The notes beneath the pieces were generated by a model, which did not search any database, had not been told where the DNA came from, and saw only the letters and a program-made list of their open reading frames with translations. This document shows positions 1 through 64,000 of a stretch of DNA of 64,000 nt, in pieces. The stretch spans positions 1 through 64,000 of the forward strand of contig CACJRI010000007.1 of NCBI GenBank assembly GCA_902595715.1. The letters run 5' to 3'. How positions within the stretch are numbered: position 1 is the first letter of the stretch; each line of letters opens with the position of its first letter. The position numbers were made by a program, and so were the translations under genes. The DNA is from an uncultured SAR86 cluster bacterium (GTDB lineage Bacteria; Pseudomonadota; Gammaproteobacteria; Magnimaribacterales; AG-339-G14).

Positions 1-151
1 TGTTAAATGCAGAAAAAAACTATTTTTCAGCACAAAGAGATCTCATTGCTGCTAAGTACGATTACATCATTAGTACTTTAGAATTGAAATTAGCTTCAGG
101 AATTTTATCGCCAGCAGATATCTATGAGATCAGTGGTTATCTAGATAGTTA

Positions 152-152
<1 letters not shown>
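1..152 (+). CDS. TolC-family outer-membrane efflux protein, C-terminal end only (5' truncated)
   Basis: Only the last 49 codons lie in the window, read in the frame beginning at base 3 and ending at the TAA at 150-152. The tail has the features of the final helix pair of TolC-type channels: the AQRDLIAAKYDYI stretch, then LELKLASGILSPADI. TolC-family proteins form the outer-membrane duct of tripartite efflux pumps and type I secretion systems. The stop codon overlaps the mutM start (TAATG), so the two genes are probably cotranscribed. The assignment rests on a short C-terminal stretch, so the subfamily (TolC proper or an RND-type OprM relative) cannot be told. Confidence 0.7.
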
Positions 153-1461
<1,309 letters not shown>

Positions 1462-1507
1462 TTAAAAGCCAAGAAGAACTTTCGACCTAATAGATAACGA
1501 CCTTCTC

Positions 1508-3640
<2,133 letters not shown>

Positions 3641-3670
3641 CTATTTCACCTCATATAAAAACAAATTCTT

Positions 3671-3744
3671 CCTATATTAAACTATCTTTTTATGTATTGT
3701 TAAATATGTATATTTCTTATTTAATGTTCTAAAAAATCGAACAT
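3671..3744. promoter_or_regulatory. katG/oxyR intergenic region with candidate OxyR (LysR-type) binding sites
   Basis: Two patterns stand out in the 106-base divergent gap. A perfect inverted repeat ATGTTC-N9-GAACAT (3724-3744) contains the LysR-type T-N11-A core and ends 2 bases before the oxyR start codon, where it could mediate autorepression. Two CTAT elements lie 10 bases apart at 3672-3685; CTAT/ATAG half-sites at helical-turn spacing resemble the contacts of E. coli OxyR. Binding of OxyR here is inferred from position and pattern only. Confidence 0.5.
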
Positions 3745-3746
3745 AA

Positions 3747-4649
3747 ATGGTTAGTATCAAGCAAATAAATTATGCCTTGGCGGTTGAAAAAGAAATGCAT
3801 TTTAAAAATGCTGCAGATAAGTGTTTTGTCTCCGCCTCCACCTTGAGTAATGCTATATCTGAAATGGAAAAACAATTAGGTTTTGAAATTTTTGAAAGAA
3901 ACAATAAAAAGGTAATTGTTACTAAATTGGGTGAAGAAATTTTAAAGAAATACAAGAGTATTAAGTTACAACTGGAAGACATTCAAAAAATTTCTGAAAA
4001 CAATTCACAACCGCTGTCACACCCTATATCTCTTGGCGTCATTCCAACCATAAGCCCCTTCCTAATGCCATACGCTATCAAGTCTTTGAGTACTAAATTT
4101 CCTAAGTTGAATTTAAACATCTCTGAAGGTCAGTCAAACGATCTCATTGATAAAGTCAAAAATGGAGATTTGGATATGGCAATTCTTGCTCTGCCCTTCA
4201 AGCTTCAAGGTTTGATACCGATAAAGTTTTGGGCAGAAGACTTTTTTTGGATTACTAAGAAAAATGACGCACGCTCCAAGGAAAATGAAATAAAAGCCAA
4301 TGAACTTGATCGATCTGAATTACTGTTACTTGAAGAAGGACATTGTCTAAAAGATCACATTCTGTCTGCGTGCAAAATGACGAAACAAGCAAGCAATATT
4401 TCTTTCAAAGCCTCTTCTTTAAATACCCTAATACAATTTGTAAAAAGCGGCATGGGTACTACCTTAGTACCAAGGATGGCTATCAGTCAGTTGATGGCAG
4501 GCAATCCAGACCTAAAAAATTTACATCTTGACGAATCTGGTCCTCACAGAGAAATAGCAATAGTTATAAGGCCTAATTATGGGGGCATCCAAGATGTCGA
4601 ATTGCTCGGTGCTGAGCTAAAGAAAATTCTTCAAGAAAATTCTAGTTAA
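3747..4649 (+). CDS. oxyR: Peroxide-sensing LysR-type regulator OxyR
   Basis: Transcription factor activated by hydrogen peroxide through an intramolecular disulfide. The 300-residue protein has the N-terminal LysR winged helix (residues about 4-62) and the substrate-binding-like regulatory domain. The two redox cysteines are present: C200 in LLLLEEGHC and C209 in HILSAC, matching the E. coli C199/C208 pair and its surrounding EDGHC motif. This separates it from generic LysR proteins. It is divergent from katG, its expected target. No Shine-Dalgarno is visible before the ATG, so the mRNA may be leaderless or nearly so. Its 3' end overlaps corC by 8 bases, tail to tail. Confidence 0.93.
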   Translation: MVSIKQINYALAVEKEMHFKNAADKCFVSASTLSNAISEMEKQLGFEIFERNNKKVIVTKLGEEILKKYKSIKLQLEDIQKISENNSQPLSHPISLGVIPTISPFLMPYAIKSLSTKFPKLNLNISEGQSNDLIDKVKNGDLDMAILALPFKLQGLIPIKFWAEDFFWITKKNDARSKENEIKANELDRSELLLLEEGHCLKDHILSACKMTKQASNISFKASSLNTLIQFVKSGMGTTLVPRMAISQLMAGNPDLKNLHLDESGPHREIAIVIRPNYGGIQDVELLGAELKKILQENSS

Positions 4650-5544
4650 GTTCTTCGGAAATAGATTCTAAAACTTTAATTCTCAATTTTAAAATTTGTC
4701 TTTTGTTTGCGGCTAAAACAGTGAAGTGAAAATTCTGTATTTCGATTGAGTCATTTACTAAAGGAATTTTTCCAAAAGCATTTAAGACAATTCCACCAAT
4801 GGTATCAAAGTCTGTTGCCTCAAAACTTGAAGAGAAGCGATCGTTGAAAGTTTCAATTTCGGTCAAGGCTGAAACATTAAACTCATTTTCGGTTAATTGA
4901 ATAATATCTTCAGATTCGCTGGTGTCGGTTTCGTCTTTGATTTCTCCAACAATTTCTTCTAGAACATCTTCAATAGTAACGATACCGCTGATTTCACCAA
5001 ACTCATCAACGACTGCAGCCATGTGACTTCTGTTCGTTTTGAATTCCTCTAAGAGTATGTTTATTTTTTTACTCTCAGGAATGAAATTAATTGGTCTTAA
5101 AATCTGAGATAAATCGAAATTTATATTTTCGTCTTGTCCCAATAGACCAGGACCAAATTTCAATAAATCTTTTGCTAGCAAGATACCTTTTATTTTTTCT
5201 TGAGGCTCATCAAAAACTGGAAACCTTGAATGAGCTGATTCAAGAATTCGAGGTAAAAATTCAGCTAAACCTTCTGTTTCTTTGATGGATATGACTTGAG
5301 TTTTTGGCACCATCACTTCTTTTACTGGAGTAGAAGAAAAATCAATGGTTTCTTCCATCATATCCAAAACACCTTTATCAATTAGGTTGTTTTCCTCTGC
5401 GTCCCTTAAAACAGAGGTTAACTCTTCTTGATTTGATGGTTTGAAGGAAATCCTGATGTGGAAATTCCTAAAAAAGCTTTTAATGCGTTGTATTAAGCCC
5501 AACTTTTCCGGCTGGGCACTTATACTTGGAGGTTCTTCTTTCAT
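4642..5544 (-). CDS. corC: CBS-domain transporter-associated protein, CorC/HlyC family
   Basis: CorC-type cytosolic protein linked to magnesium and cobalt efflux and widely found beside ybeY/ybeZ. The order in this 300-residue protein is a short N-terminal segment, two CBS domains (about residues 70-190, with VMVPKTQV and VDEFGEISGIVTIEDVLEEIVGEI) and a C-terminal CorC_HlyC domain (about 215-290, with FDTIGGIVLNAFGKIP). No transmembrane segments are apparent, consistent with a CorC-type rather than a CNNM-type protein. It is 3 bases downstream of ybeY and is the third gene of the ybeZ-ybeY-corC operon. Confidence 0.92.
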   Translation of the reverse strand: MKEEPPSISAQPEKLGLIQRIKSFFRNFHIRISFKPSNQEELTSVLRDAEENNLIDKGVLDMMEETIDFSSTPVKEVMVPKTQVISIKETEGLAEFLPRILESAHSRFPVFDEPQEKIKGILLAKDLLKFGPGLLGQDENINFDLSQILRPINFIPESKKINILLEEFKTNRSHMAAVVDEFGEISGIVTIEDVLEEIVGEIKDETDTSESEDIIQLTENEFNVSALTEIETFNDRFSSSFEATDFDTIGGIVLNAFGKIPLVNDSIEIQNFHFTVLAANKRQILKLRIKVLESISEELN

Positions 5545-5547
5545 TAT

Positions 5548-6009
5548 TTAATAAGGTCTCTCACCAAGACAGTTGGTGATAATATCATCTTCTACTTGTT
5601 CCATCTCTTTTTGTTCGTCTTTTTTTTGATGATCAAAACCAAAAAGATGCAGCACGCCATGGACAATCATATGTTTCAACCTAGTCTCAACAGCTTTTTT
5701 ATACATTTTTGCTTCTTTTTCGATTTGACTGATACATATGGCAATCTCACCAATTAATCTTTCTTTGCTTTCAGGAGTTTCTTGGTTATTGGTAAAAGCC
5801 AAGACATTTGTCACGCCTACTTTGTTATAAAACTTCTCGTTCAACATCTTAATTTCTTCTTCTGATGTGTATTTGATGTTGATTTGGCCATTTTCAAGTT
5901 CTTCAAGGCCAATCTTTTTTAAAACTTCATCAATGAGTTTTTTTATTTCCTTTTTCTTAAAAGGCTCAGGAATTTTTTTGTAGTGATCGTTGATTAGCTC
6001 AATCTTCAT
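5548..6009 (-). CDS. ybeY: Endoribonuclease YbeY
   Basis: Zinc-dependent RNase needed for 16S rRNA 3'-end maturation and ribosome quality control. The 153-residue protein has the metal motif H117-x3-H121-x5-H127 in HGVLHLFGFDH, the family signature, and has normal length. The start overlaps the end of the upstream PhoH-like gene by 11 bases, indicating translational coupling. The gene sits in the conserved miaB-ybeZ-ybeY-corC order. Confidence 0.96.
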   Translation of the reverse strand: MKIELINDHYKKIPEPFKKKEIKKLIDEVLKKIGLEELENGQINIKYTSEEEIKMLNEKFYNKVGVTNVLAFTNNQETPESKERLIGEIAICISQIEKEAKMYKKAVETRLKHMIVHGVLHLFGFDHQKKDEQKEMEQVEDDIITNCLGERPY

Positions 6010-6973
6010 TATTTTTTGAGTTTTTTTCGTAAGCTTCGATGATGCTTTGTACTAGGTTGTGTCTGACTACATCTTTGGATGCAAAATGGAAAAAAGAAAT
6101 TCCTTTTTGACCTTCTAAAATCTTTACGGCATCTGCCAGACCGGACATTTTTTTTGATGGCAGATCTATTTGAGTGACATCTCCAGTAACAACCGCTTTG
6201 GAATTGAAACCCAATCTTGTTAAAAACATTTTCATTTGCATAGAAGTACAGTTTTGGGCTTCATCTAAAATCAAAAAAGCATCGTTTAAGGTTCTTCCTC
6301 TCATATAAGCCAAGGGTGCCAATTCAATATTCCCTCTTTCTATGAATTTGTTAACAGTTTCAAAGCCTAACATTTCATTCAAAGCATCATAGAGCGGCTG
6401 CAGGTATGGATCTACTTTTTGAGCCAAATCACCTGGCAAGAACCCTAGTCTCTCACCAGCCTCCACCAAAGGCCTAGTCAAAATAATTTTATTAATTTTC
6501 CTCTGAATGAATAAATTCACAGCGACCGCAACAGCCAAATATGTTTTTCCAGTACCTGCTGGTCCGATGCCAAAAGAAATATCATGAGAAGAAATGGAGT
6601 TGATAAAATCTTCTTGAGATTGGTTTCTTGGAATGACCTCTAATTTTGGTGTTGTCAAAGAGAAAGCGCTTTTTGACTCCAATTTAAAGTTTTTTGATTC
6701 ATTTGGCTGATTCAGAGCTTTTGAAATAAAGAAATGGATTTCTTTTGGAGAAATGTCTTTTGACTGATCAGCGAAACTAAAGAGCTCTTCAATCACGAGT
6801 CGACCTTTGGTAATGTTTTGATCTTCGCCAGAAAGAGAAAATAAACTGCCTCTATTTTTGATTTTAATTGAAAGAGAATCCTCTATCTTTGATAAGTTAG
6901 AGTTAACTGGGCCACAAATTATTGATAGTTTTTTTGAATCGTCCGATTCAAGTTTGAATTTCAATTCAGACAT
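5999..6973 (-). CDS. ybeZ: PhoH-family ATPase YbeZ
   Basis: Predicted P-loop ATPase that works with YbeY in RNA metabolism. The 324-residue protein has an N-terminal nucleic-acid-binding-like region (about 1-100), then the PhoH core with Walker A GPAGTGKT at 137-144 and Walker B with DEAQN at 237-241, followed by the conserved VTGDVTQIDLP motif. It begins 4 bases downstream of miaB and overlaps ybeY, so the three are probably one transcript. Confidence 0.95.
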   Translation of the reverse strand: MSELKFKLESDDSKKLSIICGPVNSNLSKIEDSLSIKIKNRGSLFSLSGEDQNITKGRLVIEELFSFADQSKDISPKEIHFFISKALNQPNESKNFKLESKSAFSLTTPKLEVIPRNQSQEDFINSISSHDISFGIGPAGTGKTYLAVAVAVNLFIQRKINKIILTRPLVEAGERLGFLPGDLAQKVDPYLQPLYDALNEMLGFETVNKFIERGNIELAPLAYMRGRTLNDAFLILDEAQNCTSMQMKMFLTRLGFNSKAVVTGDVTQIDLPSKKMSGLADAVKILEGQKGISFFHFASKDVVRHNLVQSIIEAYEKNSKNNED

Positions 6974-6976
6974 AAA

Positions 6977-8308
6977 TTAATTTATTGCGCCTCCAGTAAA
7001 ATTACCTCTAAGTGAGTTTGGTTTTGCCTCAACAATTTCTAAATCAACAAAACTTCCAATTATGTTTTTAGCTGAAGAGAAATTAACAACACGATTATTT
7101 TCCGTTCTGGCTTGAAATTCTCCTGGATTCCTCTTTGAAATGTCTGTGACTAAACATTTTTCCGTGGTACCAACCATTTTGCGACTGATCTGACTGGAAT
7201 AGTTATTTAGCTTATTTTGGAGAATACTCAATCTTTCTTTTTTTTCATCTAGATTGACATCGTCTTCCATTTTAGCTGCTGGTGTATTAGGTCTTGGACT
7301 GTATATGAAACTAAAGGATTCATCGAACTTAACGCTATCGATGACATCCAAAGTATCTTGAAAGTCTTCTTCAGTTTCGCCCGGAAAACCAACTATAAAA
7401 TCTGAAGAAAAACTAATGTCTGGACGATTTGTTCTTATACGGTTCACTAAATCCAAATAACTCTCTCGGGTATACCTTCTTCTCATTAACTTCAAAATCC
7501 TGTCTGATCCACTTTGAATCGGCAAATGTACATGGCTGACCAACTCAGGCACATCCAGGTAAAGTTCTACAAGATCATCTTTAAATTCAAACGGATGACT
7601 GGTAGTAAATCTTAGACGATCTATATTATCTATCTGAGCAGCATCTCTAATCAATTCCGCTAAAGAGGATTTTTCTCCATCTTTTTCGCCTTTGAAATTA
7701 TTTACGTTTTGACCTAAAAAATTTATCTCTCTTACTCCTTGATCCGCCAATGATTTCACTTCTTGTAAAATATCATCAAAGGGTCTGCTAACCTCATGCC
7801 CCCTGGTGTGTGGAACTACACAAAAAGAACAATATTTATTGCATCCTTCCATGACAGAAACAAAAGCGGAAGGTCCTTCGGCTCTAGGCTCAGGAAAATG
7901 ATCAAATTTTTCAATTTTTGGAAAGGAAATATCAAGCTTTCTTTTTCCATCTTGTGAAGATTCTTCATACAAATCTGGAAGTTTATGCAGAGTTTGCGGA
8001 CCAAAGACAATATCTACTGCTGGAGCTCTTTTAGAAATAGCTTCTCCTTCTTGGCTTGCAACACACCCACCAACGGCAATCTTTAGATTTGGATTATTGT
8101 CTTTCAAAGCTTTCCAGCGTCCAACTTGGTGGAACACCCTTTCTTGTGCTTTTTCTCTGATTGAACAAGTATTTAGGACTAATAAATCTGCTTCTGCCTC
8201 ATTTTCTGTGGTTTGAAAATTGCTTTTCTCGCCCAGTAACTCAAGCATTTTAGCTGAATCGTATTCATTCATCTGACAGCCATGGGTTTGGATAAAGACT
8301 TTCTTCAT
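6977..8308 (-). CDS. miaB: tRNA-2-methylthio-N6-dimethylallyladenosine synthase MiaB
   Basis: Radical SAM methylthiotransferase that converts i6A37 to ms2i6A37 in tRNAs reading UNN codons. At 443 residues the protein has all three domains. The N-terminal UPF0004 domain has auxiliary-cluster cysteines C11, C48 and C82. The radical SAM core carries C156-x3-C160-x2-C163 ([17 protein letters not shown]), and a C-terminal TRAM domain follows (about 375-440). It is the first gene of the ybeZ-ybeY-corC run. A 54-base gap separates it from orn upstream on the same strand. Confidence 0.97.
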
Positions 8309-8362
8309 ATCTTAAAAGGGATGGCAATTATAAAGAAAACGGGGAAAGATACAGTAAAAAAG

Positions 8363-8902
8363 TTAGTTTTTTGCAAAAAATTCATCTCGGTAAAACCGCA
8401 ATTCATTTATAGATTCAAAAACATCTGCTCTTGCTCGATGCGCTACTTGCTTTGCTTGTTCCATAGTGACTTCTGGACGCCATCTTTTTGCTACTTCTTT
8501 GAAAGAGCTAACGTCTATATTTCTGTAGTGAAAGTACTCTTCTAGTTGAGGCATATAAAGTGTTAAAAACTTTCTGTCGTGGTGAATTGTATTTCCACAA
8601 AGCGGTGACTTATTTTTTCCCACATGTTCTTTTATAAAATTCAGAGTCCTCATCTCTGCGTCCTCTTGAGAAATCTCACTCTTTTTAACTTCATCTAATA
8701 ATCCCGATCTAGAATGATGATCTTGATTCCAATCATCCATATTGTCTAAATATTCTGTAGGTTGTGATATTACGATATTTGGCCCTTCGATTACTTCTGT
8801 TAAATCTTCATTAGTAATGGCGGTGAAAATCTCTATAATTCTTTCGGATTGCGGTTCTAGACCAGTCATTTCTAAGTCTAGCCAAATTAATTTGTTTTCC
8901 AT
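8363..8902 (-). CDS. orn: Oligoribonuclease
   Basis: DEDDh 3'-to-5' exoribonuclease that degrades dinucleotides left by mRNA decay. All five catalytic residues are visible in the 179-residue protein: D9 and E11 (WLDLEMTGL), D109 (HHDRKFL), H155 and D160 (HRARAD). Length and motifs fit Orn rather than RNase T or the DnaQ proofreading subunit. It is divergent from ubiE across 35 bases that must hold both promoters. Confidence 0.97.
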   Translation of the reverse strand: MENKLIWLDLEMTGLEPQSERIIEIFTAITNEDLTEVIEGPNIVISQPTEYLDNMDDWNQDHHSRSGLLDEVKKSEISQEDAEMRTLNFIKEHVGKNKSPLCGNTIHHDRKFLTLYMPQLEEYFHYRNIDVSSFKEVAKRWRPEVTMEQAKQVAHRARADVFESINELRFYRDEFFAKN

Positions 8903-8937
8903 ATGAATAAACTACAATACTAACAGATTCCAAAGAA

Positions 8938-9687
8938 ATGAGTAAAAACGAAAACAACGAAACCAACTTTGGTTATAAGAATGTAGATAAAAGAGAAAAA
9001 CCAGAAATGGTTAAGGGTGTTTTTGATTCTGTTGCTGAAAATTATGATCTTATGAACGACCTAATGTCTTTGGGGATTCATCGCTTGTGGAAGCGAGGCA
9101 CAATCGAACTTTCTAATTTAAAACAAGGAGATTCTGTTTTAGATGTCGCCGGAGGAACGGGCGACCTATCTATTTTAATGTCAGATTTGGTTGGGGAATC
9201 AGGTGAAATCATACTCAGTGATATCAATGAGAAAATGTTAAAACTAGGTAAAGCAAGAAGTCTTGATAAAAATAAATTGAATATAAAAACTACTGTTGCT
9301 GATGCTGAAAACCTCCCTTTTCCCGATAACAGATTCAATTGCATAACCATAGGTTTTGGAATTAGAAACGTAACAAATAAGCTTGAAGCCTTAAAAAATT
9401 TTTATAGATGTTTAAAACCTGGAGGTAGACTTTTGGTCTTGGAATTTTCAAAGCCTGAAACTCCTTTGATATCTGACTTATATGATTTCTATTCATTTAA
9501 GATTTTGCCTAAACTTGGAAAATTTTTTGCTCAAGATGAGGAAAGTTATCAATATCTTGCAGAATCAATAAGAATGCATCCATCGCAAGAAGAATTTAAA
9601 CAAATGCTTGAGTCAGTAAATTTTAAAAATGTTTCCTACGATATCATGACAGCAGGCATAGTAACTCTTCATATTGCAGAAAAGTAA
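8938..9687 (+). CDS. ubiE: Demethylmenaquinol/2-polyprenyl-methoxy-benzoquinol C-methyltransferase UbiE
   Basis: SAM-dependent C-methyltransferase of ubiquinone (and menaquinone) synthesis. The 249-residue protein has the family signature YDLMNDLMSLGIHRLWK and SAM-binding motif I LDVAGGTGDL at 68-77. It also has the PFPDNRFNCITIGFGIRN segment and the LVLEFSKP motif. It leads a plus-strand run ubiE-ubiB-hisE-tatABC. UbiE and UbiB side by side point to aerobic ubiquinone synthesis as the operon theme. Confidence 0.97.
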   Translation: MSKNENNETNFGYKNVDKREKPEMVKGVFDSVAENYDLMNDLMSLGIHRLWKRGTIELSNLKQGDSVLDVAGGTGDLSILMSDLVGESGEIILSDINEKMLKLGKARSLDKNKLNIKTTVADAENLPFPDNRFNCITIGFGIRNVTNKLEALKNFYRCLKPGGRLLVLEFSKPETPLISDLYDFYSFKILPKLGKFFAQDEESYQYLAESIRMHPSQEEFKQMLESVNFKNVSYDIMTAGIVTLHIAEK

Positions 9688-9688
9688 A

Positions 9689-11224
9689 ATGGCTATTTTC
9701 AGTCTGATTCGCATCTCTTATATTTTTTGTAAATACAGATTGGATGAACTATTTGATCCTTTGGCAAATAAAGTTTTTTTATCCCTTTTGTTTTTTTTTC
9801 CAAAAGTCTTCTTCAGGAAGCAAAAAGAAATCGAGTATCGATTAAGCGATGCCTTAGAGGAGATGGGTCCGCTTTTTATAAAATTTGGTCAGCTTTTATC
9901 AACCAGACCGGATCTTGTTGGAGAAAAACAAGCAAGCATCTTAAAAAAATTTCAAAACAACTTGAAACCTTTTTCAACAAGAGAGGCTCTCAAAATAGTA
10001 GAGCAAGATTTGGAAAGTCCTATAGATCAAATTTTCGAGTCATTTAGTGAAGAGCCACTCGCAGCAGCTTCCATTGCTCAAGTGCACGAAGCAATTTTAA
10101 AAGACGGTGAATCGGTGGTTGTAAAAATTGTTCGACCTGGTTTGGATAAGAGAATTTCTGCTGATGTTAACTCAATAAAATTTTTAGGCGGTTTAGCTGA
10201 GTTAATCCTCTCCGATGCTCGAAGATTAAAACTGATGGATTTGATAAGAGAATATGAATTGGTTATTACTGCTGAAACCGATCTAAAAAAAGAAGCGGCG
10301 AACGCCATCCAAACAAAAAACTTCTTCAAAGAAAATTCTCTTTTGTATATTCCAGAGGTTTATGAAGATTTCTCTTCAAAAAATGTCATGACCATGGAAA
10401 AAATTTCTGGAATACCTGTAACAGACATAGAGGTACTAAAAAAAGAAAACATCAATTTAAAAGCCCTAGCCGAAACAGGTGTAAAGATTTTCTTCAAACA
10501 ACTTTTTGATGATAATTTTTTCCATGCCGATATGCATCCAGGAAATATTTTTGTAAACAATTCCAATCCTCAAAATCCTACCTATGTTGCTGTTGATTAT
10601 GCTATTTGCGGTTCATTGACTGAGAAAGAACAACTCATCATTGGCAAGATGCTTTCAGAAATGTTCAATAAAAATTATTCTGGGGTTGCCAAGACCATGA
10701 TAAATGCCGGTTGGGTTGGCGAAGATACAAAAGAAGTTGAACTAGAAGTTGTGATAAGAACGGTTTTGGATCCAATTTTCGAGAAACCCTTTGATGAAAT
10801 TAAATTTGGAGAAATGTTGCTCTATTTATTCGACGCTACAAGAAAATTTGATTTATCCCTTCCGACTTCATTGTTACTACTCAACAAAACCTTGATAAAC
10901 ATTGAGGGGTTAGGAAGACAAATTTATCCAGAATTGGATTTGTGGACAACAGCCAAGCCATTTATTCAATCTTGGGTTGCAAAAAAATACAGCCCGAAAG
11001 CAATGTTTGAAAGATTTAAAAATGATTCTTTTGCTTTGGCAGAAAAAGCTTACGAACTTCCTGAAAAAATTGAAATCATATTAGATAACTTGTCTAGATT
11101 AGAAGAATACAACTCAGAAATAAAAAACTTAAAAAAAGAGATCAAGCAATCAAAAAATAATAATAAATTTATATACATAGGGATTACTGCATTGCTTTTA
11201 GTTGCCATAATAGTCAGCCAATGA
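9689..11224 (+). CDS. ubiB: Ubiquinone biosynthesis atypical kinase UbiB
   Basis: Membrane-anchored ABC1/ADCK-type ATPase required for ubiquinone synthesis. Numbered from the ATG at 9689 (511 residues), the protein shows the KxGQ motif (FIKFGQLL, 65-68). It also shows the alanine-rich loop AAASIAQVH (125-133), catalytic Lys146, and HADMHPGN (279-286) followed by the DYA metal site. A C-terminal membrane segment (YIGITALLLVAIIVS) matches UbiB. I chose 9689 over an in-frame TTG at 9674 because the latter overlaps ubiE and adds only five residues without a motif. The stop overlaps the hisE start (ATGA). Confidence 0.95.
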   Translation: MAIFSLIRISYIFCKYRLDELFDPLANKVFLSLLFFFPKVFFRKQKEIEYRLSDALEEMGPLFIKFGQLLSTRPDLVGEKQASILKKFQNNLKPFSTREALKIVEQDLESPIDQIFESFSEEPLAAASIAQVHEAILKDGESVVVKIVRPGLDKRISADVNSIKFLGGLAELILSDARRLKLMDLIREYELVITAETDLKKEAANAIQTKNFFKENSLLYIPEVYEDFSSKNVMTMEKISGIPVTDIEVLKKENINLKALAETGVKIFFKQLFDDNFFHADMHPGNIFVNNSNPQNPTYVAVDYAICGSLTEKEQLIIGKMLSEMFNKNYSGVAKTMINAGWVGEDTKEVELEVVIRTVLDPIFEKPFDEIKFGEMLLYLFDATRKFDLSLPTSLLLLNKTLINIEGLGRQIYPELDLWTTAKPFIQSWVAKKYSPKAMFERFKNDSFALAEKAYELPEKIEIILDNLSRLEEYNSEIKNLKKEIKQSKNNNKFIYIGITALLLVAIIVSQ

Positions 11225-11541
11225 AAAACATCGTAGAAAGATTAAGTGCCTTACTGAAGGAGCGTAAGAATGCCGATCCTTCTTCATCTTATGTAGCAAG
11301 TTTGTATGCCAAGGGAAACGAGAAGATTATTGAAAAAATAGCTGAAGAGACTGACGAACTAATTGCCGAAATAACCGAAGATCTACAGAAAAATAAGGTT
11401 ATTCACGAAGCTGCAGATTTATGGTTTCACGTCATGGTATTATTGACGAATAACGGAATCGATCCGACTGAGGTTTTAAAGGAACTTGAAAGCAGAGAGG
11501 GTCTTTCTGGAATAGAAGAAAAAAAAGGAAGGAAAGAATAA
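11221..11541 (+). CDS. hisE: Phosphoribosyl-ATP pyrophosphatase
   Basis: MazG-fold enzyme of histidine synthesis that hydrolyses phosphoribosyl-ATP to phosphoribosyl-AMP. The 106-residue protein has the PRA-PH signature SYVASLYAKG. It also has the metal-binding helices EKIAEETDELIAEI and HEAADLWFH, whose acidic residues bind magnesium. It is a stand-alone HisE, not fused to HisI, and lies between ubiB (4-base overlap) and tatA (immediately adjacent). This hisE-tat linkage recurs in Gammaproteobacteria. Confidence 0.94.
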   Translation: MKNIVERLSALLKERKNADPSSSYVASLYAKGNEKIIEKIAEETDELIAEITEDLQKNKVIHEAADLWFHVMVLLTNNGIDPTEVLKELESREGLSGIEEKKGRKE

Positions 11542-11718
11542 ATGGGTTTTGGTGGAATAAGTATTTGGCAATTGCTAATCATTCTTGCAATTATTGTTTT
11601 GATCTTCGGCACCAAAAGAATTAGAAATCTTGGTGGAGATTTAGGTTCTTTTGTTAAAGGATTTAAAAAAGCAGTCAAAGAAGAAGATAAAAGTTTAGAC
11701 GATAAAAAAGAAGATTAA
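11542..11718 (+). CDS. tatA: Twin-arginine translocase subunit TatA
   Basis: Pore-forming subunit of the Tat pathway, which exports folded proteins. This 58-residue protein has a short N-terminal segment, one membrane helix ([18 protein letters not shown]), the conserved Phe-Gly hinge ([10 protein letters not shown]), an amphipathic helix with [13 protein letters not shown], and a charged acidic tail. The gene directly follows the hisE stop and its TAA abuts the tatB ATG. It is shorter than E. coli TatA (about 89 residues), having lost part of the variable tail. Confidence 0.96.
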
Positions 11719-11925
11719 ATGTTCGACATAGGATTCTTTGAAATCTTATTAATAGGAATCATTGCTTTACTAATTTTAGGCCCCAAAAGATTACCGGGAT
11801 TTCTCACCAAATTAGAAGAGTATGTAAAGCTAATTCGCTCAAAAAGCTCATCAATCTCACAAGAGATAAAACAAGAAATATATTCGGAAGACTTCCAAAA
11901 TAATAAAGAAAATAAAGATGGCTGA
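11719..11925 (+). CDS. tatB: Sec-independent translocase subunit TatB
   Basis: TatB forms the substrate receptor with TatC. The 68-residue protein has the TatB hallmark Phe-Asp-Ile-Gly-Phe-Glu near the start (MFDIGFFEILLI), one membrane helix, and LGPKRLPGF at the hinge, where TatB has Gly-Pro instead of the Phe-Gly of TatA. The cytoplasmic helix is short; E. coli TatB is about 171 residues, so this is a much reduced version. The gene overlaps tatC by 8 bases. Confidence 0.93.
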   Translation: MFDIGFFEILLIGIIALLILGPKRLPGFLTKLEEYVKLIRSKSSSISQEIKQEIYSEDFQNNKENKDG

Positions 11926-12628
11926 AAAAAGTTATCTCGAACATTTAAACTCCCTGCGAAATGTTCTTTTAAGAAGCCTTGGTGCAATTGCTCTAATTTT
12001 TTTTGTTTTGGTATTTTTTAGAAATGAAATTTTTCTTATTTTTGCCAATCCCTTAACAGAAATCTTACCTGCCAATTCTTCAATGATTGCAACTGGTGTG
12101 GTGTCACCCTTTTTGACTCCATTAAGGCTTACTTTTTATGTTGCTACATTTGTAGCAATTCCATATTTACTTTTTGAGTTATGGAACTTCATTGCGCCAG
12201 GATTATATAAAGAAGAAAAGATTGGTTTTTTTGCGGTTTTGTTTTCCAGCATTGCTTTGTTCCTAGCAGGTATTTGTTTTGCTTTTTTTGTAATTTTTCC
12301 ACTGATTTTCACTTTTTTTGTTCAAGCCTCTCCCTCGGAAGTTTTGGTAATGACCGACATCAATGAATATATTGATTTTGTTGTTAGAATTCTTTTTGTC
12401 TTTGGATTTGCATTTGAGGTACCAATTGTTTTAATGCTGATGATTTGGTCAGGAGTTACAAATGCTCAACAACTCTCTAGTGCCAGACCTTACGTAATCA
12501 TAGGATGTTTTATTGTGGGAATGTTTCTTACACCTCCGGATATTTTTTCACAAACACTTTTGGCTCTTCCTGTCTGGCTGCTTTATGAAGTGGGACTTTT
12601 AGCCAGTAGATTTTTTATAAATAAATAA
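11918..12628 (+). CDS. tatC: Sec-independent translocase subunit TatC
   Basis: Polytopic inner-membrane receptor that recognises twin-arginine signal peptides. The 236-residue protein has the usual six membrane helices, an N-terminal YLEHLNSLRNVLLRS segment (the cytoplasmic Leu-Arg region), the first periplasmic loop leading to FVAIPYLLFELWNFIAPGLY with its signal-binding Glu, and the conserved FLTPPDIFSQ motif. It ends the tatABC set and is convergent with fba, 4 bases away. Confidence 0.96.
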   Translation: MAEKSYLEHLNSLRNVLLRSLGAIALIFFVLVFFRNEIFLIFANPLTEILPANSSMIATGVVSPFLTPLRLTFYVATFVAIPYLLFELWNFIAPGLYKEEKIGFFAVLFSSIALFLAGICFAFFVIFPLIFTFFVQASPSEVLVMTDINEYIDFVVRILFVFGFAFEVPIVLMLMIWSGVTNAQQLSSARPYVIIGCFIVGMFLTPPDIFSQTLLALPVWLLYEVGLLASRFFINK

Positions 12629-12632
12629 AAGA

Positions 12633-13640
12633 CTATCCTTCTAAGTTTTCCGACCACTCACCTTTTGCTGCCAACATATTCATTTTGGCTCTGTGGCTGA
12701 AGGCCTCTTGCGCGGCTTGCTCATTTTCTTGTTTACCACTCCAAGTTTTGAGTGCAGCCTGTTGTAAAGCACGCCCATACGAAAAACTGAGCTTCCAAGG
12801 ATTGCCGCCAATTTTATTCATAGCATCTAAATGAGCTGTGGCGTCAATATCTGATTGTCCTCCAGAAAGAAATGTAACTCCTGGTAGATTACTAGGAACA
12901 TTTTCCAATAAACAATTGAGTGTCATTTCTGCAACTTGTTGGATTTCAGCTTGATCCGAACATTCATTTCCTGAGACCACCATATTGGGTTTTAAAATGG
13001 TTCCTTCCACCAAAACGCCTTTCTCTGCCAAAGATTCGAATAGAGTGCTCAAACATCTTTTTGTTGCGTCTTCGCAAGTTTCTATGGAATGACCACCATC
13101 CATCAAAACTTCAGGCTCGACAATTGGAACCATGTTATTTTCCTGAACTATTTTTGCATAATCGGCAAGAGCGTCCATGTTTGCTTTGATAGCCGCTTGG
13201 GAAGGCAGACCGTCAGCAATTTTTATAACTGCACGCCACTTGGTAAATTTAGCACCAAGATCAAAATATTCCGCACATCTCTCATTAAGTCCGTCTAAGC
13301 CTCCAGTGATATTTTCTTCAGGAGAAGAATCAAGCGGGCTGATTCCTTTGTCTACCTTAATGCCCGGCAATGCGCCTTGTTCAGAAATTACATCTTTTAA
13401 AGGAGTGCCGTCTTTTGCGTCTTGTCTCAAAGTCTCATCAAATAAAATAACTCCGCCAATATTATTTTTCATTCCATCTGCTCGAAAAAGCATCTCACGA
13501 TAATCCCTTCTGGAGTCCTCCGTGGACTCAGCATTTATTGTTGCAAATCTTTTCCCTATTGTTGGGGTACTCTCATCAGCAGCTAATATGCCCTTTCCAT
13601 CAGAAACAATATAAGTTGCAATTTCTTCCAGTGATTTCAT
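12633..13640 (-). CDS. fba: Fructose-bisphosphate aldolase, class I
   Basis: Schiff-base aldolase that interconverts fructose 1,6-bisphosphate with dihydroxyacetone phosphate and glyceraldehyde 3-phosphate. The 335-residue protein is of the eukaryote-like class I type. It shows GILAADESTPTIGKR near the N-terminus, the catalytic Lys in GTILKPNMV, and the downstream TFLSGGQSD motif. It is not the zinc-dependent class II enzyme commonest in Gammaproteobacteria. It lies 4 bases downstream of pgk, and with tkt forms a minus-strand carbon-metabolism operon. Confidence 0.94.
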   Translation of the reverse strand: MKSLEEIATYIVSDGKGILAADESTPTIGKRFATINAESTEDSRRDYREMLFRADGMKNNIGGVILFDETLRQDAKDGTPLKDVISEQGALPGIKVDKGISPLDSSPEENITGGLDGLNERCAEYFDLGAKFTKWRAVIKIADGLPSQAAIKANMDALADYAKIVQENNMVPIVEPEVLMDGGHSIETCEDATKRCLSTLFESLAEKGVLVEGTILKPNMVVSGNECSDQAEIQQVAEMTLNCLLENVPSNLPGVTFLSGGQSDIDATAHLDAMNKIGGNPWKLSFSYGRALQQAALKTWSGKQENEQAAQEAFSHRAKMNMLAAKGEWSENLEG

Positions 13641-13644
13641 ATTT

Positions 13645-14805
13645 CTATCCTTTATTTTTAGTTATTATCTTATCTATGCAAGGTAAGGATTTATTTTCTA
13701 TATATTCTAAGAAAGCTCCTCCCGCAGTGGAAGCATAATCTACAGAATCCATTAAATTAATATTCGCAAAAGAGGTGATGGTCTCCCCGCCACCAATAAT
13801 GCTATAGGCTTTAGATTCAGACATAATTTTTGCTACCTCGGAAGTCCCTTCAGAAAATCTTGGATCTTCAAATTTACCCAAAGGACCATTCCAAAAAACA
13901 GTTTTAGCGGAGTTAATATGTTTTTGAAAATACTCTAGAGATTTTTTACCTACATCGCAGATAGCTTCATGACTGGCTATATCGTCAATATGCTTTTCAA
14001 GAACGGAATCGTTAGATGTATCTAAAACAACGACATTTTCTGGCAATACAATCTTCTCATTACCAACTAATTTTTCTGCTACATCTAAATAATCTTCTTC
14101 AAATAAAGATTCTCCAATGTTTTTTCCCATTGCCATATAGCAAGTATTTGCCAAAGCGCCGCTTATAATTAATTTATCCACATATGATGTAAGCGAATCA
14201 ATGACATTAATTTTGGTTGAGATCTTTGAGCCACCAATAATCCCAATTAGAGGTTTTTGTGGGTTCACCAAAATCTTTTTCAAAGCCTCCAGTTCATCTT
14301 CAACCAAAAAGCCAACGCCTGCTTCGGCTACTGAGTCAATTACGCCAAAGGTAGATGCTTGCTTACGATGTGCAGTACCAAAAGCATCCATGATGTAAAC
14401 ATCTCCATAATTACCAAGTTTTTTTGAAAGATCTCCAGAATTTTCTTTTTCTCCTTGAAAAAACCTTATGTTTTCCAACATGATAATTTTTTTATCTTGC
14501 TCTAAACCATCTAAAGAATCAGCTATTGGAACAGGAATGTTTAATAATTGAGAGAGTCTTTTTGCTATTGGTTTAATCGAAAATTCAGGCTGAACTTCTC
14601 CCGATTCTAGAGGTCTTCCACGATGCGTTATGATCCTGAGAGATTTTGCTTTTTCCAATAAGTGTTTAATGGTCGGTAAAGCTCTGACCATTCTTTCGTC
14701 GTTAAGAACTTCTTCATCTCTGATTGGAATATTGAAATCTACTCTCAGAAGAACTCTTTTTCCCTCAAAATCAAAAGAGGATAGTTTTGAATTTGTTAAA
14801 TCCAC
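13645..14805 (-). CDS. pgk: Phosphoglycerate kinase
   Basis: Glycolytic and gluconeogenic kinase that transfers phosphate between 1,3-bisphosphoglycerate and ADP. The 386-residue protein has the N-domain substrate motif LLRVDFNIPI and the basic-patch segment ITHRGRP. It also has GGSKISTKI at the ADP-site hinge and the C-terminal GGGETITSF loop. Length is normal. It is packed between tkt (directly adjacent) and fba, which implies one transcript. Confidence 0.97.
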   Translation of the reverse strand: MDLTNSKLSSFDFEGKRVLLRVDFNIPIRDEEVLNDERMVRALPTIKHLLEKAKSLRIITHRGRPLESGEVQPEFSIKPIAKRLSQLLNIPVPIADSLDGLEQDKKIIMLENIRFFQGEKENSGDLSKKLGNYGDVYIMDAFGTAHRKQASTFGVIDSVAEAGVGFLVEDELEALKKILVNPQKPLIGIIGGSKISTKINVIDSLTSYVDKLIISGALANTCYMAMGKNIGESLFEEDYLDVAEKLVGNEKIVLPENVVVLDTSNDSVLEKHIDDIASHEAICDVGKKSLEYFQKHINSAKTVFWNGPLGKFEDPRFSEGTSEVAKIMSESKAYSIIGGGETITSFANINLMDSVDYASTAGGAFLEYIENKSLPCIDKIITKNKG

Positions 14806-16779
14806 TTAAATTGTTTTATTTATTTGCTCGATTATATTTTCAACTGTAAAACCAAAGTGGTTCATCAAATCATCTATTGGAGCGGATTCGCCAAATTTGT
14901 CGATACCGACTACTTGATCATCTCCTTCACAATATTTCTTCCAAAAATCGCTTTGCCCTGCTTCTATGAAAATTTTTGGCAAGTCGCCCAAAGTTTCTCT
15001 TTGATATTCTACTGATTGTTCATCAAATATTTCAGTACATGGCATTGAGACAACTCTTGATGGAATTTTTTGCTCATTGAGCTGATCTCGAACTTTCATG
15101 GCTAACCCCACTTCTGAACCTGAAGCAACCAATGTTATTTCGGGATTTTGGTCTGAAGCAAGTTCGTATCCGCCTAAAAAAATTGAGTCGTTCGTTTTTC
15201 TTTTCTGAGCATCCAATGATTGTCTGGATAATATCAATGCTGAAGGTGCAACTTTTGACTCCAGCGCAAATTTCCACGCGCAAGCAGTTTCAACCCCATC
15301 ACAAGGTCGCCAAGTGTAAATACCGGGAGTAATTCTCAGCATTGAAATATGTTCCACTGGTTGATGAGTTGGACCATCTTCACCAACTCCGATGGAGTCA
15401 TGCGTGTAGACATAAATTACCGGCAATTTCATTAAGGCAGACATCCTTACGGCATTTCGAGCGTAATCTAAAAAAGTAAGAAAAGTTCCTGCATAAGGTC
15501 TAATGCCGCCATGCAAGATCATGCCGTTCATGATTGCCGACATACCAAATTCTCGAACACCATAATTTAAGTAATTACCTGAACCATCTTCAGCAAGATG
15601 AGAGGTTCCCTTCCATTCGGTATTGTTTGAAGGAGAAAGATCTGCTGATCCGCCTATCAGCTCTGGCATGATTGGGCCAATAGCATCCAAACACATACCA
15701 GAACACTTTCTGCTGGCATAAGAATTTTCATCTTTAGAAAAATTATTGATTAGATTTTCGATGATAGATTCAAAATTACTGGGCAAGCTTCCGGTGATTA
15801 ATCTATGTAGCTCTTTGGAATCTTCAGGATGGTTTTTTTCAAAGTCAGAAAGAATCTCTTGCCATTTTTCTTCACTCTCTTGTCCCTGTTTTTTGTGATC
15901 CCAAGCCTCATAAATTTCATCAGGAATTTCAAAAGGCTCATACTGCCATTGAATGTTTTCTCTAGTAAGTTTTATTTCTTCTTCGCCGAGGGCTGCGCCA
16001 TGCGCATCTGCTGAACCTGATTTATTCGGAGATCCCTTCCCAATTTCTGTTTTACAACAAATTAGTGTTGGAAGATCAGATGATTTTGCATTTTCCAAGG
16101 CTTTATCTATGCTTTGAAAATCATGCCCATCGACATCTGCTATAACATTCCAACCATAACTTTTGAATCTCTCTGGCGTATTGTCTGTAAACCAACCTTC
16201 AACTTTGCCATCAATACTAATTTTATTGTCATCGTATAAGACAATTAATTTGTTCAGTTTATGAGTACCAGCTAAAGAACAAACCTCGTGTGAAATACCT
16301 TCCATTAAGCAACCATCACCACAAAAAACGTAAGTGTAATGATCGATTATTGGACAATCTTTTTTGTTGAATCTCTTTGCAAGAATTTTTTCTGCCATTG
16401 CCATACCAACTGCGTTAGCTATGCCTTGTCCAAGGGGACCGGTCGTTGTTTCTACTCCGGGAGTCACGTCACATTCCGGATGTCCGGGTGTTTTTGAACC
16501 CAGTTGACGGAAATTTTTCAATTCATCCATAGAAAGGTCATAACCTGTCAAATGAAGGAGCGAATAAAGCAGCATGGAACCATGTCCGTTGGATAAAACA
16601 AACCTATCTCTATCAAACCAATCAGGATTTGAGGGATTATATTTAAGATGTTTGCTCCACAAAACTTGCGCGATGTCTGCCATTCCCATAGGCATGCCAG
16701 GATGACCGCATCCTGCTCTTTGCACTGCGTCCATAGATAGAGCTCTTATAGCGTTGGCTAGGTTTTGTTGATCAGTCAT
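14806..16779 (-). CDS. tkt: Transketolase
   Basis: Thiamine-diphosphate enzyme of the non-oxidative pentose phosphate pathway. The 657-residue protein has the three expected domains. An N-terminal TPP domain carries [19 protein letters not shown] and the GDGCLMEG...DDNKISIDG metal site. A central pyrimidine-binding domain has [14 protein letters not shown] and [18 protein letters not shown]-terminal domain follows. It is first in the tkt-pgk-fba operon and divergent from metK across a 69-base gap. Confidence 0.97.
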
Positions 16780-16796
16780 GAAATTAGAATGCTATT

Positions 16797-16828
16797 TTCT
16801 ACTATTTCATGGTTAGTTCATAGTAGAA
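16797..16828. repeat. 9-bp inverted repeat in the tkt/metK divergent promoter region
   Basis: TTCTACTAT (16797-16805) and ATAGTAGAA (16820-16828) are perfect inverted copies around a 14-base loop. The second arm ends 20 bases before the metK ATG. In RNA this would be a hairpin in the metK leader; in DNA it could be an operator shared by tkt and metK. I cannot match it to a known SAM-riboswitch class by eye. Function is unknown. Confidence 0.45.
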
Positions 16829-16848
16829 TTGCGGACTTTATTAGTGTC

Positions 16849-18003
16849 ATGTCTGAATATAAAACTTTCACCTCCGAATCTGTATCCGAAGGTCATCCCG
16901 ATAAAATGTGTGATCAAATTTCCGATGCAATTTTGGATGCATATCTTAAGGAAGATCCAAATGCCAGAGTAGCTTGTGAAACTTTAGTTAAAACGGATTT
17001 GGTTGTGATTGCGGGAGAAATAACCTCCTTCGCTCAACCTAACTTAGAAAAAGTAATTAGAGGAGTAATCAATGAAATTGGTTATGACAATGACGACTTA
17101 GGATTCAATGGCAATACAGTTGAAATAATTAATGCCATTGGACAGCAGTCAGTGGATATTGCTGCAGGAGTCGATGAAGGTACCGGCACCGACTTGGATC
17201 AAGGTGCTGGCGACCAAGGTTTGATGTTTGGTTACGCAACCAATGAAACTAATGTCCTGATGCCCGCACCAATTCACTATTCCCATCTACTTGTTAAAAA
17301 GCAGTCTGAAGTTAGAAAAAATGGAAAATTAAATTGGCTAAGACCGGATGCTAAAAGCCAGTTGAGTTTTTTATACGATGATCAAGGGAATCCAGCTAGT
17401 GTTTCGGCAATTGTCTTATCAACTCAGCATGATCCAGATATAGATACAAAAATCATTGAAGAAGGAGTTATGGAAGAAATTATAAAGCCTGTCATTCCAG
17501 AAGCATGGCTTAATAAAGATACAAAAATTTTTATAAACCCTACAGGAAGTTTCGTTATAGGAGGTCCAGTCGGAGATTGCGGCTTAACTGGAAGAAAAAT
17601 AATTGTAGATACTTACGGTGGTATGGCTAGACACGGTGGCGGTGCTTTTTCTGGCAAAGACCCTTCGAAAGTTGATCGATCTGCTGCTTATGCTGGAAGA
17701 TATGTGGCTAAAAATATTGTTGCCGCAGGCCTTGCAGATAAGTGTGAGATTCAAGTTTCTTATGCTATTGGAGTAGCTGAACCGACATCCATCAGCATCA
17801 ACACTTTCGATACAAATAAGATAGAAGAGGCAAAAATTATTGAGTTGGTAGAAAAGAATTTTGAACTAAAACCTAAAAAACTTATCGAAATGTTAGATCT
17901 TAAAAAGCCTATCTACCAATTGACTGCTTCGTATGGTCATTTTGGAAGAGAAGAAGAAAGTTTTTCTTGGGAATCAACTGATAAAATAGAACAACTTAAA
18001 TAA
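16849..18003 (+). CDS. metK: S-adenosylmethionine synthetase
   Basis: Makes S-adenosylmethionine from methionine and ATP. The 384-residue protein has normal length. The start at 16849 gives [22 protein letters not shown]; upstream in-frame codons exist from 16765 but would add non-conserved residues and run through the promoter region. Signature segments are [15 protein letters not shown], the P-loop-like [19 protein letters not shown], and [20 protein letters not shown]. The next gene, ahcY, starts 3 bases after the stop, so synthesis of SAM and recycling of its product are coupled. Confidence 0.97.
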
Positions 18004-18005
18004 TT

Positions 18006-19382
18006 ATGGAATTCAAAGACTATAAAGTAAAAGATATCTCTCTTGCAGAGTTTGGAAGGAAAGAAATAGAGCTGGCTGAATCTGAAATGCCTGCATTGAT
18101 TAAACTCAGAGAAAGATATGGCAAGGATAAGCCTTTGCAGGGAGCAAAGATTATGGGTTGCATTCATATGACTATCCAAACTGCAGTGCTTATAGAAACT
18201 TTAGTGGAATTAGGAGCGTCTGTGAGATGGTCGTCTTGTAATATTTTTTCTACCCAAGATCATGCTGCGGCTGCAATCGCACAAAAAGGCATTCCTGTTT
18301 TTGCTTGGAAAGGTATGAATGAAGAAGAGTTTGATTGGTGTATAGAACAAACCATTCTGTCCGATGGCAAACCATGGGATGCAAATATGATTTTGGATGA
18401 TGGTGGTGATTTGACTGCTATGGTGCATGAAAAGTACCCAGAAATGTTGGAAAAAATAAATGGTATTTCCGAAGAAACGACAACCGGAGTTTTGAGACTA
18501 TATGAAATGTTAGAAAAAGGGACACTTAAAGTACCTGCAATTAATGTTAACGACTCGGTAACAAAATCTAAAAACGATAACAAGTATGGATGCAGACATA
18601 GCTTGAACGATGCTATTAAACGTGGCACAGATATGTTGCTTTCTGGAAGGAAAGCCCTGGTGTTTGGTTATGGTGATGTAGGCAAGGGCTCTGCAATGAG
18701 TCTTAGACAAGAAGGAATGGTAGTTAAAATTACCGAAATCGATCCTATTTGTGCTATGCAAGCCTGTATGGATGGTTACGAAGTTGTTTCGCCATATATA
18801 AATGGTGAAAATTTAAACAATGATGAATCAATCAATAAAATGCTTCTAAGTGATATTGATCTTGTGGTGACCGCAACCGGTAACTTCAATGTTTGTGATA
18901 AACACATCTTGAATAATTTAAAGTCAGGAGCAATTGTCAGTAATATCGGACATTTTGATAATGAGATAGATACTCAGTACATGAGAGACGAATGGACTTG
19001 GGAAGAGATTAAGCCTCAAGTGCATAAGGTTTACAGAGGTCCCAAGGATAATAAAGATTATTTGCTTCTTTTGGCAGAAGGTAGATTGGTTAACCTTGGT
19101 AATGCAACCGGACACCCGTCAAGAATAATGGATGGCTCGTTTGCCAACCAAGTTCTTGCACAAATATTTTTGTACAAACAAGGTTTTGCCTCAATTAATG
19201 ATGAAACTACCAAGCAAGAAATGTTAAAAGTCCAAGTTCTACCTATGGAACTGGATGAAGAAGTTGCATCGTATATGGTAGAAGGTTTTGGAGGAGTCAT
19301 TACAAAGCTTACAAAGGATCAAGCTGACTACATAAATGTAGATGTTGATGGACCTTATAAACCTGATTACTATAAGTATTGA
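18006..19382 (+). CDS. ahcY: Adenosylhomocysteinase
   Basis: NAD-dependent hydrolase that splits S-adenosylhomocysteine to adenosine and homocysteine. The 458-residue protein has the catalytic-domain motifs [17 protein letters not shown] and DDGGDLT, the NAD-binding [10 protein letters not shown], and the diagnostic C-terminus with [21 protein letters not shown]-type residues ending in Lys-Tyr. It follows metK directly. Gammaproteobacteria such as E. coli use the MTAN/LuxS route instead, so the AhcY route is a real metabolic marker here. Confidence 0.97.
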
Positions 19383-20767
19383 TGTCAAAAAAAAATCCCT
19401 CGTGGGGAGGAAGATTTACCAAAAAACCTTCCCAAATTGCACAGAATTTTTCGTCCTCTGTTGATGTAGATCAAGCCCTCTATAATCAAGACATTCAAGG
19501 TTCGATTGCTTATGCAGAAGCGCTGATGGAAGCCAAAGTGCTGTCCAAAAATGAATGCAATAAAATTAAGACTGGTCTTAAAAAAATTAAGAAGAAAATC
19601 GAAGCTGGCAATTTTAATTGGAATCCAGCTTTGGAAGATGTTCACATGAATATTGAAGCCGCGCTTGAAAAAGAAATCGGAGTGACTGCAAAAAAACTTC
19701 ACACCGGAAGATCCAGGAACGATCAAGTCGTGACTGATTTTAAATTGTTTCTCTTGGAAAGAAGTATTGAAATTGAATCTTTGTTAAGAAATTTAATGAA
19801 AAACTTAGTTGTTAGAGCAGAGGGAGAGTTAGAAACTCTTATGCCGGGTTTTACCCATCTGCAAAATGCTCAGCCGGTAAGTTTGGCGCACTATCTCTTA
19901 TCTTGGTACGAAATGATGAAACGAGATTTGGAAAGAGTTTCAGCAACTAAAAAGGAACTCAAGGTAAGTCCTTTAGGTTCAGGTGCCCTATCCGGTAATA
20001 GGTTTAAATTGGATAGACAAAAACTAGCTAAGTCTTTGGGATTCGATTCAGTTACCAGAAATTCCATTGATGCTGTATCCGATAGAGATTTTGCTTTAGA
20101 AGTTGCTTTCAATATAAGTGTCATGGCTATTCATTTTTCAAGAATATGTGAAGAACTGATCATTTGGTCTTCTTCGCAATTTAATTATGCTCAATTGCCT
20201 GAAGAATTATGTACGGGTTCTTCGATTATGCCGCAGAAGAAAAATCCAGATATGGCTGAGTTAGTCAGAGGAGGTTCTGCTAAAACAGTTGGTAATTTAA
20301 TGACCTTGTTAAGCCTAATGAAGAATCAGCCTCTGGCTTACAACAGAGACAACCAAGAGGATAAAGCACCTTTAATCAATTCGATAGAATATGCCACAGA
20401 AGCATTGAGCATCATGATCGAGATTATCAAAGGCGTATCTTTTAATAATGATCAAATGCTTGCTGATGTCTATGATGATTTCTTAACTGCAACAGATCTT
20501 GCCGAATATTTGGTCATCAAAGGAGTACCATTTAGAGAGGCCCATGAAATTACTGGAACTGCAGTGAAATACGCTGAAGACAATGATCTCTTACTATTTG
20601 AAATGTCGCTTGATGAATTTAAGAAAATTTCAAAGAAGATTTCCCAAGACGTTTTTAATTACATAGACCCTAGCGACTCTATCCAAGCAAAAACCTCAAT
20701 TGGGGGCACTGCTTTGCAACAAATAAAAAAAGAAATTAAAAGAGCAAAAGACTATTTAAAGAAATGA
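19379..20767 (+). CDS. argH: Argininosuccinate lyase
   Basis: Last enzyme of arginine synthesis, splitting argininosuccinate to arginine and fumarate. The 462-residue protein has the family start WGGRF, the [10 protein letters not shown] motif, TPGFTHLQ-like [18 protein letters not shown], and the fumarase-superfamily signature [12 protein letters not shown]. Two consecutive ATG codons (19379 and 19382) are possible starts; the first overlaps the ahcY stop. The stop overlaps the lptM start (ATGA). Confidence 0.97.
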
Positions 20768-20883
20768 AAATTTTTTTACTTGGGTTATGTCTAATCAGTT
20801 TCGGCTTTCTAAGCTCGTGTGGCATAAAAGGTCCTTTATATCTGCCTGAAGATGAAGAAATCAATGAATTTAAAACATTTTAA
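20764..20883 (+). CDS. lptM: Small lipoprotein LptM (YifL-like)
   Basis: A 39-residue lipoprotein. The N-terminus is a signal peptide ([19 protein letters not shown]) with the lipobox ending at Cys19. The next residues, GIKGPLYLP, match the conserved CGLKGPLYFP of E. coli YifL, recently named LptM, which helps oxidative maturation of the LPS translocon protein LptD. The position next to lysA/dapF-yigA-xerC-yigB also matches E. coli. It overlaps argH by 4 bases and the lysA start by about 20 bases. The tail is shorter than in E. coli. Confidence 0.88.
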   Translation: MKIFLLGLCLISFGFLSSCGIKGPLYLPEDEEINEFKTF

Positions 20884-22084
20884 TTTTAACGAAGGTGTCT
20901 TACATTCGGAAGACACTAACTTGCTTGAGCTAAGTGATAGCTTAGAAACACCTTTTTATGTTTATTCTGCAGAAACAATAAGAGAAAATTGTCGATCTTA
21001 TAAAGCTGGCTTATCTTCTTCGGACCTTGCCTGTTATGCCGTAAAGGCTAACAGTAATCTAAGTATTTTGTCTTTAATTAAAGATGAAGGTTTGGGCTTT
21101 GACGTAGTATCTGGTGGAGAATTAAAAAGAGTTTTAAAAATCGGTGCAGATCCAAAGAAGATTGTTTTTTCTGGAGTTGGTAAAAGCAAAGAGGAATTAA
21201 AACTTGCTTGCGATCATGAAATATTTTCCATCAACGTAGAGTCTGAATATGAATTGGAACTGCTTGAACAACTAAATAAGACGCCAAGAATCTCATTTAG
21301 AATAAATCCGGATATTGCTGCAGAATCTCATCCTTATATTGAAACTGGCAAGGCCGATTGCAAATTTGGTATTTCCGAAGAAGAAGCTCTTACTTTGGCA
21401 AAGAAGTATGGAACCGAAAAAATAAACTTAGTTGGTGTTTCAGCCCATATTGGATCCCAAATAACTAATACGGATTTACTTGTTGAAGCTTACGAAAAAC
21501 TTGAAAATTTAGCAGACCAATTGGTCTCGTTGGGATTTGAAATAGATCACATAGATGTTGGTGGTGGTTTAGCAATCGACTATGAATTGGAAAAAAACTT
21601 TTCACCTGACGAACTGATAAAAAAACTAAAAAAGTTTTCTTCAAAATACGACTTAACTTTAGAACCAGGACGTTCCATTGTTGCGCAATCGGGTGTTTTG
21701 ATAACCAAAGTATTGGGCATCAAAGAGAATGGCAGTCAAAAGTTTCTCATTGTTGATGCCGGTATGAATGATTTGATGAGGCCATCGCTGTATAGCGCAA
21801 GGCACAAAATAGAAAATTTAGTGGAGTCTTCTGAGAAGAAGGATCTTTATTCTGTAGTTGGGCCCGTCTGTGAGACTGCCGATAGTTTTGGCTCAGATTT
21901 CGAAGTCAGTGCAAATGCTGGAGATTATTTAGTTGTATATTCAGCAGGAGCCTACGGTTCAAGTATGGGCTCTAATTACAATACTCGACTTAAGCCTGCT
22001 GAAATTTTAGTTGATCAAAAAAGTCATAAGGTCATCAGAAGAGCAGAAACCTTTGATGACCTCATAAAAGAAGAGGAACTTTAA
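20864..22084 (+). CDS. lysA: Diaminopimelate decarboxylase
   Basis: PLP enzyme catalysing the last step of lysine synthesis. The roughly 406-residue protein has the PLP lysine in CYAVKANSNL and the SGGELKR-type region. It also has GSQITNTD after HIG, GGGLAIDYE, EPGRSIVA, and the catalytic Cys segment GPVCETADSF, all typical of LysA. I prefer the ATG at 20864 (MNLKHFNFNEG); an in-frame ATG at 20852 adds four residues. It overlaps lptM upstream, and its last base is shared with the dapF start. The pair lysA-dapF handles both products of the diaminopimelate branch point. Confidence 0.96.
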   Translation: MNLKHFNFNEGVLHSEDTNLLELSDSLETPFYVYSAETIRENCRSYKAGLSSSDLACYAVKANSNLSILSLIKDEGLGFDVVSGGELKRVLKIGADPKKIVFSGVGKSKEELKLACDHEIFSINVESEYELELLEQLNKTPRISFRINPDIAAESHPYIETGKADCKFGISEEEALTLAKKYGTEKINLVGVSAHIGSQITNTDLLVEAYEKLENLADQLVSLGFEIDHIDVGGGLAIDYELEKNFSPDELIKKLKKFSSKYDLTLEPGRSIVAQSGVLITKVLGIKENGSQKFLIVDAGMNDLMRPSLYSARHKIENLVESSEKKDLYSVVGPVCETADSFGSDFEVSANAGDYLVVYSAGAYGSSMGSNYNTRLKPAEILVDQKSHKVIRRAETFDDLIKEEEL

Positions 22085-22899
22085 TGCCCTATATCCAGTT
22101 TATGGAGGCTTTAGGAAACAATTTCATTGTTGTAGATTCAGTAACACAGGATTTTTCTTTCTCTAAAAACAGCATCCCAAAGATTCTCGATGAGGAAGAT
22201 TTTCTTGAGTTTGATCAAATCCTAGTAATAGAGCCACCAGAAAAAGAAATTGCAGATTTTTCTGTAACAATCTTTAATCAAGATAGTAGTGAAGCCGAAA
22301 ACTGCGTCAACGGCATGAGGTGTGTTGCCAGATATTTATCCGATAGAAACATATCCGTTAGTGACACTGTAAAGTTACTCATAGGCACCAATCAAGTTAC
22401 TGTAAAGAAAAGTAAAAATGATTTCATTGTAGAAAATTTATTTTCACTTTCTCCTTCTGAAATTGGCCTAAATGAAAAGGAGCAGGTTTTTGAGATTGAA
22501 TTTGATGATAAAAAAGTTCCTTGTTTTGCAGTTTCGATAGGAAATCCACACGCCGTAATTTTTAATGATGAGTTGGCTTTGGATGTGCAAAAGTTTGGAA
22601 CATTTTTACAAGAAAGCAATTTTTTTAAAAATGGTGTTAACGTTGGCTTTATTCAAATGAAAAATACCCAGGAGATTAATTTAAGAGTTTTCGAAAGAGG
22701 TGTAGGTGAAACTCAAGCTTGCGGAAGTGGAGCTTGTGCAGCAGCTGTAGCATGTGCAATTCAAAAAGAATTAAATCAAGAGTTAAAAATTAACTTTCAT
22801 CAAGGTCAAGTATTCACTAGAGTGGATTTAGGTGATTCAAAAGTTCTGCTTCAAGGAAGCGCGGAATACCGAAAACAGGACGTTTTGTTAAATCTTTAA
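22084..22899 (+). CDS. dapF: Diaminopimelate epimerase
   Basis: Cofactor-free epimerase that turns LL- into meso-diaminopimelate for lysine and peptidoglycan. The 271-residue protein keeps both catalytic cysteines: C74 in AENCVNGMRC and C213 in ACGSGACAA. The first motif is unusual, since the family normally reads Cys-Gly-Asn-Gly and here the first Gly is Val (CVNG). Other motifs (GNNFIVVD, GNPHAVIF) are normal. Adjacent to lysA and yigA, as in E. coli. Confidence 0.95.
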   Translation: MPYIQFMEALGNNFIVVDSVTQDFSFSKNSIPKILDEEDFLEFDQILVIEPPEKEIADFSVTIFNQDSSEAENCVNGMRCVARYLSDRNISVSDTVKLLIGTNQVTVKKSKNDFIVENLFSLSPSEIGLNEKEQVFEIEFDDKKVPCFAVSIGNPHAVIFNDELALDVQKFGTFLQESNFFKNGVNVGFIQMKNTQEINLRVFERGVGETQACGSGACAAAVACAIQKELNQELKINFHQGQVFTRVDLGDSKVLLQGSAEYRKQDVLLNL

Positions 22900-22900
22900 A

Positions 22901-23584
22901 ATGAAACTTTTTAATAAATCTCTTAAACCCGAAGAAGTAATAAATTTCTTAAAAGAAAATCCTGATTTTTTTATAGATCATCCAGAAGCTATAGAACATC
23001 TTGAAATAAAACATGAATCGGGTGAAGCAATAAGCTTCATTGAAAAACAAGTTGAATTCATAAAATCCAAGAATTTAGCAACGAGCACGCAACTCAAAGA
23101 CTTTATTTTAAACGCAAAAGCAAATGAATTACTTTTTGGAAAGGTTAGAAAACTGATAAGCATTATTCTGAATGCCGAAGACTTAGAAAAATTATTGACA
23201 GCTACAGAAAGTTTTTTTACAAGCGAGCTTGGAACAGAAAAATGTAAATTATTGTTCTTTACTCAAGAAGAACTTTATCAAGTATCTGCAAAAAGAATCA
23301 TTGAGCCAGAAATAGCTACCAAGACTTTCTCTAATATTTTTAAAGAAGTCGATGTTTTTTTAGGAAAGCTTCCCAATGAAATTGCCTCCATAACTTTTGG
23401 TGCTCAAGCCGATATCAAGGAGGCAGTTATTGGTAAACTGCACTCAGAAAAGATTGCGGGAATATTAATTTTAGGTTCTTCAGAAGGTGGGAAATATACT
23501 CCAGAGCAGGATACATTGTTTCTAAGCTTTATAGTTGAAGTTTTGAGCCATCAAATAGATAGATTAATTGAAAACCGAGATTAG
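22901..23584 (+). CDS. DUF484 family protein (YigA-like)
   Basis: A 227-residue protein of the DUF484 family, which has a GAF-like fold. Visible marks are the N-terminal VINFLKENPDFFIDHPE segment, a coiled-coil stretch around 35-75, and the C-terminal AGILILGSSEGGKYTPEQDTLFLSFI, typical of the family. Biochemical function is not established. The gene sits between dapF and xerC exactly as yigA does in E. coli, and its 3' end overlaps the xerC start by 17 bases. Confidence 0.9.
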   Translation: MKLFNKSLKPEEVINFLKENPDFFIDHPEAIEHLEIKHESGEAISFIEKQVEFIKSKNLATSTQLKDFILNAKANELLFGKVRKLISIILNAEDLEKLLTATESFFTSELGTEKCKLLFFTQEELYQVSAKRIIEPEIATKTFSNIFKEVDVFLGKLPNEIASITFGAQADIKEAVIGKLHSEKIAGILILGSSEGGKYTPEQDTLFLSFIVEVLSHQIDRLIENRD

Positions 23585-24467
23585 TAACTTAATAGAATCT
23601 TTTTTAAATTTTCTTAAAGAAAATCGAAACTATTCAGAACACACTCTTAAGAGTTATAGGAATGACTTAAATAAATTCGGGGTCTTTCTTAATGAAAACA
23701 AAATTTCAACCATTGCCAAGGTTAACAATAATCTAGTAAGAAATTTTTTAGGTTTACATAGAAGAAAAGGACTCAGTCCGAAAAGTCTTGCGAGAATTTT
23801 ATCTTCCCTGAGGAGTTTTTTTAAATTTCTTAAATCCGAAGGAAAATTTACTAACGACCCAACAATTGGTATCAGCGCCCCCAAACAAGATGCTCTTTTG
23901 CCAAAAGCACTAGATACCGACATGATCGACAAACTTTTGAATTTTGAACCAAAAAACTGGATAGAACATAGAGATAAAGCGATGATGGAATTGATCTATT
24001 CTTCTGGATTACGACTTTCTGAACTTTGCTCTTTAAACTTAAAAGATCTTTTGTTGGAAGAGCAAATGTGCAGAGTTTTAGGAAAAGGCAACAAAGAAAG
24101 GCTTTGTCCTGTAGGCTCTAAAGCTATCGAGGCATTGAAGGAATGGTTTGCGCATAGAGCAACCATTGCCAATCAAGATGAAACTTCGGTTTTTGTAAAC
24201 AAAGAAGGAGGTCGACTGGGTCCAAGAACCGTTCAAATCCGACTTAAAAAAATCAGTCAAGACAGAGGCTTGCCTTATATCCACCCTCATATGTTGAGGC
24301 ATTCGTTCGCAACCCACATTTTAGAATCCAGTGGCGACCTTAGGGCTGTTCAAGAATTATTAGGACATGCTAATCTAAGTACTACTCAAATCTACACAAA
24401 ATTGGATTTCCAGCATTTGGCTAAGGTTTACGATAAAAGCCACCCTCATGCAAAAAATAAAAAATGA
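23568..24467 (+). CDS. xerC: Tyrosine recombinase XerC
   Basis: Resolves chromosome dimers at dif together with XerD. The 299-residue protein has the SAM-like N-domain (about 5-90) and all catalytic residues: R149 (SSGLRLSEL), K173, H241 and R244 (HMLRHSFATH), H267 (LLGHANLS) and the nucleophile Y276. The start is a TTG at 23568; no ATG lies nearby and the N-terminus aligns from there. The gene order shows it is the housekeeping XerC and not an integrase of a mobile element. The stop overlaps the next gene by 4 bases. Confidence 0.94.
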   Translation: MKTEISNLIESFLNFLKENRNYSEHTLKSYRNDLNKFGVFLNENKISTIAKVNNNLVRNFLGLHRRKGLSPKSLARILSSLRSFFKFLKSEGKFTNDPTIGISAPKQDALLPKALDTDMIDKLLNFEPKNWIEHRDKAMMELIYSSGLRLSELCSLNLKDLLLEEQMCRVLGKGNKERLCPVGSKAIEALKEWFAHRATIANQDETSVFVNKEGGRLGPRTVQIRLKKISQDRGLPYIHPHMLRHSFATHILESSGDLRAVQELLGHANLSTTQIYTKLDFQHLAKVYDKSHPHAKNKK

Positions 24468-25162
24468 AAATTAAAGCAGTAACTTTTGATCTTGATGACA
24501 CACTATGGCCGCTCCGTGAAGTCATCATTCACGCACACAAAGAATCGAACAACTGGATAATCGATAAATTTCCAAATATGTCTAAAGTTTTGTTCACAGA
24601 ACAAGAGCAAAAGATGTGGCAAAAGGTCATTGCAAAAGACGTTTCTATAAGACATCGCTTATCTGAGCTTCGCATGAAGGTCATCGAGACGTTATTGACA
24701 GAAAATGGTGTTTCCAGTGAGGAAGCAAAAGCAACATCAAAAGAAGCTTTCGATATTTTTTTAAAATTACGTCACGATATCACTTATTTCGAGGGTACCC
24801 TTGAGGTTCTCAAATCTTTGAAAGAAAAATACACTCTTGGTGTTTTAACCAACGGGAATGCTAGCATTGAAACCTTGAAAATCGATCACTTGTTTGATTT
24901 TTACTTAAACGCTGAAATGGTAAACGACAGTAAGCCAGGTGCAAAAATGTTTGAAGAAGCTTTGAAAATAACTCAATTAAACCCTGAAGAAGTATGTCAC
25001 GTGGGCGATCATCCAGATAATGATGTTGAAGCCGCTGTGAAACTAGGCATGAAAGCAATTTGGCTGAACCTACTAGATGCCGACTGGCCGGAAGAAAAGC
25101 AATTTCAGCCCAACGAAATAGTTTCTTGGTATGACTTAGAAAAGGGAATAGAGGACTTATAG
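24464..25162 (+). CDS. yigB: HAD-family phosphatase, YigB-like
   Basis: Haloacid-dehalogenase hydrolase of 232 residues. Motif I is FDLDDTLWP (nucleophile Asp9 and Asp11), motif II is LTNGN, and motif IV is HVGDHPDNDVEAA. A helical cap lies between. In E. coli YigB, encoded at the same position after xerC, dephosphorylates 5-amino-6-(5-phosphoribitylamino)uracil in riboflavin synthesis and FMN; I infer the same here from synteny and motifs. It ends 6 bases inside the convergent cytochrome gene. Confidence 0.85.
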   Translation: MKIKAVTFDLDDTLWPLREVIIHAHKESNNWIIDKFPNMSKVLFTEQEQKMWQKVIAKDVSIRHRLSELRMKVIETLLTENGVSSEEAKATSKEAFDIFLKLRHDITYFEGTLEVLKSLKEKYTLGVLTNGNASIETLKIDHLFDFYLNAEMVNDSKPGAKMFEEALKITQLNPEEVCHVGDHPDNDVEAAVKLGMKAIWLNLLDADWPEEKQFQPNEIVSWYDLEKGIEDL

Positions 25163-25600
25163 AGCGTCTAACATATACTGCACAGAAGCTTCCAATTCAG
25201 CGTCAGTACAATCCATACAGAGACCCATTGCAGGCATAGCATTTAAACCATTTTTAACATTCATGGTTAAAGTTGCCAGACCTTTGCTAGGTCGATCTCC
25301 CCAACTCGATGCGTCAGCGAATTTTGGTGCGCCAGCCATTCCAGCAGCATGACAGGTTGTGCAAGCAGCATCATAAACTGTTTTTCCGTCTCGACCGCTG
25401 GCATCAGCAACTTGCATTGGAGCAGCAAACATTGAGGTGGAAACTTTCCAACCTGGACCAGAAGTCTTCAAGCCGCAATCTGCAGAAGTACAAACGGAAC
25501 CAAGATGTTGAATTCTTTTTAAAATTGCATCTTCACGCATGTCTGCAGCGAAGAGAAAAGTCATTGTTGAAACAACAGCAATTAAGAAGATTTTTTTCAT
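25157..25600 (-). CDS. Monohaem cytochrome c, c5-like
   Basis: Periplasmic electron carrier of 147 residues with a signal peptide (first 19 or so residues). The haem motif is C80-TT-C83-H84, with a methionine ligand candidate in NAMPAMG (M122 or M125). A second cysteine pair, C128-x2-C131 just after the methionine, is the extra disulfide typical of cytochrome c5. Cysteines C37 and C42 before the haem domain add a possible further disulfide. It likely serves the terminal oxidase chain. The gene is convergent with yigB. Confidence 0.87.
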   Translation of the reverse strand: MKKIFLIAVVSTMTFLFAADMREDAILKRIQHLGSVCTSADCGLKTSGPGWKVSTSMFAAPMQVADASGRDGKTVYDAACTTCHAAGMAGAPKFADASSWGDRPSKGLATLTMNVKNGLNAMPAMGLCMDCTDAELEASVQYMLDAL

Positions 25601-25684
25601 GTCGCGATTATAGACCTCTAAGGAATTAAATCTATCTCTGGTAAGGAGAAAAGTTTAAGCTTATTTAAAAATATTTTAAGTATT

Positions 25685-25758
25685 GAGCCAGTAGTTCAGA
25701 GGATTAGAACGTTTGTTTCCGGAGCAAAAGGTCTCAGGTTCAAGTCCTGCTTCGCTCA
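25685..25758 (+). tRNA. tRNA-Arg (anticodon CCG)
   Basis: A 74-base cloverleaf can be folded by hand. The D-stem is GTTC/GAAC with the G18-G19 pair in its loop. The anticodon stem is TTTGT/GCAAA around a seven-base loop TTCCGGA, giving anticodon CCG. The T-loop is TTCAAGT. The acceptor stem GAGCCAG/TTCGCTC has one C-C mismatch and a G-T pair, and the T-stem has one end mismatch. CCA is not encoded. The 3' 19 bases overlap the opposite-strand end of hflX. The mismatches leave some chance of a weakened gene. Confidence 0.82.
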
Positions 25759-27062
25759 ACAACTTCTAGCGGTTGTTGGTTCTCATCATGCAAAATTTTC
25801 AATTGCGAGGAATTTAGGTAATCGGTAAGTAAATCATTTCCAATATTTAATTTCAGATGCCACTCATTATCCTTTATAACCTCATCGCGAACACATCCTT
25901 CTTCATAAAGCTTAGCTCTGGCAGCTGATGCTTGATGGGAAATTGATACCCAGCCTTTGAAAAGGCCATTACTGATTCTTTCTAATATTTTTTCTTTTAA
26001 AGGCTCAATACCAATATTCTTTTCTGCAGAAATAAAAAGTTCTTCCGGATGTTGAAACTCTAATTCTTGTTGTTTGTTTTTTGAAAGATAATCAATTTTG
26101 TTATTCACTAAAAGTTGAGGAATTTTATCAACGTTCAGATCTTTCAAAATTCTTGCAACTTCCTTTTGCTTGAGATCTTTTTCTGGATCATTGATGTCTA
26201 CCAAATGGATTAACAGATCTGCTGACCTAAGATCATCTAAAGTGGTTTTGAATGATTCAATCAACTCCGTTGGAATTTCAGAAATAAAGCCCACAGTGTC
26301 AGTAAATAAAATTGCCCTACTCCCTGGACTTAGATTCTTTCTGGTGACCGAATCTAAAGTTGCAAACAATTGATCTGCTTGGTATTCGTCTCCACCAGTT
26401 AAGGTATTAAATAATGTTGTTTTACCTGCATTTGTATAACCGACCAAAGCGACTATTTTATTTTTTCCCTTTTTTCTGGCGTAACGGTTTAAGGATTTTT
26501 GATTGTGACTTTTAGCCAGTTTCTTTTTAAGCGCCTTTATTCTATTACCAATCAATCTACGATCTGTTTCAAGCTGAGTTTCTCCAGGGCCTCTGAGACC
26601 AATTCCGCCTTTTTGTCTTTCCAGATGGCTCCAGCCTCTAACTAATCTAGTAGATAGATGTGACAATTGGGCAAGCTCAACTTGAAGTTTTCCAATATGA
26701 CTAAAAGCGCGTCTTGCAAAAATATCTAAAATCAAACCAGTTCTGTCTAATACTCTAGCCTTTAAATAGCGTTCGATATTTCTCTCTTGCGAAGGAGAAA
26801 GTGCGTGGTTGAATATCACTAGGCCTATTTTATTTTTATGAACGGCTTGCTTAATTTCTTCCAGCTTACCTTTTTGAATGAAATATCTAGGCGATGCTAG
26901 TTCCTGCTTGCCTTTAATTTCATCTAAAACATTGGCTCCGGCAGATCTAGCAAGGTCTCTAAACTCTTCAAAAGAGTTTTCAAAATTTAAGATTCGCCTT
27001 ACTTTCGTGGTTTCTACTTGAACCAATAGAGCTTTTTCAAGAAAACTATTTTCGTTGGGCAT
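25740..27062 (-). CDS. hflX: Ribosome-associated GTPase HflX
   Basis: GTPase that binds the large ribosomal subunit and splits stalled ribosomes. The 440-residue protein has the N-terminal HflX domain, with the glycine-rich GGIGLRGPGETQLETDRR linker, then a G domain with P-loop GYTNAGKTTLFN, G3 DTVGF and G4 NKID. Its last codons (ERSRT and stop) lie inside the oppositely oriented tRNA-Arg gene, so the C-terminal residues are dictated by tRNA sequence. It overlaps the stop of the next upstream gene by 1 base. Confidence 0.95.
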   Translation of the reverse strand: MPNENSFLEKALLVQVETTKVRRILNFENSFEEFRDLARSAGANVLDEIKGKQELASPRYFIQKGKLEEIKQAVHKNKIGLVIFNHALSPSQERNIERYLKARVLDRTGLILDIFARRAFSHIGKLQVELAQLSHLSTRLVRGWSHLERQKGGIGLRGPGETQLETDRRLIGNRIKALKKKLAKSHNQKSLNRYARKKGKNKIVALVGYTNAGKTTLFNTLTGGDEYQADQLFATLDSVTRKNLSPGSRAILFTDTVGFISEIPTELIESFKTTLDDLRSADLLIHLVDINDPEKDLKQKEVARILKDLNVDKIPQLLVNNKIDYLSKNKQQELEFQHPEELFISAEKNIGIEPLKEKILERISNGLFKGWVSISHQASAARAKLYEEGCVRDEVIKDNEWHLKLNIGNDLLTDYLNSSQLKILHDENQQPLEVVERSRT

Positions 27063-28114
27063 TAAGCTTGTTTGACCTCAAAAACCATATTTGTTCCAGT
27101 TCTTGCTGATTCTCTAACATGATTAAAACCTGCAGAATTTAAGACCTCTGTTAATCTTTTTGGTCCAGCTTGAGCCCCCAAACACAGACCTACATCTTGG
27201 GCTCTGGAGGTAGGAACACAAACTATTGTTGAAAATCCATAGGCTAGTCCGCCAAAAGTATTGAGGTTGTCTTCCAAATTATCTGCTGCAGCAGGTTCAA
27301 CCAACATAAAGGTTCCTTCATCAGAAAGTACATTTTTAATGTGATTGGCAACACCTACTGGATCACCCATGTCATGCAGAGCATCAAAAATACAAGCAAA
27401 ATCATAACCATTATCTGGAATATCTCTGGCATCTGACACATGAAACTCAATATTGGTTAATCCTAGTTCCTGTGCCCTAGCACTAGCTTCTTCAATAGAT
27501 GGGCCATGAAAATCGTATCCATGAATTGTTGAATTCGGATAAGTTTGAGCCATGATAATTGTCGTTGAGCCTAGTCCACAACCAATGTCGGCAACTTTAG
27601 CACCGGCTTTAAGCTGATCTTCAACTCCAGATAAAGATGGAATCCAATTGCTGACTAAATTACCAACATAGCCAGGTCTAAAAAATCTATCGGTACCACA
27701 AAAACAACAAAGATGATGTTCTCCCCATGGCCTACCTTTTCCTGATTGAAAAGTTTCTACGGCTTTTTCGTGCTCTGCGTATTGACCAACAATTGCTTGG
27801 AAGTAACCTTGCAAGCAAGTAGGTTCACCGTCTTTCGCAAAGACAGCTGCTTGCTCTGGCGAAAGAGAAAATTTATCCTCTGCGGGTTCGTAAGTTACAT
27901 AGCCATTGGCAGCATTAGAAGAGAGGAATTCTCTCAAGTAACGTTCATCGAGACCTGCTTTATCAGCAATTTCTTTTACAGTTGAAGGACCTAGTTCGTC
28001 CATTGTTGTATATACTTTCGATTGGTCGCCAATGTAAGCTAGTAATAACCCTACTGCGCCTGCTGCATCACCAATGACTTTTTGAGTTAATTGACTGAGT
28101 TTTTCCGCATCCAT
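27062..28114 (-). CDS. SAM-dependent methyltransferase with N-terminal winged helix
   Basis: A 350-residue protein. The N-terminal part (about 15-90) resembles the dimerisation/winged-helix region of O-methyltransferases (STVKEIADKAGLDERYLREFL). The C-terminal half is a class I methyltransferase with motif I VADIGCGLGSTTI and DFACIFDALHDMGDP. It resembles the Rv2258c-type group, whose substrates are unknown. I chose the ATG at 28114 because AGGAG lies 7 bases upstream; a start at 28138 would put the ribosome binding site inside the gene. It is followed directly by hflX. Substrate not predictable. Confidence 0.85.
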   Translation of the reverse strand: MDAEKLSQLTQKVIGDAAGAVGLLLAYIGDQSKVYTTMDELGPSTVKEIADKAGLDERYLREFLSSNAANGYVTYEPAEDKFSLSPEQAAVFAKDGEPTCLQGYFQAIVGQYAEHEKAVETFQSGKGRPWGEHHLCCFCGTDRFFRPGYVGNLVSNWIPSLSGVEDQLKAGAKVADIGCGLGSTTIIMAQTYPNSTIHGYDFHGPSIEEASARAQELGLTNIEFHVSDARDIPDNGYDFACIFDALHDMGDPVGVANHIKNVLSDEGTFMLVEPAAADNLEDNLNTFGGLAYGFSTIVCVPTSRAQDVGLCLGAQAGPKRLTEVLNSAGFNHVRESARTGTNMVFEVKQA

Positions 28115-28168
28115 GTTTTTCTCTCCTAAATAATTCAATTTAGTTTAATCCTCTAAACTGTTCCTGAA

Positions 28169-28184
28169 AAGACTAGGCAGTCTT
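28169..28184 (-). terminator. Weak hairpin terminator after the CoA-transferase gene
   Basis: AAGACT and AGTCTT form a perfect 6-bp stem around a 4-base loop. In the minus-strand transcript the stem is followed by a short T-run (TTTTC). It lies 14 bases after the CoA-transferase stop, so it could end the operon coming from dsbA-side genes before the methyltransferase. A second small inverted repeat, AGTTTA-N6-TAAACT (28142-28159), lies between it and the methyltransferase start. Confidence 0.45.
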
Positions 28185-28197
28185 AATCTTGGTCAAC

Positions 28198-29352
28198 TTA
28201 AATATCTTTATCTAACCAACTTTTGAAAACTTCAGAAGTGTGCTCACCGAGTTTTGGGGAGCGTCTAAATTCTTCATCGTGATTGGAAATTTTTACTGGG
28301 TTACCTGGCATCTTTACAGACGCGCCACTATCTTGAAGAACCTCAACGATCATGTTTCTTTTTAAAAGATCAGCGTCTTGGAAAGTTTCAGAAAGAGTAT
28401 TAATAGGTCCGCAAGGAACGCGGTGTTCTTGTAAAATTTTCAACCAATGTTCTGTGGTATTGGTAATAAAAACTTCCTGTACGGCCTTATCAATATTTTC
28501 TCTATTTTTCAATCGACCAATTCTTACTTTATTTTCTTTCGTATCCAATTGTCTTAAATCAAGCGCTTCAATGAGGCTGGGCCAAAAATCTTCAGCAACC
28601 ACTCCTATTTGAATAAAGCCATCCAAAGTTTTGTAAGAATTAAAAGGCACATGATTCATGTGTTGATTTCCAATCGGCTCAGGATTTTCGCCTGAGAGAA
28701 AATGCATGGTAGCCATGTAAGTTAATAAACTTACTTGAGTATCTAGCATGGAAATATCCACATGTTCACCGGAGTCGTTTTTTTCTCGAGACTGTATAGC
28801 ACTTAAAATACCAATCACCGCATAAAGTCCAGCTCCTAAGTCAGCTATAGGGATGCCGGATTTAACCGGATTTTCTTTATCTGTTCCTGTGATGGACATT
28901 GCTCCTGCGTAACCTTGAATGAGATTATCGTAGGCAGGACGATTTACTTCAGTATCGCCAAAACCACTAATTGAACAGGTAATTATTTTTGGATTAACTT
29001 TTTTCAAGCTTTGATGATCTATGCCCAAACGCTTCGTTACGCCTTGACTGAAATTATCCACAACAACATCTGCAACTGAGACCAACTCTTTGAAAAGTTT
29101 TGAGCCATCTTCAGATTTGAGATCCAATTCAACGCTTTTTTTATTTCTACCTAAAGTTAGATGATATGCGCCAATCCCATCCAAAGAATACTTTGGATCG
29201 TCCTTCAATAGATTTCTGGTAATGTCGCCTGTCTTTGGTTGCTCGATTTTTACAACTTCGGCACCCAAATCAGCCAGAATCATAGTCGTGTAAGGACCTG
29301 CCAACATGTGGGTTAAATCAAGAACTTTTATGCTTTTTAAAGATTGCTTCAA
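28198..29352 (-). CDS. CoA transferase, family III (CaiB/BaiF)
   Basis: Moves coenzyme A between carboxylic acids. The 384-residue protein has the family start VLDLTHMLAGPYTTMILADLGAEVVKIE, with the aspartate nucleophile region in ADVVVDNFSQGVTKRLGID, and GIPIADLGAGLYAVIGILSA. It sits in a tight operon directly downstream of a MaoC hydratase and a CitE-like lyase. That trio is the composition of the itaconate pathway of Pseudomonas aeruginosa (Ict, Ich, Ccl) and of mesaconate-type routes. I infer a dicarboxylate substrate such as itaconate, mesaconate or citramalate. Confidence 0.88.
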   Translation of the reverse strand: MKQSLKSIKVLDLTHMLAGPYTTMILADLGAEVVKIEQPKTGDITRNLLKDDPKYSLDGIGAYHLTLGRNKKSVELDLKSEDGSKLFKELVSVADVVVDNFSQGVTKRLGIDHQSLKKVNPKIITCSISGFGDTEVNRPAYDNLIQGYAGAMSITGTDKENPVKSGIPIADLGAGLYAVIGILSAIQSREKNDSGEHVDISMLDTQVSLLTYMATMHFLSGENPEPIGNQHMNHVPFNSYKTLDGFIQIGVVAEDFWPSLIEALDLRQLDTKENKVRIGRLKNRENIDKAVQEVFITNTTEHWLKILQEHRVPCGPINTLSETFQDADLLKRNMIVEVLQDSGASVKMPGNPVKISNHDEEFRRSPKLGEHTSEVFKSWLDKDI

Positions 29353-29353
29353 C

Positions 29354-29872
29354 TTAATAATCGATCTTATCGTCTACAGCATTTCCCTTGGTCGGAACTA
29401 AAGCCGAGCGTTTGAAGGAAGCTACAACATCCCCATTTTGATTCTTACCAATTGTTTTTACAGTAACGATGCCAGCATTTTTCCTTGATTCGGAAAGACG
29501 AGTTTCTAAAACTTCCGACTCTGCATATAGAGTGTCACCGACAAATAATGGATGTGGGAGCACAATGTCTGTCCAACCAAGATTGGCTATGGCTTTTTGA
29601 CTGATATCACTCACACTCATACCAACCATCACAGATACGGTGAAAGTACTATTTACTAAATTTTTCCCAAATTCTGTTGCCTTGCCATACTCTTTATCAA
29701 AATGCAGCGGATGAGTATTCATGGTTAGAAGCGTAAACCAAGTATTGTCCGACTCGGTAATGGTTCTACCAGGACGATGTTCGTATACGTGACCTACTTC
29801 GAATTCTTCAAAATAACGACCGAAGGATTCTCTAAACCTATTGTTTCCTAAATCTTTGCTGGACTTTGACAT
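29354..29872 (-). CDS. MaoC-family enoyl-CoA hydratase
   Basis: Hot-dog-fold hydratase of 172 residues. The motif GRTITESDNTWFTLLTMNTHPLHFD contains the catalytic Asp/His dyad region of (R)-specific hydratases. The chain ends with the family's VVASFKRSALVP strand. It is one base pair from the CoA transferase and one from the lyase gene, so the three are cotranscribed. In the itaconate model it would hydrate itaconyl-CoA or mesaconyl-CoA to citramalyl-CoA. The substrate is inferred from context only. Confidence 0.88.
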   Translation of the reverse strand: MSKSSKDLGNNRFRESFGRYFEEFEVGHVYEHRPGRTITESDNTWFTLLTMNTHPLHFDKEYGKATEFGKNLVNSTFTVSVMVGMSVSDISQKAIANLGWTDIVLPHPLFVGDTLYAESEVLETRLSESRKNAGIVTVKTIGKNQNGDVVASFKRSALVPTKGNAVDDKIDY

Positions 29873-29873
29873 G

Positions 29874-30701
29874 CTAGTCCTCCTCTTCTTTATCTCCTAA
29901 AGATAATTTTAAACGCATCGCTTCTGCAATCGGCTCATCAACCATTTTGCCATCAATTTTAACAGCTCCGCCATCCATCTTTTGGTATTCCTCAAGAACC
30001 TTTTTGGCTTCTTCTTTTTCTTCTTTGGTAGGTTCAAACGCATCATTAATGAAATCAATTTGTGAAGGATGAATTGCGGCTTTTCCAGTAAAACCAAGAT
30101 TCTTCACTTTTTCAGCCTCTTCTTTAAGCCCTTCTTCATTATCGATATAGAAAAATGGCGCATCAATGGTAAAAAGGTTGTACATAGCTGCAGCCAAAGC
30201 TACTTTATGACGAGCATACAAAAGCGGTTCCCATGCTAATTTAGAACCCATACCTGCAGAAAAGTCAGCAGCTCCAAAAAACAAGCCGATGACTCCTTTA
30301 AATGCTGCTATTTGCGTAACGGTATCAACTGCTCTAGGCGTCTCAATCAAAGGAACTAATTTGTTTTCAAATGCGATCATTGGCGCAAGCGTTGCTAAGA
30401 AATCAAAACTTTGCGTCTTCGGAAGAATGATGGCCTCAATTTGATCTTCAAAATCCGATAAAGCATCAATATCCTGTCTGCCATTTTCATTCATAGCGTC
30501 GTTGACTCTTACAAATAACGGTTTGGTAAATACATTCCCTTTTTTTAAAAGACCAATCAATTCTTCGCGTGCATCGATTTTTTTATCATCTGGACAACCA
30601 TCTTCAAGGTCGATGATTAAAGCACTAGCATTGCTATTGAGACCTCGGTCCAAACGATCGAGCGTATGACCTGGAATGAACAGGTTTGATTTGTATCTCA
30701 T
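29874..30701 (-). CDS. HpcH/HpaI-type CoA lyase (CitE-like, citramalyl/malyl-CoA lyase family)
   Basis: TIM-barrel lyase of 275 residues. Motifs are the N-terminal RSNLFIPG-like KSNLFIPGH, the metal and substrate region IIDLEDGCPDDKK, RVND, ILPKTQ, LVPLIETPRAV, and GFTGKAAIHPSQI, all diagnostic of the CitE/MCL family. As the third enzyme of the CoA-transferase, hydratase, lyase set, it would cleave a hydroxyacyl-CoA such as citramalyl-CoA into acetyl-CoA and pyruvate. It follows dsbA by 1 base, so the operon may extend from the cytochrome c4 gene. Confidence 0.87.
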   Translation of the reverse strand: MRYKSNLFIPGHTLDRLDRGLNSNASALIIDLEDGCPDDKKIDAREELIGLLKKGNVFTKPLFVRVNDAMNENGRQDIDALSDFEDQIEAIILPKTQSFDFLATLAPMIAFENKLVPLIETPRAVDTVTQIAAFKGVIGLFFGAADFSAGMGSKLAWEPLLYARHKVALAAAMYNLFTIDAPFFYIDNEEGLKEEAEKVKNLGFTGKAAIHPSQIDFINDAFEPTKEEKEEAKKVLEEYQKMDGGAVKIDGKMVDEPIAEAMRLKLSLGDKEEED

Positions 30702-30702
30702 G

Positions 30703-31326
30703 TTATTTCCTTTCTAAATTAATGAGGTAATCAACCACATCCAAAAGTTCGGAAGTCCCAACTTGTCGTGAGGCTGATACTTTGTATTTTCCATTGACGA
30801 TAAAAGCAGGTACTCCTCGGATTTCATATTTGAGTCCAAAAGTATCGGCTCTACGGATTTTGTTTTGCATAGCAAAAGAGTTAAATAAAGATTGGTACTG
30901 ATCTTCGGCAATCCCGAAGCTTGCAAAAAAAGGTTGTAACTCTCGATCGGAAGTCATCATGCGCTGATTAGCGTGAATCGAGATAAAAGTATTTGAAATG
31001 ATTTCAGGCTTTTTGAAAAATTCTGCAGCATAAAATAATTTGGCATGCGTTTTAGCCATTTCATTCCAAGTAATAGGTGAGCGCCAAAAATCTATATCTG
31101 CAGGAAGTTTCTTCTCCCAGCTATTGAGTTGATTTTCTAGGCTGTAACAGTGTCCACAGCCAAACCAGAAGAACTCAATTACTTCGATTTTTTTTGAATC
31201 TCTGGTAGCAATGGGTTCAGATAGAATCTGATAGTGTTTGCCTGGCTGATAATCTTCGGCAATCAATAGTGAACTGACTGAGAAAATGAAAACTAGTAAA
31301 AGTTTTTTAGTAAAGGCCTGAAACAT
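30703..31326 (-). CDS. dsbA: Thiol:disulfide interchange protein DsbA
   Basis: Periplasmic oxidase that introduces disulfides into exported proteins. The 207-residue protein has a signal peptide (first 23 residues), a thioredoxin-type active site FWFGCGHC, and the cis-proline loop RGVPAFIV. The dipeptide Gly-His between the cysteines differs from the Pro-His of E. coli but is seen in other DsbA proteins. It overlaps the cytochrome c4 gene by 20 bases. Its partner DsbB is encoded 4.2 kb away. Confidence 0.94.
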   Translation of the reverse strand: MFQAFTKKLLLVFIFSVSSLLIAEDYQPGKHYQILSEPIATRDSKKIEVIEFFWFGCGHCYSLENQLNSWEKKLPADIDFWRSPITWNEMAKTHAKLFYAAEFFKKPEIISNTFISIHANQRMMTSDRELQPFFASFGIAEDQYQSLFNSFAMQNKIRRADTFGLKYEIRGVPAFIVNGKYKVSASRQVGTSELLDVVDYLINLERK

Positions 31327-31948
31327 AATTGGCGACCGCCCTAATCTCTTCGATGGTAAGCCTTGAAGCTATTCCTTGCATGATTTTGCCATGTTCATCG
31401 ATAGCTCTCTCTCCGGTTTGATAAGCAATCAAACTTGTGACTACGTACTCTGCCTTTTGACCACCAAGCATTGGATATTGCGCTGACTCTAAGCCTTTGC
31501 CCGCAGGCCCATGACAACCAGTACAAGCCGGAACACCTGAAGCCAAGTTTCCAGCTCGATAAATTTGTTGACCTAATTCTAAGTTTGTCTCATCAGCTTG
31601 GCCGACTTTGGTTTTTTGGCTTGCATAAAAAGCTGCCATGTCTCTCAAATCATCGTCGGAATAATTATTCAAAAGGCCTTTCATAACCGCGATAACTCGC
31701 TCTTCATCTCTAATGTGCTCAAGTTGCTCAAAAAGATAGCTTTCTCTTTGGCCAGCTAGTGTTGGCCACTGGCCCACAACACTATTTCCATCAACGCCAT
31801 GACAAGCAACGCAAGTTCCGACAAGTTTAGAACCTTTTTCAGCATCCCCTCTTTTCATTGGTTTGGCTTCAGACATTTCTCCAGCAGCAGCTGCATAAAC
31901 GCTAAAGGAACTTACCAAAAACGAGAGAAGTAATAATTTTTTTATCAT
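31307..31948 (-). CDS. Dihaem cytochrome c4
   Basis: Periplasmic two-haem cytochrome that feeds electrons to terminal oxidases. The 213-residue protein has a signal peptide and two homologous halves, each with one haem site: C46-VA-C49-H50 and C142-TG-C145-H146. The segment AVMKGLLNNYSDDDLRDMAAFYASQ in the first half and its echo GIASRLTIEEIRAVANYVSGL in the second are typical of c4. The arrangement cytochrome c4-dsbA beside engB and polA is seen in pseudomonads and relatives. It is divergent from engB. Confidence 0.93.
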   Translation of the reverse strand: MIKKLLLLSFLVSSFSVYAAAAGEMSEAKPMKRGDAEKGSKLVGTCVACHGVDGNSVVGQWPTLAGQRESYLFEQLEHIRDEERVIAVMKGLLNNYSDDDLRDMAAFYASQKTKVGQADETNLELGQQIYRAGNLASGVPACTGCHGPAGKGLESAQYPMLGGQKAEYVVTSLIAYQTGERAIDEHGKIMQGIASRLTIEEIRAVANYVSGLY

Positions 31949-31974
31949 TTATTCTTTATTAGTGGGCTAAATGG

Positions 31975-32002
31975 TTGGCAATTATATACTATAGAATATT
32001 GT
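31975..32002 (+). promoter_or_regulatory. Candidate sigma-70 promoter for engB
   Basis: TTGGCA (31975-31980) and TATTGT (31997-32002) are separated by 16 bases and precede the engB ATG at 32022 by about 20 bases. The -35 matches five of six consensus positions and the -10 four of six. A TATACT further upstream (31985-31990) is a competing -10. Confidence 0.4.
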
Positions 32003-32021
32003 TTTTCCTGATTTTAGAAGA

Positions 32022-32630
32022 ATGAGTTATAAGTCAAAACCTTTGCCTCTGACCTTTGCTTGTGCTGCAACCGAAAGCAAACTTTTCCCTTCTGACTCGG
32101 GTAATGAAATTGCTCTTTGCGGCAGATCAAATTCTGGAAAATCTACTTTAATCAATGCTTTAGCTAATCAAAAAAAATTAGCCAAAACTTCCAATACACC
32201 AGGAAGAACCCAATCCATCAATTTTTTTCAATTAACAAATGATGAAGCAAAAAAAATAGTAGATCTACCAGGCTTCGGTTACGCCAAAGCCAGTAAGCAA
32301 GATCAAAATGCTTGGGCTCAACTGATTTTGAGTTATTTGGAAAAAAGAGCAGCCCTAACCGATTTGATTTTGATCATGGACATGCGTCATCCTTTTCAAA
32401 ATAAAGATCTGGAATTTTTAAGTCTTTGCGATTCGTTGAATTTACCCATTCATTTAGTTTTAACCAAAGCTGACAAACTTAATAATAAAGAAACCCAAAA
32501 TACTCTTAAAGTTGTCTCAAAAAAAATGGCTGATTATCCAGCCATTGTCGACTCACTGGTATTTTCTGCAACAAAAAAAATAGGTTTGGAAACTTTGTTA
32601 AATAAAATTAAACTGCTTTTAGAAGTTTAA
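32022..32630 (+). CDS. engB: Ribosome-biogenesis GTPase EngB (YihA)
   Basis: GTPase needed for assembly of the large ribosomal subunit. The 202-residue protein has P-loop GRSNSGKST at 34-42, the switch region TPGRTQSINFF, G3 DLPGFGYAKA and G4 TKADK. The engB-polA neighbourhood is conserved in Gammaproteobacteria. Only a weak AGAAG lies before the ATG. It is convergent with polA, and the 115-base gap between them contains a strong hairpin. Confidence 0.96.
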   Translation: MSYKSKPLPLTFACAATESKLFPSDSGNEIALCGRSNSGKSTLINALANQKKLAKTSNTPGRTQSINFFQLTNDEAKKIVDLPGFGYAKASKQDQNAWAQLILSYLEKRAALTDLILIMDMRHPFQNKDLEFLSLCDSLNLPIHLVLTKADKLNNKETQNTLKVVSKKMADYPAIVDSLVFSATKKIGLETLLNKIKLLLEV

Positions 32631-32631
32631 A

Positions 32632-32669
32632 CCCGTCAGCAGTTTTCAGGGGAGAGAGATGCTGACGGG
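32632..32669. other. Strong GC-rich hairpin between engB and polA (terminator or small RNA)
   Basis: CCCGTCAGCA (32632-32641) and TGCTGACGGG (32660-32669) form a perfect 10-bp stem around an 18-base loop that contains GGGGAG. On the plus strand no U-run follows, so it is not a classic terminator for engB. On the minus strand (polA direction) the stem is followed only by TTTAAACTT. The plus-strand sequence after it holds further GGA motifs and a weak AAGGA/TCCTT hairpin with a T-run ending near 32700. In E. coli this gap encodes the Spot 42 RNA. Confidence 0.6.
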
Positions 32670-32745
32670 CCACAAGGATTATGTATTTCCTTATTTTTTA
32701 GGAGAACGCTTTTTTAGACTAAGGATGTTTGAAAAAGTTCTTGAA

Positions 32746-35451
32746 CTAGTGGGCTTCACCCCAATTGGAAGCCAAGCCGCTTTCAACTTCTAGAGGTACT
32801 CTCAATTTCGCTGCATTTTGCATGATTTTTGAAACTTCTTGTTCGACTTTGGAAGCGTCTTGATCTTTGACTTCCAAAATCACTTCATCGTGAACTTGCA
32901 TGATCATCCGAGCATCAACTTTACCTTTAGCTAGCCACTCATGAATTTCAATCATCGCAATTTTCATGATGTCAGCAGCAGTTCCTTGCATAGGCGCATT
33001 GATTGCTGCTCTTTCTGCAGCCATTCGACTACGTCCGCTGTGAATTCCAGGTAAATAAAGTCTTCTGCCAAAGAAGGTTTCAACATATCCTTTCTCTTTA
33101 GCAAGCTCCTTAGTTCGCTCCATATACAATTTAACGCCAGGGTATTTGTGAAAATATGAATCAATATAATCAGCAGCTAAAGGTCTAGAAATATTCAAAG
33201 CTTTGCTCAGACCAAAGGCTGACATACCGTAAATTAAACCGAAGTTGATTGCCTTTGCGCCACGACGTTGTTCTGCAGTTACCTCTGCACCGGGTTCGGC
33301 AAAGACCTCTGCCGCCGTAACAGAATGAATGTCTTCGCCATTTTCGAAAGCCTTAATCAGGCCTTTATCTTCAGAAAGATGCGCCATGATGCGTAATTCA
33401 ATTTGCGAATAATCAACTGCTAGCAATTGATATCCCTTGGGCGCAACAAAAGCCGTTCTGATAAGTCTACCCTCATCAGTTTTGATAGGGATGTTTTGTA
33501 AATTGGGATCGGCAGAAGACAATCTCCCAGTTGAAGTCACAGCTTGATGAAAAGAAGTATGCACGCGACCCGTTTTTTTTGATATTTGCTGCGGCAGACT
33601 ATCGGTATAAGTACTTTTTAATTTTGCCAAAGTGCGGTGTTCCAATAAAATTTTTGGTAACTCATAATGATTGGCTAATTCTTGTAAAACCGACTCATCG
33701 GTAGAAGGTTGGCCGCCAGGAGTTTTTTTCACCACTGGCAGTTCCATCTCATCAAAGAAAATTGCTCTTAAATCTTTGGTAGAAGCCAAGTTGAATTCTT
33801 TACCAGCTTCTCGATAAGCTTGTTCTTCAAGCCCGCTGATACGTTGTCCTAAATTATTGGATTGAACTTTTAAAGCCTCTTCATTTACTAAAGTCCCGGC
33901 TTGTTCCATGTCAGAAAGCACCGGTACCAAAGGTAATTCAATTTCATGCAGAAGTTTTTCCAAAGAAGGTGTCTTTGCTAAAGCTGGTTTTAAATGGGAA
34001 TAGCAACGGAAAGTGATATCCGCATCTTCTGCCGCATAGTCACTCGCTTTTTCCAAAGGTATCTGATTGAAAGTAAGTTGTTTGACGCCCTTACCAGCAA
34101 CATCTTCAAAAGTTGTGGTTTTGACGTTTAAATAATGACTCGCCATGGCATCCAAGTTATGACGGGTCGCAGTTGGATCATAGACGTAAGACATCAACAT
34201 GGTGTCGTTTTCAATAGAATTCAAATGGATGTCGTAATTTGCTAAAACATTACGATCAAATTTTAAGTGTTGGCCGATCAAAGGAGTCTTTTCAATGATT
34301 GGTTTGAGTTTTTTTAAAACCTCGTCTCGATCGAGTTGCTTGGGAGCACCCTCGTAATCATGACCAACCGGAATGTAGTATGCGTTATCTTCGTCTGTTG
34401 CAACTGATAAGCCCACCAAATTGGCTTGAGTAAAATCCAAGGAATCAGTTTCGGTATCAAAAGCCAAAACTTTGGCTTTTTTCAATTCCTTAATGAGATC
34501 ATCCAATTCTTTTTTACTCAGAATGGCACGGTAATTGTCTTTTGAAGCAGAGCCGTTGGAGACTGTTGCTGAAGTTTTTTTTGTTTCTGCGGTTTTTAAA
34601 AGAGTCTTAAATTCCAGTTCGGTAAATAGCTTGTGCAATTTAGCTTGATCGGTTTCTCCTACTGCAAGGTCCTCAATCCCAAAATCCAACGTGACATCTT
34701 TTTTAATGGTGGTTAATTGTTGCGAGAGTTTGAGTTGCTCAATACCCTCTCGTAGATATTCACCAACCTTTCCAGTAATTTCCTCAGCTTTTTCAATAAT
34801 GGTTTCAACCGTTCCATATTTGCTTAACCAGTTGACAGCAGTTTTAGGACCTACTTTATTTACTCCTGGAATGTTATCCGAAGTATCCCCGACAAGCGCC
34901 AAGTAATCGATGATTTGTTCTGGGGTTACGCCAAACTTTTTCTCTACACCTTTTTGGTCCAGAACTTCATTGGTCATGGTATTCACCAACTTGATATTTT
35001 TAGTTACGAGTTGTGCCAAATCTTTATCTCCAGTGGAAATCACAGTCGAAATACCCTTTTCTTCAGCTTGCTTGGCAAGCGTGCCAATCACATCATCGGC
35101 CTCGACGTTATCGACGACAAAAATCTTAATGCCTAGAGCCTCAACAATGTCATAAATGGGTTGTATTTGTGGGCGCAAATCATCTGGCATCGGCGGTCGA
35201 TTGGCTTTGTATTCTTTATACATATCGTGGCGAAAAGTATCGCCTTTGGCATCAAAGATCATGCCAATTGGTGAATTTGGATGGTCTTCTAAGATTCGCA
35301 TCACCATAGTGGTCACCCCTCTTACCGCGCCGGTTGGCTGACCGGAAGAAGTCGTTAAGGGCGGTAAGGCATGATAAGCACGATACACATAAGAAGACCC
35401 ATCGATGAGAATGACGGGGTCGGTATCAGCTGTGCTTTCTGGTTTTACCAT
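32746..35451 (-). CDS. polA: DNA polymerase I
   Basis: Repair and Okazaki-fragment processing polymerase. The 901-residue protein has all three domains. The N-terminal 5'-3' exonuclease covers about 1-290 (ILIDGSSYVYRAYHAL, LVGDTSDNIPGV). The 3'-5' proofreading domain is intact, with the DTETD motif near 333. The C-terminal polymerase has TGRLSSADPNLQNIP, DYSQIELRIMAHLS and the O-helix RRGAKAINFGLIYG. It is divergent from dsbB across only 35 bases. Confidence 0.98.
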   Translation of the reverse strand: MVKPESTADTDPVILIDGSSYVYRAYHALPPLTTSSGQPTGAVRGVTTMVMRILEDHPNSPIGMIFDAKGDTFRHDMYKEYKANRPPMPDDLRPQIQPIYDIVEALGIKIFVVDNVEADDVIGTLAKQAEEKGISTVISTGDKDLAQLVTKNIKLVNTMTNEVLDQKGVEKKFGVTPEQIIDYLALVGDTSDNIPGVNKVGPKTAVNWLSKYGTVETIIEKAEEITGKVGEYLREGIEQLKLSQQLTTIKKDVTLDFGIEDLAVGETDQAKLHKLFTELEFKTLLKTAETKKTSATVSNGSASKDNYRAILSKKELDDLIKELKKAKVLAFDTETDSLDFTQANLVGLSVATDEDNAYYIPVGHDYEGAPKQLDRDEVLKKLKPIIEKTPLIGQHLKFDRNVLANYDIHLNSIENDTMLMSYVYDPTATRHNLDAMASHYLNVKTTTFEDVAGKGVKQLTFNQIPLEKASDYAAEDADITFRCYSHLKPALAKTPSLEKLLHEIELPLVPVLSDMEQAGTLVNEEALKVQSNNLGQRISGLEEQAYREAGKEFNLASTKDLRAIFFDEMELPVVKKTPGGQPSTDESVLQELANHYELPKILLEHRTLAKLKSTYTDSLPQQISKKTGRVHTSFHQAVTSTGRLSSADPNLQNIPIKTDEGRLIRTAFVAPKGYQLLAVDYSQIELRIMAHLSEDKGLIKAFENGEDIHSVTAAEVFAEPGAEVTAEQRRGAKAINFGLIYGMSAFGLSKALNISRPLAADYIDSYFHKYPGVKLYMERTKELAKEKGYVETFFGRRLYLPGIHSGRSRMAAERAAINAPMQGTAADIMKIAMIEIHEWLAKGKVDARMIMQVHDEVILEVKDQDASKVEQEVSKIMQNAAKLRVPLEVESGLASNWGEAH

Positions 35452-35474
35452 AAAATTTTTTACCTAAATTTCGT

Positions 35475-35480
35475 TATACT
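35475..35480 (+). promoter_or_regulatory. -10 element giving a probably leaderless dsbB mRNA
   Basis: A TATACT hexamer ends 6 bases before the dsbB ATG. With normal spacing transcription would start at or next to the A of the ATG. No Shine-Dalgarno lies between. No good -35 is visible. Leaderless initiation is an inference. Confidence 0.4.
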
Positions 35481-35486
35481 TATACC

Positions 35487-35981
35487 ATGAATTTGCTGCA
35501 AGAAACGCGTGTTGTTTTAACTTTAATATTGCTTGCTTGTATCGGTTTAATTGCCACTGCATTTTACATGGAATACCAACTTGGGCTTGAGCCCTGTCCC
35601 ATGTGTATCGTTCAGAGAATCGCCGTTGCTTTAGCAGGTTTAGCTGCATTGATTGGTATCCTGCATAATAAATTTAAGAAATTTTATTTGGGACTCACCG
35701 CTTTTTTTAGCGCTGCTGGGGGTGCTTCTGCTATTAGACATTTGTATCTGCAATCTTTGCCGCCAGATCGCGTACCTTCCTGTGGGCCTGATTTGAATTA
35801 TCTGCTGGATAACAATTTTGTATCTGATGCATTGATTCAATTGTTCATTGGAGATGGTAATTGTGCCGAAGTAATGTGGAGTCTATTAGGCATATCCATT
35901 CCAGGTTGGGTACTCATTTGTTGCGCCGGAATATTTCTTTTGTCAATTAGGCAAATAAAAATCTCCAACATTTATTCATGA
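35487..35981 (+). CDS. dsbB: Disulfide bond formation protein DsbB
   Basis: Inner-membrane quinone reductase that reoxidises DsbA. The 164-residue protein has four membrane helices and both periplasmic cysteine pairs. The first, in GLEPCPMCIVQR, gives CxxC. The second is the Cys in RVPSCGPD and the Cys in GDGNCAEV. Together with dsbA it completes the oxidative folding pathway, consistent with several exported cysteine-containing cytochromes here. It is convergent with an HAD gene, 5 bases away, which marks the left edge of the accessory island. Confidence 0.95.
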   Translation: MNLLQETRVVLTLILLACIGLIATAFYMEYQLGLEPCPMCIVQRIAVALAGLAALIGILHNKFKKFYLGLTAFFSAAGGASAIRHLYLQSLPPDRVPSCGPDLNYLLDNNFVSDALIQLFIGDGNCAEVMWSLLGISIPGWVLICCAGIFLLSIRQIKISNIYS

Positions 35982-35986
35982 GTAAT

Positions 35987-36565
35987 TCAGAGTTTTTTTA
36001 TGTTTCCAGATTTATAAACTTGATAACCTGTAAAATTAACATTGGAATACTCTTTTTTGAGGGACAAAAAAGCTTTTAAGTTATTTTTGTCATCATCAAA
36101 CAGTCTAATCCTTGCGTAGCGTCCTGTATCTAAATATTTTTTAAAAATTATCACTTTATTTTCGCTTGCTGTTTCTTTGCCTATATTCCCAGCTCGCTCG
36201 ACATACACTCTTCCGATATCAATACCTTGTGCTTTAAAAGCTTCTTTGAAAAGTTTTTTGTCATCCATGTCCTGTCTAGCAGTTACTATAATGACCTTTG
36301 ATCCTTTGCGAGTGGCAAAATGAATGATGCGTTTTGCTCTTTTTATTACTTTAGCTATAGGGGTAGAAGTCTCTTTAAAAATTTTTGCCGACTTGAATTG
36401 TCCGTAGTTAAACACTTCACCTTGTTTTAATCGATATGAATTGTATTCTTGATTATCTAATATTCTGACGATTTTATCTTCTTTGAAAACTTGAACTTTT
36501 GCTTTGGTATGAAATAGAGTCTCATCTATATCAAAAATTGTCAGCCCTACTTTTTTGGAATCCAA
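35987..36565 (-). CDS. HAD-superfamily hydrolase, phage-type
   Basis: A 192-residue protein with HAD motif I FDIDETLF (Asp12, Asp14), motif II in VIIVTARQD, a conserved Lys region after TASENK, and motif IV RLFDDDKNN. No cap domain is evident, so the substrate may be a large molecule such as a nucleic-acid end or protein. Similar stand-alone proteins occur in phages and accessory regions. The start is a TTG at 36563-36565 with AAGGA upstream. It is 16 bases downstream of a small family-A gene on the same strand, likely cotranscribed. Confidence 0.7.
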   Translation of the reverse strand: MDSKKVGLTIFDIDETLFHTKAKVQVFKEDKIVRILDNQEYNSYRLKQGEVFNYGQFKSAKIFKETSTPIAKVIKRAKRIIHFATRKGSKVIIVTARQDMDDKKLFKEAFKAQGIDIGRVYVERAGNIGKETASENKVIIFKKYLDTGRYARIRLFDDDKNNLKAFLSLKKEYSNVNFTGYQVYKSGNIKKL

Positions 36566-36581
36566 AATAAATTTTTCCTTT

Positions 36582-36767
36582 CTAATGAGGCTTTTGATAA
36601 ACAGAATCTGGATGTTCTAAAAATTTAACCGCCAGATTGAAATCATCAATACCATTTGTTGCTTTTCCATTTGCTTGAATATCTTCAAGAACTTTAAAGA
36701 GATGATCATATTCTTTCTCATCCAGTTGTCCAATAAGTTGTGAAAAAATTTTTATTAAAGGTTTCAT
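36582..36767 (-). CDS. Small protein, family A (copy 1)
   Basis: A 61-residue helical protein of unknown function. It shares with two other genes in this island (37037-37231 and 44449-44640) an N-terminal helix (IKIFSQLIGQL), an acidic DEKEYDHL-type turn, a glycine-lysine linker, and the C-terminal motif Phe-[Asp/Asn]-hydrophobic-Ala-x2-hydrophobic-Leu (DDFNLAVKFL). The ATG at 36767 lies 7 bases after a CATAAT -10 and 24 bases from the shared palindrome, suggesting leaderless translation. It precedes the HAD gene. Nothing in it reveals a known domain. Confidence 0.65.
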   Translation of the reverse strand: MKPLIKIFSQLIGQLDEKEYDHLFKVLEDIQANGKATNGIDDFNLAVKFLEHPDSVYQKPH

Positions 36768-36774
36768 TAACAAT

Positions 36775-36823
36775 ATTATGCATCATAAAGGCGACAGTTT
36801 ATGTCGCTACAGTAATTTATACT
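36775..36823. promoter_or_regulatory. Divergent promoter with central palindrome GCGACA-N5-TGTCGC (operator 1)
   Basis: A perfect palindrome (36791-36807) lies midway between two divergent starts, 24 bases from each. On both sides a -10-like hexamer begins 10 bases beyond the palindrome: CATAAT towards the family-A/HAD genes and TATACT (36818-36823) towards the family-B/family-A/WYL/rmuC genes. Each -10 is 7 bases from its ATG, so both mRNAs would be leaderless. The palindrome covers the -35 zone, as expected of a repressor operator. Two related copies lie at 42317 and 43229. Confidence 0.7.
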
Positions 36824-36830
36824 TGCTAAT

Positions 36831-37034
36831 ATGAGTGAAAAAGAAAGCAAACAAATCTTGAGTGAAATTTTAACGGACGGTCGAATTATAAAAGAAGGTT
36901 TTACGGGAGTTTATTTTTTGGTGGAAGGCGGAAAGCTTTTAACGAGCCTGGAAATTCATACCAGTGCTGGAGGAGATCCAGAGGTATTTAGAGTTTGGGA
37001 AGAATCACAACAAGACAAAGAGAGGTTTTCTTAA
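36831..37034 (+). CDS. Small protein, family B (copy 1)
   Basis: A 67-residue protein of unknown function. Its second half, with GVYFLVEGGKLLTSLEIH and then Gly47-Gly48-x7-Trp56, matches segments of two other island proteins (44127-44435 and the C-terminus of 42379-42993). All three have a hydrophobic strand, His or Gln, then GG-x7-W and a charged tail. The ATG follows a TATACT by 7 bases with no ribosome binding site. A family-A gene follows 2 bases after the stop, the same B-then-A order as at 44.1 kb. Confidence 0.65.
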   Translation: MSEKESKQILSEILTDGRIIKEGFTGVYFLVEGGKLLTSLEIHTSAGGDPEVFRVWEESQQDKERFS

Positions 37035-37036
37035 GC

Positions 37037-37231
37037 ATGAGGGAAGCAACAAGACAATTTTTAAAAGTAGTTAGTTTGTTATCTGATGAACAGATGGACG
37101 AACTTCAAGAAAACTTAAAAGCATTAAGTTGTGGTGGCACTAAAAGAGTCAAGCAAGATGTTCAGTTTGATATGGCATTACAAATGTTGGTAAGTAATTT
37201 TGTTAAATCTAATAGTACGGAGGTGCAGTAA
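37037..37231 (+). CDS. Small protein, family A (copy 2)
   Basis: A 64-residue, mostly helical protein of unknown function, related to the genes at 36582-36767 and 44449-44640. Shared features are an N-terminal LKVVSLLSDEQMDEL helix, a Gly/Lys-rich linker, and QFDMALQMLVSNF near the end. The ATG at 37037 fits the family length; an in-frame start at 36995 would run through the preceding gene. The 3' end contains GGAGG, which serves as the ribosome binding site for the WYL gene 1 base downstream, so translation of the two is coupled. Confidence 0.65.
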   Translation: MREATRQFLKVVSLLSDEQMDELQENLKALSCGGTKRVKQDVQFDMALQMLVSNFVKSNSTEVQ

Positions 37232-37232
37232 A

Positions 37233-38231
37233 ATGAGCGATACAGTTTTGCGTCAGATAAGCATGCTAGAGCTAATTCCTCGCTATCCAGCGAAAACATT
37301 TACAAACGAAATTAAAGATAAGTTAGAAAACTTGGGTTACGAAACTACCTTAAGAACTATTCAAAGAGACTTACATGAATTATCTAGAATTTTGCCTATC
37401 GTTAGTGATGAACGTTCACAGCCTTTTGGTTGGAGCTGGGAAAAAGATGCTCAAGGTTACGAGTCGCCTGCGATGGATCCCATTCAAGCCCTCACCTTTT
37501 CCTTAGCTGCTCAGTATTTAGAACCTTTGATGCCAAAAGCAAATTTTAAAAGAATGGAAGGTTTTTTTGCTCGAGCTGAAAAGGTCCTAGTTGGTAGTGA
37601 AAAAACCAAATTGGCTAGATGGCGTAAACGAGTCAAGGTTGTATCAGAAAATATGAGATTTAAAGACCCTAAAGTTAATTTAGATGTGCGACAAAAAATT
37701 TATAGAGCTGTTTATGAAGGTATACAGATTCAAGCACTTTATAGAAAACGCGGTGAAAAAGTAGCGGACGAACGCCACATACATCCATTGGGAATTGTGT
37801 TGAAAGGAAGTATGCATTACTTAATTTGTATGATGGATGAAGATCCCATCAACCCAAGATATCTCCCCTTGCAGAGATTTGAGAAAGTAGAACTTTTGGA
37901 AGCAGACGTCAAAGAGCCAAAAGGCTTTGATATCGATGAATTCATTCACAAAAACAATCTGAGTTATGCCTACAGCAACGATCTATACACATTTGAGGCG
38001 GTTTTTGATAAGACCATGGCCTTTCATCTGCTGGAAACACCTTTAAATGGCTCGCAAAAAGTTAGTGAATTGGGAGATGATAAATTACTCATCAAAGCGA
38101 GGGTGCCCGATACCCTGCAGTTTGAGCAATGGTTGATGAGTTTTGGCAGTGATGTCGAAGTTTTGAAACCAAAAAAATTGAGAAATAAATTTATTTCCTT
38201 AACCAAAAAAATGAGGTCAATGTATCAATGA
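37233..38231 (+). CDS. WYL-domain transcriptional regulator
   Basis: A 332-residue DNA-binding regulator. Residues about 1-60 are a winged helix with the YETTLRTIQRDLHEL recognition segment. Residues about 150-222 are the WYL domain, including HPLGIVLKGSMHYLICM, whose arginine and tyrosine residues bind ligands in characterised members. A C-terminal WCX-like extension follows. WYL regulators such as BrxR and CapW repress phage-defence operons. The start follows GGAGG by 8-9 bases. It is a natural candidate to bind the three GCGACA-type palindromes of this island. It overlaps rmuC by 4 bases. Confidence 0.88.
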   Translation: MSDTVLRQISMLELIPRYPAKTFTNEIKDKLENLGYETTLRTIQRDLHELSRILPIVSDERSQPFGWSWEKDAQGYESPAMDPIQALTFSLAAQYLEPLMPKANFKRMEGFFARAEKVLVGSEKTKLARWRKRVKVVSENMRFKDPKVNLDVRQKIYRAVYEGIQIQALYRKRGEKVADERHIHPLGIVLKGSMHYLICMMDEDPINPRYLPLQRFEKVELLEADVKEPKGFDIDEFIHKNNLSYAYSNDLYTFEAVFDKTMAFHLLETPLNGSQKVSELGDDKLLIKARVPDTLQFEQWLMSFGSDVEVLKPKKLRNKFISLTKKMRSMYQ

Positions 38232-39127
38232 GTTTAAATATTTTAGTCTTATTAATTTCTTTAGGTACCTTGGGTCTGGTCATCTACATTTTCTTAAAAT
38301 TACGTGACCAAAATCTTCAAGGTGAAAATCAAAATTCGATATTGGATGAGAAGTTCAAAGCTTTCTCTGAAGATATCAATAAGATTGGCCAGGATCTGAC
38401 TTCAGTTACCACTCCAATAAATGAGTTGAATAGATTTTTGGGTGGCAATGTTACTACCGGAAGATTGGCAGAGTGGAATTTGGAATCGGTGGTGCAAGAT
38501 ATCATGCCCGATGGCAGCTATCACTTTCAGCATCAGATCAATCCCCAAACAGCAGATCGTGTGGATTGTGCTGTCGTCACAGCTGAAGAAATTTTAGTGC
38601 CCATTGATTCAAAATTTTATTCCGGCCAATACCGTTCCTATCAAGAAGCGGGAACAGATACCGATCGGCAAACTGTTTTGCGTGATTTACGCACTGCCAT
38701 CTTGAGAGATGCCGAAGACATCTCAGAAAAATACATTTTGCAAAATTCAACCACCAATTACGCCGTTTTGTATATCGCCTCAGAAAAGCTCATCGATCTG
38801 GTTGATAAAATTGAAGATTTGCGTCAAGAGTGTTTGACCGATAAGAAGATCTTGATTCAAGGACCCAATACTTTGGCTGCTTTCTTGGATACCATCCGGG
38901 TGGGTCATCATTATCTAAAACTCAACCAGACCGCAGAGAAAGTTGCCACAGTGGTTAGAAACATTCAAAAAGAATTCAAAAGCTTTGATTCCAGTACTGA
39001 AAAGGTGCTTAAGAAATTGGAAGGCGCTTTGAAAGATGTCAACAGTCTGCAAACCAGAGTAAACGTGTTGGGCAGAACTCTTGATCGAGGCGCTGACAGT
39101 CTGGACGAAGCAGATGAAAACCAATAA
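38228..39127 (+). CDS. rmuC: RmuC-family DNA recombination protein
   Basis: Predicted nuclease-like protein that limits recombination at inverted repeats. The 299-residue protein has an N-terminal membrane segment (about 1-24), a short coiled coil, and the RmuC domain. The domain is marked by VDCAVVTAEEILVPIDSKF (PD-(D/E)xK-like core) and by GPNTLAAFLDTIRVGHHYLKLNQTAEKVA. It is much shorter than E. coli RmuC (about 475 residues), mainly by loss of the coiled-coil region. The ATG overlaps the WYL stop, so the two are translationally coupled, and it is probably read from operator 1. Confidence 0.88.
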   Translation: MSLNILVLLISLGTLGLVIYIFLKLRDQNLQGENQNSILDEKFKAFSEDINKIGQDLTSVTTPINELNRFLGGNVTTGRLAEWNLESVVQDIMPDGSYHFQHQINPQTADRVDCAVVTAEEILVPIDSKFYSGQYRSYQEAGTDTDRQTVLRDLRTAILRDAEDISEKYILQNSTTNYAVLYIASEKLIDLVDKIEDLRQECLTDKKILIQGPNTLAAFLDTIRVGHHYLKLNQTAEKVATVVRNIQKEFKSFDSSTEKVLKKLEGALKDVNSLQTRVNVLGRTLDRGADSLDEADENQ

Positions 39128-39144
39128 CCAAACTTAAGAGAATT

Positions 39145-39375
39145 ATGAATTGTTAGCATTGTAAAAGTGAATTAATTTGGGGCGGAGATCACCATCTTGA
39201 AGAAAACCAGGACGAAGAATATTCAATGGTAACAAATTTAAGCTGCCCCTCTTGCAACAGCTATGTTCTGGTATATTATCCTGGAGTTAATTAATATCTT
39301 GACTTTCGCGAATGGAATGACGCTATAGCTAAAGAACTCTTCAATGAAACCAAGGAAGCAGAAAGAGTTTTTTGA
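39145..39375 (+). pseudogene. Broken zinc-ribbon protein gene with in-frame TAG and TAA
   Basis: This 312-base gap between rmuC and alkB carries a decayed gene. From ATG 39145 the frame reads MNC-stop-HCKSELIWGGDHH, then SMVTNLSCPSCNSYVLVYYPGVN and a TAA at 39292. The pattern CxxC, ELIWGGDH, NLSCPxC is that of a small zinc-ribbon protein found in phages and bacteria. The TAG sits where I recall a Trp in homologs, one base from TGG. After the TAA the frame stays open with protein-like composition to a TGA at 39373. I see nothing further up to the alkB ribosome binding site. Confidence 0.65.
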
Positions 39376-39439
39376 CAAAATATCATGAATTTTATTTATT
39401 AAAGAGCAAGTTGAATCCCCAAGAAGAAGTTAAGGAGTT

Positions 39440-40045
39440 ATGAAAGATTTATTTGATCAAGGTCCTAAAAAAATTATTGAAGGCAGTTTAGGCGAAGTCG
39501 AGTATATAGATGACTTTTTAACCTTATCGGAAGCAGATGAATTTTTTAAAAAAATAAATACAGAAACTCTCTGGAAAAGACCAAAGATGAAATATTATGG
39601 AAAGGAGTTTCGAATACCTAGAGATACAGCATGGTTTGGTGAAAAATCTTATGTCTATTCTGGAATAAGAAATCAGCCTTATCCCATGACTGATGCCTTG
39701 AAAGAACTTAGAAAAAAGGCTGAGGATAAGTGCGCTTACTCGTTTAATTCTCTTTTGATAAACAGGTATAAAAATGGAAACGACAAAGTTGGGTGGCATG
39801 CTGACGATGAGCCAGAGTTGGAAAGCTGCGAAGTGATTGCGTCTATTTCTTTAGGAGCAGCCAGAGAATTTAAGCTCAGAAAAAAAAATTACGATAAACA
39901 AAAAGATACCGTACATAAGATATTGCTTGAACCTGGCAGTCTTTTAATTATGCGTGCCCCCTTACAAAGATTTTGGGAACATGAGGTACCAAGAAAAGTT
40001 ATAGACAGTCCTAGGATTAACCTTACGTTTAGAAGAGTTGATTAA
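39440..40045 (+). CDS. AlkB-type 2-oxoglutarate/Fe(II) dioxygenase
   Basis: Demethylates alkylated bases in DNA or RNA. The 201-residue protein has the iron ligands H120-x-D122 (GWHADDEPELE) and H181 (FWEHEVPR), and the 2-oxoglutarate and signature motif RINLTFR at 192-198. The layout resembles the ALKBH2/3 group more than E. coli AlkB. AAGGAG precedes the ATG. The stop overlaps the start of the next gene, so the two form an operon. Location in the island beside methyltransferase remnants suggests a possible defence or repair role, which is inference. Confidence 0.92.
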   Translation: MKDLFDQGPKKIIEGSLGEVEYIDDFLTLSEADEFFKKINTETLWKRPKMKYYGKEFRIPRDTAWFGEKSYVYSGIRNQPYPMTDALKELRKKAEDKCAYSFNSLLINRYKNGNDKVGWHADDEPELESCEVIASISLGAAREFKLRKKNYDKQKDTVHKILLEPGSLLIMRAPLQRFWEHEVPRKVIDSPRINLTFRRVD

Positions 40046-41366
40046 TTTTGAAGATTTTCCTGATTATCCTGATTGGTCTGATCATTGGGTAAATCTATTA
40101 TCTTCTTTTGCTAGCATTGAGGAAATCAATCATACAGATGAGCTCAAATCTCAGGTCAGAGAGCTGATATTAAACTATGACCGACGGGTTTGGAATTCTT
40201 ATCGTTCTGGATCGATGGAAGATATTTCATATGAAGATAAATACTTTCAGTTAGCTTATTTATTCAGATATTACCCCTTATACGCCAATACACTGTCATA
40301 CATAAATGGCGAAGAGAGCTATGAACACAATATAGACGTGCTAGATGACTGTTTCGTAAATTTAAAGAATGCAACAGGCTTAGATAAACAAAAAATTAAA
40401 ATCAATATTTCTATATTTGGTGGCGGGTCTGCCCCTGAAGCTTATGCTATTACAAAAATGATATGTGCAAAGTTGAGATCTGGCCTGTGGAATTTTGAAT
40501 ATAAGTTATCTGAATGTGAGTTGCACTTTTCTATTTTTGATAAAGATGATTGGAATATTGGAAGAATCCATACGAAAAAACTCTTACGAGATTTTGAGAA
40601 AGAATTAGAACTGGATTTAAGAGGAATAAACGGATTTGAAAAGTTAAGAATTATTTTTGAGGAAAAGAAATTTAATATTAAGTCCGATACTCCAAATTTT
40701 TCTGAGAAACAGGATTTTATGATTTTTCAATTTTGCTTAACAGAATTTAGAGATTTAATAGGTCCAGAAAAGCTAACAAATTTCATAGAACAGATGAGCG
40801 ACTTTTTAAATCAAGGAGGAAAATTAGTTCTCTTAGAAAGAAGTCATTATTCTACCCCAAAAGATTTTTTTGGTTTATTCGAGGAAACATCTAAGTTAGA
40901 ACTATTATTTAACTCAGGGCCCATAGCTCAATTAGCTCAAAATTATTCTGAAATTCCGTCATTCGTTATGAGCGCGTATTCTGAATCAGGTATAAACCTA
41001 CCAAAATTTAATAGATTTGAATACTTCATTTTTAAACAAGAAAGCACTAAAGCAAAAATCCAAGATACAGTCTATGCAGATAACAATATTGAAGTCGAAG
41101 AAACTATTAATGAAACAAACATAGATTATTCTCATGTTCGCATACCAAACATAGAGACAGGAGATAAGATTTCTGTCGATGGATTTGGCAAAGGGACTGT
41201 ATTAAAACGTGTCGAAAAAAATGCAAACATCCAAGTTTATTTCGACCAAAAAGGCATAGTAGGGTTCTCCATTCCTTATCCTAAGATTTCAATAATTAAG
41301 AAATGGTGGGAACACATAGATCCTAATCCCTATAATCCCGATCCCTTTAATAATGAAGAAAAATAG
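40038..41366 (+). CDS. Unknown protein with methyltransferase-like core and SH3-like tail
   Basis: A 442-residue protein I do not recognise by name. The middle has a Rossmann-type signature ISIFGGGSAPEAYAI (about 125-138), later followed by FSIFDKDDW, and GGKLVLLERSH (about 265), together resembling a SAM-dependent methyltransferase fold. The C-terminus (about 370-415) with GDKISVDGFGKGTVLKR resembles the SH3/KOW-like tail of some DNA repair helicases. It starts at TTG 40038, overlapping alkB by 8 bases, so it is coupled to AlkB. A joint role in nucleic-acid modification or repair is a guess. Confidence 0.6.
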   Translation: MINFEDFPDYPDWSDHWVNLLSSFASIEEINHTDELKSQVRELILNYDRRVWNSYRSGSMEDISYEDKYFQLAYLFRYYPLYANTLSYINGEESYEHNIDVLDDCFVNLKNATGLDKQKIKINISIFGGGSAPEAYAITKMICAKLRSGLWNFEYKLSECELHFSIFDKDDWNIGRIHTKKLLRDFEKELELDLRGINGFEKLRIIFEEKKFNIKSDTPNFSEKQDFMIFQFCLTEFRDLIGPEKLTNFIEQMSDFLNQGGKLVLLERSHYSTPKDFFGLFEETSKLELLFNSGPIAQLAQNYSEIPSFVMSAYSESGINLPKFNRFEYFIFKQESTKAKIQDTVYADNNIEVEETINETNIDYSHVRIPNIETGDKISVDGFGKGTVLKRVEKNANIQVYFDQKGIVGFSIPYPKISIIKKWWEHIDPNPYNPDPFNNEEK

Positions 41367-41380
41367 CTAATAAAATCAAA

Positions 41381-41657
41381 ATGCCAAACATAACAGTCAC
41401 TTCCCTGCCCGATGATTATGTCCATTTTTCTCAGCCTAGATCGTTGACAGTTAGAGAATGGGCTAGGCTGCAAATTTTTCCAGATTGGTATCAATTCTCA
41501 GAAAAAGAACTGCCGGAGGAATTCGAAGAGAAGGAAATCCTTTGAAAAAAAACTACGAAAGAGAAGTTCCTAAATATACCCAGATTGGAAATGCCATTCC
41601 GTGAAACTTGCCTATGAGATTGGCAAACACTTCAAGAAAATCTTAAAAACTAAATAA
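41381..41657 (+). pseudogene. 3' remnant of a DNA cytosine-C5 methyltransferase, frameshifted
   Basis: Three consecutive reading frames together spell the C-terminus of a C5 methyltransferase. Frame 1 from 41381 has PRSLTVREWARLQIFPDWYQF. Frame 2 has TAGGIRREGNP and EVPKYTQIGNAIP. Frame 3 has VKLAYEIGKHFKKIL before a TAA at 41655. These are motif IX/X elements (RExARLQ.FPD, QIGNAVP..LA). The N-terminal catalytic part (PCQ motif) is absent and no frame is intact, so it is dead. It marks a lost restriction-modification or solitary methylase gene. The end overlaps the next minus-strand gene by 8 bases. Confidence 0.88.
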
Positions 41658-41982
41658 AAATAGATAAAACAGATTCGATTACTGGGATGCCAATAACTAA
41701 TAAAGACATTGTAGCAATTAATAGGATTACGAAAATTTCCAATTGATCAGCATACATCATGATAAAAGACATAATTGATGATCCAATTATCAAGTGAGGC
41801 GTTATAGATTGAAGAAAAGATAAATCTGAAGAAAAAGTAGCTTCTGGAAATTCTTTAGCTAACACCGGTCTAACTTTTTCCTGATAGAGATTAACCATAG
41901 GAAAAGTTGCAATGGCAGCTGTGCTTGCAACAGAAAACTTAAAAGTCTGTTTTAAGAAATGTCTTCTAGAAAGATCGATCAT
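41650..41982 (-). CDS. Small membrane protein with twin-arginine-like N-terminus
   Basis: A 110-residue protein of unknown function. The N-terminus SRRHFLKQTFKFSVASTAAIATF matches a Tat signal (S/T-R-R-x-F-L-K). The rest has two further hydrophobic stretches (HLIIGSSIMSFIMMYA and LEIFVILLIATMSLLVIGIPVI), so it may stay membrane bound. It is the second gene of a minus-strand pair, 13 bases after the 99-residue gene, and is read from the palindrome-associated promoter at 42317. No ribosome binding site is visible. Confidence 0.55.
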   Translation of the reverse strand: MIDLSRRHFLKQTFKFSVASTAAIATFPMVNLYQEKVRPVLAKEFPEATFSSDLSFLQSITPHLIIGSSIMSFIMMYADQLEIFVILLIATMSLLVIGIPVIESVLSIFI

Positions 41983-41995
41983 TTTGATAAATTGT

Positions 41996-42295
41996 TTAAA
42001 TACTCTCAGCGTGTAAATGATACCCTATTTCCCAAATCAAGCTTTTATCGAGGAATCTCTCAGCCTTTCTAATTACGCCGAGATTAGAATTATATGCTTT
42101 ATTTGTTTTGATAACTGTAATTTTTCTTTTTGCCATCAAAGTATCTAAAACTAAATTAAAACAATGACTTCCATGTCTTCTACCCTCTTTGAAAACTAAG
42201 CGAATTTCAGCATGCGGAAATTTTTCTCTTAAGAGAGGCAGGGCCTTTTTTACCTCTCTTACTGATTTATTATCGTCACACCTTCTTTTTTTCAT
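41996..42295 (-). CDS. Small basic protein of unknown function
   Basis: A 99-residue protein rich in Lys and Arg, with CDDNKSVREVKKALPLL at the start, the segment EIRLVFKEGRRHGSHCFNLVLDTL in the middle, and AERFLDKSLIWEIGYH near the end. I do not recognise the family. The ATG lies 22 bases from a GCGTCA-N5-TGTCGT palindrome and 5 bases after an AATTAT hexamer, the same layout as other genes of the island regulon. It heads a two-gene unit with the Tat-signal-like gene. Confidence 0.6.
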   Translation of the reverse strand: MKKRRCDDNKSVREVKKALPLLREKFPHAEIRLVFKEGRRHGSHCFNLVLDTLMAKRKITVIKTNKAYNSNLGVIRKAERFLDKSLIWEIGYHLHAESI

Positions 42296-42316
42296 TGCTT
42301 ATAATTACGCAAATTA

Positions 42317-42333
42317 GCGTCATAATCTGTCGT
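42317..42333. promoter_or_regulatory. Palindrome GCGTCA-N5-TGTCGT (operator 2)
   Basis: Same size and spacing as operator 1, with a single mismatch in each arm. Seen from the minus strand, a weak -10 (AATTAT) begins 10 bases beyond it and the ATG of the 99-residue gene follows 5 bases later. A plus-strand gene is not nearby. Confidence 0.55.
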
Positions 42334-42378
42334 TAAAAAAATCTAATTACTATGTAAAGTTAATTTTACTATTAATAG

Positions 42379-42993
42379 TTAATGTCTAGGATTTTCTACA
42401 AAATTCTTTAAAGGCGGGAAATCACCAGAGTTATGAATGGGGCGATATCTGATCAAATGAATTTCCTTATCTTTTACTCTATGCCATTCCTCAAGAGCTT
42501 CGATAGTTCCGCCCATAGATAATTGGTAGTGTTCAGAAGTTATGATTCCGTATTTACCTTGTCTCTTGAAATACAAAGTATCTTTCTCGTAATAAGGCTC
42601 CTCAGGATCTTCGTTTTTAATCCAATAGGCAAATTCTTTAGTGTAAAAAAAGTCAAAAAAAGTACCTTTCATAAAAGCGTCTATCATCTCAAGGTACTCA
42701 GGGCATTTTTCATCAAAACCTATCAAATAGCTGCTCAATATATTGTTATGGTAACTTATAGCTGCTTCTGTCATCTCGTAATCTACGCCATACCAAAGGT
42801 TTTTCTTATGCCAAGTTTCCAAGATTCGTGCATACTCCTGATCTTCCATAACAATCATCTTATTATTCAAGCTCCAAGTTTTAATCGAGTCTTCAACTCC
42901 ATTTTCTCGCTGCTCTTTGAGAATCTTCCAAAGTTCGTAAACCCAATCCAAAGTTAGGACCTCCCAGTCTGTGACCGGGAGGAATTTAACCAT
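42379..42993 (-). CDS. Family-B domain protein with N-terminal extension (copy 3)
   Basis: A 204-residue protein of unknown function. Its C-terminal part (about 132-180) matches family B: DTLYFKRQGKYGIITSEHYQ, then G161-G162-x7-W170 and a charged RVKDKE stretch, closely paralleling the protein at 44127-44435. The N-terminal 130 residues are acidic and aromatic-rich with no motif I know. It is 12 bases downstream of the 66-residue acidic gene and probably read from operator 3. The longer architecture suggests that the B domain is a reusable module. Confidence 0.6.
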   Translation of the reverse strand: MVKFLPVTDWEVLTLDWVYELWKILKEQRENGVEDSIKTWSLNNKMIVMEDQEYARILETWHKKNLWYGVDYEMTEAAISYHNNILSSYLIGFDEKCPEYLEMIDAFMKGTFFDFFYTKEFAYWIKNEDPEEPYYEKDTLYFKRQGKYGIITSEHYQLSMGGTIEALEEWHRVKDKEIHLIRYRPIHNSGDFPPLKNFVENPRH

Positions 42994-43005
42994 AGGAGAA
43001 AACGG

Positions 43006-43206
43006 TTATTCCGAATTCTGTTCGTCATCTTCCTCTTCCTTGGAATCATTTTTTGGAAAAGGATTTAGAATTATCTTTGGTGGTTCTTGATAAATGGGGT
43101 GATCCTCAGGGAGCATTTTTAATCCCAATCGTTCACTAATTTCACGTAAAGTTTCTTGATATTCTTCCTCAGAAAGTTCAGAAAGTGGTTGGTCCTTTTC
43201 ATTCAT
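43006..43206 (-). CDS. Small acidic protein of unknown function
   Basis: A 66-residue acidic protein with helix-forming ELSEEEYQETLREISERLG, a Pro-rich middle (LPEDHPIYQEPPKI) and a Glu/Asp tail. No family recognised. I place the start at ATG 43206 instead of the in-frame GTG 43224 because the -10-like AAAAAT (43213-43218) and operator 3 then sit at the same distances as in the other island promoters. It is followed 12 bases later by the family-B protein. Confidence 0.5.
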   Translation of the reverse strand: MNEKDQPLSELSEEEYQETLREISERLGLKMLPEDHPIYQEPPKIILNPFPKNDSKEEEDDEQNSE

Positions 43207-43228
43207 AGATGCATTTTTAATCACAGAC

Positions 43229-43261
43229 GCGACAAATCACGTCGTGCTTAGAGTTTATTCT
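43229..43261. promoter_or_regulatory. Divergent promoter with palindrome GCGACA-N5-CGTCGT (operator 3)
   Basis: The imperfect palindrome spans 43229-43245. On the plus side TATTCT (43256-43261) begins exactly 10 bases beyond it, as at operator 1. On the minus side AAAAAT begins 10 bases beyond and the ATG of the acidic protein lies 23 bases from the palindrome. The plus-strand gene at 43297 would have a leader of about 28 bases. One site could therefore control both transcription units. Confidence 0.6.
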
Positions 43262-43296
43262 GAGAACTTTCCTCTCTAAATAATGACTAATCTGTA

Positions 43297-44007
43297 ATGG
43301 GAAATTTATTTAATGACACAAACAACATTCTTAAAATTATTGTTGTTTTGGCTTTTAGCAGCTCTTTAGTCTATCTAAATTCTCCTGTCTTCGAAGACCA
43401 ACCTGGGCCGGACTTTTCTGAATTCATGTCCTATTTAATTTATTTGGAAGAGGACGGCTCAACCATGCTTTATAGCGATGCCAAAAATAATACGATAACG
43501 ATCGCTAGTTGGGCTCTTTATCAACATCAAATTTCAGCGCATACCTCTTTTCAAGGCATTATGGCCGATGAAGACTGTCCTTTTTTTGGAATCACACAGA
43601 AACGCATTCGTGATAAGCATGACATCATTGAAGTTCTTAATAACGATGAATCCGTTTTATTGAGCTACTCTGGTTGTAAGACAGGGATAGATAACAAAAC
43701 TCAAAACGATTTCATCAGCTTCAATTCTAAAGAAGGACCCGAAGAAATTGCTCAGTATCATCAAATAGACCAAGAATTTTCTGTATTTTTAATTACCGAT
43801 GGCTGGTGGTGGGCATCAAGATTCAATCGAGAGATAAATTCAAACATCACTCATGGACTTTTGGAAAAGGATCCCCGAAATTTCTGCCGTGTCTGGACGG
43901 AGCTTTTATATGTGCCTATAGACTCATACTACGCTTGGGGGCCTTTGAGAGACTTCTTTTCAGAAGGTCAAGAATATTGTATTCCGGAAATAGAGGAGGT
44001 CTTGTGA
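43297..44007 (+). CDS. Hypothetical exported or membrane-anchored protein
   Basis: A 236-residue protein of unknown function. An N-terminal hydrophobic stretch (ILKIIVVLAFSSSLVYLN) indicates a membrane anchor or uncleaved signal. The rest is soluble, aromatic and acidic, with four cysteines (in EDCPFF, YSGCKTG, NFCRVW and EYCIPE) that could form disulfides in the periplasm. No domain recognised. It begins a plus-strand run with the 39-residue gene, the family-B gene and the family-A gene, downstream of operator 3. Confidence 0.6.
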   Translation: MGNLFNDTNNILKIIVVLAFSSSLVYLNSPVFEDQPGPDFSEFMSYLIYLEEDGSTMLYSDAKNNTITIASWALYQHQISAHTSFQGIMADEDCPFFGITQKRIRDKHDIIEVLNNDESVLLSYSGCKTGIDNKTQNDFISFNSKEGPEEIAQYHQIDQEFSVFLITDGWWWASRFNREINSNITHGLLEKDPRNFCRVWTELLYVPIDSYYAWGPLRDFFSEGQEYCIPEIEEVL

Positions 44008-44123
44008 AATCAAAAAAGAGGTCAAAAGTGAAAAATGAGGAGAAAGTAGAAAAAATTCCTTTAAATAGAATTAACAAATCAGATGAGGAGCAATTGAAAC
44101 CTAAAATAATTTTTGATTTATAA
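44004..44123 (+). CDS. Small basic protein, GTG start
   Basis: A 39-residue charged protein (MKSKKRSKVKNEEKVEKIP start) of unknown function. The GTG at 44004 is supported by a strong GGAGGT ribosome binding site 3 bases upstream, spaced tightly, and by overlap with the previous stop (GTGA). The family-B gene follows 3 bases after its TAA. It may serve mainly to couple translation through the operon. Confidence 0.5.
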   Translation: MKSKKRSKVKNEEKVEKIPLNRINKSDEEQLKPKIIFDL

Positions 44124-44126
44124 ATT

Positions 44127-44435
44127 ATGTTTTTTAACGAAGCGCAAATGTTGGTTTTTGGCTTGGTATTTTGGCTCTTTTGGTTTGGCGATGACCTGCT
44201 CGATTTATTAAAGAAATCCAAAAAGTCCTATAATCCTTACGAAGAAATCTCAGAAGAAGATATTTATTACGATCGAGAGAACAAAATATGGCTTTGGGAA
44301 GTGGATGGACACTTATTTTCCAACGAAGAATTTCATATGCAGCAAGGTGGTAAAATCAAAGATTTTGAAAACTGGATTCGAGACAAAGAGCCCATTGATT
44401 CCATTGAAGACATAACCTCTTACAAAGTTCACTGA
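44127..44435 (+). CDS. Family-B protein with N-terminal membrane helix (copy 2)
   Basis: A 102-residue protein of unknown function. Residues about 7-22 form a membrane helix (MLVFGLVFWLFWFG). The remainder is a family-B domain: YYDRENKIWLWEVDGHLFSNEEFH, then G74-G75-x7-W83 and RDKEP. It is the membrane-anchored counterpart of the 67-residue protein at 36831. A family-A gene follows 13 bases downstream, so the B-A order is repeated. No ribosome binding site is evident. Confidence 0.65.
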   Translation: MFFNEAQMLVFGLVFWLFWFGDDLLDLLKKSKKSYNPYEEISEEDIYYDRENKIWLWEVDGHLFSNEEFHMQQGGKIKDFENWIRDKEPIDSIEDITSYKVH

Positions 44436-44448
44436 AACCTTTAAAATT

Positions 44449-44640
44449 ATGAAAAAACATTTAATACAATACCTCAAACTTCTAAGCCATCTTCGCGATG
44501 ATCAATTTGAAGAGATCAAAGACATAATAAATTCTTATACTAAAAGAGGAGAAAAACCTAAAACTGAGGATATGTTTGATATTGCGTTGAATTTACTTTC
44601 TAAAAATTTTGAAAAAGATATAAATCAAAAATTAAGCTAA
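44449..44640 (+). CDS. Small protein, family A (copy 3)
   Basis: A 63-residue helical protein of unknown function, closest to the copy at 37037-37231. Shared elements are LIQYLKLLSHLRDDQFEEI, a Gly-Glu-Lys linker, and DMFDIALNLLSKNFEKD. It follows a family-B gene. Its last 4 bases overlap the stop of a convergent HAD gene. The other HAD gene in the island also lies beside a family-A gene, so A and HAD are linked twice, in different orientations. Confidence 0.65.
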   Translation: MKKHLIQYLKLLSHLRDDQFEEIKDIINSYTKRGEKPKTEDMFDIALNLLSKNFEKDINQKLS

Positions 44641-45080
44641 TCAAAATCACTTTCGTTTACTTTAAAAACTTTTAATCCAAGACTTTGCCAAAGTGCACAA
44701 AGTTCATCGTCGTTTTCAAATACCATGTAGACTTTTGAGCTTTTAAAATTCTTTTTGAAAAGTTCTTTTTTAATGTCAACTTTATTTCTTCTATCCTTAT
44801 CTGCCCTCATTAATATTTTTATATCAAATTGAAAAAATTTCTCCAGCCATGCTGTAGTAGAAAGTCTATATTTTTCAGGTCTGCCTGTAATGAAAATGAT
44901 TTCAAAACCATCTCCATCAAGCTTATTTATCTTTTCTATAATTTTAAGTATGGGTTGATCTTTGTCTAAGTGATTAAAAAAGTTATGCCAATCCTTCTTT
45001 TTTGTTAAAAAGTGCTGCCTATGAAGATTATTTGCAACTGTGCCATCAATATCGCAAATAATTATATTTTTCCTTTTCAT
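44637..45080 (-). CDS. HAD phosphatase, polynucleotide 3'-phosphatase-like
   Basis: A 147-residue HAD protein with motif I CDIDGTVANN (Asp10, Asp12), motif II FITGRPEKYR and motif IV FENDDELC. The segment LMRADKDRRNKVDIKKELF resembles the phosphatase domain of T4 polynucleotide kinase, which removes 3'-phosphates from nucleic-acid ends. No kinase domain is present. End healing after RNA cleavage would fit the neighbouring HEPN-STAND gene, but that link is speculative. It is divergent from that gene across 67 bases and convergent with a family-A gene. Confidence 0.75.
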   Translation of the reverse strand: MKRKNIIICDIDGTVANNLHRQHFLTKKKDWHNFFNHLDKDQPILKIIEKINKLDGDGFEIIFITGRPEKYRLSTTAWLEKFFQFDIKILMRADKDRRNKVDIKKELFKKNFKSSKVYMVFENDDELCALWQSLGLKVFKVNESDFD

Positions 45081-45147
45081 TTATTTGATTAACAGTTGAC
45101 AAAATTATAAGGAATTTAGTCTGAAGTTTTGATATAAATTAAGAGTA

Positions 45148-48003
45148 ATGAAGAAAGATCTTACAAAAAGTCCTTTGCAGTTAAAAACATATTTTCTTGT
45201 CCAAGCAATAGAAAATGATCTTACACAATATTTACGAGAATTAACTCAAGAACAGCGAATAAATAAGACTTCCTTCCTCAACGATGCAGAAGCGGAAGCA
45301 AGGACTTTGATTTTTTATAATAGTGATCCCAAAGTTAAAGACCTTGATCCTCAATCACTTGCTGGAATTCAGTCATTTATATCTTTTCTATCTTTGCCTT
45401 CAAAAGTTCGGGGAATTCTTCAATTATCATCCATGCTAAAAAAAAGTGAGCGGGATGTTTTTAAAACAATTAACCAAACCAAGCTTTTATATGGTTTAAG
45501 GACAAAAGTTTCTCATACAGATGGCCAATTTTTGAAAGAAGTAAATTCTGAGGAATTTATAAATCTTTTAGACTTTTCGAAACATATTCTTGGAGAGCAT
45601 AAAAAAATTTTTCCCCAAACAATAGAAGCATTTTCTTTTATTGATTCAGATCCTGATATAAAAACGATTTTAAATCATATTGGACCTGAGTTTAAAGAAA
45701 ACACCTTTCTAATTAATAATGCACCAAAGCCAAATTATTTTGATACAGGATTTGTAGGCAGACAAGAGATAATTCAAAATGTGATTCAGGAGTTGGAACT
45801 CAACACGCCTATAATAACAATTTATGGTGAAGGAGGCCTGGGGAAAACGGCCTTAGCTAGAAAAATCATTGAACAGATTTCAAATTCTGAGGTTTTGGAA
45901 GATGTTTATGAAGTAATATACTGGCACTCCTCTAAACAAGAAGAATTTACTTTTGAAGGATTAAAGTCTATTGATTTTGATCTCTTAGAGAACATTCCAA
46001 AAGAAATAGAAGATCAATATGACTACACTTTAGAAGCCTTAAAAGAAGAGACTGGTCAAAAAGGATCAAAAATTCTTTTTGTAATAGATAATTTAGAAAC
46101 AGAATTGGTAAAAGATAGAAAAAAGACCTTAGAACATATAGGTTATTTGAGGACTTTTGGACAACTCATAATTACATCGAGAACTAGGTTAGGACAATTG
46201 GAAAAGCCTATTCGAATAACTCCTTTTTCTCTTCAAGAAACCAAAGTTTTTTTGAGGAACATTGCAAAGCAAACTAATAATGTAAATGTTTTAAGGGCAG
46301 GAGATGAGATTTTAGAAAAATGGGGATTGGAATTAAACTATTCGCCTCTATCTATAAAATTGTTTGCTTTTGCATTAAATCAAGGTGTTAGCGCAGAGAC
46401 TTTTTTGTCGAGCACAAACAAAAACGATGTTAACAATTTTTGTTTTAAAAATGTTTTTGAAACATTGTCTGAGAGAGCTAAGGAATTGCTATTTATTCTG
46501 AGACAAATAAATAGGCCAGCCTCCCAATTTGAAATTCTTCACTTAGCAAAATGTTTTGAAGAAACCAGTGATGTTCTTTGGGATCAAGACGTCTTAAACG
46601 AAGCAAGATTAAATTTAGCTGCTTCATGTTTTATTGATGATGAATATAGCAATAATCAACAATTAACAAAAATTAATGATTTGGCAAAGAATTTTGTTCG
46701 TTTTAATCAACGTGATATGTTCCGTGATATTTCAGACTCTATATCTGCTTCTATTGCAAAGCAGGTTAGTGACTTAAGAAATCTTCCTAATTTAAATCTG
46801 TATGGATCAGATATCTTTGATAATTATTATTTTATATTAAATGACGAATCATCCATAGAAGAACGAGCAGTTGCAAGAGAAATAAGAAAAATTGATAAGC
46901 TATGGAAACATTATAGAAATGGCCAAGATAAAGATGGATTGGCCGTGCAAAAAGAAACCCTAGAAAAAGAAGATTGGGTTAATTGGCTCAATCAATACAG
47001 GGAAGAAAAAGCATTAGAGTTAGTAAAGAATTACCAAAAGTTGGAGGACAGTGGTGCTCAATCTCCTGCTTTATATAGAGCTTGGGGATTAATGCTTGCC
47101 AATGCGAATCCTAGTCAATTTACCGATGTAATAGAATTATTTTTTAGAGCATACGACAGAGCAACAACAGAAAAAGGAAAGGCTCAGGTTCTCTATAACA
47201 TCTCGGTGGCTTATCAAAGAGACAAAAATTATGAAGAAGCATGGAAATTTGCTCAAGAATTAAATTCTTTAGTTGATGAGCCAAAAGCAAAAATTCAGCT
47301 GGCTTCAACCCTACATGATATAGCAAAGAATGAGGAAGCTAATAAAATACTATCTGAAATGGAAGAGAGTGAAATTAGCTCGAACAGAAGCAGGTATTTA
47401 CCTTTAATCTTTCACTTAATGTTGAAGCATAGTTATTTTGAATTCAACCAGATTGAAAATCTTCAAGATAAATTATTTTTCGCCGAGAATGCCTTTGCAT
47501 CATTAAGCAAAAGAATTAATGTTAACTATATTGATGAAACAAATGAGAAAAATTTAGTTAGCCTCGTGATGAGCTACATACACTTTTGTGGAATAGTTTA
47601 TGACAAGGATGGTGAAAAGATTCCACTGGGAATAAATACTTTGTTTAAAGAAAATAAATATATTTTGGATAATGTTGAGCATCAAGCAGTCTTAACTAAA
47701 CTAAAAAGTTCATATCCTGATCTAGACTTAAAAAAAGAAATAAATTTGCCTATAAGGAAGCGATTTGTCACTGACCAAGAAGATGTTGTAATTTCAAATA
47801 TAGAATCTATTTCAGCTATTAAAAGTTATGGTTTTATAAAGAAAACTGAGAAAACTGATCGTATTTTTTTTCATTTTGACGACGTAAAAGGAAACCCAAT
47901 GGAATTGGAAATGAACTCTAAAGTATCTTTTAACATCAAGACCTACAAAAAAAGAAATGAAGATGCTACAAAGGCAATCAATATAACATTAGTAAATTCG
48001 TAA
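45148..48003 (+). CDS. STAND NTPase with HEPN-like N-terminus and cold-shock-like C-terminus
   Basis: A 951-residue multidomain protein. Residues about 1-165 are helical with R118-x4-H123 (LRTKVSH), the RNase motif of HEPN domains. The NTPase core has Walker A GEGGLGKTAL (227-236), Walker B ILFVIDNLE (309-317) and the sensor ITSRTR (342-347), as in NB-ARC/STAND switches. A winged-helix and TPR-like helical region follows to about 870. The last 72 residues resemble a cold-shock domain, with YGFI (894-897) and FFHF (907-910). Such layouts occur in antiviral sensors. Its ATG follows a TATAAAT by 8 bases. Confidence 0.85.
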   Translation: MKKDLTKSPLQLKTYFLVQAIENDLTQYLRELTQEQRINKTSFLNDAEAEARTLIFYNSDPKVKDLDPQSLAGIQSFISFLSLPSKVRGILQLSSMLKKSERDVFKTINQTKLLYGLRTKVSHTDGQFLKEVNSEEFINLLDFSKHILGEHKKIFPQTIEAFSFIDSDPDIKTILNHIGPEFKENTFLINNAPKPNYFDTGFVGRQEIIQNVIQELELNTPIITIYGEGGLGKTALARKIIEQISNSEVLEDVYEVIYWHSSKQEEFTFEGLKSIDFDLLENIPKEIEDQYDYTLEALKEETGQKGSKILFVIDNLETELVKDRKKTLEHIGYLRTFGQLIITSRTRLGQLEKPIRITPFSLQETKVFLRNIAKQTNNVNVLRAGDEILEKWGLELNYSPLSIKLFAFALNQGVSAETFLSSTNKNDVNNFCFKNVFETLSERAKELLFILRQINRPASQFEILHLAKCFEETSDVLWDQDVLNEARLNLAASCFIDDEYSNNQQLTKINDLAKNFVRFNQRDMFRDISDSISASIAKQVSDLRNLPNLNLYGSDIFDNYYFILNDESSIEERAVAREIRKIDKLWKHYRNGQDKDGLAVQKETLEKEDWVNWLNQYREEKALELVKNYQKLEDSGAQSPALYRAWGLMLANANPSQFTDVIELFFRAYDRATTEKGKAQVLYNISVAYQRDKNYEEAWKFAQELNSLVDEPKAKIQLASTLHDIAKNEEANKILSEMEESEISSNRSRYLPLIFHLMLKHSYFEFNQIENLQDKLFFAENAFASLSKRINVNYIDETNEKNLVSLVMSYIHFCGIVYDKDGEKIPLGINTLFKENKYILDNVEHQAVLTKLKSSYPDLDLKKEINLPIRKRFVTDQEDVVISNIESISAIKSYGFIKKTEKTDRIFFHFDDVKGNPMELEMNSKVSFNIKTYKKRNEDATKAINITLVNS

Positions 48004-48014
48004 GGAGACTTTCA

Positions 48015-48488
48015 ATGAAACAATTTATTTATCTTTCCGCTTTGGTATTTGTGTTTACTGCCTGCAGCAGTAATGTGGATGCCAATAAAAAAATGGCAGG
48101 CGATTTTCTAGACCTAGCGCTATCGGCAAATCCTTTGGATGCGCAGGAACTCACGCATCCTGATTTTAAATTTGTCTTTATGGGAAATACTGAAATATCA
48201 AACATTCCTTACGACCGAGATGCCTACTTTGATTACTGGTTGCCTGAAGTGGTCGGTAAATTACTTCCAACTGGAATTACTTTAACGACGACAGATATGA
48301 TTGCCGATGACAATGGGGTTGCTGTCATCATGGAAGGTGATGCTGAAGGTATCAATGGCGAATACGATAATAAATATGTGTTCGTTTATAAATTCAAAAA
48401 TGGGAAAATTTTATCCATTCACGAATACAACAGCGATCTTTTGGTAGCGACCAGGCTTTATAAGAACAAACTCGTTCCAAGTGACTAA
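48015..48488 (+). CDS. SnoaL/NTF2-like lipoprotein
   Basis: A 157-residue exported protein. The signal peptide ends in a lipobox, VFTAC, with Cys17 as the lipidation site. The mature part has the helix-strand pattern of NTF2-like folds, beginning AGDFLDLALSANPLDAQELTHPDFKF and ending YKFKNGKILSIHEYNS. Members often bind small hydrophobic ligands. A TAAGGAGA ribosome binding site precedes the ATG. It overlaps the nuclease gene by 8 bases. Ligand unknown. Confidence 0.75.
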   Translation: MKQFIYLSALVFVFTACSSNVDANKKMAGDFLDLALSANPLDAQELTHPDFKFVFMGNTEISNIPYDRDAYFDYWLPEVVGKLLPTGITLTTTDMIADDNGVAVIMEGDAEGINGEYDNKYVFVYKFKNGKILSIHEYNSDLLVATRLYKNKLVPSD

Positions 48489-48948
48489 AGTTTTAAATAC
48501 TTTTTATCTGCTTGCATTTTGCATCGCAGTAGGTTTATTAAATGCTTACACTCCTTTGGAGAATATTCGAGTGGTCGATGGTGATACCATTCAAGCGGAA
48601 GCCAAAGGGAAAGAAATAAAAATTCGTTTGGCAGAAATTGATGCACCAGAAATGAATCAGCCCTTTGGTAAGCAATCGAAAAACTTTTTAAATAGACTGC
48701 TTTATGAAAAAGACGTGACACTTATTTCTAAAGGAGAAGATCGCTATGGCAGAACTCTTGGAGAAATATATGCTAATGGAGAAAGTGCGAATGCGTTAAT
48801 GATTAAATCTGGATTTGCCTGGGTTTATGATAGATATGTTAAAGATTCATCTTTATATCAATATCAAGATCAGGCAAAAGCTGAAAATTTGGGCTTGTGG
48901 AGAGCCAAAGATCCAATTGCGCCTTGGATGTGGCGCAAACAAAAATGA
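48481..48948 (+). CDS. Secreted thermonuclease-like (SNase) protein
   Basis: Staphylococcal-nuclease-fold enzyme of 155 residues with an N-terminal signal sequence (GTG start at 48481). The active-site residues are visible: Asp in VDGDTI, Arg in IRLAEIDAPE with its Asp and Glu, and the second Glu/Arg around KGEDRYGRTLGEIY. It probably cleaves DNA and RNA outside the cytoplasm with calcium. It is translationally coupled to the upstream lipoprotein gene. Confidence 0.88.
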   Translation: MTKVLNTFYLLAFCIAVGLLNAYTPLENIRVVDGDTIQAEAKGKEIKIRLAEIDAPEMNQPFGKQSKNFLNRLLYEKDVTLISKGEDRYGRTLGEIYANGESANALMIKSGFAWVYDRYVKDSSLYQYQDQAKAENLGLWRAKDPIAPWMWRKQK

Positions 48949-48962
48949 ATTAAACTATTCTA

Positions 48963-49982
48963 ATGCGTGCTTTTCTAGTTAGACTGTTATTCAAATTACC
49001 CGCAAGCATTCTGATCAGATGGTCGGGTAAAGAACAAATTGAAAAAGGCTATCGAAAGCTGGATCCAGGCTTTCAATACTTATTAAAAGTTATGGAAGAT
49101 ACTGGTGCCAAACTGGATACTACCAAGCCTGCCGCAGAATTACGTAAAGAGTTTGAAGAAAGTCGAGGTTTAATTTCTTTGCCATTGCCTTCGGGGGTCA
49201 AAACCACCGATCACATCATTAAATCAAATGGCACAGAGATAAAAGTTAGAGAGTACTCGCCAGAATCCATTGGGAATATCTATCCGGCAGTGGTTTACTT
49301 CCATGGTGGTGGTTGGGTTATTGGCAGTATTGAGTCGCATGAAGCTTTTACCGGATTTTTAGCAAAAGAACTCAAAGCAAAAATTTTCTCAGTGGATTAT
49401 CGTTTAGCACCAGAGCATCCCTTCCCCGTTCCTTTAGCCGATTGTGAGGCTGCCTTCAACTGGGTTAAAAACAACGCTTTAGATTTGGGCATCAATCCAA
49501 ATCGAGTATCGGTTGGCGGCGATAGTGCAGGTGGGAATTTAGCTGCTGCTTTATGCGTAAAGCGCCAACAAGAAGAACTCTCAATGCCAAAAGCACAATT
49601 ACTCATTTATCCAGTTACTGACCTGACTTTAAAACATCCTTCCATGGATGAAATGGCTGAAGGCTTCTTCTTAACTAAAGCTTCAATGGAATTCTTTCGC
49701 GACCAATACCTCGAAAAGGATGAATTAACACAAGAACCTTTGGTCTCTCCTTTGTTAGCAGATGATCTTTCAGATCACCCGCCGGCTGTAGTGGTGACTG
49801 CAGGGTTTGACCCTCTTAGAGATGAGGGTGATCAATACGCACAAGCTTTGAGACAAGCCAATGTAGAAATTTATCATCGAACCCATGACAGCTACATTCA
49901 TGGCTTTGTAAACATGATGTTAGTCGATGGAGTCGACTATGCTTTAAAAAGAATTTGTGACGATTTCAAAAAGATTTTTTAA
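48963..49982 (+). CDS. Alpha/beta hydrolase, hormone-sensitive-lipase family
   Basis: Esterase of 339 residues. It has the oxyanion-hole motif HGGGWVIGS, the nucleophile elbow GGDSAGGNLAAAL, the acid in AGFDPLRDEGD and the His in YIHGFVNM, the full catalytic triad of the HSL (family IV) esterases. No signal peptide is obvious. Short-chain acyl esters are the usual substrates. The gene follows the nuclease by 14 bases and is followed by a hairpin. Confidence 0.9.
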   Translation: MRAFLVRLLFKLPASILIRWSGKEQIEKGYRKLDPGFQYLLKVMEDTGAKLDTTKPAAELRKEFEESRGLISLPLPSGVKTTDHIIKSNGTEIKVREYSPESIGNIYPAVVYFHGGGWVIGSIESHEAFTGFLAKELKAKIFSVDYRLAPEHPFPVPLADCEAAFNWVKNNALDLGINPNRVSVGGDSAGGNLAAALCVKRQQEELSMPKAQLLIYPVTDLTLKHPSMDEMAEGFFLTKASMEFFRDQYLEKDELTQEPLVSPLLADDLSDHPPAVVVTAGFDPLRDEGDQYAQALRQANVEIYHRTHDSYIHGFVNMMLVDGVDYALKRICDDFKKIF

Positions 49983-50004
49983 GAGGGAAAGCGAACTTTC
50001 CCTC
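49983..50004. terminator. Hairpin with tetraloop between convergent genes
   Basis: GAGGGAAAG-CGAA-CTTTCCCTC is a perfect 9-bp stem with a 4-base loop (TTCG on the minus strand), starting directly after the esterase stop. The T-run comes before and the A-run after it on the plus strand, so the flanks can lengthen the stem instead of giving a classic U-tract. It probably ends transcription from one or both sides, but the tail is atypical. Confidence 0.55.
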
Positions 50005-50011
50005 AAAAAAA

Positions 50012-50434
50012 TTAAAATGGATAAAAAGTCATCTCCAAAGTTTCATCAGTAAGATTCAACTTTGAAATACAGAAATTACGATTGCCATCCGTAACATCAT
50101 CTAAAGAATGAAAGGTAATGATATTGCCTTCTCTTTTCCAAACTCCCTGACGAGAACCTGAATTTCGATTACCGTCATCGTTAATACCAACGCCTCGACC
50201 AATAAAGGAACCTTGCGATGTGTAATTTGGGTTATCCAACTTTAGATTGTAAGTTAAAAAGACCTTGCCATATCTTCCAGCTTTACTGGATACATTGATC
50301 ACCCCGCCTTGGTCAGTCAAAGAGATGGAAGTGACTTTTCCTGACAAAGTAAATTTCTCATCAGCACTTACCTTTAACCCAAAGAGACCAAATGACATCA
50401 AAGACGCCATTAAAATAATCATTATTTTTTTCAT
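50012..50434 (-). CDS. Hypothetical secreted protein
   Basis: A 140-residue protein with a clear signal peptide (MKKIMIILMASLMSFGLFG, cleavage near SADEK). The mature part is beta-rich, with GKVTSISL, GRYGKVFLTYNLKLD, GSFIGRGVGIN and TDETLEMTFYPF, and resembles small secreted beta-barrel proteins. No family assigned. A TAGGAGAA ribosome binding site lies upstream. It is monocistronic between a hairpin and the VOC gene. Confidence 0.65.
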   Translation of the reverse strand: MKKIMIILMASLMSFGLFGLKVSADEKFTLSGKVTSISLTDQGGVINVSSKAGRYGKVFLTYNLKLDNPNYTSQGSFIGRGVGINDDGNRNSGSRQGVWKREGNIITFHSLDDVTDGNRNFCISKLNLTDETLEMTFYPF

Positions 50435-50511
50435 GTTTTCTCCTAAGAATATTTAAAGATTCATCATAGTTGAAACTTCAAAAGAAAAAAGATTAATTTG
50501 TAGGAATTGAA

Positions 50512-51201
50512 TTATTTAAATTTTTTGCGCATATTCATCACGGCTTCCATGCCGGCAACTGGTTTCTTGCCATCCGGAACGGTATTGCCTTTTTGAATAA
50601 GCTCTTCAAAGGATGCGCCTTTTTTAAACATGTCATAGAGCACATCGATATCCATGTTGGTTCCAATAGGTTCATCGGAAAAATCTGGAGAAATATTGGT
50701 TTTGAATTCTTCTTGGTTACGCCAATGTTCAAAAAATATTTCTACTAAATTACCATCGGGATCTTTGTAATACATGCCGGTAATCCAGCCGTGATTGATT
50801 GTCCAATAAGGCTCCAATCCTTCATCTTTAGCTTTGTGGTAAAACTCGAACCACTTTTCTATTGGATTTAATTTGTAAGAAATATGGTCCAAGCCAACAA
50901 TCGAAGGTAATGCTCGATTCATCCAATTTTTAATTCGCATGATGGACTTCGGAATGAATCCAAGATTTTTAAAAATACCTGAGGTGTTAGCAATTGCAAC
51001 TCGATGATGCTCCTCATCAAAAGCTAAGAAAGTTAACTCTTCACTTTTATATAAGGGCTCGCAACCAAAAAGCTTGGTATAAAAATCAACCATGGCTTCA
51101 TAATTAATGGTTTTAAAAGCCACGTGGTGAAAATCCTCTGGAGCCTGATTAGAATTAAGGTTTTGATATAAATCTAAATTTAGTTTCTCATCTTTAAGCA
51201 T
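50512..51201 (-). CDS. VOC-family (glyoxalase/dioxygenase fold) protein
   Basis: A 229-residue protein with a vicinal-oxygen-chelate module. DFHHVAFKTINYEAMVDFYTKLFGCEP is the first beta-alpha-beta unit with a metal His. VGLDHISYKLN supplies the second. ITGMYYKDPDGNLVEIFFEHW carries the terminal metal-binding Glu. It ends in an extra helical region. Extradiol-dioxygenase-like chemistry is possible but the substrate is unknown. It is divergent from the SelO gene. Confidence 0.8.
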   Translation of the reverse strand: MLKDEKLNLDLYQNLNSNQAPEDFHHVAFKTINYEAMVDFYTKLFGCEPLYKSEELTFLAFDEEHHRVAIANTSGIFKNLGFIPKSIMRIKNWMNRALPSIVGLDHISYKLNPIEKWFEFYHKAKDEGLEPYWTINHGWITGMYYKDPDGNLVEIFFEHWRNQEEFKTNISPDFSDEPIGTNMDIDVLYDMFKKGASFEELIQKGNTVPDGKKPVAGMEAVMNMRKKFK

Positions 51202-51233
51202 TAGACAAATTCTAACCTATATAATTACAAGAT

Positions 51234-52661
51234 ATGCAGGAACTAGACAGTTTAAAATTTTCAAATAAATTCTCTGATTTACCTGAAGTTTTTTTTCATA
51301 AGCAATCTTGGACACCCTTTGATAATCCAAAGTTGATTCACTTCAATAAAGACCTAGCAGAAATCTTAGGCTTTCCAAATAATCTTGATCCCGAAGATTT
51401 TGTGCCATACGTAAATGGTAATAAACCTTTCAAGCAGAGTGCGCCTCTGTCTATGGTATATGCTGGACATCAATTTGGTTCTTGGGTTCCTCAACTTGGC
51501 GATGGTAGAGGTATTTTGTTGGGTCAATTGCAAACTAGGGATGGCTTGATGGATTTACATATAAAAGGAGCTGGCAAAACGCCTTATTCAAGATTTGGCG
51601 ATGGCCGAGCAGTATTGCGATCAACCATTAGAGAATATTTATGTGGCGAAGCCATGCACCATCTTGGCATTCCAAGTTCCCGATCGTTGATTATGATTGG
51701 AAGCGATGAGCCTGTCTTCAGAGAAACAACTGAATTTGGCGCAATGATGGTAAGAGTTGCAAAAACTCACATTCGCTTTGGGCATTTTGAATACCTTATG
51801 CACAACAAAAAATCAGAATTCATTCCAATTTTGCTAGATCATGTAATTAACATTTATTTTCCTGAACTTAATGAGTCAAAAGATGGCTATTCCGATTTAT
51901 TTGAAAAAATTGTTCATTCAACTGCGAGGCTCATTGCCAAATGGCAGTGTTTTGGTTTTGCTCATGGCGTAATGAACACCGATAACATGTCTATCTTAGG
52001 TGAGACTTTTGATTTTGGACCTTTTGGATTCCTTGATGATTACAATCCTGGATTCATTTGCAATCACTCGGATCATAGCGGTCGTTATGCATTTAATAAC
52101 CAGCCCTCGATTGGTCTTTGGAACTGCCATGCTTTGGCTGCAGCCTTAAAAGATCATATTGAAATTGAACGCACCAAAGAGATCATCAATTCATATGAAA
52201 AAATCTTTTACGATGAGCTGACTTTTATCTTTAGAAAAAAATTAGGTTTGAATGAGACTCATCATGACGATCTTAAATTGGTTGAAGATTTGCTCTCTTG
52301 GATGGAAAGAAACAAAAAAGATTACACAAATACTTTTAGAGCTTTATCTAAAGAGAATCGACTATTGTTCAAAGATGAATTGGGTAAAAAGTGGCTTGAA
52401 AAATACGAAGAACGTTTAAAGATGGAGAAAACGCCTTCTGCAGATAGAAAGAAAGCTATGGAATTAATTAATCCAAAATTCATATTAAGAAATTATCTTG
52501 CTCAAGAAGCCATTCAAGATGCAGAAAATTTTGATTATGAAAAATTTAATACTCTTTTGGAACTGCTAAAAAAACCATTTGATGAAAATTCAGAATATGA
52601 AAATTTAGCCAAAGCACCTCCAGAATGGGGGAAAAAATTAGAAATTTCCTGCTCTTCTTAA
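51234..52661 (+). CDS. selO: Protein adenylyltransferase SelO (YdiU)
   Basis: Pseudokinase-fold enzyme that transfers AMP to Ser, Thr or Tyr residues of proteins and helps in the oxidative-stress response. The 475-residue protein has the family motifs YAGHQFGSWVPQLGDGRG, LHIKGAGKTPYSRFGDGRAVLRS and the catalytic FAHGVMNTDNMS with FDFGPFGF. It ends in SCSS, where the Cys stands in the place of the selenocysteine of animal SelO. The 3' end overlaps the convergent serine hydrolase by 4 bases. Confidence 0.95.
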   Translation: MQELDSLKFSNKFSDLPEVFFHKQSWTPFDNPKLIHFNKDLAEILGFPNNLDPEDFVPYVNGNKPFKQSAPLSMVYAGHQFGSWVPQLGDGRGILLGQLQTRDGLMDLHIKGAGKTPYSRFGDGRAVLRSTIREYLCGEAMHHLGIPSSRSLIMIGSDEPVFRETTEFGAMMVRVAKTHIRFGHFEYLMHNKKSEFIPILLDHVINIYFPELNESKDGYSDLFEKIVHSTARLIAKWQCFGFAHGVMNTDNMSILGETFDFGPFGFLDDYNPGFICNHSDHSGRYAFNNQPSIGLWNCHALAAALKDHIEIERTKEIINSYEKIFYDELTFIFRKKLGLNETHHDDLKLVEDLLSWMERNKKDYTNTFRALSKENRLLFKDELGKKWLEKYEERLKMEKTPSADRKKAMELINPKFILRNYLAQEAIQDAENFDYEKFNTLLELLKKPFDENSEYENLAKAPPEWGKKLEISCSS

Positions 52662-54088
52662 TTGTTTAAGGTATACCAATACTCTGCTACTGGAAAGAAA
52701 CGCAAAACTGGATTGGGATTTGTAACTGAAATAGGCAAAGTCATAATAAAATTTGAAGGTTCGGGGTAGGCAACAATCATTTTTTTATCGTTAGAAACTT
52801 GTTGTAATGCGGAATACAAACTAAACCTAATCATGATCAAGTTATTGGTAAAATCCATCAACATGTATTGTCCATCATAGCCCACGGGGGAGATAACGGT
52901 ATTATCAGGCACACACTTTTGATCATTTTGAGGTCCACAGTTGCTGGCTCCATAAATAGACCAAAACTTAAGACCATAACTTTGTACACCTCCAAATTGC
53001 TCAGTAACTACAGACGTTGTTGTGATATTTTTAATAGCTTGCACATAACTTTGAGGGATGATTTGCTCTCCTTGCCAAACACCATTATTTACCAAAAGTA
53101 GAGCAACTTTTGCAAAATCACGAGCGGTCATATCAAGACAGCAATAAGATAGATAATTACCATTGGCTTGACCGCCGGTTGAATAATCTCTCCACCAATC
53201 TGCTAAAATATTTAATTTTGAAAACAAATAGGTATCCGCAAAAGTTTTGATATCTTGACCTACCGCACGGTAAAAAATTTCACCCAAGACCATCGAGTCA
53301 CAATTTTGATAAAGAAAATAGCCCGACTGATAAGAAATTCCTGTTTGCCCTCCAGGACGATACCAATCGTGAGTTTGACCAGTAGCTGCCAGGTTTCTAT
53401 TGATGCATCCAGTCAATTGATTGGTTGTGTTTGTTAGACCTCCGCCGTTTGCTATCGTTAGTGCTGTACAAACTTGCCATGACGAGCTTAAGCTGTTGTA
53501 ACAGGCAGGTTCCAACCCAGAACGCATATCTAAAAGTTTCTTAAGAGTAATAGTATTTCTTTCATCTCCTGACCACTCAGTTAGATAAGTTGCAGCAGTT
53601 GTTTCCAGTCCATTTGGAAAATAGCCCATACCTTGAGCAATACCAAAGAGAATGCTTGTATAGGATTTGGCCACCGACCAACTGGTTGCAAGACTATTTG
53701 TATCTTTTGTTGCATAAGCTAAATCAAGATTTTCTGCAGTCCAATTGGTTTCAGCATCGTCAATGATCAAGGTTTTTTCAGCAGAACTAATTCCTCTATA
53801 TTGTTCACCTACTATCTTGCCATTTTTTATAATAATTGCTGCTTGAGTAAATTTGCCATCTTCCATAGCAAAATTTATAGCAGCTTGAACTTTGGCGCTG
53901 TCTAAGCCTTGCGACTCTGGAGAAACAACTTCCCATACAAAGGGCTGAACAGCTGGAGGGTCAGGTGTATTTCCACTGCCACCTCCTCCACACGAAGACA
54001 GGATAAAAATAATTGAGATTGAGAAAAAGTTTCTTGTGAAGAAAAAAAGGCAATTTAACTGAAATTTTTTTTCTCGCAAGACCTGCAA
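52658..54088 (-). CDS. Beta-lactamase-fold serine hydrolase lipoprotein
   Basis: Class C beta-lactamase-related hydrolase of 476 residues. The N-terminus has a signal with lipobox LSSC (Cys33), followed by Gly/Pro-rich spacer. The active-site S138-x-x-K141 lies in TSWSVAKSYTS, with TLKKLLDMRSGLEP after it, typical of the family; a Tyr motif probably lies in SYQSGYF. The substrate may be an ester or peptide. The start is uncertain: TTG 54088 or TTG 54079, both after AGGAGG. It overlaps the small zinc-protein gene in another frame. Confidence 0.82.
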   Translation of the reverse strand: MQVLREKKFQLNCLFFFTRNFFSISIIFILSSCGGGGSGNTPDPPAVQPFVWEVVSPESQGLDSAKVQAAINFAMEDGKFTQAAIIIKNGKIVGEQYRGISSAEKTLIIDDAETNWTAENLDLAYATKDTNSLATSWSVAKSYTSILFGIAQGMGYFPNGLETTAATYLTEWSGDERNTITLKKLLDMRSGLEPACYNSLSSSWQVCTALTIANGGGLTNTTNQLTGCINRNLAATGQTHDWYRPGGQTGISYQSGYFLYQNCDSMVLGEIFYRAVGQDIKTFADTYLFSKLNILADWWRDYSTGGQANGNYLSYCCLDMTARDFAKVALLLVNNGVWQGEQIIPQSYVQAIKNITTTSVVTEQFGGVQSYGLKFWSIYGASNCGPQNDQKCVPDNTVISPVGYDGQYMLMDFTNNLIMIRFSLYSALQQVSNDKKMIVAYPEPSNFIMTLPISVTNPNPVLRFFPVAEYWYTLNN

Positions 54089-54177
54089 GCCCTCCTTAGA
54101 CCCATTAACCCGCCTCTTTGTTTTGTGAAATAGCTAAAAGGCAAATCTTTAAGGCACTCTTCACATTGTTTAGTCAT
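54055..54177 (-). CDS. Small zinc-binding protein (two CxxC)
   Basis: A 40-residue protein with C5-x2-C8 and C31-x2-C34 separated by a basic linker (KDLPFSYFTKQRGGLMGLRRA). The arrangement resembles the zinc knuckle preceding HNH endonuclease domains and other small zinc-ribbon proteins, but there is no nuclease part. Its 3' end overlaps the serine-hydrolase start by 34 bases in another frame and contains the AGGAGG that probably serves that gene. Translation coupling is likely. Function unknown. Confidence 0.5.
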   Translation of the reverse strand: MTKQCEECLKDLPFSYFTKQRGGLMGLRRACRSCEKKNFS

Positions 54178-54202
54178 ACCACACTCTAAGTTATTATTTC
54201 TC

Positions 54203-54234
54203 AAAAAGAAATCCCCTCGCCGAAGCAAGGGGAT
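54203..54234 (-). terminator. Rho-independent terminator of the 30-residue membrane-protein gene
   Basis: In the minus-strand RNA a 10-bp stem ATCCCCTTGC/GCGAGGGGAT closes on a UUCG tetraloop and is followed by TTCTTTTT. This is the clearest intrinsic terminator in the window. It lies 40 bases after the stop of the small gene and 26 bases before the next gene on the same strand. Confidence 0.88.
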
Positions 54235-54273
54235 TAGGGGGGGAGAACTTTATAAATTTATTGCTTTATAGGA

Positions 54274-54366
54274 TTAGAAAAAGTTAATTCCTATCACTCC
54301 TAAATAAAGTATAAAAGAGAGGCAAAAACAAAATCCTAAAGTTCCTGCTACCACTCTATTGATCAT
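54274..54366 (-). CDS. Small hydrophobic membrane protein (30 residues)
   Basis: The predicted protein has a short basic start (MINRVVAGT) followed by one long hydrophobic helix (LGFCFCLSFILYLGVIG) with two cysteines. The ATG at 54366 is supported by AAAGGAG 6 bases upstream, one of the best ribosome binding sites in the window. A strong intrinsic terminator follows. Together these mark a real, highly expressed single gene. No family recognised; it could be a subunit of a respiratory complex or a stress-related small protein. Confidence 0.7.
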   Translation of the reverse strand: MINRVVAGTLGFCFCLSFILYLGVIGINFF

Positions 54367-54785
54367 CGCTAACTCCTTTAAGCTGATGGTTAATTAAGAT
54401 ACTTACTAGAGAAGATAATTTTCTAAAAGTTCATTTAAAAAAGAAATTTTCTTAAATAAGTTCCCTTTAAAATCGAAAGCATTATACATCTACAAAAAAA
54501 GGGTAAATTAGGTGAAAATTTAACGAAACTGATGATTTTTGCACCTAAATTGAAATTTTGCTGATTCAAATATTACCAATCGATCAAAATCGCGCAAAGT
54601 ATAGTAGTTATTGGCTTTTTTGCTAGATATAAGTGGTAGATTTCGCCTAAATTTCACAAAAAATTATAACTAATTTCACAAAAGTTATAAAAAGATATTT
54701 TTTTATTCTTTTTAAATCCTTAGTTTTCATTCTAAATAAAGGACTTTTTTGTTCTAATAAAAATCTTACTTACAAGGAATAGATT
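54367..54785. other. 419-base intergenic region between divergent genes
   Basis: This AT-rich stretch has no reading frame I would defend. It must hold promoters for the 30-residue protein (minus) and the quinone oxidoreductase (plus). It contains a tandem 22-base-period direct repeat at 54650-54690 and repeated CCTAAATT elements (near 54545 and 54645). An AAGGA ribosome binding site precedes the plus-strand gene. Confidence 0.6.
54650..54690 (+). repeat. Tandem operator-like direct repeat upstream of the quinone-oxidoreductase gene
   Basis: AATTTCACAAAAAATTATAA (54650-54669) is followed by AATTTCACAAAAGTTATAA (54672-54690). The repeats begin 22 bases apart, two helical turns, so a dimeric regulator could bind both on one face. 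They lie about 95 bases upstream of the plus-strand start. Confidence 0.6.
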
Positions 54786-55793
54786 ATGAGACAAATGCAA
54801 CTGGCAAAACCTGGGGGGTTGGAAAAATTTAAACTTAATGAAGTGGATATTCCAAAACCTAAAGATAATGAAATTTTGATCAAAGTTAATGCGAGTAGTC
54901 TTAACTACCATGACTTGATGTGTGCTTTGGGATTGATTCCTACCGATGATGGACGTGTTTTGCTTGGTGATGCTGCAGGTGAGATAGTTGAAACTGGAGC
55001 AGCAGTTAAAAGTTGGCAAGTTGGAGATAAAGTCATGAGTGCTTGTTTTCCGAATTGGATTGATGGACCGCCACGTTATGAGTTACTGAGTTTTATTGGA
55101 GATAATCAGGATGGCTATGCTACTGAGTATATTGCCATCCAAGAAACGGCAGTAACAAAAATGCCTTCAAAATGGTCTTTGCAAGAAGCAGCCACTCTCC
55201 CCTGTGCAGGATTAACTGCATGGCGAGCTCTTGTAGATGAAGGCAGGTTGCAATCTGGAGAATCGGTATTGGTTCAAGGAACCGGAGGAGTTTCAATTAT
55301 TGCTCTACAGTTTGCTAAAGAAATGGGTGCTAAAGTTATAGCCACAACTTCATCTGAGGAAAAAGCTGAAAAATTAAAAGCTCTTGGAGCAGATGAAATC
55401 ATTAACTACAAAGAACATCCTAAATGGGGAGAAAAAGTTTTGGAGCTCACAAATAACGAAGGAGTCGATCATGTAGTTGAAGTTGGTGGGGGAGAAACTT
55501 TCAATGAATCCATTCGAGCGGTAAAGCTTGGCGGGCACATTGCCTTGATCGGAGTATTGAGCGGGCCTGCAGCAAATGAATTGGTTTTACCGCGCATTTT
55601 CCTAAAGCAAGTAAGAACTAGTGGAATTGCGATGGCAAATCATCAATCGCAAAAGGCTATGGTTGAATATTTAGAAAATTCTAAAATCAAACCTGTCATA
55701 AGCGATTCTTTTGATTTGGCTGAGTTAGCCAGTGCCTTTCAACATCAGATTGATAACAAACATTTTGGGAAAATTTCCATCACAATGGAATAA
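54786..55793 (+). CDS. NADPH:quinone oxidoreductase-type medium-chain reductase
   Basis: A 335-residue MDR-superfamily enzyme without the structural zinc cysteines. The N-terminal GroES-like domain has KVNASSLNYHDLM and LLGDAAGEIVETG. The Rossmann part has LVQGTGGVSIIALQFAKEMGAKVIATTSS for NADP(H). The C-terminus ends HFGKISI as in QOR-like enzymes. It probably reduces quinones or enones. The next gene, a GMC oxidoreductase, begins 15 bases downstream, so the two form an oxidoreductase operon. Confidence 0.88.
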   Translation: MRQMQLAKPGGLEKFKLNEVDIPKPKDNEILIKVNASSLNYHDLMCALGLIPTDDGRVLLGDAAGEIVETGAAVKSWQVGDKVMSACFPNWIDGPPRYELLSFIGDNQDGYATEYIAIQETAVTKMPSKWSLQEAATLPCAGLTAWRALVDEGRLQSGESVLVQGTGGVSIIALQFAKEMGAKVIATTSSEEKAEKLKALGADEIINYKEHPKWGEKVLELTNNEGVDHVVEVGGGETFNESIRAVKLGGHIALIGVLSGPAANELVLPRIFLKQVRTSGIAMANHQSQKAMVEYLENSKIKPVISDSFDLAELASAFQHQIDNKHFGKISITME

Positions 55794-55808
55794 CGCAAGA
55801 GGTTAATT

Positions 55809-57485
55809 ATGAATGAATACGATTACATAATTTTAGGAGCAGGTTCAGCAGGTTGTGTTTTGGCTGGGAGACTTTCAGAAAATCCGAATCATAAAGTTTG
55901 TTTGATTGAAGCAGGCTCTAAAGATAAAGATGTGAGAATACACGTCCCTGCTCTTTTTGCTTACATGGGACCAACGAGCAAAATGAATTGGGCTTTTGAA
56001 ACAGAACCGCAAAAAGGTTTTGCTAAAGAAAAATTGCCAGCTACAGAAGTCGTTGTAGCTGACCCTACAGGACAAACTCACACCATGAAAGATGAGCCCG
56101 AAGAGCACAGAAAAGGTTATCAACCTAGAGGAAAGACATTAGGAGGATCGAGTTCAATAAATGCCATGCTCTATGTGAGAGGACATCGTTGGGATTACGA
56201 TCATTGGTCAAAACTTGGAAATTCTGGCTGGTCTTATGACGAAGTATTACCTTACTTTAGAAAAGCAGAACATAATGAATTGGTTGATGATGATTTTCAT
56301 GGGCAGAATGGACCCCTGAATGTTACAGCTGTAGAGAATAATTCAAAATACAAAGACTACTTTATTGAAGCAGGAACGAAATTTTACAAAGAAAATCAGG
56401 ATTTCAATGGTGCCGATCAAGAAGGTATTGGCTACTATCACACGACACAAAAACAAGGCAGAAGATGGAGCGCTGCTGCAGCTTATCTAACGCCAAATTT
56501 AGATAGACCCAACCTTACGGTTTTAACAGATACCCAAGTAGATAGAATTGTATTTGAGGGCAATAAAGCAACTGGAGTGGATTGTTTTGATAAACAAAAA
56601 AATAAAATTCATTTGAAATGTCACCGTGAAGTAATCGTCTCATCCGGAGCGTTTGGCTCCCCGCAAATTTTAATGCGCTCTGGCATAGGGCCCGCAGAAG
56701 AACTAAACAGACATGGTATAGATACCATCTTAAATATCCCAGGAGTGGGAAAAAATCTTCAAGATCATATCGATTACATTACCAATCATCCTGTAGACGA
56801 TACGGATTTATTGGGTTTCTCTTTCAAATCACTTTTATATCGTCAGCCATTTGAACTTTTGAAATATTTATTTACAAGAAAGGGGCAGATGACTTCTACA
56901 GTAGCTGAGGCTGGAGGGTTTATCAAAACTGATGAAAGTTTAGAAATTCCAGATATCCAACTGCACTTTGTACTAGCAAAAATAATTGACCATGGCAGAA
57001 CCATTGCTTTTGGTCATGGTCTAGGTTGTCACGTTTGCCTATTGAGACCCAAGTCCACTGGGGAAGTTACGCTTAATTCAAACGATGCTTTCGATTCGCC
57101 AAAAATAGATCCTAAGTTTTTTTCTGAAAGAGAAGATATGGACATCATGATTAAAGGTTATCGCAAAATGATGCAAATCATGGACGCTGAACCTTTAAGA
57201 CCTTTTACCAGAAAAGTTCAAGATCCAGTAGATATCACTAGTGACGCAGACATTGAAGCTGCAATGCGCGCCCGTGCAGACACCGTCTATCACCCCGTAG
57301 GAACTTGCAAAATGGGTTCTGATGATATGAGTGTGGTGAACCATGAACTTAAAGTTCATGCGCTAGAAAATGTTCGAGTTGTGGATGCTTCCATCATGCC
57401 AACTTTGGTCGGAGGAAATACCAATGCGCCAACTATCATGATAGGTGAAAAAGCAGCTGACATGATCAAATCCTCTTGGACTTAA
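55809..57485 (+). CDS. GMC-family FAD oxidoreductase (choline/alcohol dehydrogenase type)
   Basis: A 558-residue flavoprotein. The FAD-binding motif IILGAGSAGCVLAGRLSE is at the N-terminus. GKTLGGSSSINAMLYVRGHRWDYD is GMC signature 1. SSGAFGSPQILMRSGIGP is signature 2. VYHPVGTCKMG carries the catalytic His, and NTNAPTIMIGEKAADMI the second. It probably oxidises an alcohol; related marine enzymes act on aliphatic alcohols or polyethylene glycols. The exact substrate cannot be read from the sequence. Confidence 0.93.
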   Translation: MNEYDYIILGAGSAGCVLAGRLSENPNHKVCLIEAGSKDKDVRIHVPALFAYMGPTSKMNWAFETEPQKGFAKEKLPATEVVVADPTGQTHTMKDEPEEHRKGYQPRGKTLGGSSSINAMLYVRGHRWDYDHWSKLGNSGWSYDEVLPYFRKAEHNELVDDDFHGQNGPLNVTAVENNSKYKDYFIEAGTKFYKENQDFNGADQEGIGYYHTTQKQGRRWSAAAAYLTPNLDRPNLTVLTDTQVDRIVFEGNKATGVDCFDKQKNKIHLKCHREVIVSSGAFGSPQILMRSGIGPAEELNRHGIDTILNIPGVGKNLQDHIDYITNHPVDDTDLLGFSFKSLLYRQPFELLKYLFTRKGQMTSTVAEAGGFIKTDESLEIPDIQLHFVLAKIIDHGRTIAFGHGLGCHVCLLRPKSTGEVTLNSNDAFDSPKIDPKFFSEREDMDIMIKGYRKMMQIMDAEPLRPFTRKVQDPVDITSDADIEAAMRARADTVYHPVGTCKMGSDDMSVVNHELKVHALENVRVVDASIMPTLVGGNTNAPTIMIGEKAADMIKSSWT

Positions 57486-57492
57486 AATAATC

Positions 57493-57518
57493 AAGCCTTT
57501 AGGTAGACAAAAAGGCTT
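57493..57518 (+). terminator. Hairpin after the GMC gene
   Basis: AAGCCTTT and AAAGGCTT form a perfect 8-bp stem with a 10-base loop, 7 bases after the GMC stop. It lacks a good T-run, so it may slow or partly end transcription before the nitronate monooxygenase gene, whose own GGGAG ribosome binding site follows. Confidence 0.4.
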
Positions 57519-57559
57519 ACGGGCTTTAAATTAAACCTTCAATTTATTAGGGAGAAAAA

Positions 57560-58537
57560 ATGATAAAAACGAAAATCACCGAAATGTTCGGTATTAAACA
57601 TCCAGTTATTCAAGGAGGAATGCACTACGTAGGTTTTGCAGAAATGGCTTCTGCAGTTGCCAACGCTGGTGGGCTAGGAATCATTACAGGTCTGACTCAA
57701 AAAACTCCTGATGACCTGGCTAAAGAAATTGCAAAATGTCATGAAATGACTGATAAGCCTTTTGGCGTAAACCTAACTTTCTTACCCGGCTTTCAAGAAC
57801 CAGACTATCCAGGTTATATCCAAGCAATTGTCGAAGGAGGAGTCAAAATCGTTGAAACTGCAGGGAGAAGTCCTGAAGCTTATATGCCTGACCTCAAAGG
57901 TGCTGGCATCAAAGTCATACACAAATGCACTTCCGTTAGGCATTCTCTAAAGGCAGAAAAAATTGGCTGTGATGCAGTTAGTGTTGATGGTTTTGAGTGC
58001 GGTGGTCATCCAGGAGAAGATGACATACCGAATATGATTCTTCTACCAAGAGCAGCTGAAGAACTTTCCATTCCTTTTGTAGCTTCAGGTGGAATGGGTA
58101 ATGGTCAACAACTTGCTGCCGCCCTATCTATGGGCGCAGATGGTATTAACATGGGCACAAGATTCATCGCAACAAAAGAAGCTCCAGTTCACCAGAATGT
58201 CAAAGAAGCTTTGGTTGCTGCCTCTGAATTGGATACTGAATTGATCATGAGACCTTTGAGAAATACGGAAAGGGTTTTGGCTAATGATGCGGTACAAAAG
58301 ATCCTTGAAAAGGAAAAAGCTTTAGGTGATGAAATCCAAATCACCGACATCATGGATGAAGTGGCAGGCGTGTATCCGAAAATCATGCAAGAGGGGACCA
58401 TGGATGCTGGCGCTTGGAGTTGTGGAATGGTTGCTGGACTGATTCATGACATTCCTACTTGTAAGGAGTTAGTTGAAAGAATAGTTTCTGATGCTGAAGA
58501 AATTATCAAAAGCAGACTCTCTAAATTTGTAGCTTAA
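57560..58537 (+). CDS. Nitronate monooxygenase-family flavoprotein
   Basis: TIM-barrel FMN enzyme of 325 residues. The N-terminal FGIKHPVIQGGMHYVG and GGLGIITG are typical. The DAVSVDGFECGGHPGEDDIP segment carries the conserved His and glycine loop. VASGGMGNGQQLAAALSMGADGINMGTRF is the FMN phosphate site. Enzymes of this family oxidise alkyl nitronates or act as enoyl reductases (FabK group). A GGGAG ribosome binding site precedes the ATG. Confidence 0.9.
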   Translation: MIKTKITEMFGIKHPVIQGGMHYVGFAEMASAVANAGGLGIITGLTQKTPDDLAKEIAKCHEMTDKPFGVNLTFLPGFQEPDYPGYIQAIVEGGVKIVETAGRSPEAYMPDLKGAGIKVIHKCTSVRHSLKAEKIGCDAVSVDGFECGGHPGEDDIPNMILLPRAAEELSIPFVASGGMGNGQQLAAALSMGADGINMGTRFIATKEAPVHQNVKEALVAASELDTELIMRPLRNTERVLANDAVQKILEKEKALGDEIQITDIMDEVAGVYPKIMQEGTMDAGAWSCGMVAGLIHDIPTCKELVERIVSDAEEIIKSRLSKFVA

Positions 58538-58550
58538 AGAGCTAAAAAAT

Positions 58551-58591
58551 AAATTCCCTGGAAAGCATTTCGTTTTCTAGGGAATTTTTTT
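58551..58591. terminator. Bidirectional rho-independent terminator
   Basis: AAATTCCCT (58551-58559) pairs with AGGGAATTT (58579-58587), with further GAAA/TTTTC pairing inside. A run of seven T follows on the plus strand and a T-rich stretch follows on the minus strand. It can end both the nitronate monooxygenase transcript and the convergent homocysteine-methyltransferase operon, whose stop codon lies in the plus-strand T-run. Confidence 0.8.
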
Positions 58592-59447
58592 ATGAAATGG
58601 CTTTGATGTAATCAGGACCTAACCCACAACAGCCACCAATAATGGAAGCTCCCAAATCCTCCCACAAATTTTTATACTTAACAAATTGCTTTACGGAAAG
58701 ATTTCTAGGCTCAACTTGAATATCATTGTCTAAGGTCCAGTCGAAAGGAACCCCAAAAACATTTGGGTAACAACCAATTGGTTTATCCGTAAGATTGGAT
58801 AACTTCTTTATACCTTCGGTGATCGCTATTGGATCGGTGCAATTAAAAAGATAGGCGTCAGGATTAAAACTTTCTGCAAACTGTAAAGCATCTTCAATGG
58901 TTTCTTTACTTCTCAGTCTAGCGCTTTTATCTTCGAATAAAGTCCATGAAAGCCAAATTTTTTTATCTTGCTTAGCCTTATTTTTGATTGCTTTTAAAAC
59001 GTTTGATGTTTCCGCAATTGATGAAACCGTTTCACATAAAAAGATATCAACAAAAGAATTAAGCTCATCAATTAGCTCTTCGTAAATGGGTATAGATTCT
59101 TTTTCGTTTGGTACCAAATCAGGTCGATAACTTTCATCGAGAGGCGGCAAACTGCCTGCAACCAAGATTTCTTGGTTATTGTTATCAGCTACCTCACGTG
59201 CAATAGCGCCAGCTTTTCTTATCAAGTCTTTCATTAAATTTGTTTTATTCTCCTTTTGTAGATAGCTAGGGATGGTTGAATAAGTATTGGTGGTAATGAC
59301 TTGGGCGCCCACATCAACATAAGCCTGATGCACTTCTTTGACTAAGTTTGGAGAGTCAATGAGAAATTGCGCAGACCATAAGCCGGAGGACTGTTTATTG
59401 GTGCGTTTGAGCAATTCATTGCCCATACTGCCATCTAAAATAATCAC
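58590..59447 (-). CDS. Homocysteine S-methyltransferase-family protein
   Basis: A 285-residue zinc-dependent methyltransferase of the Hcy-binding (Pfam S-methyl_trans) family. ILDGSMGNELLKR is the N-terminal signature. AYLFNCTDP provides the first zinc cysteine and IGGCCGLGPDYI the Cys-Cys pair near the end. Members move a methyl group from S-methylmethionine, betaine or dimethylated donors to homocysteine; the donor here is unknown. It overlaps the TPR gene by 4 bases and is last in a four-gene minus-strand operon. Confidence 0.87.
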   Translation of the reverse strand: MIILDGSMGNELLKRTNKQSSGLWSAQFLIDSPNLVKEVHQAYVDVGAQVITTNTYSTIPSYLQKENKTNLMKDLIRKAGAIAREVADNNNQEILVAGSLPPLDESYRPDLVPNEKESIPIYEELIDELNSFVDIFLCETVSSIAETSNVLKAIKNKAKQDKKIWLSWTLFEDKSARLRSKETIEDALQFAESFNPDAYLFNCTDPIAITEGIKKLSNLTDKPIGCYPNVFGVPFDWTLDNDIQVEPRNLSVKQFVKYKNLWEDLGASIIGGCCGLGPDYIKAIS

Positions 59448-59896
59448 AAAGATTTTTCAGCTTCTTGATTGATGTACTTTCTTAATTGTTCAAGTTCATC
59501 GCATGAAGTAGGACATAGTTCTTTGAGTTTATTTAAATTGACCTGAGCCAGTCCAGGGCGTTCCGTTTCGACAAATAATTCACCCTGATACTCCAAGGCA
59601 ATTTTATTTTCAGGATCTAATTCAAGAGCTTTTTCGTAATTGGCTTCTGCTTTTTTATAGTTTTTTAACTTTCTTTGAGTGAAAGCATATAAGGTCCAGC
59701 CATCAGCATCTTTTGGTTTGGATTTAGTATATTTACCAAGAACTCTTAGGGCTTTGCGATACTCCTCATTTTTTAGATGATTAGTTGCTTTCTCATAGAG
59801 CTCTGTGGGATCTACTTTTTTATCATATTTCGCTGCCTGCAACGAAACAGAAAAAACTATAAGGACTATAAGTCCTATAACTTTAAAAACCTTCAT
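59444..59896 (-). CDS. Secreted TPR-repeat protein
   Basis: A 150-residue protein with a signal peptide (MKVFKVIGLIVLIVFSVSLQAA) and about three TPR-like helical pairs: PTELYEKATNHLKNEEYRKAL, DADGWTLYAFTQRKLKNYKKA and EANYEKALELDPENKIA. A C-terminal segment has two cysteines (LCPTSCDEL). It probably works in the periplasm as a scaffold. It overlaps both neighbours, so it is expressed with them, but its link to flavin chemistry is unclear. Confidence 0.8.
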   Translation of the reverse strand: MKVFKVIGLIVLIVFSVSLQAAKYDKKVDPTELYEKATNHLKNEEYRKALRVLGKYTKSKPKDADGWTLYAFTQRKLKNYKKAEANYEKALELDPENKIALEYQGELFVETERPGLAQVNLNKLKELCPTSCDELEQLRKYINQEAEKSL

Positions 59897-60305
59897 TATT
59901 TCTTATCTTTGTTTCAATGTTTAATTGACCGGCTAAGCCGGCAACTCTATGTTGAGCACTTTCAATATAATCAGGATCTGAAATCATTTTCAACATCGCT
60001 TTTCTATTTGGGTACATAGCAATGGCCACTTGATCCCATAGTTCCTCCACTTCACCTAACATAAGCCTAGTAACATCTGAGCCAAAAATGGGTTTGCCAC
60101 CCACTTTTTCTAGATGCTTTACCACTTCTACACCATAGATGGCATAAGCCTCTCTACCAGTTAGATCAGTTTTTCGTTTATCAGGATATTCTGCTTTTTC
60201 TTTGAATTTCAAGAGATTAACCATAAAGATGGGCTCATCATTACCTTCCTCTAAAAACTCTTCCATTTGTTTTTCGTTTGGCATCACTTTGTTTTCTACT
60301 TTCAT
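59883..60305 (-). CDS. DUF1330-family protein
   Basis: A 140-residue protein with the ferredoxin-like DUF1330 pattern: PIFMVNLLKFKEKAEY, GREAYAIYGVEVVKHLEKVGGKPIFG and VAIAMYPNRKAMLKMISDPDYIESAQHR. The family is dimeric and often lies next to oxidoreductases; its reaction is not known. It overlaps the Old Yellow Enzyme gene by 4 bases and the TPR gene by 14 bases. Confidence 0.85.
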   Translation of the reverse strand: MKVENKVMPNEKQMEEFLEEGNDEPIFMVNLLKFKEKAEYPDKRKTDLTGREAYAIYGVEVVKHLEKVGGKPIFGSDVTRLMLGEVEELWDQVAIAMYPNRKAMLKMISDPDYIESAQHRVAGLAGQLNIETKIRNNEGF

Positions 60306-61627
60306 TTTTTAGCTCCTTTGAGTGTGAATAAAAAATTTTGATATTCTTTTGTAGCCTCTTGATCTGCCTTGGCGTCTTCTCTAAATGCTTTCCAAGGTTT
60401 GAGAGTTAAATCCGGCATTAAACCCTTACCCATCTTTTTGATTTGTTGGTAAAACCAGGCTTGGGCACTAAAGGCATTGATTGCTTGTATTAATCTAAAA
60501 GGACTGGTCGGTGATAACCACCAAGGACCAATCGATAAAGTTTTTTCATACTTTGGCAATTCATCTATCTGTCCAGCCAATAATTCTTTAATCGCATAGG
60601 GATTAGCACAAAGAGGTCTACCGACTCCAACTATTTCACAAGCTCCATCTACTAATGCTGCTTCCATGCCCTCTTTAGTTCGAAACCCGCCAGTCACCAT
60701 CAACGGAATATTTACCACCTTTGCTATTTCTTCAGCATAAGACAGGAAATATGCCTCTCGAGCAATGGTACTTTCCTTTCTGTTCTCACTTCTCTTTGGG
60801 TTGATACTTACCTTATCCAAACCCAGTAATCTTGGTTGCTCATATGTGCCTCCGGAAATTTCAATATTGTCTATCCCCGAATCGCTGAATAATTTTGCTA
60901 CTTGAATAGAGTCCTCCGGAGAAAAACCACCTTTTTGAAAATCTGCAGAATTCATTTTTATGGAAATCGCAAAATCATTACCGACCTCCTCTCTGCATTT
61001 TTTAATAATTTCCAAATGAATTCTTGATCTATTTTCCAATGATCCACCCCAAGCATCGGTTCTTTGATTGATATCAGGAGATAAAAATTGAGATAAAAGA
61101 TACCCATGAGCAGAATGTAACTGAATCCCATCAAAGCCTGACTCTCTGGCAATTTTTGCGGTAAAAACAAATCGATTGATGACATCTTGAATGTCTTCTT
61201 CAGTCATCGGAACGGGCTTGCCATATTTCCTTCCTGGAATTTTCAATTGAACATCGGACGGTGACATTGGACTCATGTTGATCTCACCTGGAGTTTGTCT
61301 TCCCGCATGAGAAATTTGCATCCATAGTCTACTGCCTTCTGCGGTTGCAACTTCAGCCCATTTTTTTAGCATCGGCATTTGTTCTTTATAACTATCTTCC
61401 TCAATTGCAACATTAGCAGGACCCTCTAAATTGCCTCTATGAACTTGCACATTACCAGTGAGCAAAATACCGATCTCGCCGGCACCCCACATCTTATAAA
61501 GCTCAATATGCTTTTCGTTAGTGAAATTATTACCCAAGGCAATTCGCTCTGTCATTGCAGCCTTACAAACTCTATTTTTGATTACTTGTCCACAAGGAAG
61601 GGTTAATGGGTCGTTAATTTTTATCAT
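60302..61627 (-). CDS. NADH:flavin oxidoreductase, Old Yellow Enzyme family
   Basis: FMN enzyme of 441 residues. It has KNRVCKAAMTERIA after the N-terminal strand, MQISHAGRQTP and the substrate-binding motif GFDGIQLHSAHGYLLSQFLSP. It also has RTDAWGGSLENRSR and the late flavin site VTGGFRTKEGMEAAL with VGVGRPL. It lacks the extra iron-sulfur domain of 2,4-dienoyl-CoA reductase. It probably reduces activated C=C bonds. It leads the operon OYE-DUF1330-TPR-methyltransferase and is divergent from the MBL gene across a palindrome-bearing promoter. Confidence 0.9.
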   Translation of the reverse strand: MIKINDPLTLPCGQVIKNRVCKAAMTERIALGNNFTNEKHIELYKMWGAGEIGILLTGNVQVHRGNLEGPANVAIEEDSYKEQMPMLKKWAEVATAEGSRLWMQISHAGRQTPGEINMSPMSPSDVQLKIPGRKYGKPVPMTEEDIQDVINRFVFTAKIARESGFDGIQLHSAHGYLLSQFLSPDINQRTDAWGGSLENRSRIHLEIIKKCREEVGNDFAISIKMNSADFQKGGFSPEDSIQVAKLFSDSGIDNIEISGGTYEQPRLLGLDKVSINPKRSENRKESTIAREAYFLSYAEEIAKVVNIPLMVTGGFRTKEGMEAALVDGACEIVGVGRPLCANPYAIKELLAGQIDELPKYEKTLSIGPWWLSPTSPFRLIQAINAFSAQAWFYQQIKKMGKGLMPDLTLKPWKAFREDAKADQEATKEYQNFLFTLKGAKK

Positions 61628-61656
61628 TTGTGTTCTAAATTTTTATAAAATATATT

Positions 61657-61675
61657 TTGACATGTGTACTGTCAA
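61657..61675. promoter_or_regulatory. Palindromic operator TTGACA-N7-TGTCAA over the OYE promoter
   Basis: A perfect 6-bp inverted repeat lies between the divergent OYE and MBL genes. Read on the minus strand, its right arm is a consensus -35 (TTGACA) followed after 17 bases by TATTTT, a good -10, 20 bases before the OYE start. A repressor bound here would block that promoter. A TetR-type regulator is a possibility, but none is encoded nearby. Confidence 0.55.
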
Positions 61676-61723
61676 TACTTGGATTATTTTAGTATATTTA
61701 CTATTCCTTAGTATGGAGCATTT

Positions 61724-62782
61724 ATGAGAATTTGGAAAATTTTAGGCGTCATTGTTGTTTTGTTTTTGATAGCTATTGTTTCGTTAAGAGTGCCTTTTGT
61801 ACAAGATTTGGTCATAAAAACAGCTGTTACAAATTTAGCTACAGCAGAAAGTCCTTTCCCTGAGGAAGATGCGCTCAGTGCTCTAATTTGCGGATCAAGA
61901 TCGCCCCTACCATCTCCTGGAAGAGCACAAACATGTGTTGCTGTAAAAGCAGGAGAGGATATTTTTATTGTTGATATAGGAGATGGCGCAGCCGTTAATC
62001 TAGGAAAATACAGCGTCCCAATAAATCAAGTTAAAGCAGTGCTATTTACTCACCTTCACTCCGATCATATTTCAGACTTAGCCGATCTTCATTTGGGAAC
62101 TTGGTTACCAGGTCGTCCAAAACCACTTACTGTCTATGGACCTGAAGGCACGGATATCGTAACAGCAGGCTTCGAAATGGCATATAAATTAGACTATGGA
62201 TTCAGAAACGAACATCATGGTGAAGCGCTTGCGCCAATTAAGTCTGTTGGCTTTGATACAAATATTGTCAATCTAAATAATCCTGTCGTTTATGACAAAA
62301 ACGGTTTGAAAATTACGGCCTTCAAAGTTACTCATGAGCCAATTGAGCCTGCTCTTGGTTATCGTTTTGATTACAAAGGAAGATCCTTAGTCATAACTGG
62401 AGATACTTCTTACGACGAAAACATAGCCATCAATTCAAAAAATGCTGATGTTTTAATTGCTGAGGCTCAAGCCAATCACATTATAAATATTATGCAGGCG
62501 GCGATTTTAGAGCGAAATCCTAATCAGCCTTTAGCAAAAGTACTTGAAGACATAAAGACTTATCACATGACACCGGTGGAGGCAGCTAAATTAGCTAATA
62601 TGGCAAGTGTGGGACACCTGATTTTTTATCACCTTACTCCAGCTCCACGAAACAGAATTATGGAAAATGTTTTTGTAAGAGGTGTTGATGAGATTAGAAC
62701 AGATTGGACCCTATCTAGAGATGGAACTTTCGTGGTCTTGCCTGTAGGTACAGAGGAAATAAACCTTTCGGATTTAAATTAG
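61724..62782 (+). CDS. Membrane-anchored metallo-beta-lactamase-fold hydrolase
   Basis: A 352-residue protein with an N-terminal membrane segment (WKILGVIVVLFLIAIVSL), then an MBL domain. The zinc motif is THLHSDH (109-115) and the later His/Asp ligands are in FKVTHEPIEP and VITGDTSYDE, with a C-terminal YHLTPAP. The layout resembles RNase Z-like/arylsulfatase-type and lactonase members acting in the periplasm. GGAG precedes the ATG. It is followed by a DUF3604 gene 47 bases downstream. Confidence 0.87.
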   Translation: MRIWKILGVIVVLFLIAIVSLRVPFVQDLVIKTAVTNLATAESPFPEEDALSALICGSRSPLPSPGRAQTCVAVKAGEDIFIVDIGDGAAVNLGKYSVPINQVKAVLFTHLHSDHISDLADLHLGTWLPGRPKPLTVYGPEGTDIVTAGFEMAYKLDYGFRNEHHGEALAPIKSVGFDTNIVNLNNPVVYDKNGLKITAFKVTHEPIEPALGYRFDYKGRSLVITGDTSYDENIAINSKNADVLIAEAQANHIINIMQAAILERNPNQPLAKVLEDIKTYHMTPVEAAKLANMASVGHLIFYHLTPAPRNRIMENVFVRGVDEIRTDWTLSRDGTFVVLPVGTEEINLSDLN

Positions 62783-62829
62783 AAGTTTTACTTTGATTGC
62801 ATTAAGATAATTATTTCTGGGGAGAAATT

Positions 62830-64000
62830 ATGAAGAAAAATATCAGCGCTTTACTTTTTACAGCATTAATTTTTATTGGGTGTACCGATACTTCTTTAGA
62901 GGTAGTGGATTTTTCCATCACAGACAAACCTGCACCTAGTGCTAGTAAAGACTATAACGAATTAAGAAATGCCTATTTTGGAGATCTTCACGTTCACACA
63001 AGATATTCGTTCGATGCTTATGTATTTGGTACAACTGCCTCTCCTGATGATGCTTACCGATATGCAAAAGGTGAAACTATTAAGCATGCCTTGGGTTTTG
63101 ATATGAAACTTAGAGAGCCTTTGGATTTTTACGCTGTTACTGACCATGGTTTTTTTCTTGGCATGATTCAAGCCTGGGCTGATACTTCAACCTATGCCTC
63201 TACTCTTCCTGGTGCAGAGATTTACCACAACATTAATGCTCCGGAAAATCAAACTTTAGAGTCATCCGCGTTTCGACTCGGTAGCTTCCGAGGTGCCGTT
63301 GAAGCAATTGCAAATCCTTATCCTTGGTATCATCCAAAATTAATTCAAGCTTATTTATCCAATCATATTTCATTAGCTATACAATCTTTTGATGATGAGA
63401 CGCATAAGTCATCTTGGGCAGATGTAGCAAGAGCTGCCAATGAACACAATGATCCTGGAAATTTCACGACATTTATTGGATACGAATTTACAACTTCGAC
63501 AGATGTAGAGAATGGTAATTTACATAGAAATGTAATTTTTGAAGGCTCTAAAGCACCTGAAAGACCTTGGACCAGAATAGATTCTATTAATCCAGAAGAT
63601 TTGTGGGCTTGGATGGATAAGCTTAGGGATAAAGGTATAGATTCGATTGCCATGCCTCATAACTCTAATGGGTCAAATGGACAAATGTTTGAAGTGGAAC
63701 AATTCGACGGTTCGCCCATTGATAAAGAATATTCAGCATTGCGAATGAGAAATGAGCCTATTGTCGAAATGACTCAGGTTAAAGGTACAAGTGATACTCA
63801 CCCTCTTTTATCACCTAATGATGAATGGGCAGATTTTGGCATCATGAATTCTAGGGTAGGAAGCTTTCCTAGAACTTACTCTTTGCCTTCTGGCGGTTAT
63901 GTAAGAGATGCTTTTTTTAGAGGTATGGTTCTTGAGTGGGAAGATCGAGGTAATCCTTATAAATTTGGTTTAATTGGTTCGTCCGATACGCATACTGGAG
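62830..64000 (+). CDS. DUF3604-family lipoprotein, 3' truncated by the window end
   Basis: Open from the ATG at 62830, preceded by GGGGAG, to the last base: 390 codons without a stop. The signal ends in a lipobox (LIFIGC, Cys18). GDLHVHTRYSFDA starts the PHP-like metal site of DUF3604, and later blocks include YAVTDHGFFLG, FIGYEFT, MPHNSNGSNG, and GLIGSSDTHTG at the very end. Members are common in marine heterotrophs and are thought to be metal-dependent hydrolases; substrates are unknown. About 200 more residues are expected past the window. Confidence 0.9.
   Translation, partial: MKKNISALLFTALIFIGCTDTSLEVVDFSITDKPAPSASKDYNELRNAYFGDLHVHTRYSFDAYVFGTTASPDDAYRYAKGETIKHALGFDMKLREPLDFYAVTDHGFFLGMIQAWADTSTYASTLPGAEIYHNINAPENQTLESSAFRLGSFRGAVEAIANPYPWYHPKLIQAYLSNHISLAIQSFDDETHKSSWADVARAANEHNDPGNFTTFIGYEFTTSTDVENGNLHRNVIFEGSKAPERPWTRIDSINPEDLWAWMDKLRDKGIDSIAMPHNSNGSNGQMFEVEQFDGSPIDKEYSALRMRNEPIVEMTQVKGTSDTHPLLSPNDEWADFGIMNSRVGSFPRTYSLPSGGYVRDAFFRGMVLEWEDRGNPYKFGLIGSSDTHTG

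Follow-up and report, generated by a model that had tools for sequence, protein, structure and literature searches.

A DriD-like WYL regulator and a non-resident RmuC probably head an exchangeable island in SAR86 bacteria

Introduction

At positions 36831-39127 of a 64,000-nucleotide stretch of DNA from an uncultured SAR86 cluster bacterium (contig CACJRI010000007.1; hereafter the window, meaning the whole stretch), a gene for an RmuC-family protein follows two small genes and a WYL-domain regulator, which raises the question of why rmuC should be coupled to a transcription factor and whether the genes form a defence unit. An earlier note had read them as a possible defence or mobile-DNA control unit with an unusually short RmuC and a regulator of the BrxR or CapW kind. 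We compared the locus with 40 genomes of the host's family and 203 of its order, using gene maps of the relatives drawn by a simple, untrained open-reading-frame caller; the host assembly itself spans 1.21 Mb and is 83% complete. On balance, we favour the reading that a DriD-type switch stands at the head of an exchangeable defence island, located between dsbB and the backbone in SAR86, with RmuC as its co-transcribed nuclease.

Organisation of the unit

The four genes lie on one strand downstream of a palindrome (operator 1) and are as tightly packed as the earlier note had stated, with 2 bases between B and A, 1 base between A and the WYL gene, and a 4-base ATGA overlap joining the WYL gene to rmuC. 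B (36831-37034, +, 67 aa) and A (37037-37231, +, 64 aa) both fall below every Pfam family cut-off; the latter is a helical-looking small protein read from the ATG at 37037, with an alternative earlier TTG start at 36995 in the list of open reading frames. The regulator (37233-38231, +, 332 aa) is a WYL-WCX protein of apparent DriD type (Pfam WCX 6.5e-14, WYL 1.4e-7), and the non-resident RmuC (38228-39127, +, 299 aa) matches PF02646 at 7.7e-43. Close copies of the WYL gene are present in SAR86 records such as AG-404-D10 and AH-287-M14. A repeat search of the DNA gave nothing informative.

Seeing in A and B two partners of the nuclease module was too strong, because A is no constant member of the unit and the conservation of B is confined to this genus. 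B directly precedes the WYL gene in six of the seven WYL-bearing genomes of the genus, and gene A intervenes between them in the window genome only, which rules out a four-gene operon conserved as such. Gene A has paralogues at 36582-36773 (-), on the divergent side of operator 1, and at 44449-44640 (+), and at both island ends an A-family gene adjoins a HAD/PNKP-like phosphatase gene (35987-36773, -, and 44449-45080). Comparison of a structural model of B with 328 chains returned none with Z of at least 2.

A foreign allele of RmuC

The RmuC of Escherichia coli has ~475 residues, and the earlier note had judged the window protein aberrantly short and proposed looking for a full-length second copy elsewhere in the genome. 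Canonical RmuC proteins in relatives measure about 289-306 aa, so that ~300 residues are normal for the lineage, and a Pfam RmuC search of the 83% complete assembly found no second copy; a truncated duplicate is thereby ruled out. RmuC is present in 31 of the 40 family genomes as one intact copy each, with extra broken fragments in G003 and G029. The G003 fragment (contig C2, about 157-991, locus L158) contains several stops and lies near right-end genes resembling w49 and w50. Nine WYL-less family genomes have no detected RmuC (G001, G002, G007, G021, G024, G034, G035, G061 and G062) and stand outside the 20 compared below; G021 and G024, of genus g4, lack both genes at 90% and 88% completeness.

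In WYL-less relatives, a conserved resident rmuC comes after dsbB, and no WYL gene intervenes. The window copy departs from this pattern. Whether or not they carry a WYL gene, most genus-mates share 96-98% PolA identity with the host (G013, 90%). For RmuC, 97-98% is reached only by the WYL-bearing G003, G005 and G006, the remaining genus-mates with a canonical copy standing at 65-70%. A tree of 25 RmuC sequences, built without the distant RmuC proteins, unites all WYL-less family members but G008 and G036 in one clade (support 98/98), outside which all WYL-linked copies fall. Queried with a resident RmuC, the 11 WYL-bearing family genomes returned 45-68% identity or no match, as against 76-100% in 18 of the 20 WYL-less genomes with RmuC; a non-resident RmuC is found in 11/11 of the former and 2/20 of the latter (Fisher p 9e-7, relatedness ignored). 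Two of these 11 carry a distant RmuC. G008, a WYL-less exception, has the island HAD gene between dsbB and rmuC. By sequence comparison, the window RmuC is a foreign allele standing in place of the resident one, and is the sole RmuC found in its genome.

The protein begins with a hydrophobic stretch, and its residues E82, D113, D127 and K129 are invariant in 21 aligned sequences, forming what we take to be a PD-(D/E)XK-like signature. A PDB sequence search with RmuC produced a single match at chance level.

A variable island at the dsbB-rmuC locus

The WYL gene occurs in 11 of the 40 family genomes and 30 of the 203 order genomes, and the suspicion of a defence or mobile-DNA unit gained support from the variable island around it, whose cargo in different genomes includes Mza-like genes (G014), the DISARM-like DrmMII, DrmB and DrmA (G018), a helicase-nuclease (G011 and G005), and the Hma- and Ssp-like genes described below. 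A sole, normal-length rmuC in an operon shared by all relatives outside islands had been named by the earlier note as the picture contrary to its reading: the copy is indeed sole and of normal length, yet most relatives lack the operon. This pattern supports the WYL-RmuC unit being part of a variable defence island and not of the fixed chromosome.

The coupling itself recurs. RmuC is encoded downstream of the WYL gene and on its strand in 10 of the 11 WYL-bearing family genomes; in the eleventh (G027) it is oppositely oriented at a distance of about 1.5 kb. Outside the family, we inspected 12 WYL loci from 11 of the 19 WYL-bearing genomes and found RmuC at two. Both belong to a sister family. 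In G170, the WYL gene is followed by RmuC and then by SspB-like and SspC-like genes, with another RmuC elsewhere in the genome; in G186 it is followed by two genes, RmuC, and HmaA-like and HmaB-like genes. Within the family, G015 carries a distant RmuC after its WYL gene, together with RecQ-like and DprA-like genes. A protein family of 154-180 aa lies between WYL and RmuC in the distant genomes G014 (L084:8601-9143, -) and G186 (L161:3379-3843, +).

DNA identity between the host and G003, G005 and G006 is 87-99% from about 37500, within the WYL gene, to the end of rmuC, beyond which similarity ceases. Upstream of ~37500, across B and the DNA-binding part of the WYL gene, it is 53-85%, with dsbB at 84-86%, and gene A is missing at this place in all three. 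The block is better conserved than its flanks, so that rmuC and most of the WYL gene appear to have spread jointly, and later than the sequence on either side.

These data bear on a competing reading, which we think doubtful, in which RmuC is a hitch-hiker: the hotspot between dsbB and the downstream backbone would recombine around a housekeeping rmuC, and the WYL protein would control the small island genes only. Variable genes do flank rmuC on both sides, each RmuC-bearing family genome holds one intact copy, and no operator accompanies the resident rmuC (0 of 29 WYL-less family genomes), all of which agrees with a passive role, and the exchange of rmuC may stem solely from its lying inside the island. 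Against this stand the ties between WYL and RmuC in G170, where they exist beside another RmuC, and in G186, the distant RmuC occupying the same place in G015, and the higher conservation of the shared block.

The cargo of the window begins just 3' of rmuC with a gene for an AlkB-like 2OG-Fe(II) oxygenase (PADLOC CARF_2OG, 1.5e-34) overlapping a 442-aa gene without family (39440-41366, +). It continues with the C-terminal remnant of a C5-cytosine DNA methyltransferase (41381-41545, +; PF00145, 1.6e-6), suggesting that this island once had a modification system and has lost it. A PNKP-like phosphatase (44637-45080, -; PF25109, 7.3e-24) is followed by the final island gene before the backbone, a 951-aa STAND protein (45148-48003, +) with the unusual pairing of an NB-ARC domain (3.5e-7) and a C-terminal cold-shock domain (2.7e-9), for which PADLOC matches the cold-shock part only.

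Operator and promoter geometry

Operator 1 is a perfect palindrome, GCGACAGTTTATGTCGC (GCGACA-GTTTA-TGTCGC) at 36791-36807, lying 23 bases before B, between B-A-WYL-RmuC and a divergent pair formed by the A-like gene and a HAD-like gene (35987-36565, -) that recurs at WYL loci. It is the sole exact site in the 1.21-Mb assembly. Putative -10 boxes start 10 bases past it on both sides, TATACT (36818-36823, +) facing B and CATAAT (36775-36780, -) facing the divergent genes. Two weaker sites, each with one mismatch to RCGACA-N5-TGTCGY, occur at 42317-42333, preceding a 99-aa gene (41996-42295, -), and at 43229-43245, between 43006-43224 (-) and 43297-44007 (+) at the island's right end. The right-end sites of the window are imperfect. 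Several islands carry sites both on the left, before B or WYL, and on the right, near small genes such as these two, and so mark both island ends.

The SAR86 palindrome RCGACA-N5-TGTCGY can be written RCGAC-N7-GTCGY, with the half-site and spacing of the DriD consensus ATACGAC-N7-GTCGTAT given in PMC12340889. The driD promoter site printed there, ACGACCGTTTCTGTCGC, has no mismatch to the SAR86 palindrome, and the best places in didA and bapE have two mismatches each.

An exact operator is present in 10 of 11 WYL-bearing family genomes (G063 has one mismatch) versus none of 29 WYL-less ones, and across the order in 20 of 30 versus 9 of 173, ten WYL-bearing genomes having no exact site. Four of the nine WYL-less genomes with an operator (G171, G172, G174 and G176) have it at lexA and are 51-79% complete, so that their WYL gene may have been missed; two comparisons found no WYL fragment beside the G174 operator (L175), and this genome is counted as WYL-less. 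The operator falls inside a called gene in the WYL-less G052, G104, G108 and G116 and between convergent genes in G114, also WYL-less. Over 36 regions plus the window (677 kb), sites within one mismatch of the palindrome numbered 27, against 0-4 in shuffles. The equivalent place in G040, in G037 and at one of the two WYL loci of G049 carries GCGTC-N7-GACGT.

A TATAAT-like box with at least five of six matches starts exactly 10 bases after the operator in 19 of 70 gene-facing flanks, against at most 8 at the other listed offsets. When flanks were collapsed to one per genus and gene (33 groups, drawn from 67 flanks, those of L158 and L166 being left out), none of 2000 shuffles attained the observed -10 maximum. 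This spacing places the operator across the -35 element, as described for DriD promoters. Taken together, co-occurrence and geometry lead us to infer that the WYL protein acts at promoters through a predicted RCGAC-N7-GTCGY operator.

Affinity of the WYL regulator

A profile built from 22 SAR86 WYL proteins and searched against the PDB retrieved DriD chains at about 1e-10 and PafC at 5.5e-5; BrxR and CapW did not appear within a limit of 0.001. With a predicted model of the window protein (pLDDT 80.7, pTM 0.49), Foldseek gave 2.6e-14 for DriD, matched at full length, 1.9e-13 for PafBC, 3.9e-7 for CapW and 1.8e-6 for BrxR. DALI-like Z scores (VIA-align) tie full-length DriD, PafBC, CapW and BrxR at about 12, the C-domain of DriD alone reaching 13.3. 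Identity to DriD is about 17% over the aligned part, and the architecture agrees (wHTH, three-helix linker, WYL and WCX in about 327 aa for DriD), the three-helix part being taken from the model only.

Such values bear on the earlier comparison with BrxR and CapW, which retains the related fold (significant Foldseek matches, tied Z); DriD-type activators make the better comparison. A repressor of that class, with the WYL protein holding its own operon and the island genes off until a phage signal arrives, strikes us as improbable. The WYL regulators studied at defence loci to date include the repressor BrxR (PMC9122601), a BrxR homologue represses the RmuC-domain system Shield II (PMC10270631), and an operator beside the regulator's own gene fits repression too. 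The Foldseek E-values of DriD and PafBC are nevertheless better by many orders of magnitude, the profile search agrees with them, and the operator has the DriD half-site and spacing with a -10 box placed in the manner reported for DriD. By profile and by model-based E-value, then, the regulator appears nearer to DriD than to BrxR or CapW.

Relation to the SOS response

LexA is encoded in 34 of the 40 family genomes, and in six genomes of the order, all from family f2 (L168, L169, L170, L176, L177 and L179), the palindrome adjoins lexA as a further site. Both observations would accord with the palindrome being the SAR86 LexA box and the unit merely a member of the SOS regulon. Yet all 20 lexA upstream regions examined, from families f1, f2 and f3, contain a different motif, CTGT-N8-ACAG (17 exact, three with one mismatch), which rules out the palindrome as LexA box; the four regions displayed from family f2 hold both, with the operator placed after the SOS box and before lexA begins. 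The palindrome is also missing from all 29 WYL-less family genomes, and we give membership of the SOS regulon hardly any credence.

Cross-talk between two damage responses at lexA is possible in the six sister-family genomes. The exonuclease I gene sbcB lies within operator-led units in G058, G174, G111, G113 and G070. Operators at lexA and sbcB in sister families suggest a regulator of DNA-damage genes, although the exact sites seen in the host's own family, including the one at the rmuC unit, lie only at islands.

Proposed mechanism

Returning to the DriD-type switch that we favour, the unit would be the left head of the island, and the WYL protein a dimer whose WYL domain binds ssDNA arising from phage replication or DNA damage. 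In its ssDNA-bound form, it would activate promoters through RCGAC-N7-GTCGY sites overlapping the -35 element, switching on the small right-end genes and the divergent A-like and HAD genes along with B-(A)-WYL-RmuC. RmuC, with its N-terminal hydrophobic stretch and PD-(D/E)XK-like signature, is proposed as the DNA-cutting output; an island-borne RmuC would replace the resident copy, so that each cell keeps one. Genome comparison shows the architecture of the unit, the operator and its -10 spacing, the co-occurrence with the WYL gene and the replacement of the rmuC allele; we infer ssDNA sensing and activation in place of repression, as well as the nuclease activity of RmuC, an anti-phage effect and roles for A and B. 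The pattern as a whole suggests that DNA stress turns such SAR86 islands on.

More tentatively, and with less confidence than we attach to the unit itself, a DriD-type ssDNA response could be a 'second SOS', serving as the common switch of exchangeable SAR86 defence islands with operators at both ends; RmuC would then be an island-borne, interchangeable defence nuclease, phage pressure driving the exchange of its alleles, one per cell. If the proposal is true, a DNA-damage sensor known from one alphaproteobacterium would be linked to anti-phage island control in an abundant uncultured ocean clade. The 17-base operator would offer a handle for locating island boundaries and regulon members in metagenomes, and a defence-nuclease role for RmuC, a poorly understood protein, would become testable.

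Comparison with known systems

The literature search covered titles and the openings of abstracts, with most subscription papers outside it, and within this scope yielded no such SAR86 defence island, no DriD in SAR86 and no dsbB-rmuC hotspot. Comparisons rest on excerpts of PMC10270631, PMC9122601, PMC12340889, PMC4211646 and PMC12409362.

The window RmuC resembles housekeeping RmuC (PF02646) in its family match, its conserved E/D/D/K residues, its single copy and its locus after dsbB. It differs in being a foreign allele that overlaps a WYL gene and has a probable operator. The nearest prior report found of a WYL protein beside an RmuC-domain protein is Shield, in which, according to PMC10270631, ShdA is a membrane-bound RmuC-domain anti-phage protein of Pseudomonas that degrades DNA and often lies beside a WYL protein. 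Like ShdA, the SAR86 protein has an N-terminal hydrophobic stretch and stands beside a WYL regulator in a defence island. However, ShdA is an additional protein reported from Pseudomonas only, whereas the SAR86 RmuC is the cell's only one and sits where the resident gene lies in relatives; a ShdB partner was not identified in the SAR86 unit.

With BrxR and CapW, the SAR86 system shares a WYL regulator, an inverted-repeat site upstream and adjoining defence genes. Unlike the predicted SAR86 activator, these are reported repressors, with BrxR-family repression operating through 11-bp repeats with a 5-bp spacer, and they match the SAR86 WYL proteins more weakly than DriD does in both profile and Foldseek searches.

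DriD of Caulobacter crescentus is described as an ssDNA-activated WYL activator of an SOS-independent DNA-damage response. The SAR86 regulator resembles it in a wHTH-WYL-WCX architecture of nearly equal length, in a CGAC-N7-GTCG site overlapping the -35 element at a fixed distance from the -10 box, in a divergent promoter beside its own gene, and in DNA-damage genes among its probable targets in sister families. By analogy with DriD, the SAR86 protein would bind ssDNA and act as an activator. It differs in the setting of its gene, which stands coupled to rmuC at the head of a variable defence island.

Follow-up and report, generated by a model that had tools for sequence, protein, structure and literature searches.

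A HEPN-STAND-TPR-cold-shock protein carried by a cassette in a SAR86 defence hotspot: a probable NLR-like anti-phage system

Can bacterial NLR-like proteins sense infection through an OB fold that binds RNA or DNA, in place of repeats that recognise phage proteins? The question is raised by a gene in the window studied here, a 64,000-nucleotide stretch of a contig (CACJRI010000007.1) from an uncultured SAR86 cluster bacterium with a streamlined genome (1.2 Mb, 37% GC). The open reading frame at 45148-48003 (+ strand) starts with ATG, has no internal stop and encodes a protein of 951 amino acids. A first-pass annotation of the letters had proposed that this protein joins an RNase-type helical domain, an NB-ARC-like NTPase, helical repeats and a cold-shock-type tail, and that it acts against viruses.

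Domain architecture and family

The intact reading frame and a whole-family alignment gave the domain order HEPN-NB-ARC(STAND)-TPR-CSD. The NTPase occupies residues ~195-470 (45730-46557) and scored 30.2 bits for Pfam NB-ARC against a gathering cutoff of 23.5. Both nucleotide-binding motifs are intact, as had been read from the single sequence. In Walker A (G227-T234 within YGEGGLGKT; 45826-45849) none of the 44 aligned sequences varies at G229, G230, G232 or K233, and the same holds for D314, N315, L316 and E317 in Walker B and the residues that follow it (LFVIDNLE, L310-E317; 46075-46098). The proposed helical repeats were recovered as AlphaFold helices at residues ~511-865 (46678-47742). 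This region is TPR-like by the matches of its relatives, its own repeat matches all falling below the Pfam cutoffs. The C-terminal cold-shock domain (CSD; residues 880-951, 47785-48000) was found by Pfam at residues 886-942 (PF00313, E=2.7e-9, 37.2 bits against a cutoff of 27) and is predicted by AlphaFold2 to form five strands. It carries the motifs YGFI (894-897) and FFHF (907-910), which are RNP1-/RNP2-like and had prompted the cold-shock assignment.

The whole-chain AlphaFold2 model, built with 38 sequences, reached a pLDDT of 77 and showed helices up to residue 177, a P-loop core, a helical region and the five C-terminal strands. Foldseek placed the STAND-TPR protein 6mfv, CED-4 and Apaf-1 among the first matches to this model. 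No PADLOC or NCBIfam defence model matched the whole protein, Avs models were absent from its matches in both sets, and scans with Pfam, PADLOC and NCBIfam returned no named family for its N-terminus.

The first-pass annotation had staked its reading on the two terminal folds, and the N-terminal one also came out as proposed. Residues 1-176 (45148-45675), modelled alone, gave a pLDDT of 89.8. The top rows from VIA-align were mostly HEPN structures: the AbiF protein PbAbiF (8vz6) ranked first with a Z-score of 7.5, followed at Z 5.3-6.1 by the HEPN toxins 7ae6, 5yep and 7bxo of toxin-antitoxin systems and, at rank 9, by the HEPN protein 2hsb; Z-scores of 5.3-7.5 are low for a helical bundle, and unrelated bundles reach the same range. 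Foldseek found no significant match to the N-terminal model, with PbAbiF only third (E=2). With low Z-scores and Foldseek silent, the case for HEPN therefore rests on the agreement of the fold ranking with an invariant catalytic set and with HEPN_Swt1 matches among the relatives. An R-x4-H motif, here R118-T-K-V-S-H123 (45499-45516), is weak evidence in one sequence, yet it carries weight because its Arg and His are invariant in all 44 sequences, where the family consensus is R-N-x3-H. The only other invariant column of the N-terminal domain is the acidic residue E22 (45211-45213), and the three residues fit the HEPN active site as described by Anantharaman et al. (2013; PMC3710099). The N-terminal domain is thus most likely a HEPN fold of the Abi2/Swt1 group with predicted catalytic activity.

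At one position the motif departs from its canonical form. The residue after the catalytic Arg is Asn in 43 of the 44 sequences and Thr (T119) in the 951-residue protein alone; Thr is polar, though not the usual N, D or H of HEPN domains. In the Ex3[KR] motif, where E22 is universal (44/44), the position four residues on is K or R in 24 of 44 sequences and Thr here.

The relatives were collected by tblastn in plasmids, which gave proteins from Planococcus, Rhizobium and Acinetobacter; these were aligned with the 951-residue protein and the alignment was searched against one genome per species. This gave 53 loci, about 40 of which encode full-length proteins of 842-1006 residues, spread over Proteobacteria, Firmicutes, Actinobacteria (Streptomyces), Bacteroidetes, Chloroflexi, Planctomycetes and Myxococcales. 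Almost every full-length relative shows the N-terminal R-N-x3-H, NB-ARC and helical repeats, followed by a tail that resembles a CSD. The architecture is not a rare one: dozens of genomes carry it, and an in silico listing dates from 2013. Among 38 members scanned with Pfam, NB-ARC was found in 37, TPR_19 in 24, CSD in 20, TPR_2 in 19 and HEPN_Swt1 in six; the 951-residue protein itself had no HEPN_Swt1 match. F896 of the CSD is kept in 43 of the 44 aligned sequences. The PADLOC candidate model PDC-M34B matched 19 of the 38 members, covering the N-terminal ~120 residues (the HEPN region) in those inspected; our literature search found no paper naming PDC-M34. In a Planctomycetales relative (L035, 9974-12994) an S1-like OB domain apparently replaces the CSD, and two tandem cold-shock-like domains are apparent at the C-termini of four others (L018, L020, L025 and L030).

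Searches of viral contigs and phage records found no relatives of the 951-residue protein. Among 60 genomes of its kin and 369 of its class, searches with the whole protein recovered one partial copy, in genome G005, with 89% identity across its 111 residues, and otherwise matches to the NTPase region only. Two of the latter that were inspected, L003 and L008, are Clp-type ATPases.

An inserted cassette in a defence hotspot

The gene had been described as standing alone beside a phosphatase gene. The neighbour is indeed a phosphatase of the HAD/PNKP type, but the two genes do not stand by themselves: together with a 63-residue ORF they make up one inserted cassette of ~3.57 kb (44436-48003). 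Four genomes of the same genus lack the cassette and show a clean junction at its site. In these genomes (G003, G006, G014 and G015) the homologues of the genes at 44127 and 48015 lie side by side, ~22-24 bp apart. The GC content of the cassette is 30.5%, against 36-38% around it. In G005 the left half of the same cassette, including the phosphatase-HEPN pair, is present up to the contig end. The gene was gained as part of this AT-rich insert, around which no convincing flanking or terminal repeats were found.

The 63-residue ORF (44449-44640, + strand), read from the DNA, lies at the left end of the cassette and has a homologue in G005. The phosphatase (44637-45080, - strand; 147 residues) is of the PNKP 3'-phosphatase type, with an intact DIDGT motif and a Pfam HAD_PNKP match at E=7e-24. 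It is 34-36% identical, over 95% of its length, to the T4-type phage 3'-phosphatase/5'-kinase, with which it shares the phosphatase domain, but it stands alone without the kinase domain. The phosphatase and HEPN genes are divergently transcribed, with 67 bp between their start codons. We considered the phosphatase as a family-wide partner and rejected this, as no homologue lies beside other members in the flanks examined. Among the sequences examined the pairing was seen in this genus only, and it thus represents one event.

Across the genus, the region that received the cassette is bounded by WYL/RmuC genes on one side and thermonuclease/esterase genes on the other. It holds PsyrTA in G015, a type IIG restriction enzyme with a PLD-SNF2 helicase in G006, AIPR/Mza-like proteins in G014 and, in G011, a Mokosh-like helicase-RNase H protein, of which G005 carries a comparable pair in the form of two ORFs. 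The G006 and G014 systems were assigned to the region from its right-hand flank alone. Since these systems occupy it across the genus, the region is a defence hotspot. The loci of these systems are L092 7259-10585, L094 4721-11492, L098 11489-17551 and L090 6740-10084.

Homologues elsewhere also lie near defence genes. The two nearest genes on each side of the relatives include HsdR, a type III restriction subunit, BrxL, PglZ, GajA, GajB, Avs2 and Dsr2, in a plain listing made without a control set. Genomic context gives strong support to the antiviral reading, though the effect itself is inferred.

The same variable region of the window contains, at 39440-41366, an ORF that by eye is AlkB/2OG-oxygenase-like and a 442-residue ORF without an above-cutoff family; the latter may be another defence or mobile gene. 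In G003 (L097, 157-988 and 7155-8267) the homologues of RmuC and of the genes at 43297 and 44127 match in overlapping frames, which are probably assembly frameshifts.

Proposed mechanism and its alternatives

Our preferred reading, which we hold to be probable, is that the 951-residue protein is a single-protein NLR-like anti-phage system in which a STAND module switches a HEPN RNase and the CSD serves as a nucleic-acid binder. The resting protein would be kept inactive by its NB-ARC module. An infection-linked signal would be registered by the C-terminal half, made of the TPR-like and cold-shock parts; here the CSD would help to recognise the signal or the substrate by binding single-stranded RNA or DNA. 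Nucleotide exchange would then lead to oligomerisation, pairing the HEPN domains as dimers, and these would cut RNA through E22, R118 and H123, so that phage growth or the host is stopped. The STAND-switched RNase is a likely mechanism, in which metal-independent RNase activity, nucleotide-dependent oligomerisation and nucleic-acid binding by the CSD are all predicted. HEPN RNases leave 2',3'-cyclic phosphate ends (PMC3710099), and a HEPN gene accompanied by a phosphatase for 3' ends is therefore suggestive; as a tentative possibility, the linked enzyme may act on these ends in an accessory role. The family as now defined supplies invariant residues for mutation, and the hotspot a natural comparison of presence and absence.

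The reading that competes best places the sensor in the TPR-like helices. The CSD would then recruit or position the RNA that the HEPN RNase cuts, or tether the protein to ribosomes or mRNA. C-terminal repeat sensing has been proposed for TIR-STAND-TPR defence proteins (PMC9122126). The CSD is also the variable domain of the family, with a Pfam match in about half of the members, one S1-like OB end and some apparent tandem copies, and because of this variation a generic RNA-binding module fits it better than a specific pattern receptor. On the other side, the repeat region of the 951-residue protein has itself diverged to below the cutoffs. We regard a TPR sensor as a serious possibility, at somewhat under an even chance.

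The first-pass annotation had instead put the CSD in the place of the sensor. This is unsupported as stated, because the TPR-like region is still there and is equally eligible as sensor. A fuller version would make the CSD a pathogen receptor for foreign or abnormal single-stranded RNA or DNA that turns on the HEPN RNase, with the phosphatase stripping cyclic-phosphate ends and so blocking rejoining by ligase. If this were true, the cut RNA could not be rejoined by a ligase that needs such ends. The combined receptor and phosphatase scheme we consider unlikely.

A toxin or stress-response RNase, serving plasmid maintenance or dormancy and not primarily anti-phage, would accord with the plasmid relatives, which adjoin RelE-type toxin-antitoxin genes on plasmids of Acinetobacter (8 kb) and Planococcus. 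By contrast, the region in SAR86 holds known anti-phage systems across the genus, and the protein has a STAND switch. There is also no obvious antitoxin partner, as the phosphatase gene does not accompany other family members in the flanks examined. Such a role is improbable. Returning to the STAND-switched HEPN RNase, the points against full activity of this copy are T119, where every other aligned sequence has Asn, and, downstream of the His, K-E in place of R-P; these changes could weaken catalysis. It is nevertheless quite unlikely that the copy is a catalytically impaired RNA-binding regulator or is decaying: T119 is unique among the 44 sequences, the R-P pair is lost together with an insertion, and the position after the Arg, which HEPN domains typically fill with N, D or H, has a part in KEN-domain catalysis (PMC3710099), but E22, R118, H123 and both Walker motifs are all retained, 951 codons are open and the G005 copy is closely similar.

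Relation to described proteins

The HEPN-STAND-TPR-CSD architecture is already known from in silico work. Anantharaman et al. (2013; PMC3710099) reported fusions of STAND-ATPase, TPR and S1 domains to Abi2/Swt1-type HEPN domains, mostly active, and mentioned bacterial HEPN-STAND proteins with, in some cases, C-terminal cold-shock-like OB folds. Their table names Npun_F6454, MED222_16016 and Desac_1927, and a Bacillus cereus protein is named separately. The record consists of a table entry and one sentence, derived from sequence. Going by this published description, the 951-residue protein shares the domain order, the N-terminal HEPN domain with Rx4H and the C-terminal nucleic-acid-binding OB fold, and the S1-like end of the Planctomycetales relative may be compared with the 'STAND, TPR, S1' entry. 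It differs in having Thr for Asn after the Arg and in sitting with a PNKP-type phosphatase. A search of the open literature, with most subscription-journal papers outside it, found no experiments on this architecture. To this the present analysis adds evidence from across the family, the hotspot, the cassette that links the gene to a phosphatase and the Thr after the catalytic Arg in this copy.

With the Avs, bNACHT and TIR-STAND-TPR NLR-like proteins the 951-residue protein shares an effector-STAND-repeat layout and a putative sensing C-terminal half, whereas its effector is a HEPN RNase and its tail a cold-shock domain. The AbiF/Abi2 HEPN of PbAbiF, which heads the structural matches of the modelled N-terminal domain, was seen in 8vz6 as a dimer bound to non-coding RNA; the STAND, TPR and CSD parts are unmatched there. 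CoCoNuT type IV systems are built on McrB-type GTPases, in contrast to the STAND NTPase that here shares one chain with HEPN. A paper on these systems discusses HEPN and cold-shock domains in the setting of RNA-targeting defence (PMC11090510).

A profile of the N-terminal domain also recovered HD-CBS-HEPN proteins with R-N-x3-H, their HD and CBS domains being read from sequence. The 2013 survey (PMC3710099) gives this architecture in the table entry that also covers the STAND, TPR and S1 fusions, and a CBS-HEPN protein, DS-11, has been reported as anti-phage (PMC13092281). Two HD-CBS-HEPN-like proteins of this kind were found in the same class as the SAR86 host, at L102 430-1932 and L106 1462-2871.
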